Source: Candidatus Binatia bacterium
GTDB lineage: Bacteria > Desulfobacterota > Binatia > UBA9968
Reading direction: 5' to 3'
Length of the DNA: 38,078 nucleotides
Assembly (NCBI GenBank): GCA_025924215.1
Contig: JAICEJ010000004.1
Location: forward strand, 1 to 38,078
The notes under the pieces were generated by a model, which saw nothing but the letters and a program-made list of their open reading frames with translations, searched no databases and had not been told where the DNA came from. Position numbers and translations under genes: made by a program. Shown here piece by piece: positions 1-38,078 of this stretch (position 1 is its first letter; every line of letters starts with the position of its first letter).

Positions 1-115
1 AGTGGCTCGTATAATCATCCCCGAAGAAGTACGAAGTCGCTCGATCGTTCTTGCGATTTGAACGGCTTAAACTGCTTGACCGGTTTGAACGAACTCTTTA
101 GCTGGGAGTGAAATC

Positions 116-1207
116 ATGGCTGGTGTGATCGACGCAGATACGCATATCGCCGAGTCGGAGGCGATGTGGGAATTTATCGATCGAGAGATGTATCCGCGCC
201 GGCCTATCCTGGCGAAGATTCCCGACGACACCTGGTACAAAGATCGAAATGCGTTTTGGCTGATTGATGGCGAAATCTTTCCCAAGCCGGCGGGCAAGGG
301 CAGCTTTAGTTTGATCACGCCTTCGGCGGCCAAGAGAGAAGCCGGAAGGGGAGACATTCACCTGGCGGTCCGAGAATTGACCGATCCCATCGCGCGTCTG
401 AAGGACATGGACAGAATCGCTGTGGAAGTACAGGTGATCTATCCGACACTTTTTCTGGTGTATCTCACTGACGATCCGCAGTTGGAGATAGCTCTGTGTC
501 GCGCCTACAATCGCTTTGTCGCCGATGCTTGCGCTAAAGCCCCGGAACGGCTCAAGTGGGTGGCGATCCTGCCGTTACGCGCGGTCGACTCGGCGTTGAA
601 AGAAATGACTTGGGCGAAGGAGCATGGCGCGGTCGGTATATTCTTTCGTGGCATGGAAGGCAATCTCACGCTCGATAACCCGTATTTCTTTTCCATCTAC
701 GCCCAGGCGGAGGAGCTCGATCTTCCGATCTGTATTCACACCGGTTCAGGCAGCCGCTATCTGATGCAGCTCTTCGATATCGAACGCAATCACACCTTCG
801 CGCATAATCGGGTACTGCCGGTTTTTGCCTTCCGTGATCTGGTGCACAATCGGATTCCGGAAAAGTTCCCGAGCTTGCGTTTCGGTTTTATCGAAGCGGC
901 CGCCAGTTGGGTGCCCTACATCTGGCATGTGCTGCGGCGGCAGCAAAGCAATTGGAGATTTCGCGATCCGCAGGAGCTCTTTCGCGAATATCGCTTCTGG
1001 GTAGCATGCGAGGCCGATGAAGAGTTGCCGCACCTGGTGCGGTTTCTCGGCGAGGATAAGTTGATCATTGGGTCGGATTACGGCCATAACGATCCTTCTA
1101 AGGAGCCGCAGTTTGTCGCCAATCTGCGCGGTCGCGAGGATGTGCCCGGCGCTTTAGTCGAGAAGATCTTGTGCCAAAATCCCCGAGCCTTCTATGGCTT
1201 AGGGTGA
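116..1207 (+). CDS. Amidohydrolase family 2 (COG2159, type C)
   Basis: A 363-residue metal-dependent TIM-barrel hydrolase of the amidohydrolase-2/ACMSD-like superfamily, whose characterised members are decarboxylases, hydratases and hydrolases of small carboxylated compounds; probably cytoplasmic, with no signal peptide. Visible metal-site candidates are D8-x-H10 in the first strand, H208 in ICIHTGSG, E260 in FGFIEAAASW and D321 in GSDYGHND. The first ligand is Asp rather than His, and a Glu sits where many relatives have His. GGGAGTG lies 7 bases before the ATG. It diverges clearly from the other four family-2 enzymes in the window (for example an N-terminal EFIDREMYPRRP segment), so I treat it as a separate type. 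It stands alone upstream of a signalling gene, and its substrate cannot be read from sequence. Family assignment is secure; reaction unknown. Confidence 0.88.
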   Translation: MAGVIDADTHIAESEAMWEFIDREMYPRRPILAKIPDDTWYKDRNAFWLIDGEIFPKPAGKGSFSLITPSAAKREAGRGDIHLAVRELTDPIARLKDMDRIAVEVQVIYPTLFLVYLTDDPQLEIALCRAYNRFVADACAKAPERLKWVAILPLRAVDSALKEMTWAKEHGAVGIFFRGMEGNLTLDNPYFFSIYAQAEELDLPICIHTGSGSRYLMQLFDIERNHTFAHNRVLPVFAFRDLVHNRIPEKFPSLRFGFIEAAASWVPYIWHVLRRQQSNWRFRDPQELFREYRFWVACEADEELPHLVRFLGEDKLIIGSDYGHNDPSKEPQFVANLRGREDVPGALVEKILCQNPRAFYGLG

Positions 1208-1343
1208 GATCGAAATTGCTCGGCGGCGTGCACTACAATGTATCCGCTACGTAGATGCGTTCGGCTCGAAGAGCATGACCATAAATCGGACGGTTTTTGC
1301 GAATATACTTGCTGATCGGGACGAAATTCTGTATTTGAAAGCG

Positions 1344-1358
1344 CATTGACGGTCAATG
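1344..1358. promoter_or_regulatory. 15-bp palindrome upstream of the hybrid kinase
   Basis: A perfect inverted repeat, CATTGAC-G-GTCAATG, lies 31 bases before the ATG of the hybrid kinase in a 182-bp spacer. Its size and symmetry fit a dimeric-regulator operator, but no regulator gene is adjacent and no clear -10/-35 pair stands out. The functional role is inference. Confidence 0.3.
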
Positions 1359-1389
1359 ACGGACAAGCTTGGCATGGCGCCAAAACTAA

Positions 1390-2940
1390 ATGACAAATCC
1401 TAGCCAAGAGTACACCATTCTGAATGTCGACGATCACGACGCAGGCCGGTACGCCAAGAGTCGCATTCTTCAGTTGGCCGGGTACCGGGTTGTCGAGGCT
1501 GCTACCGGGGCGGATGCCTTGCGGCTGATCCGAGAAGCAAAGCCACAGCTGATTTTACTCGATGTTAAGTTGCCGGACGTAGATGGCATCCAACTATGCC
1601 GCACGATCAAAAGCGATCCGCTGAACGCCCATGTCATGGTACTGCAAATCTCGGCAGTGCACACGACGCGGGCTGACCGAATCCACGGGTTGGAATGCGG
1701 CGCAGACACTTACCTGATTGAGCCGATTGAGGCGGACGAGCTCTTGGCTACGGTCAACGCGCTATTGCGTCTCTATGATCGAGAGCGGGAAAATCGTCAG
1801 CTGGTGGCACAGTTGCGCAATGCGGATCGTCAGAAGGATGATTTTCTGGCGGCGCTGGCGCACGAACTGCGAAACCCGCTTGGGGTTGTCAGCAATGCGT
1901 TTGATATTCTCCCCGAAACGCAAACGCCCGAGCCGGTGTCTCAGGAACTTCGCGACATCATTAACCGGCAGATCAGCCTCATGAGCCGTCTGGTTGATGA
2001 CTTACTCGATGTCTCCCGTATTGCTCGCGGCCAGATCGGACTTGCTCGCGAGCCCTGCGACTTCGCTGCAATCGTGCAGCAAACGGTGGACGATTATCGA
2101 GCTATTTTAGAATCAAATGGTTTGGAGCTAAAACTGGAGGTGCCGAGCCACCCTGTGTGGGTCCTAGGTGATTGCACCCGACTGGGGCAATCGATCAGCA
2201 ATCTCCTGCAAAACGCCGGCAAGTTTACCAGCGCCGGTGATACGGTGACGGTAAAGCTAGTCGACATTCCAGACGACCAACGCGCGGTTCTGAGCGTCCG
2301 TGACACCGGTATCGGGATGGAATCGGATTTTCTGACGCGTATTTTCGAGCCGTTCAGTCAGTTTGATCCAGGCATCGGACGGAGGCAAGCCGGGCTTGGA
2401 ATCGGTTTGTCGCTGGTCAAAGGATTGATCGAACTGCATGGTGGAAAAGTGCATGCCAGAAGCGAAGGTCCCGGGCACGGTTCAGAAATTACTATCCGCC
2501 TGCCAACCCAGAAGTTTGCCGATGGCCGCGACCCAGCTCCTAAATCGACCATAGCCGATGCTGATGCGCTGGCCTGTTACCGTATTCTGGTGATCGACGA
2601 TAATTCGTTGGCAGCCCGTACGCTGCAGATCTTTTTGGCAGACAAAGGACATCAGGTTGAGCTCGCGGTCACAGGCCCGCAAGGCTTAGAGAAGGCACGG
2701 CAGTGTTTGCCGCAGGTAGTCCTCTGTGACATCGGCCTGCCCGGACTCGATGGCTACTCAGTAGCTCGGCAGCTGCGGCAGGAACTGGGTGCGAATAAAA
2801 TGTTCTTGATCGCGGTCTCGGGTTATGGGCAAGAGGAAGATCAGGAACGCGCCAAAAGCGCGGGCTTCGATGCCTATCTGGTAAAGCCGATTAGTTTGAA
2901 AGACCTGGAAAAACTACTCGCGGAGCTCAATCGACAGTAG
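1390..2940 (+). CDS. Soluble hybrid histidine kinase (REC-HisKA-HATPase-REC)
   Basis: A 516-residue two-component hybrid. An N-terminal receiver (about residues 9-125) has acidic D14/D15 and phospho-acceptor D58. It is followed by a short coiled linker, a HisKA domain with H158 in LAHELRNPLG, an HATPase_c domain with N271/N275, DTGIGM and GLGIGLSLV boxes, and a C-terminal receiver (about 393-513) with D447 and K499. No transmembrane or PAS/GAF sensor is visible, so it is cytoplasmic and probably takes its input through the first receiver. That receiver has Glu111 (YLIEPI) where the conserved switch Lys is expected; the second receiver is canonical (YLVKPI). The ribosome binding site is weak. 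No DNA-binding domain is fused and no response regulator is adjacent, so the output partner is unknown. Confidence 0.92.
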   Translation: MTNPSQEYTILNVDDHDAGRYAKSRILQLAGYRVVEAATGADALRLIREAKPQLILLDVKLPDVDGIQLCRTIKSDPLNAHVMVLQISAVHTTRADRIHGLECGADTYLIEPIEADELLATVNALLRLYDRERENRQLVAQLRNADRQKDDFLAALAHELRNPLGVVSNAFDILPETQTPEPVSQELRDIINRQISLMSRLVDDLLDVSRIARGQIGLAREPCDFAAIVQQTVDDYRAILESNGLELKLEVPSHPVWVLGDCTRLGQSISNLLQNAGKFTSAGDTVTVKLVDIPDDQRAVLSVRDTGIGMESDFLTRIFEPFSQFDPGIGRRQAGLGIGLSLVKGLIELHGGKVHARSEGPGHGSEITIRLPTQKFADGRDPAPKSTIADADALACYRILVIDDNSLAARTLQIFLADKGHQVELAVTGPQGLEKARQCLPQVVLCDIGLPGLDGYSVARQLRQELGANKMFLIAVSGYGQEEDQERAKSAGFDAYLVKPISLKDLEKLLAELNRQ

Positions 2941-3229
2941 CTGGGTATCCATCGATTGAGTCCGATTGGCTAGGGACAACTCCTGCTTTCAAGTATCATT
3001 TGCATTCTCGTTTTGAAAATTAAACCCTATCCGACGATAGTTGAGCGCTGTCAGCAGTAAGCGAGGACTGCGAGCCTGGAGGTCGTGGGCAGTCGAGCGC
3101 GCAGTTGCTAAGGCCCGACGTACCAATTCACCCTCAGGGAATGCGGGCTGGCCTTCGAGGCACTATCCATTGCCGACGGCTGTAACGCTCTGGCGTTGCG
3201 GGTTCGACTGATGCCGGATTGATTATTCC

Positions 3230-3337
3230 TCAGCCCGTGTGCCGATGCATCTTCTTGCAAAACTCGCTACAAATAAGCCGGGCCTGCTCCGGATTCTTTA
3301 ATTGACACGAGCATTTTGGTAACGCGCCGTTACTCAA
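3230..3337 (-). CDS. Possible 35-aa Cys-rich mini-protein
   Basis: On the minus strand a short frame from a TTG codon to TGA reads as a basic peptide with four cysteines: PKCSCQLKNPEQ, then ICSEFCKKMH. The CxC...CxxxC arrangement with flanking His residues (C9, C11, C23, C27, H31, H33) looks like a small zinc-binding or metallothionein-like knuckle, and the composition is unlike random sequence. Against it, there is no ATG, no clear Shine-Dalgarno sequence, and an in-frame stop only a few codons upstream of the TTG. It could be a real mini-protein, the tail of a decayed gene, or chance. I recognise no named family. Confidence 0.3.
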   Translation of the reverse strand: MSNGALPKCSCQLKNPEQARLICSEFCKKMHRHTG

Positions 3338-3399
3338 TCCGAATGCAAGCCGGTGCCGTCATCGAGAACGGTCGCGAGTGCTTGGCAGCCATGTCGGTT

Positions 3400-3418
3400 C
3401 AATCCTGTTGCAGGATTG
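3400..3418. other. Perfect 8-bp hairpin
   Basis: CAATCCTG and CAGGATTG flank a 3-base loop. There is no following T-tract on either strand, so it is not a clear intrinsic terminator. It lies 70 bp before the DUF2130 start and could be a structured leader or a protein-binding palindrome. Confidence 0.3.
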
Positions 3419-3488
3419 CTAAAAAGTTGGATTCATGGAGGCGTTTATCTTCGACGTAAACGCTGGTTAGAAATTTCGGAGGTTGGTT

Positions 3489-4787
3489 GTGCTTGAACCT
3501 GCAATTACGTGCCCGCAGTGCAACATCGAAATTAAGCTGACGGAGTCGCTGGCGGCGCCGCTGATTGAAGCGACTCGCCGTGAATTTGAGATCCGGCTGG
3601 CGCAAAAGGATGCCGGTATTGCCAAAAAAGAAGCAATGCTGCGCGATCGTGAAGCGGCTATCGTTCGGGCCCGAGAGCAAATCGATCAAGAGCTAGCTGC
3701 TAAGTTGCTTCAGGAGCGGGGCAAGATTGCGGCTGAAGAAGCGCGCAAGGCAAAACTGTCGTTAGCCACGGATCTGGAGCAAAAAGCCACAGCGATTGCC
3801 GAACTGCAAGAGCTCCTGAAGGAGCGAGAGATCAAGCTTGCCGAAGCGCAAAAGTCTCAGGCGGAAGTGCTGAGAAAACAGCGTGAGCTGGATGATCTGA
3901 AACGGGAAGCGGAGCTGACTATTGAAAAGCGGGTGCAGGAGTCGCTCGCCGCTACCCGGGAGCAGGCTCGCAAAGAGACCGAAGAAGAGCTCAAGTTCAA
4001 AGTCCTCGAAAAGGAGCAAACAATCAGCTCTATGCAGCGCCAGATCGAAGAACTCAAGCGCCGCGCCGAGCAGGGTTCTCAACAGTTGCAAGGCGAGGTG
4101 CAGGAGCTCGAGCTGGAGAACTTGTTAAGAACCAAATTCCCGCGCGATTCGATCCAGCCGGTGCCCAAGGGTGAATTCGGCGGCGACGTGCTCCATCGGG
4201 TCAACGGAGCTCTCGGCCAGTCGTGCGGATTTATTCTCTGGGAATGCAAACGGACCAAGAATTGGAGCGACGGGTGGCTTGCTAAACTGCGCGAAGATCA
4301 GCGAGCCGCCAAGGCTGAGATCGCTGTGATTGTCAGCCAGGCATTACCCAAGGACGTTGAAACGTTCGAGTTTGTCGAAGGCGTATGGGTGACGCATCCG
4401 CGAGCGGCAGTGCCGGTCGCCGTGGTATTGCGCCAGACCCTGCTCGAGGTTGCTGCGGTACGCCAGTCATCCGAAGGACAACAAACCAAAATGGAAATGG
4501 TCTATCAGTACTTGACCGGGCAGCGGTTTCGCCAGCGGGTGCAAGCCATTGTCGAAGCTTTTTCATGCATGCGAGAGGATCTCGATCGAGAGAAGCGGGC
4601 GATTATCAAGCAATGGGCGAAACGAGAGGAACAAATCGAACGTGTGATGCAAGCGACCGTTGGCATGTATGGCGACCTTCAAGCGATTGCGGGTAAGACC
4701 TTGCAGGAAATCGAGGGGCTGGAATTCCCGGCGCTGGATCAACCCAATATCGAACAGGGCGATCTCTGGGGCCGGGATAAAATCTAA
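3489..4787 (+). CDS. DUF2130 coiled-coil protein, nuclease-like C-terminal domain
   Basis: A 432-residue DUF2130-family protein of unknown function. The N-terminus carries a CPQC pair (C8, C11). Residues of roughly 30-215 are a long charged coiled coil rich in Glu/Lys/Arg/Ala. A globular domain follows with GEFGGD (D233), WECK (E252, K254), TKNW and KLREDQ. The D...ExK spacing resembles a PD-(D/E)xK nuclease core, which is my inference. I chose GTG at 3489 rather than TTG at 3483 because GGAGG at 3478-3482 abuts the TTG but sits 6 bases before the GTG. The stop overlaps the stop of the opposing universal stress gene by 4 bp. Family call confident, function open. Confidence 0.82.
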   Translation: MLEPAITCPQCNIEIKLTESLAAPLIEATRREFEIRLAQKDAGIAKKEAMLRDREAAIVRAREQIDQELAAKLLQERGKIAAEEARKAKLSLATDLEQKATAIAELQELLKEREIKLAEAQKSQAEVLRKQRELDDLKREAELTIEKRVQESLAATREQARKETEEELKFKVLEKEQTISSMQRQIEELKRRAEQGSQQLQGEVQELELENLLRTKFPRDSIQPVPKGEFGGDVLHRVNGALGQSCGFILWECKRTKNWSDGWLAKLREDQRAAKAEIAVIVSQALPKDVETFEFVEGVWVTHPRAAVPVAVVLRQTLLEVAAVRQSSEGQQTKMEMVYQYLTGQRFRQRVQAIVEAFSCMREDLDREKRAIIKQWAKREEQIERVMQATVGMYGDLQAIAGKTLQEIEGLEFPALDQPNIEQGDLWGRDKI

Positions 4788-5293
4788 CCGGCGGTCTTAC
4801 TCATCCGTCTGGATAATCGTTTGGTCCGCCGCGGCGCCGGCACGGCAAGAATCGGGCACGAGGCGCGGCGCAAGACTCTTTCGGTGACGCTGCCGATCAA
4901 CATGTGGGCAAGCCCCGTGCGCCCGTGAGTGGACATGACGATGATGTCTACACTTTCGGCTGCAGCCTTGTCGACGATCCGCCTGTAAGGTGTGCCAATT
5001 TCCACTTCCTGCCGGACCTTGGTGGTTCCGATTAGATCGGCGAATTCTTTTGCGATGAAATCATTCAGCGTCTTTTTCCGTTGATCCAAAGTTTTTTTCA
5101 GCTTCGGCACCTCGGTCTGCTTGGCAACCCACTCTTCAGTGCCTTGGGGAAAAGGAGTCTCCTCGACGGTAAGAACGTTGTAGATCAACACCTCGGATTG
5201 CTGCCATTGCGCCAGCTCGAGAGCGAAACGAATTCCCGAAATGCACAGATTGGACATATCCGCGGGAGCGAGGATCTTCTTGATCTTGGTCAT
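4784..5293 (-). CDS. Universal stress protein (UspA family)
   Basis: A single Usp domain, 169 residues from the chosen ATG. It opens with KKILAPADMS, the usual first strand, and ends with STHGRTGLAHMLIGS followed by VTERVLRR and CPILAVP. These match the ATP-binding loop of nucleotide-binding Usp proteins (G-x2-G-x9-GS), except that the first Gly is Ser, a common variant. Such proteins are cytoplasmic and help survival under stress or energy limitation. An upstream ATG at 5338 would add 15 residues that do not fit the fold and lacks a ribosome binding site; the internal ATG has a weak AAAGG. The basic C-terminal tail (RRTKRLSRRMSK) extends past the domain. It converges on the DUF2130 gene with overlapping stops. 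Confidence 0.88.
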   Translation of the reverse strand: MTKIKKILAPADMSNLCISGIRFALELAQWQQSEVLIYNVLTVEETPFPQGTEEWVAKQTEVPKLKKTLDQRKKTLNDFIAKEFADLIGTTKVRQEVEIGTPYRRIVDKAAAESVDIIVMSTHGRTGLAHMLIGSVTERVLRRASCPILAVPAPRRTKRLSRRMSKTAG

Positions 5294-5531
5294 ATCGGAC
5301 GGCGCCTTTCTGCTAACGGGAGAGGAGAAATCTGGCAAGGTATCATAATCGAATACCTGCCCGATTGACTCTAATGTGACATCTCATGACCGGCTATCTT
5401 CGCGAACGATTCGGGCCTGGGAAGAATCACTCCCCGGCCAGGGAAGCTAGGTCCTAGTTAGCTTTCTCACAGCTCTTGGACAAGTGGCGCAATCAACAAG
5501 AATTTAGCAGTTGAACCGGCGAGAGCCGCCG

Positions 5532-6590
5532 TTACTTCTCCGGCTCGCTGTTGATCTGCGCCTTGGCTTCTTCGATCAGCGGCTGAACGTTCTTTTTCAA
5601 ACTCGGATCGAGTTGAAAGGCCTTCTGGAAGTCAGCGTCGGCCTCGGGTTGCTTTTTTTGATAGATGCGCGCTATGCCGCGATAAACGTGAGCTTCGGCA
5701 TTGCGCGGTTGCAGGCGAATAACTTCGCTGAAATCTCTTGCCGCATAATCGTATTTCGCCAAACGCAGAAAGGCGATGCCGCGATTGAATGGCGCTTCCG
5801 GATCCTTCGCGTTGAGACGAATCGATTCGCTGTAGTCTTCGACCGCCGCCTGGTACTTTCCGGCCTTGGCGGCCGCCAGACCGCGATTATAATAAGCGTC
5901 GCCGAACTTTGGGTTGAGTTTTATCACTTCTGTAAAATCAGCTATCGCGGCGTCGATTCTGTCCGAATCCGAATATGCAATGCCACGGTTATAGAAAGCA
6001 TCAACCAGCTTTTCTTCTAATGACAGCGCTTCGGTATAATCCTTGATCGCCTCGTCCTTCTTGTTGAGAGCCAGATAACTATTGCCGCGGTTAAAATAAG
6101 AGTCCGCGTCTTCCGGGCTAATGCGGATGGCCGTGGAGAAATCCTCCACCGCGGCATCATAACGGCGCGCGTCGAAGTGGATGCCGCCGCGGTTGATGTA
6201 TGCTCTGCCATCTTGCGGGTTCAATTTGATGGCGGCGCTGTAATCTTCGAGCGCGGCCCGCTCTTGTTTCAGTCTCCGATAGGCATTGCCGCGGTTGAAG
6301 TAAGCCTCGCTGTCCTTGGGCGACAGACGAATCACTTCGCTGTAGTCGTTTACCGCGCGCTGATTTTGTCCCAGATCGTAGTATGCGTTGCCGCGATTGA
6401 AGTATCCTTCGATCCGTTTCGGATGAGTTTTGATGAACCTGTCATAGAGGACGATGGCTTCCTTTATTTTCCCCGTCTCGTGCAACTGCAGCGCCTCTTT
6501 GAGCGGTTCAATGACCTGACCGGACCATGTGGCTTCAGAAATGAACCCAGCCAACAACAAGACAAAAACTTTGATCCCGGTATGACGCAT
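5532..6590 (-). CDS. Exported tetratricopeptide-repeat protein
   Basis: A 352-residue protein with an N-terminal hydrophobic export signal (MRHTGIKVFVLLLAGFISEA) followed by about nine 34-residue TPR units of the form AYxNRGxAYxxLGxxxxAIxDYxxAIxLxP, filling almost the whole chain. TPR arrays are protein-interaction scaffolds; location should be periplasmic or cell-surface. It begins 5 bases after the stop of a paralogous TPR gene, so the two form a minus-strand operon and probably arose by duplication. No catalytic domain is visible and the partner is unknown. Annotating it beyond 'TPR repeat protein' would be guesswork. Confidence 0.87.
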   Translation of the reverse strand: MRHTGIKVFVLLLAGFISEATWSGQVIEPLKEALQLHETGKIKEAIVLYDRFIKTHPKRIEGYFNRGNAYYDLGQNQRAVNDYSEVIRLSPKDSEAYFNRGNAYRRLKQERAALEDYSAAIKLNPQDGRAYINRGGIHFDARRYDAAVEDFSTAIRISPEDADSYFNRGNSYLALNKKDEAIKDYTEALSLEEKLVDAFYNRGIAYSDSDRIDAAIADFTEVIKLNPKFGDAYYNRGLAAAKAGKYQAAVEDYSESIRLNAKDPEAPFNRGIAFLRLAKYDYAARDFSEVIRLQPRNAEAHVYRGIARIYQKKQPEADADFQKAFQLDPSLKKNVQPLIEEAKAQINSEPEK

Positions 6591-6595
6591 CGCCG

Positions 6596-7444
6596 TTACG
6601 GTTTCTTGACTGCCGGAGCGCCTTTCTGCTCGCTGGCAATCGATTGGATTTGTTCTTTCAGATCCGGTTGCAGCTCCACCGCCTTGTTGAAGTCGACTTG
6701 GGCATCCTCGCCCTTGCCCTGGCGCAGCTTGATCATGCCGCGGTTCGCATAAATCCGCGCGTTTTTAGGATCGAGTTTGATGGCTTGATCGTAGTCTCTG
6801 AGCGCATGATTGAATTGGCCGAGCAGAGAATAGGCATTGGCGCGATTGTTATAGGCCTCGGCATTCTTCGGTTCCAGTTTGATTGCTTCGGAGTAATCCT
6901 GCACCGCCAGATCATGCTTGCCGAGCCGCCGGTAGGCGAGCCCACGGCTATAATAGAGGTCGGGGTCTTTGGGATCGAGTTTCTGCGATTGATTGAAGTC
7001 CTTGATGGCGTTGTCGTATTGACCCAGGCCTGAATAGGCTTGTCCTCTCTGATCATAGGCTTTCGGCATCTTTGGATTCTGCTTGATGACTTGGTCGAAG
7101 TCCTTGATAGCGCCTTCGTAGTGTTTCTGCGCTAAAAGGGCATTGCCGCGATTGTACAACGCGTCGGTGAAGTTAGGATTGAGTTTAATTGCCTGGTCAT
7201 AATCCTTGAGTGCGTTGCCGATCTGTCCGAGTTTATGGTAGGCCAGGCCCCGGTTATTGTAGGCCTCGCTGGCGTCAGGGGATATTTTGATGGCGCGATC
7301 GTAAGCCGCGATCGCTTCTTTGAACCTGCCGGCCTGGTGGTGTTTAACGCCTTCGTTAAATGCATTCTGCGCTTCGCCGGCCCAGCCTACGAAGGGCGTT
7401 GCCACAACGACAAACAACAGTAAAGTCTTACGTAATGCCAGCAT
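6596..7444 (-). CDS. Exported tetratricopeptide-repeat protein (paralogue)
   Basis: A 282-residue protein with a clear signal peptide (MLALRKTLLLFVVVATPFVG, AxA-like region before GEAQ) and about six TPR units (AYNNRGLAYHKLGQ, ALYNRGNALLAQK and so on). It lies upstream in the operon of the longer TPR paralogue. I prefer the ATG at 7444; a GTG at 7462 would add six residues ahead of the signal peptide. Neither start has a good Shine-Dalgarno sequence. It shares a 180-bp intergenic region with the divergent amidohydrolase, where an inverted repeat is seen. The scaffold role is inferred from the fold. Confidence 0.86.
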   Translation of the reverse strand: MLALRKTLLLFVVVATPFVGWAGEAQNAFNEGVKHHQAGRFKEAIAAYDRAIKISPDASEAYNNRGLAYHKLGQIGNALKDYDQAIKLNPNFTDALYNRGNALLAQKHYEGAIKDFDQVIKQNPKMPKAYDQRGQAYSGLGQYDNAIKDFNQSQKLDPKDPDLYYSRGLAYRRLGKHDLAVQDYSEAIKLEPKNAEAYNNRANAYSLLGQFNHALRDYDQAIKLDPKNARIYANRGMIKLRQGKGEDAQVDFNKAVELQPDLKEQIQSIASEQKGAPAVKKP

Positions 7445-7462
7445 CAAGGGCGAATCTAGCAC

Positions 7463-7579
7463 CTAACCTGGAATTGGACAATTTCACGCCCAATCTTTTT
7501 ATTGATTGACGAAATAACCCAGAATCACTTGTTCGCGGCTGGGCGCGCGACTTTAGGTGATCTGGACAAACCAGGTTAG
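7463..7579. promoter_or_regulatory. Divergent intergenic region with 9-bp inverted repeat
   Basis: CTAACCTGG (7463-7471) and CCAGGTTAG (7571-7579) are exact inverted copies separated by 99 bp, between the divergent TPR operon and the first amidohydrolase of the catabolic island. The spacing could allow a looped operator controlling both directions. No promoter boxes are certain, and regulation is inference. Confidence 0.3.
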
Positions 7580-7624
7580 ATGAAATAAAGGTAATCAATA
7601 AACAAAAAAGCGAGGGCAAACCTT

Positions 7625-8683
7625 ATGAGCACAGCCGCCGCGGCGCGAACAGCCCAGTCGGTACTTGCAGATGAACGTATCGTTTCGGCAGATTCACACA
7701 TCATGGAGCCTGAAGATCTCTGGGAAAAAAATCTGCCCCCTTCCCTAAAAGCCAAATTCCCCAAATTTCCTCCTCGCAACACTGCGGGCGAGAAACCCGG
7801 CGGATGGAATCCCAAAGTCCGGCTCGACGAGATGGCCGTCGACGGCGTCAGCGCCGAAGTTCTCTACCCGACTCACGGGCTTCGGCTGTTCGCGTTGGAA
7901 GATGCGGAACTGCAAGAGGCCTGCTTTAAGATCGCCAATGACTGGCTAATCGATTACTGCGCCGCGGCGCCAGGTCGCCTGGTCGGCATTCCGATGATCT
8001 CGCTCTATAATATTCCAAACGCCATCAAAGAATTGGAGCGTTGCAAGAAGGCCGGGCTGGTCGGCAGCTTGATCTGGCAGGTGCCGCCTGAAGATCTGCC
8101 GTTTACCGGTGACTACTATGATCCTTTCTGGGAGGCCTCAGAGGCTTTGGATATGCCGCCCAACCTGCACATTCTGACCGGGTTCAACTACAGCCGTTTC
8201 GATCGCAAGGGCTTGGATATTTATAAAGCCACCGTCAACACCAAACTTTATGACGCTGCCAATACTTTGTTCGACATCGTTTTCAGCGGAGTTTTTGCAC
8301 GGTTTCCCAAGCTGAAAATCGTTTACGTCGAAAATGAAGTTGGCTGGATCCCGTTCTTCGTTCATGAATGGGACAAGTATTTCGTGCGGCATAGCCCAAA
8401 GATGCCGTTGCCTTACATGAAAAAGTTGCCCGGCGAATATGTTGCCGAACAGGTTTATGCGACGTTCTTTAGCGATCCGGCGGGCGGCCGTTTGATGGAA
8501 GATTTCGGCCAGGATACCTTCATGTGGTCCAATGATTATCCGCATGCTGCTTCGACATGGCCGCACTCCCGTGACGTCATCGCCAGGGAGTTGGGACATC
8601 TGCCGAAGGACATTTTACGCAAAGTTGTCCGCGACAACGTGATCAAATTGTATAATCTCAAAATCGACGGCATCAATAATTAA
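7625..8683 (+). CDS. Amidohydrolase family 2, type A
   Basis: A 352-residue COG2159 TIM-barrel hydrolase, likely cytoplasmic. The opening SADSHIMEPEDLWEK gives D23-x-H25; the other likely metal or catalytic residues are H182 (NLHILTG), E236 (VYVENEVGW) and D304 (MWSNDYPH). It is closely similar along its length to the enzyme at 16027-17187, sharing LWEK near the N-terminus, the SNDYPH box and SRDVIAR near the C-terminus, and I call both type A. GAGGG precedes the ATG. A cupin gene follows after 28 bp, suggesting cotranscription. Superfamily relatives decarboxylate or hydrate aromatic and dicarboxylic acids, but the substrate here is unknown. Confidence 0.9.
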   Translation: MSTAAAARTAQSVLADERIVSADSHIMEPEDLWEKNLPPSLKAKFPKFPPRNTAGEKPGGWNPKVRLDEMAVDGVSAEVLYPTHGLRLFALEDAELQEACFKIANDWLIDYCAAAPGRLVGIPMISLYNIPNAIKELERCKKAGLVGSLIWQVPPEDLPFTGDYYDPFWEASEALDMPPNLHILTGFNYSRFDRKGLDIYKATVNTKLYDAANTLFDIVFSGVFARFPKLKIVYVENEVGWIPFFVHEWDKYFVRHSPKMPLPYMKKLPGEYVAEQVYATFFSDPAGGRLMEDFGQDTFMWSNDYPHAASTWPHSRDVIARELGHLPKDILRKVVRDNVIKLYNLKIDGINN

Positions 8684-8711
8684 TTCGAATATCAAGAAAA
8701 GGAGCATCACT

Positions 8712-9203
8712 ATGCAAGCAAGCGCAACCGCGGCACGATACGATAAAGAGGAAAAGCCGCAAACCAAACTGTTTTCCCTCAGAACTCCGTACATGAAGCA
8801 GGGACGCATCACCCAGTTGGTGGCGGAGACCGAGAATATGTGGATTCACACCAAGATCAATTATGAAGGCGGTGAAAATGAGATCCACACCCATCTCGAC
8901 GAGGACCATTCCTTCATCGTTCTCGAGGGGCAGATGAGTGTCTTCGATGAAAAGGGCAATGAGCTCAAAGTCGGCAAGTATCAAGGCGTCATGATTCCCA
9001 AGGGCGCCTATTACCGCTACCACAACACTGGCCCGGACAATCTCGTAGTGATTCGCGTTGGCGCCGGCATCAAAGGCAAACCGCAAGGCGGCGAGGATAT
9101 GCGGGTGCGTCCCGACGGCAAGCCGCTGCCGGCATACTCGGCCGAGAACAAGACCGTCGAGCCTATCGAGGATACCCGCTTTTTTGCCGATTTCGCGGGA
9201 TAG
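8712..9203 (+). CDS. Single-domain cupin protein
   Basis: A 163-residue protein with one cupin_2 barrel. Motif 1 reads GGENEIHTHLDEDHSFIVLEG (the two His of HTH, the Glu/Asp/His cluster and the closing Gly), and motif 2 reads PKGAYYRYHNTG with its His. These residues normally hold one Fe, Mn, Ni or Zn ion. A good AAGGAG stands before the ATG. It lies 28 bp after a type A amidohydrolase and is followed by a strong hairpin terminator, so the two form a compact transcription unit. Small cupins beside catabolic hydrolases are often dioxygenases, isomerases or accessory proteins; sequence alone does not say which. The C-terminal segment after about residue 120 lies outside the barrel. Confidence 0.88.
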   Translation: MQASATAARYDKEEKPQTKLFSLRTPYMKQGRITQLVAETENMWIHTKINYEGGENEIHTHLDEDHSFIVLEGQMSVFDEKGNELKVGKYQGVMIPKGAYYRYHNTGPDNLVVIRVGAGIKGKPQGGEDMRVRPDGKPLPAYSAENKTVEPIEDTRFFADFAG

Positions 9204-9243
9204 ATCCCAACGGCAACGCATTACAGTTTAAAAACGATGCGAG

Positions 9244-9275
9244 CAATGGCCACTGATACGAATCAGTGGCCATTG
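9244..9275 (+). terminator. Strong hairpin after the cupin gene
   Basis: A perfect 14-bp stem, CAATGGCCACTGAT with ATCAGTGGCCATTG, encloses the 4-base loop ACGA and is followed by TCATTTTG. It is 40 bp downstream of the cupin stop. The stem is strong; the T-tract is imperfect, so it may be a modest intrinsic terminator and/or a 3'-end stabiliser. Confidence 0.7.
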
Positions 9276-9282
9276 TCATTTT

Positions 9283-9408
9283 GACAGGCTGTTGAAAAAG
9301 GTTCATATGCTTCGTTGCGATCGCCCGACTCGCTTCAACGTACTGAAGCGTACGCTTCAGCTCGTCGGACTTCGCGCGCCTTGCCTTTGAGCCCTTTTGA
9401 ACAGCCCG
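9283..9408. repeat. Interspersed element with terminal inverted repeats, copy 1
   Basis: About 126 bp. The ends are inverted copies: CAGGCTGTTGAAAAAGG at the left and CCCTTTTGAACAGCC at the right. A perfect 18-bp internal palindrome (CTGAAGCGTACGCTTCAG, 9343-9360) lies in the middle. A homologous full copy is at 23624-23750 and a right-end fragment at 10104-10140. It is non-coding and has no transposase, so it is a MITE- or REP-like unit; a spurious minus-strand reading frame runs through it. Confidence 0.8.
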
Positions 9409-9452
9409 CAAAACGGAGTTATGAGCAACTTATAACTTTTTAGGGGTACTTT

Positions 9453-10016
9453 ATGTCTCGAAGAGAAACGACATTTACGTGGGAGACGCCACCGGAACTG
9501 TGGCGCGGCTTAAAGCCCAGCGCTGCTTGGAATGGAAGCGTGGTTAACCTGTATATCGCACCAGAGCCCGCCGGTCCGATGATTTCAGTGGCGCAGGTGC
9601 GGGCCTTCGCCGATCGCGGCTTGGAAGGCGATCGTTTCTTTCGCGACTCTTGGGCAGCAGCAAAGCGGCCCGACAAAGCTGTCAGTCTGATCGAACAGGA
9701 AGTTCTCGAGATGGCGGCGTCGGAACATCACGTAACAATTGCTGGCGATAAGACTAGGCGCAACATTATCACCCGCGGTGTGCCGTTGATCGAACTGCTC
9801 GATCGAGACTTCATGGTTGGCAACGTGGTGATGCGCGGCATTCGCCTGTTCGAGCCCTGCGGCCATTTGGAGAAGGTTTCACACATTTCCGGCATTTTTC
9901 ACGCGCTGGAAAACCGCAGCGGTCTGAAGGCGGCGATTCTCAGCGATGGTGTGATTCACAGGGGAGATGCGGTCAAACTGCATTCGCTGCGGGATGCAAT
10001 TTCGTCAGCCCATTGA
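9453..10016 (+). CDS. MOSC-domain protein
   Basis: A 187-residue protein built on a MOSC (molybdenum cofactor sulfurase C-terminal) beta-barrel. Diagnostic stretches are GLEGDRFF near residue 60, TRRNIITRGVPLIEL in the middle, and LFEPCGHLEKV with the conserved Cys, followed by GIFHALENRSGLKAAIL. Stand-alone MOSC proteins bind the molybdenum cofactor or transfer sulfur, and some (YiiM, mARC-like) act in reductive detoxification of N-hydroxylated compounds. The extra N-terminal 40 residues (TFTWETPPELWRGL) are unusual. It follows repeat copy 1 and precedes the LLM oxidoreductase. Domain call secure; specific role not determinable. Confidence 0.88.
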   Translation: MSRRETTFTWETPPELWRGLKPSAAWNGSVVNLYIAPEPAGPMISVAQVRAFADRGLEGDRFFRDSWAAAKRPDKAVSLIEQEVLEMAASEHHVTIAGDKTRRNIITRGVPLIELLDRDFMVGNVVMRGIRLFEPCGHLEKVSHISGIFHALENRSGLKAAILSDGVIHRGDAVKLHSLRDAISSAH

Positions 10017-10044
10017 AAAGATTTCTAAGCCGATTGGCCTGAAC

Positions 10045-10083
10045 TGGAGTGGTGAAGTGATGGGTTCTAAACTCACTACTCCA
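10045..10083. repeat. Inverted repeat, TGGAGT family, copy 1
   Basis: TGGAGTGGTGA (10045-10055) and TCACTACTCCA (10073-10083) can pair with one G-T wobble around a 17-base loop, between the MOSC and LLM genes. A close relative with nearly the same arms lies at 32470-32510 between two convergent genes, so this looks like a small dispersed hairpin family rather than a one-off terminator. Confidence 0.5.
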
Positions 10084-10103
10084 ATACTCCAACACTCCAT
10101 TGC

Positions 10104-10140
10104 GTTTGCGCCTTGCCGTTGAGTCTTTTTGACACCTGCC
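10104..10140. repeat. Partial right end of the interspersed element
   Basis: The segment beginning GTTTGCGCCTTGCCGTTGAG and ending TTTTTGACACCTGCC matches the right-hand end of the elements at 9283-9408 and 23624-23750 with several mismatches. The left half is absent. It is probably a truncated, decaying copy. Confidence 0.5.
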
Positions 10141-10180
10141 ACCAGATGTTTCGTTAGATAATTCAAAACGGACAAGAGCT

Positions 10181-11131
10181 ATGCAGTTTGGACTCCATCT
10201 ACCGGCTTCGACCGACACCGTGAAGTCACAAGACCTGGTACGGTTTGCGCGACGCGCCGAGGAGCTGGGATTTTACTGTATTACGGTTGCCGATCACATC
10301 ATCGTGCCCAAGAATATCTCAGTCTCTTATCCTTACACAGCCGACGGCAAATACCCGGGCGCCGGCTATCATCTCGAGACATTGACCACCATCGGCTTTC
10401 TCTGCGGGGCAACCACCCGCATACGTTTCGTTACCAGTGTTATGATCGCGCCGTATCGTAATCCGGTGATTACCGCTAAGATGCTCGCTTCGCTCGATGT
10501 TCTATCCAACGGCAGGATCATTGTCGGGCTAGGGGTCGGCTGGATGAAGGAGGAGTTTGAAAATTTGAAGGCGCCGCCATACCCGGAGCGAGGGCGGGTG
10601 ACCGATGAATATATCCGCGCGTTTCGACAGCTATGGACCCAGGATAATCCCTCTTTCCAAGGAGAATATTGCAGCTTTTCCGATATCATCTTTTTGCCCA
10701 AACCGGTGCAGAAGCCGGCCATACCGATCTGGATAGGCGGGCACAGCAGGCAAGCTTTGAGACGCGCAGGCCAACTCGGCGATGGTTGGCATCCCATCGG
10801 CGGGGTTCCCACCATTCCTCTCGAACCTGAAGATCTAAAGCAGGATGTAGAGACTCTGCGCGGCTTTGCTCAAGCCGCCGGTCGAAATCCGGACGCCATT
10901 CTAGTCGCGTTCAAAGGTTCGTTGTACGATCGCGAAAAACAAACCGTTCCCGGCAAGAGACGAAGGTTCGTCGGTGCCGATGATGAGATCATCGGCGACA
11001 TCCAAGACTATCGTGATGCCGGTGTCGATACCTTGATCTTTGACGTGCGCCGTCCCAGCGCCACCGAGACCCTCGAGCGGATGGAATGGTTGGCCAAGGA
11101 AGTGATCGGCAAGGTAGAGAACTCGTTATAA
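10181..11131 (+). CDS. LLM-class oxidoreductase (luciferase-like, probably F420-dependent)
   Basis: A 316-residue bacterial-luciferase-like TIM-barrel flavin/F420 enzyme. Visible family marks are MQFGLHLPASTDT at the start, ARRAEELGFYCITVADHI, the IRFVTSVMIAPYRNPVITAK strand, LGVGWMKEEF, RGRVTDEYIRAFRQLW and PIWIGGHSRQALRRA. The order and wording resemble the F420-dependent subgroup more than FMN alkanesulfonate monooxygenases, but cofactor choice is inference. Such enzymes reduce, oxidise or monooxygenate small organic substrates in the cytoplasm. It is separated from the MOSC gene by 164 bp of repeat-bearing spacer, so it may have its own promoter. No F420 biosynthesis gene is in the window. 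Confidence 0.88.
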   Translation: MQFGLHLPASTDTVKSQDLVRFARRAEELGFYCITVADHIIVPKNISVSYPYTADGKYPGAGYHLETLTTIGFLCGATTRIRFVTSVMIAPYRNPVITAKMLASLDVLSNGRIIVGLGVGWMKEEFENLKAPPYPERGRVTDEYIRAFRQLWTQDNPSFQGEYCSFSDIIFLPKPVQKPAIPIWIGGHSRQALRRAGQLGDGWHPIGGVPTIPLEPEDLKQDVETLRGFAQAAGRNPDAILVAFKGSLYDREKQTVPGKRRRFVGADDEIIGDIQDYRDAGVDTLIFDVRRPSATETLERMEWLAKEVIGKVENSL

Positions 11132-11245
11132 TTTCGGGGGGAACGTGACAGATTGCTTTCTGTAGCTCCGCAGCGCGCCGCTCTCAAAGCTCTAAAGGTA
11201 GCCCGAGTCCTCGTGATCGTGTGGTGCAAACGTGATTGAGGAATT

Positions 11246-11267
11246 CCGCATGATTACGAACATGCGG
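11246..11267. terminator. Short hairpin after the LLM oxidoreductase
   Basis: CCGCATG and CATGCGG pair around an 8-base loop about 115 bp after the LLM stop, in a 222-bp spacer between this gene and the opposing small gene. There is no T-tract, so its role as terminator is weakly supported. Confidence 0.25.
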
Positions 11268-11353
11268 GCACGAACACGAATTGGGGCCAGTCGAAACCTT
11301 GCCAGCACTGAGTCAAGTCGAAGTGTCGAACGACGAGACTTCTAATCAGCCGG

Positions 11354-11647
11354 CTAACTGACCGGCTGCTTGGGTGCCGGCGGCTTCGGCTTACGCCGCG
11401 GATCCTCGTCGTCGCTCAAGCAAATATAGGTCATGGTGGTGTTGTTGTCCGTGAATGTAACGGTATTGTCGCTGATCACGGCGTCTTTGAACTGCCGCCA
11501 CACAGCCAACTTCTCCTTAGCATTGGCGGCGCACGTCTCGCGGTTGTCAAAACCCGGTAAGGCATTCCAACTATCACTCGTGGGACTCTGAGTGCGTATC
11601 CATAATACCCAGGCGATCAGAACTACCCAATAACAGTATTTCTTCAT
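11354..11647 (-). CDS. Small exported or membrane-anchored protein, unknown
   Basis: A 97-residue protein whose N-terminus (MKKYCYWVVLIAWVLWIR) is a signal peptide or single membrane anchor. The rest is short and polar with two further cysteines (ETCAANAK, YICLSDDE), which could form a disulfide, and ends in a Pro/Lys-rich tail (RRKPKPPAPKQP). AGGAG lies about 11 bases before the ATG. It is the only minus-strand gene inside the 7.6-23.6 kb island and faces the LLM gene. I do not recognise a family. The region between TM and tail (WNALPGFDNRETCAANAKE) resembles small periplasmic proteins that keep one disulfide. Confidence 0.65.
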   Translation of the reverse strand: MKKYCYWVVLIAWVLWIRTQSPTSDSWNALPGFDNRETCAANAKEKLAVWRQFKDAVISDNTVTFTDNNTTMTYICLSDDEDPRRKPKPPAPKQPVS

Positions 11648-11807
11648 AGGCTCTTCTGCTCCTTTAAACCGCCGGCTGCGACCGCTGGCGAAAGCGCGCT
11701 CACAGAATAGCCTGAATCGTTAATTGGGTACACCGTTCTCTTGACACACAAGTCCGTTGAGGCGTAGACGGTTTGAGAGGAATCTAAAAAGAAAGGGATC
11801 AGTCATT

Positions 11808-12830
11808 ATGGCGCACAATTTTGAAGTCATTGATGCTGACGGTCACATCACTGAAGAGGATAACCAGCTCAAACAGTATATGGACGCGCGTTATCGCGAT
11901 CGGGCCGCTACACTGACGCCGCGCGATAGCTGGGACCGTTCGATCGGCGGAACATTAGGGACCCGCGCGAGAGATGCCAGAAGCTGGCTTGATGCGATGG
12001 ATCGGGGCGGTGTTTCGACCGCGGTGCTTTATCCCACCAATGGTCTCAGCGTCGGTTGGATCCGCGAGCCCGATGTGGCGGTGGCTTATTCCAAAGCATG
12101 GAACGACTTCGTTTCGGAAGAGTTCCAGAAGGTAAGCCCAAGGCTCAAGGCGGTTGCGCTGGTCCCTTTTCAGGACGTCCCTGAAGCGGTCAAAGAGCTG
12201 CGCCGCGCCGTCAACGAACTCAAGCTGCCCGGTGTCATGCTGCCGGCGGTGGGCTTAAGACTGCCGCTGGGGCACGAGAGCTTCTGGCCGATTTACCAGG
12301 AAGCGGAGAAGCTCGACTGCATGGTCGGAATTCATGCCACCGTGCGCGGTCCGCATTATTTTGCCGCCGACATGTTCGATCAGTTTATCGAAGTTCATAC
12401 GCTGTCTCATTCCTTTGCCCAAATGATGCAGTGCACGAGCATGATGTTCCGCGGCGTTTTTGATCAATTCCCCAAACTCCGGGTTGCTTATATGGAGGCG
12501 GGTTGTAGCTGGGCGCCGTACTGGTTCGGGCGAATGAACGAGGAGTGGGAAAAGCGGGGTCCGGTGGAAGCTCCCAAATGCAAGAAGAAGCCAACGGAAT
12601 ACTTCAAGGAAGGGCGGATCTACTTCCATGCCGAGGACTACGAGCCTTTGATTGGCGCTACCACTGAGGTGATATCGCACAACGTCATTTATTATGCTTC
12701 GGATTACCCGCATTGGGACACTGAATTTCCTGAAAACATCGATCACCTCGCCAGACGAAAAGATCTCAACGATGAGGCCAAGAAATGGCTTCTCGCTGAG
12801 ACCGCGAAAAAACTTTACAACCTCAGCTGA
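11808..12830 (+). CDS. Amidohydrolase family 2, type B
   Basis: A 340-residue COG2159 hydrolase. The likely metal or catalytic set is D11-x-H13 (VIDADGHITE), H176 (GIHATVRG), E230 (AYMEAGCSW) and D299 (YASDYPHWD). It shares length, order and many segments with the enzyme at 17220-18239 (YDRNLGGTLG-like SIGGTLG, EEWEKRG, CKKKPTEY and the closing KLYNLS), so both are type B. I place the start at the ATG at 11808, after AAAGGGA; an upstream ATG at 11757 adds a basic, unconserved 17 residues. A hydroxyacid dehydrogenase starts 10 bp after its stop, so the two are almost certainly cotranscribed. Substrate unknown. Confidence 0.9.
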   Translation: MAHNFEVIDADGHITEEDNQLKQYMDARYRDRAATLTPRDSWDRSIGGTLGTRARDARSWLDAMDRGGVSTAVLYPTNGLSVGWIREPDVAVAYSKAWNDFVSEEFQKVSPRLKAVALVPFQDVPEAVKELRRAVNELKLPGVMLPAVGLRLPLGHESFWPIYQEAEKLDCMVGIHATVRGPHYFAADMFDQFIEVHTLSHSFAQMMQCTSMMFRGVFDQFPKLRVAYMEAGCSWAPYWFGRMNEEWEKRGPVEAPKCKKKPTEYFKEGRIYFHAEDYEPLIGATTEVISHNVIYYASDYPHWDTEFPENIDHLARRKDLNDEAKKWLLAETAKKLYNLS

Positions 12831-12840
12831 GACCCGATCT

Positions 12841-13866
12841 ATGGCAACAAGACGTAAAGTTTGCTTTACCGGTCCGACACGGCTCAAAGTCGCCGAAGAA
12901 ATTCTGCGCGACGCCGGTTGTGAACTGGTGATGGGGAAAAACCAGGACGACTTCCGCGAGTACAAATACCCCCGGCGCGAGCTGGTCGAATTGATTGGCG
13001 ACTCCGCGGTGGTATTTCCCTCGGGCCGCGATATCATCGGCGGCGAGATTCTCGATTCCTGCGCCAACCTCCAAGCCGTCGTAAAGTCGAGCATCGGCAT
13101 AGAAACCGTTGATGTCGATGCAGCCACCGACCTCGGCATTCTCTGCTGCAACAGCCCGACACCAGAAAATTACCTGGGGGTTGCCGAAGCTACGGTCGGA
13201 TTGATGGTGATGCTTTTCAAGCGCCTGAAGTTCAACGAAGCTTTGCTGCGCCATGGCGGTTGGAAGGAGCCGCAGAACCGCGGCATGCTGATGATGGGCC
13301 GAACCATCGGTATCATCGGCGTCGGCCGCATCGGCCGTAACGTCGTTAAACGGCTGAGCGGCTGGGATCTGAAGTTTCTCGGTTACGATCCCTATGTCGA
13401 TCAGGAAACAGTGGCGCCTCTCGGCATCAAGATGGTCTCACTGGAAGAGTTGCTCGGACAATCGGATCTGGTGACGATTCATGTGGTTCTCACTCGAGAA
13501 ACGCGCAAGATGATCCAGTTAGCGCAGCTCAAGATGATGAAGAAGACCGCGTACATCGTCAACACTTCCCGTGGTCAAGTGTTCAACGAAGCGGATCTGG
13601 CACAAGCCCTTAATGAAGGGATCATCGCGGGAGCGGCGTTGGATGTTTTTGATGAAGAACCGACGCCGATGAACAATCCCCTGCGCCAGGTCGACCCCAC
13701 CAAGTTGACGATGACGCCGCACATCATCGGCAACAATCCGGGCTCTCTGGAAGCGGGTCAGCGGCTTGCCGCGCGCAGCATTCTTTCGATTCTCGACGGC
13801 AAGGCGCCTGACACGGTAGTGAATCCCAAAGCGATCCCACTCTGGAAAGAGCGCTTTTGGTCGTGA
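12841..13866 (+). CDS. D-2-hydroxyacid dehydrogenase family protein
   Basis: A 341-residue NAD(P)-dependent dehydrogenase of the D-isomer-specific 2-hydroxyacid family (phosphoglycerate, glyoxylate and formate dehydrogenase relatives). The Rossmann motif is G160-x-G162-x2-G165 (IIGVGRIGRN). The catalytic trio is R244 (NTSRGQVF), E273 (DVFDEEP) and H294 (TPHIIGN). It would interconvert a 2-hydroxyacid and a 2-oxoacid in the cytoplasm. I chose the ATG at 12841: a longer frame reaching back to 12694 overlaps the amidohydrolase and has no homology-like sequence. It follows the type B amidohydrolase after 10 bp, which suggests it handles an upstream or downstream acid of the same pathway. Specificity is not readable. 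Confidence 0.92.
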   Translation: MATRRKVCFTGPTRLKVAEEILRDAGCELVMGKNQDDFREYKYPRRELVELIGDSAVVFPSGRDIIGGEILDSCANLQAVVKSSIGIETVDVDAATDLGILCCNSPTPENYLGVAEATVGLMVMLFKRLKFNEALLRHGGWKEPQNRGMLMMGRTIGIIGVGRIGRNVVKRLSGWDLKFLGYDPYVDQETVAPLGIKMVSLEELLGQSDLVTIHVVLTRETRKMIQLAQLKMMKKTAYIVNTSRGQVFNEADLAQALNEGIIAGAALDVFDEEPTPMNNPLRQVDPTKLTMTPHIIGNNPGSLEAGQRLAARSILSILDGKAPDTVVNPKAIPLWKERFWS

Positions 13867-14000
13867 ACCTCGAACCGAACGATTTCTGAAAGCCAATGTT
13901 TTTGACAACCGGTTCCTTGAAGCGATAGAAGGCTAGATATTGAGCAGAATCACCGAATCGAAAACTCATAGCCGCCGTTCTTAGCAGGAGAGAATACCTG

Positions 14001-15020
14001 ATGAGAGAAAGCAAACTATTGATCCTCGCATTGGTTCTTGTAGCGCTGCTAGGTCCAGGCGAAATTCCCGCGCGCGGCGCTTCCGCTCCTGATCAAATGG
14101 TCGGTATTCACTCCTCGCGAGTCATGTCCCAGTCGCTCCCCTGGATGGCGCAGGAAGCCGGGCTATTTAAGAAATACAATCTCGATTTCAACTTGGTATT
14201 TATTTCATCTTCGAGCATTGTCACCGCAGCCCTGCTCGGCGGCGACGCCGAGATGACGGTCACCGGCGGCGTTGGCAATGTCAATGCTTACGTGCGCGGT
14301 TCCACCGATGTGGTCTTCATCGGCGCCATCAAGAACGTTATGACCCAAACCATCGTCGCCGGCGGCAATATCAAGAGACCGGAAGACTTGAAGGGCAAGA
14401 GAATCGGCGTGAGCCGCATCGGCGGCAATTCCCATTACTTCACCGTCCAAGCGCTGCGCAAATACAACATGGATCCGAACCGCGATGTTTCGTTCATGCA
14501 AACCGGCGGCGATCCGGAGACCTTTGCGGCACTGATGAGCGGCTCGCTTGAAGTCGCCAATTTGACTCCGCCCACCGATGCGCTTGCGATCTCGCGCGGC
14601 TATCACTACGTTATTTATGGTCCCGATCTGAAGATTCCTTACGCTGCCACGGCTTTCGTAACCAAACGTTCGGTGATCGCAAAGCGGCCGCAGGTGGTCG
14701 GAAATTTTATGCGTGCAATGGCGGAAACGGCGAAGATCATGCACACCGACCGGGAGTTTGTTTACAAAGTACTGGGCAAGTACCTGCGTATTACCGATAG
14801 AAGCGTGCTCGATTCTGCTTACAATGCCGAGATCAAAGCGCTCGAGCCGCGACTCGCGATCAAGACCGAGGCGTTGCAGGCGATTCTCGACGAAGTAGCC
14901 CAAACCGATCCACGGGCAAAGAAAGTCAAACCGCAAGAACTCATCGACAGTCGCTACCTGGACGAAATGGACAAAAGCGGATTTATGGATCAACTTTGGG
15001 GGAAGAAGAAGGAGCTATGA
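14001..15020 (+). CDS. NMT1/THI5-like periplasmic binding protein (orphan, copy 1)
   Basis: A 339-residue solute-binding protein of the SsuA/THI5 fold, with a Sec signal peptide ending near ARGASA and no lipobox Cys. Family marks: SLPWMAQEAGLFKKYNLDF, the LLGGDAEMTVTGG strand, the VIAGG-like IVAGGNIKRPEDLKGKRIG hinge segment and YAATAFVTKRSVI. GGAGAG precedes the ATG by about 9 bases. It should bind a small organic ligand in the periplasm for an ABC importer, but no ATPase or permease is adjacent. It is one of three close paralogues; the second begins on its stop codon (ATGA overlap), the third is at 20185-21162. Ligand unknown; the THI5 name does not imply thiamine precursors. Confidence 0.9.
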   Translation: MRESKLLILALVLVALLGPGEIPARGASAPDQMVGIHSSRVMSQSLPWMAQEAGLFKKYNLDFNLVFISSSSIVTAALLGGDAEMTVTGGVGNVNAYVRGSTDVVFIGAIKNVMTQTIVAGGNIKRPEDLKGKRIGVSRIGGNSHYFTVQALRKYNMDPNRDVSFMQTGGDPETFAALMSGSLEVANLTPPTDALAISRGYHYVIYGPDLKIPYAATAFVTKRSVIAKRPQVVGNFMRAMAETAKIMHTDREFVYKVLGKYLRITDRSVLDSAYNAEIKALEPRLAIKTEALQAILDEVAQTDPRAKKVKPQELIDSRYLDEMDKSGFMDQLWGKKKEL

Positions 15021-16012
15021 TGCGAAATATTTTTCCCACGATTTACTTTCTGCTTCTCGCGCCGGTTTTGACTCATGCCGCTTCGGCCCCGGACAAGCTG
15101 GTGGGTATCCACTCTGCGCGAGTGATGTCACAGTCTTTGCCGTGGATGGCGGAGGAGGCCGGGTTGTTCAAGAAACACAATATCGACTTCAATTTGGTAT
15201 TTATTTCTTCGTCCAGCATCGTCACAGCGGCCTTGCTCGGCGGTGATGCCGAGATGACTCTGACCGGTGGTATCGGCAACGTCATCGCCTACGTCCGCGG
15301 TTCCACAGATGTGGTTTTCGTCGGCGGGGTAAAAAATGTCATGACCCAGAGTCTGGTCGCAGGCGGAGCTCTTAAAAGACCCGAGGATCTCAAAGGGAAA
15401 AGAATCGCGGTCAGCCGCATCGGCGGCAATACTCATTATTTTACCATCCAGGCTTTGCGCCGGCACGGCCTCGAACCCAATCGTGATTTTAGCTTTATGC
15501 AAAGCGGCGGCGATCCGGAGGCGCTCGCGGCTTTGATGACCGGCAACGTTGAGGCAGCCGCGCTGACGCCGCCGTCCGACGCCAAAGCTTTGGCCAACGG
15601 TTTTAAATACGTACTCTACGGACCCGATTTGAAGATCCCATATGCGGCGACCGCGTTCGTAACCAGACGCTCGGTGATTGCCAAACGGCCACAGATGGTC
15701 GGAAATTTTATGCGCGCGATGGCTGAAGCGGCCAAGATTATGCACAGTGACCGCGAGTTCGTTTACAAAGTGCTCGGTAAGTATCTACGGGTCACTGAAA
15801 AATCAATTCTCGACGCCGCCTACAACGCCGAAATCAAGGCGCTGGAACCGCGGCTGGCGATAAAGACCGAAGCGCTGCAGGCAACGCTCGAGGAAATCGC
15901 GGTCACCGACCCGCGCGCGAAAAAGGTCACGGCGCAAGAGTTGATCGATAGCCGTTATCTCGATGAAATGGAAAAGAGCGGATTTTTTGATCAGCTATGG
16001 GCTAAAAAATAG
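15017..16012 (+). CDS. NMT1/THI5-like periplasmic binding protein (orphan, copy 2)
   Basis: A 331-residue paralogue of the preceding gene, largely alignable without gaps: SARVMSQSLPWMAEEAGLFK, LLGGDAEMTLTGG, DLKIPYAATAFVTRR and KVLGKYLRVT are near-identical. The signal peptide ends near THAASA. The ATG at 15017 overlaps the previous stop (ATGA); an immediately following ATG at 15020 has slightly better spacing from GGAG and may be the true start. An amidohydrolase begins 14 bp after its stop, so binding proteins and hydrolases share a transcript. The tandem arrangement implies recent duplication. Whether the two copies bind different ligands cannot be told by eye. Confidence 0.9.
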   Translation: MMRNIFPTIYFLLLAPVLTHAASAPDKLVGIHSARVMSQSLPWMAEEAGLFKKHNIDFNLVFISSSSIVTAALLGGDAEMTLTGGIGNVIAYVRGSTDVVFVGGVKNVMTQSLVAGGALKRPEDLKGKRIAVSRIGGNTHYFTIQALRRHGLEPNRDFSFMQSGGDPEALAALMTGNVEAAALTPPSDAKALANGFKYVLYGPDLKIPYAATAFVTRRSVIAKRPQMVGNFMRAMAEAAKIMHSDREFVYKVLGKYLRVTEKSILDAAYNAEIKALEPRLAIKTEALQATLEEIAVTDPRAKKVTAQELIDSRYLDEMEKSGFFDQLWAKK

Positions 16013-16026
16013 TTCGAGGAGGAGCC

Positions 16027-17187
16027 ATGGAACAAACCATTATCTCGTCAGATTCTCATGTGATCGAGGTTCCGGACTTGTGGGAGAAGGGTGTGCCCTC
16101 ATCGTTTACCGAGCGGGCGCCGAAAGCTTTTTTCGATCAAAAGCGCGATGCCTGGATGTTCGGCTCGGCTGAGGTGCCGGTGCAAGCAGTGGGCGGCTTG
16201 TTCATGGCCGGCCAACGCCCCGACCAGGTAGAGAGTTTCCGCCGCGCCGGATTTTCGGTGGCTCGCCCCGGCGGCTGGGATCCGCTCGAGCGGATGAAGG
16301 ATATGGTCACAGATGGCGTCGCGGCCGAAGTGCTTTATCCCAGCCTCGGTCTCGGTTTGTTCTGTCTCGAGGATGCCGCGCTTCAGGAGGCGCTGTTTAG
16401 AACCTATAACGATTGGCTGATCGAATACTGTCAAAAAGTGCCGGACCGGCTCTTTGGCATCGCGCTTATTTCCATGTTCGATATCGAACACGCCATTGCC
16501 GAAATGAAGCGCTGCAAGGAGCAGGGGATTGTCGGTACGATGATCTGGCAAGTGCCGCATCCCAAGTTGCCTTTTGCCTCCGAGCATTACGAACGATTTT
16601 GGGCGGCGTCCCAGGATCTCGAATTGCCGGTTCATCTGCACATTTTGACCGGCTTCGGCGACAGCATGCATCGCCAGACCAGCCACGGCATCAAGCGTTA
16701 TCGTATCGGCGTACAACAGACTCGCGAAATCGAGGACGCTCTGTTCGACATCATTTTCACCGGTGTATTGGAACGTTATCCTCGGCTTAAAGTAGTGTCG
16801 GTCGAGAATGAAATCGGCTGGATGCCGTTCTGGCTCGGTCAATGCGACAAAGCGTTCAAGCGGCATCGACATTCGGAGAGGCTAACCATCGATAAGCTGC
16901 CCAGCGAATATTTTCGCCGCCAGGTTTATGCGACATTCTTTAACGATCCGGTCGGCGCTAAACTGTTCTCATGGTGGGGCTGCGATAACTTCATGTGGTC
17001 CAACGACTACCCACATCAAAATTCGACCTGGCCCAACTCGCGGGATGTGATTGCGCGTGATATGGGTCATCTTGATCCTGCGGACCGGGAGAAGCTGCTC
17101 AATAGCAACGTCACCGAGCTGTATCAAATCAAGGTAGCGGCTTCGTTGCCCGAGACCCATGTGGCCGCGGCGGCAGCGCACGCCTGA
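16027..17187 (+). CDS. Amidohydrolase family 2, type A (second copy)
   Basis: A 386-residue COG2159 hydrolase. The likely active-site set is D9-x-H11 (SSDSHVIEVPDLWEKG), H205 (VHLHILTG), E260 (VSVENEIGW) and D327 (MWSNDYPHQ). It is clearly related to the type A enzyme at 7625-8683 but carries about 35 extra residues after position 35 (AFFDQKRDAWMFG region) and an Ala-rich C-terminal tail. A strong GAGGAG lies just before the ATG. It sits 14 bp after a binding-protein gene and 32 bp before a type B amidohydrolase. The A-B adjacency suggests two successive or cooperating steps. Substrate unknown. Confidence 0.9.
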   Translation: MEQTIISSDSHVIEVPDLWEKGVPSSFTERAPKAFFDQKRDAWMFGSAEVPVQAVGGLFMAGQRPDQVESFRRAGFSVARPGGWDPLERMKDMVTDGVAAEVLYPSLGLGLFCLEDAALQEALFRTYNDWLIEYCQKVPDRLFGIALISMFDIEHAIAEMKRCKEQGIVGTMIWQVPHPKLPFASEHYERFWAASQDLELPVHLHILTGFGDSMHRQTSHGIKRYRIGVQQTREIEDALFDIIFTGVLERYPRLKVVSVENEIGWMPFWLGQCDKAFKRHRHSERLTIDKLPSEYFRRQVYATFFNDPVGAKLFSWWGCDNFMWSNDYPHQNSTWPNSRDVIARDMGHLDPADREKLLNSNVTELYQIKVAASLPETHVAAAAAHA

Positions 17188-17219
17188 AATGACACGCATG
17201 TACCAACAGAGGAGCAATT

Positions 17220-18239
17220 ATGGAATTGAGAGAAGCAGTTAAAGTTTTAGATTCGGACGCTCATGCGCGCGATCTCGATGAAAATCTTCGGCCATATCTG
17301 GACGAACCCTACCGCAGCCAGCGAGCGCCGTTTTTTCTGCGAGAAACCTACGACCGCAATCTAGGCGGAACATTGGGCTTTTCGGGGGCGAAACACGAAG
17401 AACGTCTGGCAGCCATGGACACGCAGCAAATTGATAGCGCCGTCATGTATCCGACGAGCGGCTTGGGGATCGGCGCCATCCGCGATCCGGCGTTCAATGC
17501 GGCGCTATGCCGGGCTTATAACGATTACATTTCGGACTACTGCAAGGCGTCGCCTCGCCTCAAGGCAGTGGCCAATCTACCGGTCAACAATCCCGCCGAA
17601 GCGGCCAAGGAGCTCAACCGCGCGGTCACCAAACTCGGGCTATGCGGCGGCATGTTGGCGGCGCAGTCCCATATGAAAAATCTTGGCAGCCCCGAGTTCT
17701 ACCCGCTCTATGAAGAAGCGCAGCGGCTCAATACGCCGATTGCGATTCACGCCTTCGGCGGCGATGAGCCCGGCACCGAGATTTTCGATAAATTCATCTG
17801 CCTGCACACCACCGGCCATCCCTTTCCGGTGCTACGCCAGCTCACCGCGATAGTCTTCGGCGGCATCCCCGAACTGTTTCCCAACCTGAAGATCGGCTAC
17901 CTCGAAGTGGGGTGCGGCTGGATACCCTATTGGGCGGAACGGATGGATGAAGAATGGGAAAAGCGCGGCAAGGCCGAAGCTCCGCTGTGCAAGAAAAAAC
18001 CGAGCGAGTATTTGACCAACGGCAACAGCTATTACGGTTGCGAGCCGGAAGAGAAGATGATGGGCTACGTTGTCAACGAGATCGGCTCGAAGACTTTGAT
18101 GTATGCCTCCGATTACCCGCACTGGGATATGAGTTGGCCGGAATCGGCGACCATTGTGTGGAACCGTGAGGACCTGTCGGTGGAAGCTAAAAAGGATATT
18201 CTGCTTCATAACGCCAAGCGATTTTACAATCTCTCGTAG
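17220..18239 (+). CDS. Amidohydrolase family 2, type B (second copy)
   Basis: A 339-residue COG2159 hydrolase with D13-x-H15 (VLDSDAHARD), H177 (IAIHAFGG), E229 (GYLEVGCGW) and D298 (YASDYPHWD). It pairs with the type B enzyme at 11808-12830 through GGTLGFSG, EEWEKRG, CKKKPSEYL and the final FYNLS. AGAGGAG precedes the ATG by 6 bases. It ends the 11.8-18.2 kb run; a hairpin with a short U-rich tail follows. Because a type A gene lies directly upstream, the pair may act on one compound, and sequential action or a mixed oligomer are both possible (inference). Confidence 0.9.
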   Translation: MELREAVKVLDSDAHARDLDENLRPYLDEPYRSQRAPFFLRETYDRNLGGTLGFSGAKHEERLAAMDTQQIDSAVMYPTSGLGIGAIRDPAFNAALCRAYNDYISDYCKASPRLKAVANLPVNNPAEAAKELNRAVTKLGLCGGMLAAQSHMKNLGSPEFYPLYEEAQRLNTPIAIHAFGGDEPGTEIFDKFICLHTTGHPFPVLRQLTAIVFGGIPELFPNLKIGYLEVGCGWIPYWAERMDEEWEKRGKAEAPLCKKKPSEYLTNGNSYYGCEPEEKMMGYVVNEIGSKTLMYASDYPHWDMSWPESATIVWNREDLSVEAKKDILLHNAKRFYNLS

Positions 18240-18250
18240 CGCTTAAAGCG

Positions 18251-18288
18251 GCCGCCGGTCTTGAGCATTTCTGGTGCGGACCGGCGGC
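18251..18288 (+). terminator. GC-rich hairpin after the amidohydrolase pair
   Basis: A perfect 10-bp stem, GCCGCCGGTC with GACCGGCGGC, around an 18-base loop, followed by GATTTCTTTATT. It is 12 bp after the stop and 35 bp before the next gene, and has the form of an intrinsic terminator with an interrupted U-tract. Confidence 0.6.
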
Positions 18289-18322
18289 GATTTCTTTATT
18301 AACCGAAAGGAAGACAAGACAT

Positions 18323-20056
18323 ATGATTCAAACTAAAGGGTTAACCGGGGCGCAATCCATGCTGCGCGTCCTCGCAAGAATGGGCGTGGAAAAAATCTTT
18401 GCGTCGCCGGGATCAGAATGGTCGCCGGTGTGGGAGGCGCTGGCGGAACCGGGCGTCGAAGGCATGCCGCAGTATCTGAGCACGCGCCACGAAGAAGTAG
18501 CCGTCGGCATGGCAAGCGGATACGCGAAGGCCACCGGCAAACTGCCGGCGGTCATGATCCACACCACCGTGGGCTCGCTGCACGCGACCATGGGGATGCG
18601 TGGCGCGATTCGCGAACAGGTGCCAATGGTAGTCTTCAGTGGTGAATCGATTGGCTATGGCGAAGACGAAGGACCGGATCCGGGAGGGCAGTGGTTGGGT
18701 CATCTCTCCAACATTGGAGGCCCGGCGAAGATGGTCGAGCAAACGGTGAAATGGAGTTTCGGCGTTAACAATAAAGCGATTTTACCGGCGACGATTCAAC
18801 GCGCCTGCCAGCTCGCGATGGCGGCGCCGAAGGGGCCGACGTTCGTCTCTTTGTCAATGGAGCATCTCTTCGACAAGATGATCAAAGACGTTCCCTCGGT
18901 TGGCTTCGCGCCTGGAGCGACCGCCGATCCGAAGGGCATCGAGGAGCTTGCGAAGCTGCTGGCCGGCGCAAAAAACCCGGTCATTGTCACCGAAGATTCG
19001 GGGCGCACGGCAAAGTCTGTGCATTGCCTGGTCGAGATCGCCGAGCTCTTGGGGTGTGTGGTGGTCGAAACCCGCAGCACGGGCGCGCTTAATTTTCCAC
19101 GCACTCATCCGCTGCACAGCGGCTATGATCCACGCAAAGCATTAGCGGGCGCGGACGCGATTCTCTTGCTGGCGGTAATCGCGCCGTGGCATCCGGCTTC
19201 GGCGACGCCGTCGCCGGGAGCGACCGTGGCGATTTTGGATGAGAATCCGTTGCGGCACGATATGCCTTACTATGGCTATCAGGCCGATCTCTGTTTGACC
19301 GGTGAGATCGAAAGCTCACTCGAGCAGCTCTTGGCCGCATTGAAGAGTAAAGTCTCCGCCAGCGATTCGTCGCGTAAGCAGCGCGCTGAGGAGATCGGCA
19401 AGAAAAACAACGCCCAAAGGAAAGCCTGGCGCGACGAGGCGCTGGCCCTTGCCGATCAGAAACCGATGGACACTCGCTGGGTAGCGCATGAAATCAGCCA
19501 GGTCTTGCCGGCGGATGCCATGGTCGTGGAAGAGACGATCACGCATCGTTTAGCTATTCATCGTTATTTCGATGCACTCAAGCCAGGTTCGTTTTTCGCA
19601 GGCTGCGTCGGTGGCCTGGGCACTGGCCTCTCGACGGCGCTGGGCGTAAAATCGGCCAATCCCAAACGTCCTGTGGTGTGCGTGATCGGTGACGGATCTT
19701 TCAACTACGATCCGGCGCCAGCGGTGTACGGCGCTGCCCAAGAGCACAACTTGCCGTTCCTGACCGTCATGTTCAACAACCAGGGTTATCTGTCGCAGAA
19801 ATCCGGTATCCCGAAGTACTATCCTGAAGGCTGGGCGGTGAAATCGAAGAATTTCTCCGGCCTGCACATCGTTCCGTGCCCGGAGTATGCGCAGATCATC
19901 AAAGCTTTCGACGGCTATGGTGAAAAGGTCGAAGATCCCGGCGAAGTGCGAAAAGCAGTCGAGCGTGGCCTGCGCGCCGTGGCCGGCGGCCAGGTCGCCT
20001 TGCTCGATATTCGACTGAAGCCGGTAGAGCAGATCGTCGAGCGCGGCGAGGGTTAA
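18323..20056 (+). CDS. Thiamine-pyrophosphate-dependent enzyme (acetolactate synthase/decarboxylase-like)
   Basis: A 577-residue, three-domain TPP enzyme. The N-terminal Pyr domain carries the activating Glu (E57, in STRHEEVAVGMASGYA). A central domain of about residues 200-345 follows, and the C-terminal PP domain has the TPP/Mg motif G456-D457-G458 through N485-N486 (FNNQGYL). The full length and intact motifs fit acetolactate synthase, benzoylformate or phosphonopyruvate decarboxylase relatives, which act on 2-oxoacids in the cytoplasm. AAAGGAAG precedes the ATG. In context, a 2-oxoacid could come from the hydroxyacid dehydrogenase upstream (inference). No small regulatory subunit is present, which argues against a biosynthetic acetolactate synthase. 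Substrate unknown. Confidence 0.88.
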   Translation: MIQTKGLTGAQSMLRVLARMGVEKIFASPGSEWSPVWEALAEPGVEGMPQYLSTRHEEVAVGMASGYAKATGKLPAVMIHTTVGSLHATMGMRGAIREQVPMVVFSGESIGYGEDEGPDPGGQWLGHLSNIGGPAKMVEQTVKWSFGVNNKAILPATIQRACQLAMAAPKGPTFVSLSMEHLFDKMIKDVPSVGFAPGATADPKGIEELAKLLAGAKNPVIVTEDSGRTAKSVHCLVEIAELLGCVVVETRSTGALNFPRTHPLHSGYDPRKALAGADAILLLAVIAPWHPASATPSPGATVAILDENPLRHDMPYYGYQADLCLTGEIESSLEQLLAALKSKVSASDSSRKQRAEEIGKKNNAQRKAWRDEALALADQKPMDTRWVAHEISQVLPADAMVVEETITHRLAIHRYFDALKPGSFFAGCVGGLGTGLSTALGVKSANPKRPVVCVIGDGSFNYDPAPAVYGAAQEHNLPFLTVMFNNQGYLSQKSGIPKYYPEGWAVKSKNFSGLHIVPCPEYAQIIKAFDGYGEKVEDPGEVRKAVERGLRAVAGGQVALLDIRLKPVEQIVERGEG

Positions 20057-20093
20057 TCTTTTTCAAAACCATCGGTTAGGAAAATCGTTGTAA

Positions 20094-20115
20094 GGGCAGG
20101 CCCCCGTGCCTGCCC
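20094..20115. repeat. GGGCAGGC/GCCTGCCC hairpin
   Basis: A perfect 8-bp stem with a CCCCGT loop, 37 bp after the TPP-enzyme stop. The same type of GGGCAGGC-CCCCGT-GCCTGCCC unit is, to my knowledge, a widespread short intergenic repeat in diverse bacteria. There is no T-tract, so termination is not assured. Confidence 0.5.
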
Positions 20116-20184
20116 TCCGATTACAGTGTAAACAGACAGCACGGTTTCAATGCCCGTCAGATTTGATTAGCCCATCGGCACATT

Positions 20185-21162
20185 ATGAATAGCCGACTTC
20201 CGATTTTCATCGTCGCGCTCTGCCTAACTACTGCAGCTCGAGCCCAAGCAGCCGATAAACTCGTTGGTATCCATTCGGCAAGAGTTCTTTCTCAGTCGAT
20301 GCCTTGGATCGCCCAAGATGCCGGTCTCTTTAAAAAACACAATCTGGACTTTCCCATGGTTTTCATCCCCGCGTCCTCCGCGGTGACCGCCGCCATGTTG
20401 GGTGGCGACGGTGAGATAGCGCTCACCGGAGGCGAGGGTATGATTCGCGCCAACTTGACTGGTGGCAGCGACTTCGTTTTTATCGGAGCGGTAAAAAACA
20501 TCTTGACTCATAGCATAATGGGCAAGCCGGAGCTCAAGAGGCCCGAGGATCTGAAAGGGAAAAAAGTCGGAGTAACCCGGCTCGGCGGCAATCCTCATTA
20601 TTTCGCGATTCAGGCCCTGCGATTGAAAGGATTGGATCCAAGTAAGGATGTCATTTTCATTCAAACCGGCGGCGCGCCGGAAACGCTGGCGGCCTTGAAA
20701 TCGGGAGTGATCGACGCGGCGGCCTTGACCGCGCCCACTGACACCCAAGCGACCGCCATGGGTTACAACTTCGTCATCTTCGGACCCGATCTGAAAATTC
20801 CCTATGCGGCAACCGTTTTCGTGACTCGTCGTGCTGTCATTGCCAAGCGTTCCGCGGTAGTTGGTCAATTCATGCGCGCGATGGCGGAGGCGTCCAGGAT
20901 TCTCCACAACGACAGAGAGTTCGTCTATAAGGTTCTTGGCAAACAGCTCCGGCTCACCGACCGAAAGATTTTGGACGCTGCCTATAATGGCGAGATAAAG
21001 GCGCTCGAACCGCGGCTATCTCTCCGCGCCGAGCCGTATCAGGCGATTCTGGACGACATTGCCAAGACCGATGGGCGCGCCAAGAAAGTTAAAGCTGAGG
21101 AGATGATGGATAGTCGTTATATCGATGAGCTAGAAAAAAGCGGTGCTTTCGATAAGTCGTAG
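20185..21162 (+). CDS. NMT1/THI5-like periplasmic binding protein (orphan, copy 3)
   Basis: A 325-residue binding protein with a Sec signal peptide ending near ARAQA. It is clearly homologous to copies at 14001 and 15017 (KLVGIHSARVLSQSMPWIA, FGPDLKIPYAAT, KVLGKQLRLTDRKI, DSRYIDELEKSG) but more divergent, with PASSAVTAAMLGGDGEIAL replacing the SSSSIVTAALLGGDAEM of the pair. No ribosome binding site is obvious. A TenA-like diiron protein starts 21 bp after its stop, which links uptake to that enzyme. No permease or ATPase is adjacent. Ligand unknown. Confidence 0.9.
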   Translation: MNSRLPIFIVALCLTTAARAQAADKLVGIHSARVLSQSMPWIAQDAGLFKKHNLDFPMVFIPASSAVTAAMLGGDGEIALTGGEGMIRANLTGGSDFVFIGAVKNILTHSIMGKPELKRPEDLKGKKVGVTRLGGNPHYFAIQALRLKGLDPSKDVIFIQTGGAPETLAALKSGVIDAAALTAPTDTQATAMGYNFVIFGPDLKIPYAATVFVTRRAVIAKRSAVVGQFMRAMAEASRILHNDREFVYKVLGKQLRLTDRKILDAAYNGEIKALEPRLSLRAEPYQAILDDIAKTDGRAKKVKAEEMMDSRYIDELEKSGAFDKS

Positions 21163-21183
21163 ACTAAACCTTGCGAGGATTAT

Positions 21184-21894
21184 ATGAGCAGCAGCTTTCA
21201 TGATCGATTGGTCGCCACCCGCGATCGCAAGCACAGCAAAAATCATCCGTTTTTCGAGCTATGGGCGCAGGGCAAGCTGACCCGGGAGCAAACCGCCTTT
21301 TACTGCACGCAACACTATCATTTTGTCGGCGAGTTTTTGAACTGGCTTGCGTATCAGGGCTCGCAGATTCGCGAGCGCGATGTAAAAAATTATTTATTCG
21401 AAAACCTCGGGGACGAAGAGAATCCCGACGATCGTCATTTGGACATGCTCAAGGATTACGTCGCAGCTAGCGGCGTGAATCGCGACAGCGTGGAAAGCTC
21501 GATCGTTCTTGCCGCCACTGAGGGTTTGCAGAATTGGGGCTGGCGCATGGTCTATCAAAGGCGTTGGCAGGCCGCGCTGGCCGGGATGTTCATCGGCCTT
21601 GAGTCTCAGTTTTTAGATATCTGCAAAAAGATCGTTCCCGCTCTGCACAAACATTACGGTTTTGCGCCGCATGCGCGGGAGATCCGATTTTTTGAAGAGC
21701 ATATCTACGCCGACGAGATCCATGGCTCCAAAGGATTTGCCATCGTCGAAAAATATTGCAACACGCCTGAGCTCCAGGATCTGGCAATCCAGATGGTGGA
21801 AGAGGCGACCATCCGGCGCTGGCGTTATATGAACGATATTTATTGGTACGCGCTCCACGGTAAACAGGACGACACGCCGAGCCTGCCAGGCTAG
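21184..21894 (+). CDS. TenA/PqqC-fold protein with diiron-oxidase ligand set (HDO-like)
   Basis: A 236-residue all-helical protein that automatic tools would call TenA/thiaminase II or PqqC-like. The sequence instead shows a complete six-ligand pattern of heme-oxygenase-like diiron oxidases (HDO; CADD, UndA and SznF are known members): E78-x6-H85 in DEENPDDRH, E140 in FIGLESQF, and H173-x3-D177-x2-H180 in EEHIYADEIHG. The order and spacing match the CADD-type arrangement. No Cys lies near residue 135, where TenA has its nucleophile. HDO enzymes use O2 for decarboxylation, N-oxygenation, C-C cleavage or desaturation. It follows binding protein copy 3 by 21 bp, with GAGGA before the ATG. It is likely a soluble oxidase acting on that ligand or a derivative; the substrate is inference. 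Confidence 0.82.
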   Translation: MSSSFHDRLVATRDRKHSKNHPFFELWAQGKLTREQTAFYCTQHYHFVGEFLNWLAYQGSQIRERDVKNYLFENLGDEENPDDRHLDMLKDYVAASGVNRDSVESSIVLAATEGLQNWGWRMVYQRRWQAALAGMFIGLESQFLDICKKIVPALHKHYGFAPHAREIRFFEEHIYADEIHGSKGFAIVEKYCNTPELQDLAIQMVEEATIRRWRYMNDIYWYALHGKQDDTPSLPG

Positions 21895-21933
21895 ATTCGC
21901 TCCGGCTTGCGCAGCAGAGATTTAGCATGCGCG

Positions 21934-22109
21934 GTTCAAGGGGCGAGACTGGAGGAGCGAAAGCACAGAAGCGAAGAATTTCAATGCCATCTCCAGTCCA
22001 TGGCCAAACAGCTGACATCCTCGACAGACGGCTGCTCCAGCACGGCATGTGTACGCATCTATGAGCCACAGACACATTGCCTTCGGTCCGGAGGTCTCGC
22101 CCCTTGAAC
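21934..22109. repeat. 176-bp inverted-repeat element (MITE-like or large hairpin)
   Basis: GTTCAAGGGGCGAGAC (21934-21949) recurs exactly inverted at 22094-22109. Imperfect inverted similarity continues inward (GGAGCGAAAGCA against GGACCGAAGGCA). The roughly 100-bp centre has no ORF of note. It occupies most of the spacer between the diiron-oxidase-like gene and the amidohydro_1 gene. No target-site duplication is evident. It is either a miniature transposable element or a structured 3' region. Confidence 0.6.
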
Positions 22110-22164
22110 GCCGGTCTCACTTTAACTGCGGCGTCGGGAATAATCCCAATATAAGGATCGAGTA

Positions 22165-23610
22165 ATGAAAATACGCATCGATGGCGGTGTCGTCGTGGGT
22201 TGGTCCGGCACCGGCCATGAAATCATTCCGGACGGTTCAGTACTCATAGAGAACGATACGATTCGCTCCGTGGGGAAGGATAAGTCTCAAGCCGTCGACA
22301 AAGTGATCGACGCCTCCGGGAAGATTGTTTCTCCAGGGTTCGTCAACCTTCACGTTCATTCGCAGTTGAACGTCGGCGATTATTTGCTCGCCGATGTGAC
22401 CAGGAAGGATTATCTAACCGCCAATTGGTTTGTCTTCGGCGCTCCTTTGAAGGAAAAAATTACTCCGCCGCCCGCGCCAGCAGTGGCAATCGGCCGGAAA
22501 TACGCGCTGTTTAGCGCCTTGAAGAATGGCGCGACCACTGTCCTCGATCCTGGCGGTGGGCCCGGCGCTTTGGACGAGTACGTCGCCATCGTCGGCCAAC
22601 AGGGAGGACGGGTTTTTTTCAGCCCGCCGTACCGCAGCAGCGATATCTTTACCGATGCGCAAGGCCGTCTTTACTATGAGGACCGTGAAGATAAGGGGCG
22701 TCCCGGACTCGAAAGAGCCGTTGCTTTTATCAAGCAATACCACGGCGCCCATAACGGCAGGATTCAAGGAATATTAAATCCTGCGCAAGCCGAAACCTGC
22801 GAGCCCGCGCTGCTCAAGGAAACTGCCGCGGCCGCGAAAGAGCTCGATGTCCCGATTCACCTTCATGCCGGTGGCAACGCGCGCGAGTTTCTGCACATTC
22901 TGAATACCTACCGAAAGCCCGTGGTGGAATATCTCGCCGGGACAGGAATTCTCGGGCCGCGAACGACCCTCGGCCACATGGCGATCACTGGCGGCCATTC
23001 GCGCATCGATTACCCGCGCGGCGACGAATTGAAACTGATCGCGGAGTCCGGCGCAACCGTCGGCCATTGCCCGCACAAATGCGCCAAAATGGCTTTTGCG
23101 ATGGAATCCTTCGATCAGTACCTGGCCGCCGGCGTCAGGATCGGTCTTGGCACCGATACCTATCCGCTCGATATAATCGCCGAGATGCGTTACGCCTCGT
23201 TGATTTCGCGCCTGGTCGACCGCGACGCTTCCGGCGCGCGACCGGCCGATTGTTTCAACGCAGCGACGATTGGCGGCGCCGATGCTCTGGGCCGCAAAGA
23301 TCTGGGCCGGCTTGCTGCCGGCGCCAAAGCCGACGTGGTAATTATCAATCTGCGCACCACCCGATACGGGCCATGGCGTGATCCGATCAACGCGTTAGTC
23401 GAGTACGGCAGCGGCGCCGATGTTGAAACGGTGATTGTCGATGGTGAAATCGTCATTGACAATGGCCGGTCGACGCGCATCGATGAAGATGAGCTATTTG
23501 CTCAAGCAAACGCAGGCGCGCAGCGCGCGTGGGACGGCTGGGTAACTCGTGACTGGAACGGCAGGAGCACTGAGGACATCGTCCCGCCTGCTTTTCCAAC
23601 CAGGCGTTAG
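22165..23610 (+). CDS. Amidohydrolase family 1 (deaminase/chlorohydrolase-like)
   Basis: A 481-residue cytoplasmic amidohydrolase of the cytosine-deaminase/MtaD/TrzN-like branch. It has the N-terminal composite-barrel segment (DGGVVVGWSGTG, IIPDGSVLIEN), then H63-x-H65 (NLHVHSQ), H232/H234 (IHLHAGG), H271 (LGHMAIT), the HCPHKCAKMAF loop, D331 (GLGTDTYPLD) and the C-terminal barrel (GAKADVVIIN, VETVIVDGEIV). In many deaminases the third-ligand strand reads HxAE; here the Glu position is Gly, so the reaction may differ from classical deamination. AAGGATCGAG stands before the ATG. It closes the catabolic island and is followed by the second full copy of the interspersed element. Substrate unknown. 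Confidence 0.88.
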   Translation: MKIRIDGGVVVGWSGTGHEIIPDGSVLIENDTIRSVGKDKSQAVDKVIDASGKIVSPGFVNLHVHSQLNVGDYLLADVTRKDYLTANWFVFGAPLKEKITPPPAPAVAIGRKYALFSALKNGATTVLDPGGGPGALDEYVAIVGQQGGRVFFSPPYRSSDIFTDAQGRLYYEDREDKGRPGLERAVAFIKQYHGAHNGRIQGILNPAQAETCEPALLKETAAAAKELDVPIHLHAGGNAREFLHILNTYRKPVVEYLAGTGILGPRTTLGHMAITGGHSRIDYPRGDELKLIAESGATVGHCPHKCAKMAFAMESFDQYLAAGVRIGLGTDTYPLDIIAEMRYASLISRLVDRDASGARPADCFNAATIGGADALGRKDLGRLAAGAKADVVIINLRTTRYGPWRDPINALVEYGSGADVETVIVDGEIVIDNGRSTRIDEDELFAQANAGAQRAWDGWVTRDWNGRSTEDIVPPAFPTRR

Positions 23611-23623
23611 TGATCGTGCCTCT

Positions 23624-23750
23624 GGCAGGCTGCTGAAACTCCTCATATGCTTCGTTGCGCTTCGCCCGAATCGCTTCAACGTATTGAAGAGTACGCCTCA
23701 ACTCATCGAACTTCGGCTGCCTTGCCTCTGAGTGTTTTGAGCAGCCTGCT
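23624..23750. repeat. Interspersed element with terminal inverted repeats, copy 2
   Basis: About 127 bp, homologous along its length to 9283-9408 (CATATGCTTCGTTGCG and the TGCCT..TGAG..TTTTGA.CAGCC end are shared). The terminal inverted repeats here are GCAGGCTGCTGAAA and its inverted counterpart TTTTGAGCAGCCTGC. Both ends of this copy changed together (GTTG to GCTG at the left, AACAG to AGCAG at the right), which keeps pairing and suggests selection for a hairpin or for end recognition. Confidence 0.8.
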
Positions 23751-23936
23751 GAACGTTGCTGCCGTGGCTATCAAAGTTTCTGGATGCAGAATCTGTAGAT
23801 AGGCAGTACCGCGCGCCACCATGTTTAGGACAACGGTTAGGGATCGCCCGCTGCTAGTCCTTTTTAATCTGTTGCGCTAGATAATTCTAATTGCCGATTT
23901 CATTGATCTGGTGCAGCTGTGCCTCGTTCCAAGAAC

Positions 23937-24320
23937 TCAACGACCCGTTCCGCCAACAGTGACTGTCATAGCGGCAGCGTCGTTGTTGCCGCCGACCATA
24001 ATGATGACGGTTCTGTTGTCTTTGGCGTAGGTCAGCATGCCCCCTTTGGATATGACGCCGGCGTTGGGCTGCCAACCGCGTAACGGCATCTCCTTTTCAT
24101 AAAACTCAATCACCTTCTCGGGTTCCAGCTGACCGCGAAATGAACTTTGACCGCCACCAAACCCGAGCAGAGCAACTTCAACCCTCGCTCCATCGGATTT
24201 CTTCATCTCGCGCGGTATCGGTATCTCCACGCCGCCGATTTTTTCGTCATAGGATTTATTGCAGCCGGCAAAAATCGCAATAATTGCCAGCAGGAAAAGG
24301 ATTTGAGGACGAGCTGTCAT
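23937..24320 (-). CDS. Small lipoprotein, unknown function
   Basis: A 127-residue predicted lipoprotein. The signal peptide TARPQILFLLAIIAIFAG precedes the lipobox Cys (IFAGC), so it should be lipid-anchored. The mature part (VEIPIPREMKKSDGA, FRGQLEPEKVIEFYEKEMP, GWQPNAGVISKGGMLTYAK, RTVIIMVGG) resembles small lipoproteins with a helix that pulls together a short sheet, like those with a 'YxxEMPxxGW' motif. I prefer the ATG at 24320; an ATG at 24335 would add five residues, and neither start has a clear ribosome binding site. It lies apart from its neighbours, and no partner is evident. Confidence 0.75.
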   Translation of the reverse strand: MTARPQILFLLAIIAIFAGCNKSYDEKIGGVEIPIPREMKKSDGARVEVALLGFGGGQSSFRGQLEPEKVIEFYEKEMPLRGWQPNAGVISKGGMLTYAKDNRTVIIMVGGNNDAAAMTVTVGGTGR

Positions 24321-24443
24321 AGCATGGCACGGCATCTAACTAGCATTTTGCATTCTCCACTATTTATACCAACGGCACGATCTGGGGCAACGCGGATCAC
24401 CGAGACAGGTAATTGACGATCTAAATCGATGAGGGCGGCTTTA

Positions 24444-25619
24444 TTAGGAAGCATTCTCCGGCGCTGTGGGTAGGCCGGAGAAATACCACAGCACCAAGAG
24501 CATCACACCGAGAAATTCCGGCAGCGAGGGATAGATATGGATCAGTACCCCGCCGAGCATGCCGCCGAGCGATGAGCCGATGAAGCTAAAGAAGGTATAA
24601 ACACCGGTGGCTGTGCCGCGGCCCGCCTGGGGAATTCGCTTGGTCAGAAATGTCGGCAACAGTGGTTGGAACAAGCTGTAACCGAAAAAGAAAGCCGCGC
24701 CGCTGACATACAATAGCAAATCCGACTGACCGCCGATCAAATACACGGCATAGCCTGTCATAGCGGTTAGCCAGCCGATCATGATTGGCATGCGAAAACG
24801 GCCCAGTCTTTCGGCGCGGCGCATATAAGGGAACACCAATAACGCGCTCGGTAAAAAGATAATCAGATATACTTTCCAAAGCTCGGCGCGATCGAGTCCT
24901 ATGTCCGCCCAGCTCAGCGGATAAGTGAAAAAGAAAAGGTTTAGGGTGAAAGAAAGAACAAAGGCGGCGATAAAAATCGGCCGCAGCTCGCCGTGCATCA
25001 GGATCGGTTTAAAATCCATCGCTGGCTGTTTGTCGACGGATCTATTTTTTTTAGGAAAGGAGATCGCCGCTAGGACCATTGCCGAAAAAGCGAGCGCCGC
25101 CAAAATATAGAACAAGCCGCTGAGACCGATGCTTGCCGCCAACAGCGGTCCGCCCAATATGCCGATCATGAAGGCAGAGCCAATGGCAATTCCGGTGACG
25201 GTAAATGCCTGCGTGCGAACCGCCGGCCTTGTAAGATCAGCGAGCGCTGCCAGCGCTACCGAGCCAATGGCGCCGGTGCCTTGAATCACTCGCGCGATGA
25301 TGAGCTGGAAAATATTCTGCGCCAAGCCACAACCGATGCTGCCCACTCCGAACAGCGCCAGGCCGATGAGCAATATTGGCTTGCGTCCCCAGCGATCGCT
25401 GGCCCATCCCAGCGGGATTTGCAAGATACTCTGAGTCAGAGCGTAGGCGCCGAAGGCAACGCCGGCCATGGCAAGGCTGGCTTCCGGATAATGAACAGCA
25501 TAGACGCTGAACACAGGGAGGATCAGAAAGATGCCGAGTAAACGCAATGCGGATATCAGACTGACGACAATCACCGGGCCAATTTCAGCGCGGGTAAAAG
25601 AGTGATGATTGTCAGTCAA
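24444..25619 (-). CDS. MFS transporter, YajR-like
   Basis: A 391-residue major-facilitator protein with about 12 membrane helices. The opening ISALRLLGIFLILPVFSVYA and motif A (GWASDRWGRKPILL) strongly resemble YajR-type drug/proton antiporters, but the C-terminal YAM domain of E. coli YajR is absent; the chain ends after the last helix. A second motif-A-like loop (RRAERLGRFRMPIM) lies at mid-protein. It would export small molecules across the inner membrane. Ribosome binding is poor (GGAG about 13 bases upstream), and a 14-bp palindrome sits 22 bp before the start. Substrate unknown. Confidence 0.9.
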   Translation of the reverse strand: MTDNHHSFTRAEIGPVIVVSLISALRLLGIFLILPVFSVYAVHYPEASLAMAGVAFGAYALTQSILQIPLGWASDRWGRKPILLIGLALFGVGSIGCGLAQNIFQLIIARVIQGTGAIGSVALAALADLTRPAVRTQAFTVTGIAIGSAFMIGILGGPLLAASIGLSGLFYILAALAFSAMVLAAISFPKKNRSVDKQPAMDFKPILMHGELRPIFIAAFVLSFTLNLFFFTYPLSWADIGLDRAELWKVYLIIFLPSALLVFPYMRRAERLGRFRMPIMIGWLTAMTGYAVYLIGGQSDLLLYVSGAAFFFGYSLFQPLLPTFLTKRIPQAGRGTATGVYTFFSFIGSSLGGMLGGVLIHIYPSLPEFLGVMLLVLWYFSGLPTAPENAS

Positions 25620-25640
25620 TGTGTTGCGCGAGCTCCAAGA

Positions 25641-25654
25641 TCCCGGATCCGGGA
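25641..25654. promoter_or_regulatory. 14-bp perfect palindrome upstream of YajR-like MFS gene
   Basis: TCCCGGATCCGGGA is fully self-complementary and lies 22-35 bp upstream of the MFS ATG, between that gene and the MscS stop. The position suits an operator in the 5' region of the transporter gene. It lacks the T-tract on the minus strand needed to be a terminator of the MscS gene. Confidence 0.35.
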
Positions 25655-25737
25655 AAAATAATCAGTCCAATTTACACGCTTTGTCCAAAATGGGAAGGCT
25701 CGCCAGCATCATCATTGAATCTTGATTTGCCGACGTT

Positions 25738-26655
25738 CTAATTCCCTTCCGACGGTTTGGCGGCGGGGGGCAACGGTGCTTTGGCCTCACCTACGAGGAC
25801 CGTTCTCTGTGGAAATGGAAATTCGATGTTTTCGGCTTCGAAGGCTTTTTTCAGCCGGCGGCGGTACTCGCGACCGACCATCCACTGCCTTATCGGCAGT
25901 GTCTTTAGCCGCGCCTTGATGATGACCGCTGAATCTGTGAACGCATCCACGCCTATGATCTCAATCGGCTCGAGCATCGCCGAACCGTATTGCGGATCGG
26001 ACTGCAACTCGCCGGCGACTCGACGCATCACTTCGACCACGCGATCGGTATCCTCCCTATAAGCGACGCCGACATCGATGACGTACGCCGACCAGTCTTT
26101 GGTCATGTTGGACAGCGTGTTGATCGAGCCGTTTGGAAAGACGTGAACTACGGCGGCCTGGTCGCGCAGCACAATGGTGCGGAAGGTGATGGCCTCTACC
26201 AGACCACCGGTTCCGTTGATGATCGCGACATCGCCGACGCGGATCTGATTTTCCAGGATCAAAAAGAACCCGCTGACAAAATCCTTCACCAGATTTTGCG
26301 CCCCGAATCCCACCGCAAGTCCGACCACGCCAGCGCTGGCGAGAATCGGCGTGACGTTCACCCCCACTTGCCCGAGGATTGTCAAAACCGCCGTGAACCA
26401 GACGAGACCCGCGACGATCGTCCAGAGCACGCTCATCAAGGTCCTGATGCGCATCGCCGCCGCTCCCGGCACCGAATCCGAGGCCTCGCGCGCCCGCACA
26501 AGGATCACTTCCAACCGAACAAGCCCTAGGCGGAGAAACTTGATCGCGAGCAACGCCACTACGACGATCAAGAGAACACGAAATAACGACTGCGCGAAAT
26601 TGATGCTGAAGTCGATCAGCTTCGGCAGATAGGCTTCGAACGAGATTCCAAACAT
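25738..26655 (-). CDS. Small-conductance mechanosensitive channel (MscS family)
   Basis: A 305-residue inner-membrane channel subunit. Three transmembrane segments are visible, ending in the pore helix and its continuation (GVVGLAVGFGAQNLVKDFVS). The beta domain follows (ENQIRVGDVAIING, VHVFPNGSINTLSN), then the alpha/beta vestibule (DVGVAYREDTDRVVEVM) and a Pro/Ala-rich tail. The NGS...N box and FGAQNLVKDF are typical of the family, and the length fits short MscS proteins. AGGAGG lies 6 bases before the ATG. It releases solutes on osmotic downshock. No functional link to neighbours is apparent. Confidence 0.93.
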   Translation of the reverse strand: MFGISFEAYLPKLIDFSINFAQSLFRVLLIVVVALLAIKFLRLGLVRLEVILVRAREASDSVPGAAAMRIRTLMSVLWTIVAGLVWFTAVLTILGQVGVNVTPILASAGVVGLAVGFGAQNLVKDFVSGFFLILENQIRVGDVAIINGTGGLVEAITFRTIVLRDQAAVVHVFPNGSINTLSNMTKDWSAYVIDVGVAYREDTDRVVEVMRRVAGELQSDPQYGSAMLEPIEIIGVDAFTDSAVIIKARLKTLPIRQWMVGREYRRRLKKAFEAENIEFPFPQRTVLVGEAKAPLPPAAKPSEGN

Positions 26656-26708
26656 TCTCTATCCTCCTAAACGCGGGTGTTTTACACCATTTCCGACTTT
26701 TGAGTATG

Positions 26709-27488
26709 TTATGGCTGGGAGAGCAAGGTGCGTACTTGCCGCAGCCACGGATCGGCTTCGATCAATTTGAGGAAGTTTGCCTGAATCATCCGAGAGATTG
26801 ATTCCGGCGTAGAGGCTCTGATCCGAGCCATCTGGTCGATCACTTTCTTAATCTCCGACGGCATACCGACTGTGCCTTTCAGCCACTTTAAACCGCCCGG
26901 ATTATCGGTTTCGGTGAGAAGCAAACGGTCGGGAATCTCCCGCGCGATTGTCTGAATAGTCTCTGAATAGAGGACCTCGACGCCGACAGTAAAGTAAGCG
27001 CCGAATTGGACCAGGGCTCGGAGGATATCCAGAGGGCCGGAGTACCAATGAATAATCGGCCGCGCTATGTCGTAACGCTCCAACAGCTCGAGAATAGGTT
27101 TCTCACCGCCTTTGGTATGCAGGTTGACGATTTTTTTCTGTTCGCGGGCGGCTGCGAAAAAATATTCCAGGATTTTCAATTGAGCCGGATACTCGGAGCT
27201 ATTCTTGACCCAGTGGAAGTCCAAACCAATTTCGCCGATGGCGGGACTCATCTCGATATAATGGCCGAGCTCGCGCAGCCGATCGACATATTGCGGAGCG
27301 CGTCGAGGATGAATTCCGAACGTGGGCAGCACCAGCGCTGAGCGTCGCGCGATTTCCAGAAGATCCTGATAGGAAGGAACATCCATCGCCGTGGCGATGG
27401 TAAAAATATTTTCCCGTTCGATTTCTCTCAAGGCATCGCCAAGTAAATCGCCGTATTTGTCCAAATGAACATGAGCATCGATCAACAT
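26709..27488 (-). CDS. TatD-like metal-dependent hydrolase
   Basis: A 259-residue TatD-family TIM-barrel metallohydrolase, probably a cytoplasmic 3'-5' DNase or related hydrolase. Ligands in order: H6-x-H8 (MLIDAHVHLD), Glu in AIGEIGLDFHW, His in NLHTKGG, His in IIHWYSG and Asp in LTETDNPGG. I moved the start to the ATG at 27488: a longer frame reaching 27554 would run into the upstream MFS gene and precedes the universal first strand. The MFS stop at 27496 is 7 bases away, so they are cotranscribed. TatD proteins differ widely in substrate, so only the family is certain. Confidence 0.9.
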   Translation of the reverse strand: MLIDAHVHLDKYGDLLGDALREIERENIFTIATAMDVPSYQDLLEIARRSALVLPTFGIHPRRAPQYVDRLRELGHYIEMSPAIGEIGLDFHWVKNSSEYPAQLKILEYFFAAAREQKKIVNLHTKGGEKPILELLERYDIARPIIHWYSGPLDILRALVQFGAYFTVGVEVLYSETIQTIAREIPDRLLLTETDNPGGLKWLKGTVGMPSEIKKVIDQMARIRASTPESISRMIQANFLKLIEADPWLRQVRTLLSQP

Positions 27489-27495
27489 AAAAAGA

Positions 27496-28665
27496 TCAAC
27501 TCCGCTTCCAGTAAATCCATAACCCGATGAGCGCCACGACGGCGGTCGCCGCATACATGAGGGAAAAATTCTGATCGACTAAATCGAGAAACGCTCCCAG
27601 TGTCAACGAGCCTAGGCCAATGCCGAGATCGTAGAAGCACTGATATTGCGCCATGGATTGACCGCGGCGCTGCGGCGATGTTTGATCCACCGCCACCGTC
27701 ATGAGTGCCGGCTGGGCTGCGCCGGTGCCGAAGCCGCCGACCACTGCCGCCGCCATGAGCCATGCAGGTGAAGAGGCCAGCGCCAGAATGCCGATGCCGA
27801 GCAGGTTTAGAATCAATCCGGGAATAATGACGGCGCGCCGGCTGATTCGGTCTGAAAGCGGTCCGGCCACTGGCCGGCTCAATAGCAGGCAAAGTGCATA
27901 GAGGCCGAACCAAAGTCCGGGATTTTCAAGGCCGAGTTTCAGTGCATGAATAGGTAGAAAGGTGAGGATGCCGCCGTGGCCGAACGATAGAAAGGCGACG
28001 GCTACCGCGGGCAGTAGGGTCTCGGGAATCACCAGCAGGTCGATCCATCTTTGGCGGTGATTGTTTCGCGGGCCGTGCTCCGGCTCCTTAACGAACGCAG
28101 CCAGAATGAGGCTGACAAACAACAACGCGGCCGCACCGAAAAACACTCCGGAGAAGTCGAAGCGTTGCAACAACGCGAACCCCGCCACCGGGCCGATGGC
28201 GCCGCCCAGGCTGCTTGCCATGGCGGCATAACCGATCAACTCGCCGCGCCGCTTCTGCGGCGCAATATCGGCTGCCAATGTCGCCACGGCAGTCGTGCAG
28301 CCGGACCAGCCAACACCGTGAAGCATGCGAAACGGCAGCATCAGTAGAATGCCTGGGGCCCATAGGTAGCCGAAGTTGCCAACGGCGAAGAGGGCAACGC
28401 CGGCGATGAGAAATGGCTTCCTGCCGATTCTGTCGATGAGCAGTCCCACCGGAATTCGCGTAGCGGTAGCTGTGATGGTGAAGACCGCCATGACAGCACC
28501 GATCACTGTGGAAGAAGCGCCGAAGCTAACAAGATATAGCGGCAGGATCGGGCGAGTGAGATGATGCGCGAGAAAAAAGCTAAATCGGTTTATCCAGGTG
28601 AGGAAGAAATCTTTTATCCAAATTTCCCAAGGTGTTTGCTCCTGCTCTGGCACAGCTGCCGCCAT
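27496..28665 (-). CDS. MFS transporter
   Basis: A 389-residue major-facilitator transporter with about 12 helices. Visible features are the N-terminal FLTWINRFSFFLAHHLTRP, motif A as GLLIDRIGRKPFLI, the second-half counterpart GPLSDRISRRAVII, and GYAAMASSLGGAIGPVAGF in helix 5, which resembles the antiporter motif. This favours an efflux pump. It lies upstream of, and is probably cotranscribed with, the TatD gene. The start at 28665 has no strong Shine-Dalgarno sequence. Substrate unknown. Confidence 0.9.
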   Translation of the reverse strand: MAAAVPEQEQTPWEIWIKDFFLTWINRFSFFLAHHLTRPILPLYLVSFGASSTVIGAVMAVFTITATATRIPVGLLIDRIGRKPFLIAGVALFAVGNFGYLWAPGILLMLPFRMLHGVGWSGCTTAVATLAADIAPQKRRGELIGYAAMASSLGGAIGPVAGFALLQRFDFSGVFFGAAALLFVSLILAAFVKEPEHGPRNNHRQRWIDLLVIPETLLPAVAVAFLSFGHGGILTFLPIHALKLGLENPGLWFGLYALCLLLSRPVAGPLSDRISRRAVIIPGLILNLLGIGILALASSPAWLMAAAVVGGFGTGAAQPALMTVAVDQTSPQRRGQSMAQYQCFYDLGIGLGSLTLGAFLDLVDQNFSLMYAATAVVALIGLWIYWKRS

Positions 28666-28968
28666 TCAGTGAAAAGCACATCATTGGGCAGGCCTGGATC
28701 AAAGTCAATCTGCTGTTGCAGGATGGGATCATTTCGGATTATGTAATTGCGTTCGTTGAAGCGGAAAATAGTTCGTCACATTCATCCTTTTGTGATAAAT
28801 CCGGGCGGCGGAATCTAGTGCGAGTCTAACAAAACCACGAAGGTCACGAAGAGCACGAAGGAAAGGGTCATGTCTCTTAACGTGCAGAATGAAACTAAAA
28901 GATCTTCCTGACCTTCGTGTTCTTCTTGGTAAAAACGACGATTCAGTCTAGCGTTCAGGAGGACTTTA
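28666..28968. promoter_or_regulatory. 303-bp divergent spacer, MFS gene and ABC operon
   Basis: Between the minus-strand MFS start and the binding-protein ATG there is no convincing gene; a 65-codon plus-strand frame has no homology-like features. The region must hold promoters for both directions. The half next to the ABC operon carries the CACGAAG repeat (28831-28935). Confidence 0.5.
28831..28935. repeat. CACGAAG-type inverted repeat element
   Basis: Three CACGAAG units at 9-bp steps (28836, 28845, 28854) are mirrored by an inverted arm (CTTCCTGACCTTCGTG through TTCTTGGT, about 28904-28929). The unit ends about 33 bp before the binding-protein ATG. The CACGAAGG..CACGAAGA..CACGAAG pattern is, to my knowledge, a common dispersed intergenic repeat in several uncultured lineages. 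It may fold into a long imperfect hairpin in the mRNA leader. Confidence 0.65.
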
Positions 28969-29931
28969 ATGATTATTAGTCGGCGACATTTTCTTAGCAA
29001 AATCGTTATCGGCGTGGCGGCAGCGCCCTGGCTCGGCAATTTCAGCTGGGCGCAGACTAAAGGCAAGCTCGGTTACATGAAAATCGTCGATGTCGCGACG
29101 ATGTTCATGGCGATCGAGAAAGGATTTTTCAAGTCAGAAGGGTTGGAGCTCGAGACGGTGCCCATGGCAGGCGGTGCGGTGATCGTGCAAGGAGTTACCT
29201 CCGGCGATTTGCAGATCGGCTGGACCAACGTCATTTCGCTTTATCAAGCTTATGTGGAGGGATTCGATTTCAAGCTTGTGGCGCCTGGGGCGAGCAACGG
29301 CCGCGGCAAAAACGAGAGTCATGCCATTCTTGTGACTAAAGCGTCGCCGATTAAAAGCGCGAAAGATCTGGAGGGGAAAACCGTCGCCGTCAATACGCTT
29401 AACAATATCGTTCATCTGATGGCAATGGCTTGGATCGACAAGAACGGCGGCGCTTCGAATAAGGTTAAATTCGTCGAGGTGCCGTTTCCGCAAATGGAAG
29501 TGGCATTGAATGGCGGCAAGCTCGACGCCGTCAGCGTTCATGAGCCGTTTGCCACCGCCGCCATGGAAAAGGGCACGGCCCGAGTTCTCGCCCATCCCTG
29601 GGGCGACGTGCTCGCGCGGTTTCACATCGCCGGCTGGTTCGCTTCCGAGAAGTGGATACAGAAAAACAAGCCAATGACTCAGTCTTTCATTCGAGCTATC
29701 GCTCGGGGCGCCGAGGCCATTGAGGCCGATCCCGAAGCCAGCCGCGCTGCGATGATAAAATGGGCCGGATTGAATCCCGGTCTCGCCGACAAGATCGGCT
29801 TGCCCATTTTCGACAAAACATTATCGGAAAAAGATCTCCAGTCGACTATCGATCTGACCCACAAATATAAAATGATCTCCCGCGCCATCAAAGCACGGGA
29901 AGTCATCAGCGATGTGGCGCCTAAAGGTTAG
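28969..29931 (+). CDS. Tat-exported NMT1/SsuA-like binding protein
   Basis: A 320-residue periplasmic solute-binding protein. Unlike the three orphans, it begins with a twin-arginine signal (SRRHFLSK followed by a hydrophobic stretch and an Ala-Gln cleavage region, SWAQ), so it is probably folded or cofactor-loaded before export. Fold marks: FMAIEKGFFKSEGLELE, GGAVIVQGVTSGDLQIGW, AKDLEGKTVAVNTLNN and HEPFATAAMEKG. GGAGG lies about 7 bases before the ATG. It heads a complete importer (ATPase, two permeases) after a 201-bp gap. The NitT/TauT family imports nitrate, sulfonates, taurine or pyrimidine precursors; ligand unknown here. Confidence 0.92.
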   Translation: MIISRRHFLSKIVIGVAAAPWLGNFSWAQTKGKLGYMKIVDVATMFMAIEKGFFKSEGLELETVPMAGGAVIVQGVTSGDLQIGWTNVISLYQAYVEGFDFKLVAPGASNGRGKNESHAILVTKASPIKSAKDLEGKTVAVNTLNNIVHLMAMAWIDKNGGASNKVKFVEVPFPQMEVALNGGKLDAVSVHEPFATAAMEKGTARVLAHPWGDVLARFHIAGWFASEKWIQKNKPMTQSFIRAIARGAEAIEADPEASRAAMIKWAGLNPGLADKIGLPIFDKTLSEKDLQSTIDLTHKYKMISRAIKAREVISDVAPKG

Positions 29932-30132
29932 AAGATACGCAGGGAAACGGCCCGGCCGCCGTGACAGTTTCCCGGTTACCGGATAAGTGTCGGGAAGGGA
30001 ACTTGCCATCGCATCGCTATGAAGAATTGACGTTTACCGAAGGCCGAACATTTCGATGGCGTGGTCGGTTTACCGGTGATTGTTTATTCGGCATTCTGCT
30101 ATCAGCTTGATGGTTAGCTGTCACTCGCTTTC

Positions 30133-30912
30133 ATGCCTCTTCTAGAGATCCAGAACCTTGCCAAGACCTATCGGCAGATGGGCGGTGAGACCACCCTGGC
30201 TATCGGAGAGATCTCATGCAAGGTCGAGACGGGCGAATTTGTCAGCTTCGTCGGGCCCTCAGGTTGCGGTAAAACCACTTTGTTGATGTCGATTGCGGGA
30301 CTGATCGCTCCCAGCGCCGGGCAAGTTGTTATTCACGGAAAAGAGGTGAGTGGGCCACCTCCGAACCTGGTCTTGGTTTTCCAGGACTTTAATAAATCTC
30401 TGTTCGCGTGGCGATCCGTCCTTGGAAACGTTCGCTTCGGTTTAGAGGCGCGGGGAAATCATTCCCGCGAAGGCGACGGCAAAGCTCGTTCGCTGATCGA
30501 TCTTGTCGGCCTCAAAGGTTTCGAGAATCATTATCCCTGGGAGCTTTCGGGCGGAATGCAGCAGCGGGTCGCCATTGCCCGCGCGCTTGCTTACGAGCCC
30601 GAAGTTTTGCTGATGGACGAGCCCTTTGGCTCTCTTGACGCGCTAACACGTCTGGAGTTGGAGGATACGCTTTTAAAGCTTTGGGAGGAGTTGGGCACGA
30701 CAATTTTGTTTATCACGCATGACATCGAAGAGGCCATCTACCTTTCGGACCGAATTTTGTTGCTCAGCCAACGGCCATCGCGGATTATCGAGGAACTGCC
30801 AATAAATTTTTCCAGGCCGCGCAATCAAATGTTAACCCGGGCACAACCGGGCTTTATGGAAATCAGAAATCGTATTTACCAACGTATCCACAACGAAAGC
30901 GCGCTGTCGTGA
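30133..30912 (+). CDS. ABC importer ATPase (NitT/TauT/SsuB family)
   Basis: A 259-residue nucleotide-binding subunit. Walker A is at 41-49 (GPSGCGKTT), the signature LSGGMQQR at 138-145, Walker B with the catalytic Glu at 159-163 (LLMDE), followed by PFGSLD and a switch His in ITHDIEEA. It powers import with the two downstream permeases. The stop overlaps the GTG start of the first permease (GTGA), which implies translational coupling. The ribosome binding site is weak. It is shorter than SsuB relatives with C-terminal regulatory domains. Confidence 0.95.
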   Translation: MPLLEIQNLAKTYRQMGGETTLAIGEISCKVETGEFVSFVGPSGCGKTTLLMSIAGLIAPSAGQVVIHGKEVSGPPPNLVLVFQDFNKSLFAWRSVLGNVRFGLEARGNHSREGDGKARSLIDLVGLKGFENHYPWELSGGMQQRVAIARALAYEPEVLLMDEPFGSLDALTRLELEDTLLKLWEELGTTILFITHDIEEAIYLSDRILLLSQRPSRIIEELPINFSRPRNQMLTRAQPGFMEIRNRIYQRIHNESALS

Positions 30913-31688
30913 AAGTTGGCAGAGCCTTTAATTGGCCGGGGTGGATCGCTTTTGCTCTCGTTTTGCTCATCTGGGAATTCGGCTCCCGCAACAATCCGGC
31001 GCTGCAACCCTACCTTCCCCCCGTGAGCCGAATTTTTAGCAGCTTGGGCGAGCTAATTCTCTCGGGCCGGATTGTCAGTCATCTGATGATCACGCTCAGC
31101 CGCTTTCTTCAGAGTTATTTGCTTGCCGCTTCGATAGCGGTAATCCTGGGAACGGTCCTGGGATATTTTCGTTTGGCGCACAACCTGTTTGAGGCGGTGA
31201 TCGAGTTCTTGCGCCCCATGCCTTCCGTGGCGATCATTCCCGTGGCGGTTTTATTGCTCGGCATTAGCGACGCGATGATTATTGCGGTCACGGTTTACGC
31301 CAGCCTCTGGCCAATTCTGATCAATACCATCGATGGCGTCCGGCACCTTGAACGGACGTTGATCGATACCGGCAGAACCTTTGGTCTTAATCGGCGAAAA
31401 ATTCTTTGGCTGGTCGTCCTGCCGGGGGCAGCGCCCTACATCATCACCGGTCTGCGTATCAGTCTGTCGATTGCCTTGATCTTGGTCACTACTGCCGAGA
31501 TGATTGCCGGCAGCAAAGGGCTGGGGTTTTTCATCCTTGACGAAGAGCGCTCCATGAATAGCGGCAACATGTACGCTGGTGTGATTCTAGTTTCAGCCCT
31601 GGGATATCTGCTCAACCGATTGTTTGTCCTTGGCGAAGGCTGGGCGATGAATTGGCGCCGCGGCATGCTTGCTCGAGAGGCTCTCTGA
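30909..31688 (+). CDS. ABC importer permease, subunit 1 (SsuC/TauC-like)
   Basis: A 259-residue inner-membrane permease with about six helices. Its EAA-type ATPase-coupling loop lies around LERTLIDTGRTFGLNRRKI, followed by LPGAAPYIITGLRISLSIA. It starts at GTG, overlapping the ATPase stop. It is clearly homologous to the next gene (GTxLGxxx, LRPxPxVxIPVAxLxxG, GRTFGL versus ARTFGL), so the channel is likely a heterodimer of two related permeases rather than the homodimer typical of SsuC. Confidence 0.93.
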   Translation: MKVGRAFNWPGWIAFALVLLIWEFGSRNNPALQPYLPPVSRIFSSLGELILSGRIVSHLMITLSRFLQSYLLAASIAVILGTVLGYFRLAHNLFEAVIEFLRPMPSVAIIPVAVLLLGISDAMIIAVTVYASLWPILINTIDGVRHLERTLIDTGRTFGLNRRKILWLVVLPGAAPYIITGLRISLSIALILVTTAEMIAGSKGLGFFILDEERSMNSGNMYAGVILVSALGYLLNRLFVLGEGWAMNWRRGMLAREAL

Positions 31689-31691
31689 CAG

Positions 31692-32465
31692 ATGCGCGAA
31701 TCCAAAGTTAACGGCTTACTGTTCTTTCTCGGCCTACTGATCGTTTGGGAATTGCTTGCGCAAGGCGGATTGATCAATCCCTTGATCGTGCCGCCGCTGA
31801 GCAGGATTTTCCGAGTTTTCTCCGATTTAGTCTGGTCGGGTCAGATTCCGCTACAAGTCGCGGCCAGCATGAAACGAGCGGCGGCAGGGTATGTTATGGC
31901 TGCTCTGGTGTTTATCCCCCTGGGAATTCTGATGGGTCTCTCGCAGACTGTTTATCGCCTCTTTGAAGTCATCGTCGAGATGCTCCGGCCTGTGCCGCCG
32001 CCTGTGATGATTCCGGTCGCGATGCTGTTCTTCGGCTTGGAAGACGAGATGAAGATTTTTGTCATCTTCTTTTCCTGCGCCTGGCCGATTCTGCTCAATA
32101 CTCTGGACGGCGCGCGTAATGTCGATCGGGTGCTGTTGAACACGGCCCGTACGTTTGGATTATCACAGTGGAGGATCATCTGGAATGTTATTCTGCCGGC
32201 AGCCTCGCCGCAGATTGTTACGGGATTGAAGGTCAGCCTGCCGATCACCCTGATCCTGGTGGTCATCTCTGAGATGGTCGGAAGCACCGACGGGATCGGC
32301 TACTTTATTCTCGATTCACAGCGTCGATTTAGAGTAGCGCAGATGTATGCGGGGATGCTTACCTTGGCGATTCTCGGTTACACGCTCAATCAACTCTTCA
32401 ATCTGCTCTACAAGCTAGTCATGCCGTGGCATGTAGGATTGATGAGGATGAAAGATGGTGCGTAA
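31692..32465 (+). CDS. ABC importer permease, subunit 2 (SsuC/TauC-like)
   Basis: A 257-residue permease paralogue of the previous gene. It starts three bases after its stop and ends the operon. About six helices and an EAA-like loop (VDRVLLNTARTFGLSQWRI, LPAASPQIVTGLKVSLPI) are visible. Its position as second of two permeases suggests a heterodimeric channel. A stem-loop lies 5 bp past the stop. The operon converges on the FAH-family gene. Confidence 0.93.
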   Translation: MRESKVNGLLFFLGLLIVWELLAQGGLINPLIVPPLSRIFRVFSDLVWSGQIPLQVAASMKRAAAGYVMAALVFIPLGILMGLSQTVYRLFEVIVEMLRPVPPPVMIPVAMLFFGLEDEMKIFVIFFSCAWPILLNTLDGARNVDRVLLNTARTFGLSQWRIIWNVILPAASPQIVTGLKVSLPITLILVVISEMVGSTDGIGYFILDSQRRFRVAQMYAGMLTLAILGYTLNQLFNLLYKLVMPWHVGLMRMKDGA

Positions 32466-32469
32466 AGAT

Positions 32470-32510
32470 TGGAGTGTTGGCCGAATTGTGTTCGGATAAC
32501 CACTACTCCA
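32470..32510. terminator. Inverted repeat between convergent genes, TGGAGT family copy 2
   Basis: TGGAGTGTTGG (32470-32480) and CCACTACTCCA (32500-32510) pair around an inner 5-bp hairpin (CCGAA/TTCGG). It lies between two convergent genes, just after the permease stop and before the FAH stop, where a bidirectional terminator is expected. The arms are almost the same as those at 10045-10083, so it also belongs to a small repeat family. Confidence 0.6.
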
Positions 32511-32532
32511 GTGCTCCGTTAGGCCGACGGTT

Positions 32533-33444
32533 TTAAACCTTGTGCATGCCGCCGCCAGGAGGAGGCTGCGGTTGGTTTTTCCCCGGCAACCAGTCCGCAT
32601 CCTTGCGCGGGCTGTTGCCTTTGACCTGAAACTTCGCCCGGCCCATGTTGGCAAATTCGATCTCGATAGTGTCGCCGGAATTCACCGGCTTCAAGCCTTC
32701 ATGAAAAGTGCCAGTGGCGACGATGTCTCCCGGATTGAGTTTTACGAATCGGGAAAGCCAGGCAATCTGATTGGGGATCTTGTGCGCCATCGCGCTGGTA
32801 TTATAGTTTTGTCGCGGCTCGCCGTTGGTCCACGATTTTACATTAAGATTGTGCGGATCGGGGATCTCGTCCTTGGTGATGATCCACGGCCCGACACATC
32901 CATGCGTGTCCTGCCCCTTGGGAACAAACTGCGTGCGACGCACCATGCCCCGCGTCGAGATATCGAAGAAAGGCACATAGCCGAAAACGTAATCTAATGC
33001 TTTGGACTCCGAAACATTTCTAGCGGGCTTGCCGATGACGAAAGCGAGCTCGGCTTCGGGTTGATAAACTACCGCGGCGGGGATGTCGGTTAATTCCACT
33101 GCGCCGTCGGGGCCGACGAGGTCGGGGGATTTGTAGAAATATTCGTTGGGGAAATTATCGGCGGTGCGCTCCGGACGATCGATATAGTTACTAAAAGCCG
33201 CGATGCACTTGCTCGGACGTGGGAGAGGGGCGCGAATTTGGACACTGCTCAATGGCACGCCTTCCTGCTCGTTCACAATCTTTTCAAAGCGGCGGCGGTA
33301 TTTGCGCCAGCCTTCGATGATCTCTTCCATTACTCGTTGCGGCCCCTTGGCCTTGCGCGCGCTGATGGCATCGCTGACGTCGACAACCCGATCGTTGTTC
33401 TTGATAACCCCGATCCTATCGTCGTCATATCGTAGAATCTTCAC
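32533..33444 (-). CDS. Fumarylacetoacetate hydrolase family protein
   Basis: A 303-residue FAH-superfamily enzyme. The Mg-binding ExE is in YQPEAELAFVIG, the Asp in VPFFDISTR, the Lys in FVPKGQDTHGCVG, plus GDIVATGTFHEG and GDTIEIEFANMG near the end. Such enzymes cleave beta-diketones or decarboxylate/isomerise ring-fission products in aromatic breakdown. The start is GTG at 33444 with GGAGGGAG upstream. The Pro/Gly-rich C-terminus (QPQPPPGGGMHKV) extends past the domain. It stands alone, convergent to the importer and divergent from a GNAT gene. Substrate unknown, but it would suit the same type of catabolism as the island. Confidence 0.92.
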   Translation of the reverse strand: MKILRYDDDRIGVIKNNDRVVDVSDAISARKAKGPQRVMEEIIEGWRKYRRRFEKIVNEQEGVPLSSVQIRAPLPRPSKCIAAFSNYIDRPERTADNFPNEYFYKSPDLVGPDGAVELTDIPAAVVYQPEAELAFVIGKPARNVSESKALDYVFGYVPFFDISTRGMVRRTQFVPKGQDTHGCVGPWIITKDEIPDPHNLNVKSWTNGEPRQNYNTSAMAHKIPNQIAWLSRFVKLNPGDIVATGTFHEGLKPVNSGDTIEIEFANMGRAKFQVKGNSPRKDADWLPGKNQPQPPPGGGMHKV

Positions 33445-33635
33445 GGTGTGCTCCCTCCAGTGCGAATCTGCGCTTATCTTTGCGATAACCGCGGAATAAT
33501 GTCAAATCGCGCCCATGATTCTAACAGAGCAGAGGGCGCGTTCGAAGACAACCGCGCGACAGAGAGAATTTCGGAGCAATAATGTTTTCTCCGAGATAAA
33601 GCTCGTAGTAGACTTTCGGCAGCGTCTTCGCGCCC

Positions 33636-34223
33636 ATGAACCTTGTATTGAGGAAATACTCTTCGGCTGATGTGGATGAATGCGTGTCGGTGCTTGCCGA
33701 CGCGTTCGTTTCCAGTCCGTTGCACTTGTCCGCATTCGGCAACGGTCGCATCGATCAGAATCGGCGGTTCTTTCGACTCGCCCTGCGCAACATGTTTTTC
33801 GGCCAAGCCTTCGTCGCGTTACACGATGGCGCGCTCTGCGGCTATATTCATTTCCGCGCCTGGCCTTACTGTCTGCCGGCGCCGGAGGAGATTCCTAATG
33901 CAGCCGCAACACTGTTGAAGTCTATGGGCGAAGCTGTGCCGAAATTCATTCAATGGTTTGCTCGATGGTGCCACCTTGATCCTCAGGAGCCGCACGTTCA
34001 TCTCGGCCCCATCGGTGTAGCTCCGGGAAGACAGCGACAGGGAATCGGCACCGCGTTAATGGATCTTTATATCGCGGAACTCGAGCAGGAAAGGTCGATG
34101 GGTTATCTTGAAACCGATCGAGTTGAAAATGTCTTGTTCTACAAAAAATTCGGCTTCGTGGTTAAGCATGAGGAAGTGGTCATCGGTACGACCACCTGGT
34201 ACATGTCGAGACCTCTAAAATGA
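33636..34223 (+). CDS. GNAT-family N-acetyltransferase
   Basis: A 195-residue single-domain acetyltransferase. The acetyl-CoA loop is visible as VAPGRQRQGIGTALMD (Q/RxxGxG/A), followed by a helix and YLETDRVENVLFYKKFGF, a typical substrate-side strand ending. The N-terminus (LRKYSSADVDECVSVLADAF) fits the fold. No ribosome binding site is visible at the ATG. It is divergent from the FAH gene across a 191-bp gap. Acceptor substrate unknown; small amines or antibiotics are typical. Confidence 0.88.
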   Translation: MNLVLRKYSSADVDECVSVLADAFVSSPLHLSAFGNGRIDQNRRFFRLALRNMFFGQAFVALHDGALCGYIHFRAWPYCLPAPEEIPNAAATLLKSMGEAVPKFIQWFARWCHLDPQEPHVHLGPIGVAPGRQRQGIGTALMDLYIAELEQERSMGYLETDRVENVLFYKKFGFVVKHEEVVIGTTTWYMSRPLK

Positions 34224-34432
34224 GCGGTGATGACGGGCGGGAGGATTCGCTGCAAAAAAACAATGAATACTTCTGAAAATTCCTGCCGGGTTTGCTAGCG
34301 AGGTCGCGATTCTGCGCATTTGTGTTGCACAGCGTGTCGGGCTTCGTCCAGGTCTGCACTATCCATGTCTGCGTTCTTCACCCTATCGGTAATGTTATTG
34401 ACAATCTCGAAACTCACAAGTTGGCTCGCTAA

Positions 34433-34738
34433 TTGCTCTCTCCTGCACCCTCAGTGATCCTGAGTTCTAAACACCTGGAAGTCATCATTGGGCTAGCGCG
34501 ATCCGACTACGAAAAACTCTTGCACGACATCTCACCTCAGCATTCCGCCTATAGTGTTCTCCGCCGTTCTCCGGAGCTTGACCGTTGGGCCGATGAAAGG
34601 CCCTTCTCAATGTGTGTTGTCATTGAGTGCAGTCAAGGGGAAGCGTTGGACCTCTATCAAGCCGCGAAGCAGCACTGCCCGCATGTCCTACGCGACATAG
34701 AATACGGCCTTAACTCGGTCACGGTACGGCATTCATAG
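34433..34738 (+). CDS. Small hypothetical protein
   Basis: A frame of 101 codons opening at TTG (a GTG at 34454 is an alternative start, giving 94 residues). The sequence is amphipathic and mostly helical by eye (IGLARSDYEKLLHDIS, GEALDLYQAAKQHCPHVLRDI), with a Cys-containing strand (MCVVIECSQG). No known domain. It is followed after 13 bp by another short ORF, so they may be cotranscribed. The start is weak. A real but unrecognised gene is plausible and chance is not excluded. Confidence 0.5.
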   Translation: MLSPAPSVILSSKHLEVIIGLARSDYEKLLHDISPQHSAYSVLRRSPELDRWADERPFSMCVVIECSQGEALDLYQAAKQHCPHVLRDIEYGLNSVTVRHS

Positions 34739-34751
34739 AAAGAGAGTCACG

Positions 34752-34964
34752 ATGAAATCACTACTTTTTTCGGCTGCCATCATCATGGCTATAGCGCGCT
34801 TATGCAGAGATCGAGACCAGGAACCCATAGATGTGCGAGCTGAGAGCATGCCAATTTATTTGCCCCAGCATAGGGTTGAAAACCTGAACAAGGATCCGCG
34901 CCGTCCTTATGATCTATTCAATTTCTACTATCCCCCCGGACAGACAAGCGTCCGATTTCACTAA
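34752..34964 (+). CDS. Small hypothetical, possibly exported
   Basis: A 70-codon frame with an ATG preceded by AAAGAGAG and a short hydrophobic N-terminus (LLFSAAIIMAIARLC) that may be a signal peptide or anchor, then a charged, Pro/Tyr-rich tail (LPQHRVENLNKDPRRP, FNFYYPPGQ). No known family. It follows another short unknown ORF. Moderately credible only because of the start context. Confidence 0.4.
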   Translation: MKSLLFSAAIIMAIARLCRDRDQEPIDVRAESMPIYLPQHRVENLNKDPRRPYDLFNFYYPPGQTSVRFH

Positions 34965-35168
34965 AGCCCGTCCATCGTTCAGAGACTTCAAGCTCAGCAT
35001 CGGTTATTTGTTTCTGCTGCGGCAGTTCGGTTGATTCAGGCGGCCTGACACTTTCCGTGTGAAGTTTCCGACAGGCGTGAATCTCATGAGAGGTTTTGTA
35101 GCGAGACGGCTGATGCAATCGTCAGCGATCACGTGGCACTACCTAAAGTGCCCTGTCTGAGTAAAGCC

Positions 35169-36086
35169 TCAGGCCGGTGTCAGAAATTCCAGACTTTCAG
35201 GCTCAACGGTTATATCGATTACGGTTAACGAGGGCGGATAATTTGCGCTGCTTTCGGGCCATGCTTGATCGTCAATGTGAATCGGGGTCCCTTCCCATTC
35301 GATATGTATTTGCTTTCCTCTTCGAACGGGCAAGCCGGTCGGCGCTGGGCTGCCTTCCTTGCACTCCTCGAGACAGCGATCAAGTGTATCATGCGCGCCT
35401 CGGGTCAGACACACCACATCGAACAAGCCATCGCCGGGATCGGCATTAGGCGCTAAAAACAAATTCGGACCGATGGATTTTATGTTCATCACCTCGAACA
35501 GAATGTATTCGCCCGAGAGATCGCGGCCGTCGACTGTAACGTGGAGTTCTATCTCTGGACATGTCAGCAGCCGGGCTTGCAACATTTCCAGAACTGAGGT
35601 GATTTTTTCCTCAGGCTCTGTCAAATGGGCCAAATCGACATTGCCTCTGGCGTCGAGCCGGGTCATCATGTCGGTGAACAAGCCGATGCCGAGACCCTCG
35701 ACAAAATGCGCCGAACCCCACGGACCATTGGCCACCCCGGTATCGAATTTCTTGCGCGTCGCGGCGCTCCATCCGTCGATCAACTGCGTCAGTGAAACGT
35801 CCATGAGGTTGAGTGTCTTGGCGATGTTGTTGGCTGTTCCTAGCGGTAAAACCGCGATCGGCGTTCCTCTGCCGATCATGAGCTTGGCAACTGTGCCAAC
35901 GATGCCGTCGCCACCGGCGACCGCGATTAGATCCGCCGGGCGGTCCAACGCGCGTTTCCAATCGCTGTCCTTGGACGATTGATAAACGAGCTGGTGGCCG
36001 GCGCGACGAATCAGCTCGGCTGGATCTTCGCCGCATGTTAGGTCGTCGCTGCCGGCATCCGGGTTATGAATCAGTGTAACTTTCAT
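35169..36086 (-). CDS. Diacylglycerol-kinase-like lipid kinase (YegS/DAGK family)
   Basis: A 305-residue protein with the DAGK catalytic fold: VTLIHNPDAGS at the start, the nucleotide loop VAGGDGIVGTVAKLM (GGDG), LPLGTANNIAKTLNL, FVEGLGIGLFTDMM, and a C-terminal half ending in GLFDVVCLTRGA. The canonical PxGTxND loop reads GTANNIAK here, a mild variant. Such enzymes phosphorylate a lipid with ATP at the inner membrane. AAGGAAATTC precedes the ATG. It is divergent from surE across a 98-bp gap. Lipid acceptor unknown. Confidence 0.88.
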   Translation of the reverse strand: MKVTLIHNPDAGSDDLTCGEDPAELIRRAGHQLVYQSSKDSDWKRALDRPADLIAVAGGDGIVGTVAKLMIGRGTPIAVLPLGTANNIAKTLNLMDVSLTQLIDGWSAATRKKFDTGVANGPWGSAHFVEGLGIGLFTDMMTRLDARGNVDLAHLTEPEEKITSVLEMLQARLLTCPEIELHVTVDGRDLSGEYILFEVMNIKSIGPNLFLAPNADPGDGLFDVVCLTRGAHDTLDRCLEECKEGSPAPTGLPVRRGKQIHIEWEGTPIHIDDQAWPESSANYPPSLTVIDITVEPESLEFLTPA

Positions 36087-36184
36087 GAATTTCCTTATCT
36101 TGCTGAAGCCCGCAAATGTGAAATACTCATACTAACACTGCGGCGATAGTTTGTAAGTTGCGGCTCACAAGGAGGCTTGGTTTC

Positions 36185-36922
36185 ATGCGTATCCTGGTTG
36201 CCAATGACGACGGCATTTACAGTCCGGGAATTGCCGCTTTGGCCGAAGTGGCAACCAAGTTTGGCGAAGTGCGTGTAGTGGCGCCGGACGTGGAGCGTTC
36301 TTCTGCCGGACATTCGATCACCGCCATGCGGCCGCTTTCGTACAGGCGCACGCCGATCGGCAATTATGAAGCTTATCGGGTTGACGGCACGCCGGCCGAC
36401 TGTGTCGCGCTGGGCATCTTCAACTGGGAAAAAGTGGACGTGGTGCTTTCGGGGATAAATCTCGGCAGCAATTTGGGCAATTCCATATGGCATTCAGGTA
36501 CTTTAGCTGCAGCGAAACAGGCGACGCTTCTGGGTTTGCGCGGCATCGCCTTGAGCTCAACTGTCACCATCGACGAGCCGAACTTCGATCTTTTGAAGCC
36601 GTCCCTCGAAGAGGTTTTGACGCTTCTTCTAACCGAGAACAAGGATTACTGTTTGGTCAATGTGAATTTTCCCGATGAAAAACCCAAAGGCCTTCGATGG
36701 ACGCGCCAGTCGGTGCGCCATTACGATGGTAAGATCGCCACAGGCGAGGACCCGTTTGGACGCAAACACTTCTGGTTCAATGTCGTTCCCGTCGAAGAAA
36801 CCGAAGAGGGGACTGATCGCTGGGCCGTCGAGCAAGGTTACGTCTCCCTAACCCCCTTGCGGCTCGACCTGACTAACGAAAAGGAATTGACGGCGGCCTT
36901 GGTGCGTTATCCGCTGGGGTGA
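36185..36922 (+). CDS. surE: 5'/3'-nucleotidase SurE
   Basis: A 245-residue metal-dependent nucleotidase that removes phosphate from nucleoside monophosphates in the cytoplasm, with a role in stress survival. The start MRILVANDDG gives the metal-binding D8 and D9; S39/S40 lie in VERSSAGHSI and N96 in GINLGSNLGNS. I chose ATG 36185, with AAGGAGG (36169-36175) 9 bases upstream, rather than an earlier ATG at 36158. Length matches the family. It is followed by a GC-rich hairpin. No partner (pcm, rpoS) is adjacent, unlike in enterobacteria. Confidence 0.95.
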   Translation: MRILVANDDGIYSPGIAALAEVATKFGEVRVVAPDVERSSAGHSITAMRPLSYRRTPIGNYEAYRVDGTPADCVALGIFNWEKVDVVLSGINLGSNLGNSIWHSGTLAAAKQATLLGLRGIALSSTVTIDEPNFDLLKPSLEEVLTLLLTENKDYCLVNVNFPDEKPKGLRWTRQSVRHYDGKIATGEDPFGRKHFWFNVVPVEETEEGTDRWAVEQGYVSLTPLRLDLTNEKELTAALVRYPLG

Positions 36923-36929
36923 TCTTCAC

Positions 36930-36975
36930 GCGGCGCAAGTCGTTGCCGTCCGTAGGCCGCGCCGCCTTGCGCCGC
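36930..36975 (+). terminator. GC-rich hairpin after surE
   Basis: GCGGCGCAAG (36930-36939) and CTTGCGCCGC (36966-36975) form a perfect 10-bp stem around a 26-base GC-rich loop, 7 bp after the surE stop. No T-tract follows, so Rho-independent action is uncertain. Confidence 0.5.
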
Positions 36976-37028
36976 CTATGAGTTCCAAATAGTAGTAGAA
37001 GCGGCCATCAGAATCATAAGGAGGCAGC

Positions 37029-37433
37029 ATGTCTGATCAACAACTCAATGGAAGTTGTCTTTGCAAAGCAGTGCGCTATCGGGTGACACCGCCATTCATG
37101 AGATTTTCGCACTGTTATTGTTCACGCTGCAGGAAAGCGACCGGAGGCGTGAGAGCCACCAACATTGCCGTGCCGATCGATCAATTTCGTTGGACTGAGG
37201 GAGAGGAGCTGATCGCGCGTTATGACCTGCCTGAGGCAAAGAGCTTCGCCCGGCAAATATGTACCCGTTGCAATTGTCCCGTGCCTCATGCGTCACGCGA
37301 TCGCCAGCGGGTCATCATCCCAGCCGGTACTTTGGATGATGAACCCGTGACCAAACCGACAGCTCATGGGCATTGGTCGAGCCGTGTGAGCTGGGTCGAG
37401 ATCGACGAATCCGATTTGCCCTGTTCGGATTGA
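37029..37433 (+). CDS. GFA/CENP-V family zinc protein
   Basis: A 134-residue GFA-domain protein (Mss4-like fold). Zinc-site Cys residues are at C10 and C12 (GSCLCKAVRYRV), C29, C31 and C34 (HCYCSRCRKATGG) and C78 and C81 (ICTRCNCPVPH). The family is named for glutathione-dependent formaldehyde-activating enzyme, but most members have unproven roles. AAGGAGG precedes the ATG closely. It stands between surE and hsp20 with its own spacer. Confidence 0.92.
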   Translation: MSDQQLNGSCLCKAVRYRVTPPFMRFSHCYCSRCRKATGGVRATNIAVPIDQFRWTEGEELIARYDLPEAKSFARQICTRCNCPVPHASRDRQRVIIPAGTLDDEPVTKPTAHGHWSSRVSWVEIDESDLPCSD

Positions 37434-37561
37434 ATGCCCATATGGTTTGGGCAGCCTGTTCAGAATCGGCCTGCCTCGTGTTTGCCAGAGCGAGTTGACA
37501 GTGTCTACGGCCGACCTTAAATTTTCTTCGCTGGACACGAATCTAGTTCAGGAGGATTTTT

Positions 37562-38002
37562 ATGGAAATTACGATATGGCGCTCGTTTGCCGGGTTAGAA
37601 AATTTCAACTTTCAATTCAACCAGCTATTTGATCAGACTCTGGGTCGAGCGCGGAGCAGCGCGAGTTCGGTTGGAACGGTTTGGTACCCCGCGGTAGACG
37701 TTTTGGAAAGTAAGGATTCGTATCTGTTGCGCGCCGAACTTCCCGGGATGAACAAGGAATATTTCAATTTAGAGGTGAAAAACGGAATGTTGACGGTCAG
37801 TGGCGAGCGCAAGGTCGAAGAGCCGGTCAGCGGCGTCCAATACCGCAGCGTTGAGCGGGTTGCCGGGAAGTTCTCACGATCTTTCTATCTGCCTCAAACA
37901 GTTCAGCAGGATGGAATCCAGGCGACTTATCGCGAGGGCATCTTGGAAATTTACGTGCCTAAAATGGAGCATGCCAAAGCGCGGCAGATCACGGTGAGCT
38001 GA
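37562..38002 (+). CDS. Small heat-shock protein (Hsp20/alpha-crystallin)
   Basis: A 146-residue holdase chaperone. The alpha-crystallin domain runs from about residue 40 (WYPAVDVLESKDSYLLRAEL, PGMNKEYFNLEVKNGMLTVS) through the GILEIYVPK motif near the end, with a short N-terminal arm (FNQLFDQTL) and a short C-terminal tail. It forms oligomers that bind unfolding proteins. A strong AGGAGG stands before the ATG. It is the last gene of the window; 76 bp follow with no feature seen. Confidence 0.95.
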   Translation: MEITIWRSFAGLENFNFQFNQLFDQTLGRARSSASSVGTVWYPAVDVLESKDSYLLRAELPGMNKEYFNLEVKNGMLTVSGERKVEEPVSGVQYRSVERVAGKFSRSFYLPQTVQQDGIQATYREGILEIYVPKMEHAKARQITVS

Positions 38003-38078
38003 TCCCACTAAGCAAATGACAGACGCGGTTTGCATCTTTGTTCAGTTACTCATGCGTTGCTGATGTAACGGCGCCGGC

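Follow-up and report, generated by a model that had tools for sequence, protein, structure and literature searches.

A heme-oxygenase-like diiron oxidase candidate of an uncharacterised subfamily, encoded among uptake and hydrolase genes in Candidatus Binatia

Heme-oxygenase-like diiron oxidases (HDOs) have more than 10,000 predicted members, of which about a dozen have been characterised, and those studied make specialised molecules (PMC13108848). Most characterised dimetal HDOs use two Fe(II) ions and O2 to form a peroxo-diferric species, and several of them turn over only with an external reductant (PMC11363339, PMC13108848). CADD (CT610) from Chlamydia trachomatis and NePabS from Nitrosomonas europaea are self-sacrificing p-aminobenzoate (pABA) synthases, each giving up one Tyr and one Lys of its own, and two further tyrosines of CADD are tied to Mn/Fe selection (PMC11965152). 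Against this background, we analyzed an HDO-like gene from Candidatus Binatia. The window, meaning the whole 38,078-nucleotide stretch of DNA analyzed here, belongs to a metagenome-assembled genome of 745 contigs (G000). An initial annotation of one open reading frame in it had proposed a TenA-like protein that is really a diiron oxidase, naming six residues in the ligand order of HDOs. The gene and the sites discussed below are as follows; the correspondences to CADD and TenA come from alignment.

21175..21179, + strand: GAGGA, a probable ribosome-binding site read from the sequence, ending 4 nt before the ATG of the HDO gene
21184..21894, + strand: HDO gene, PF14518 Haem_oxygenas_2, 236 aa, open ORF
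21253..21255, + strand: codon of F24, aligned with the CADD sacrificial Tyr27
21415..21417, + strand: codon of ligand E78 (CADD E81)
21436..21438, + strand: codon of ligand H85 (CADD H88)
21601..21603, + strand: codon of ligand E140 (CADD E142); the preceding L139 is the TenA Cys position
21631..21633, + strand: codon of I150, aligned with the CADD amino-donor Lys152
21700..21702, + strand: codon of ligand H173 (CADD H174)
21712..21714, + strand: codon of ligand D177 (CADD D178)
21721..21723, + strand: codon of ligand H180 (CADD H181)

All six residues named by the initial annotation are present under its numbering, and each aligns with the CADD ligand listed beside it above. In 31 aligned homologues, whose identity ranges from 87% to 20%, no column besides these six and G97 is invariant; the motif is therefore not a chance arrangement. 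The order E-H-E-H-(D/E)-H on the core helices is common to the window protein and to UndA, BesC, SznF, AetD, HrmI and PolF, fellow members of the superfamily whose sequence identity to it is low (13–20% where given) and which are biosynthetic, whereas the window HDO lies among uptake and hydrolase genes. N-oxygenases of the SznF type (3H/4C) add a seventh ligand, a Glu on an auxiliary helix. Because a six-ligand motif of this kind occurs in about 85% of HDO groups (PMC11363339), it marks membership and not novelty.

Profile, sequence and structure comparisons agreed with this placement. In Pfam, PF14518 matched at 8.6e-26 (91.2 bits against a curated cut-off of 28.9), and PF03070 TENA_THI-4 gave a weaker match at 9.3e-9. 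The best NCBIfam profile was that of CADD (TIGR04305), at 95.9 bits and below its cut-off of 200; the PqqC equivalog TIGR02111 (31.9 bits against 240) and the TenA profile TIGR04306 (16.2 against 130) fell far short of theirs. The top PDB sequence matches were a 4-aminobenzoate synthase, 9pj4 (3.6e-22), which is probably NePabS, and then CADD, 1rcw (2.3e-18); BesC and PqqC matched weakly. An AlphaFold2 model built from the alignment of the 31 homologues reached a mean pLDDT of 94.8 and a pTM of 0.90. Compared with solved structures, it came nearest to CADD (Z 27.7, 1.7 Å over 214 residues), with Z 27.2 for the metal-loaded CADD structures 8va9 and 8vag, followed by PqqC (Z 25.4), TenA (Z about 22–23.6), HrmI, UndA, BesC and PolF. 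PqqC, at about 15–19% sequence identity, has the same fold and works without a metal (PMC11363339), in contrast to the window protein with its six ligand positions. Since CADD, PqqC, TenA and their relatives have one common fold, HDO and TenA are told apart by the ligands and by the top rank of CADD. The six ligands would converge in the predicted structure, judging from the sequence register and from how closely the model superposes on CADD (1.7 Å), metal-loaded forms included. Two of the checks suggested with the initial annotation, a profile search against HDO and TenA families and a structure prediction compared with CADD and UndA, both favored the HDO assignment, and sequence and model together strongly support membership and a putative dimetal site. 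The window protein is an HDO of an uncharacterised subfamily: by sequence a further member of a known superfamily, in an unusual setting.

That setting consists of the following genes around the HDO gene.

11757..12830, + strand: Amidohydro_2 protein AH2a, by profile match
12694..13866, + strand: D-2-hydroxyacid dehydrogenase family protein; the true start is probably further in, as orthologous matches cover about 343 aa
14001..15020, + strand: NMT1-type solute-binding protein SBPa, by profile match
14996..16012, + strand: NMT1-type solute-binding protein SBPb, by profile match
16027..17187, + strand: Amidohydro_2 protein AH2b, closest solved relatives PtmU3 and DitZ
17220..18239, + strand: Amidohydro_2 protein AH2c, by profile match
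18323..20056, + strand: ThDP enzyme, PRK08327-like, nearest solved structures benzoylformate decarboxylases
20185..21162, + strand: NMT1/SsuA-type solute-binding protein SBPc, 21 bp upstream of the HDO gene
22165..23610, + strand: Amidohydro_1 protein of the chlorohydrolase/deaminase type, PRK06151-like, just below cut-off

The hydrolases that the initial annotation had placed around the HDO gene are thus confirmed as amidohydrolases, and the last of them resembles 8-oxoguanine deaminase, atrazine chlorohydrolase and triazine hydrolases. In its alignment the ThDP enzyme apparently keeps the Ser and His that we take to be those of the benzoylformate decarboxylase active site. No reductase or ferredoxin was apparent among the annotated cluster genes. 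Elsewhere in the window, positions 28969–32465 hold genes for all components of an NMT1-type ABC transporter (binding protein, ATPase and two permeases), with which the cluster's orphan binding proteins might work.

We then compared the window locus with thirteen further orthologous loci, 71–88% identical, from related genomes and one Acidobacteria-labelled record. The ThDP gene accompanies the HDO gene in 11 of these 14 loci (G000, G002, G003, G004, G006, G011, G012, G013, G017, G021 and G023; the G003 locus is spread over two contigs and the G012 contig is short), and most of the 11 retain the Amidohydro_2 and binding-protein genes where the contig is long enough. The constant partners are the ThDP enzyme and two Amidohydro_2 genes. 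Coupling to the binding protein immediately upstream, as initially proposed, stands only in part: the gene is there and ends at 21162, but it is a less conserved neighbor, and besides the window only G012 and G018 among the loci read have a binding protein directly upstream, so that it was discarded as a constant partner. In the other three loci the HDO occurs without the ThDP/amidohydrolase cluster, beside a binding protein only (G018) or alone (G033 and L013), so those partners are not a strict requirement for its reaction. Although conserved, the module can thus come apart. The last of these loci (L013:10001-10717), a close ortholog at 79% identity, lies in a genome bin labelled Acidobacteria and reflects either transfer or a mislabelled bin.

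The window gene is one of many HDO genes in its genome. PF14518 genes number 21 in G000, 31 in G017 and 25–26 in G018, and the expansion to between 21 and 31 genes per genome also covers G011, G021 and G013; more distant families of the class, as sampled, have 0–6 per genome, and 2 of 14 control genomes contain any. In G000, all six ligand positions are kept in the 20 PF14518 proteins that could be read; the only deviations are two conservative substitutions, one protein having D for E and a different one E for D. Neighbors of these paralogs include NMT1-type binding proteins, Amidohydro_2 proteins, UbiD decarboxylases with two-cupin proteins, a 3-hydroxyanthranilate dioxygenase-like (3-HAO) protein, dienelactone hydrolase, a beta-eliminating lyase, putative cyclase and DHDPS-family proteins, and an HDO–enolase fusion beside a GH3 enzyme. 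In G018, a scored binding protein is found no more than 1.2 kb from 9 of the 26 HDOs, where random placement would give 3.3 (p about 0.0015); this count is a lower bound, as 150 of the 264–281 candidate NMT1/THI5-type binding proteins per genome (G000, G018) were scored. With binding proteins so numerous, some adjacency is expected by chance and the enrichment is modest. The same random-placement comparison revealed no enrichment of Amidohydro_2 genes (57 matches in G018) near HDOs, and Amidohydro_2 adjacency was dropped as a general HDO rule. New here are up to 31 HDO genes in these genomes, often beside binding proteins and catabolic genes.

Several of the other HDO loci are distinctive in themselves. 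At L083:431-2344 and L131:9162-11042, in two genera, an HDO domain is fused to an enolase-superfamily (MR_MLE) domain and a GH3-family gene follows directly; similarly long open frames occur in G002, G006 and G013. The array at L091:59-9278 runs binding protein, HDO, HDO, binding protein, HDO, HDO, two Amidohydro_2-like genes and another solute-binding protein. An HDO adjoins a two-cupin protein and a UbiD decarboxylase at L085 and L088, and accompanies 3-HAO-like and UbiD genes at L089; these neighbors suggest aromatic catabolism.

Taken together, we consider it probable that the window protein is an O2-dependent dimetal HDO oxidase or oxygenase, most likely Fe/Fe, working in a module for substrate uptake and breakdown. 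The catabolic part of this reading is drawn from context, including neighbors homologous to benzoylformate decarboxylase and triazine hydrolases. Alternatively, the gene could belong to a biosynthetic cluster whose binding proteins and amidohydrolases make or recycle a small molecule, as with known HDOs. The HDOs studied so far are biosynthetic (PMC13108848, PMC13232832), and a relative of the PtmU3-like amidohydrolase belongs to a natural-product pathway; however, the cluster genes scanned include no assembly-line, ligase or export genes and do include three binding proteins and four hydrolases, and the paralogs adjoin degradation-type genes, leaving biosynthesis an unlikely explanation, albeit the strongest competitor. 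A limited literature search found no description of a catabolic HDO, and the main Binatota genome paper makes no mention of HDOs, although both silences are weak evidence.

A role chiefly in protection or metal buffering has a precedent of sorts in DtpC of Acinetobacter, an HDO for which it is a possibility and which has a protective phenotype with unknown chemistry (PMC13232832). For the window protein we regard it as very improbable, given the conserved placement with metabolic enzymes and a family in which 104 of 236 positions are invariant and many polar residues are family-specific, suggesting a specific pocket.

A TenA-type thiaminase II acting in pyrimidine salvage with a ThiY-like binding protein would account for the PF03070 match, the similar overall helical fold and the NMT1/THI5-type binding protein that adjoins the HDO gene. 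Alignment with true TenA proteins of related genomes nevertheless bears out the initial claim that the TenA cysteine is missing: the Cys of the LPC-x-W motif is replaced by L139, the Glu of the RYEYLFW motif by W213, and the TenA sequences have a gap where the HxxxDxxH stretch lies, so that metal ligands stand in place of the Cys/Glu site. As related genomes encode a true TenA separately and the TenA profile score lies far below cut-off, we ruled out thiamine salvage and give this reading almost no credence.

Just as implausible is a divergent self-sacrificing pABA synthase, even though CADD and NePabS are the closest solved relatives by sequence and fold, with CADD matching in both fold and ligand register and NePabS having the same ligands. 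The places of the sacrificial Tyr27 and Lys152 of CADD are F24 and I150 in the window protein, and F24 and I/L/V150 in all orthologs readable at those two sites; Tyr25 and Lys159 of NePabS likewise have no equivalents. By contrast, seven homologues from other families of the same class (L036, L038-L041, L044 and L046) keep both Tyr and Lys and are likely true self-sacrificing pABA synthases; in the tree they group with CADD and NePabS (support 99/100), and the window protein falls outside. Together with a TIGR04305 score below cut-off, the loss of both residues and the tree position ruled out this identity. Lacking the sacrificial Tyr and Lys, the window protein should act on an external substrate. 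At the places of Tyr141 and Tyr170, the CADD tyrosines tied to Mn/Fe selection, it has L139 and F169; the Phe at the second position is as in NePabS, an Fe/Fe enzyme, and by this analogy we infer that an Fe/Fe site is favored.

Returning to the reading as an HDO of an uptake and breakdown module, two Fe(II) ions would be bound by E78/H85, a bridging E140 and H173/D177/H180. Reaction with O2 would give a peroxo-diferric intermediate that oxidizes a small external substrate, and the diferric product would have to be re-reduced by an electron donor. Periplasmic NMT1-type binding proteins would capture the compound, the HDO would carry out the oxidative step on the imported small molecule, and the ThDP decarboxylase-like enzyme, the 2-hydroxyacid dehydrogenase and the amidohydrolases would process its product. 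A particular order, in which the HDO hydroxylates a carboxylic acid, the dehydrogenase forms a 2-oxo acid, the ThDP enzyme decarboxylates it and hydrolysis follows, strikes us as doubtful.

On a broader scale, we tentatively raise the possibility, though would not favor it, that Binatia recruited HDOs to act as general catabolic oxygenases, fed by dedicated NMT1-type binding proteins, and multiplied them to as many as 31 per genome; the window cluster would then be one of many such modules, its HDO opening degradation by a reaction new to the superfamily. Conserved alongside uptake proteins and hydrolases, and belonging to a lineage whose genomes each carry 20–30 HDOs, the window HDO offers a route to the roles of the unstudied majority of the family, and the binding protein is a practical handle on the HDO substrate. 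Moreover, our results suggest that HDO radical chemistry also serves the breakdown of environmental compounds in uncultured bacteria.
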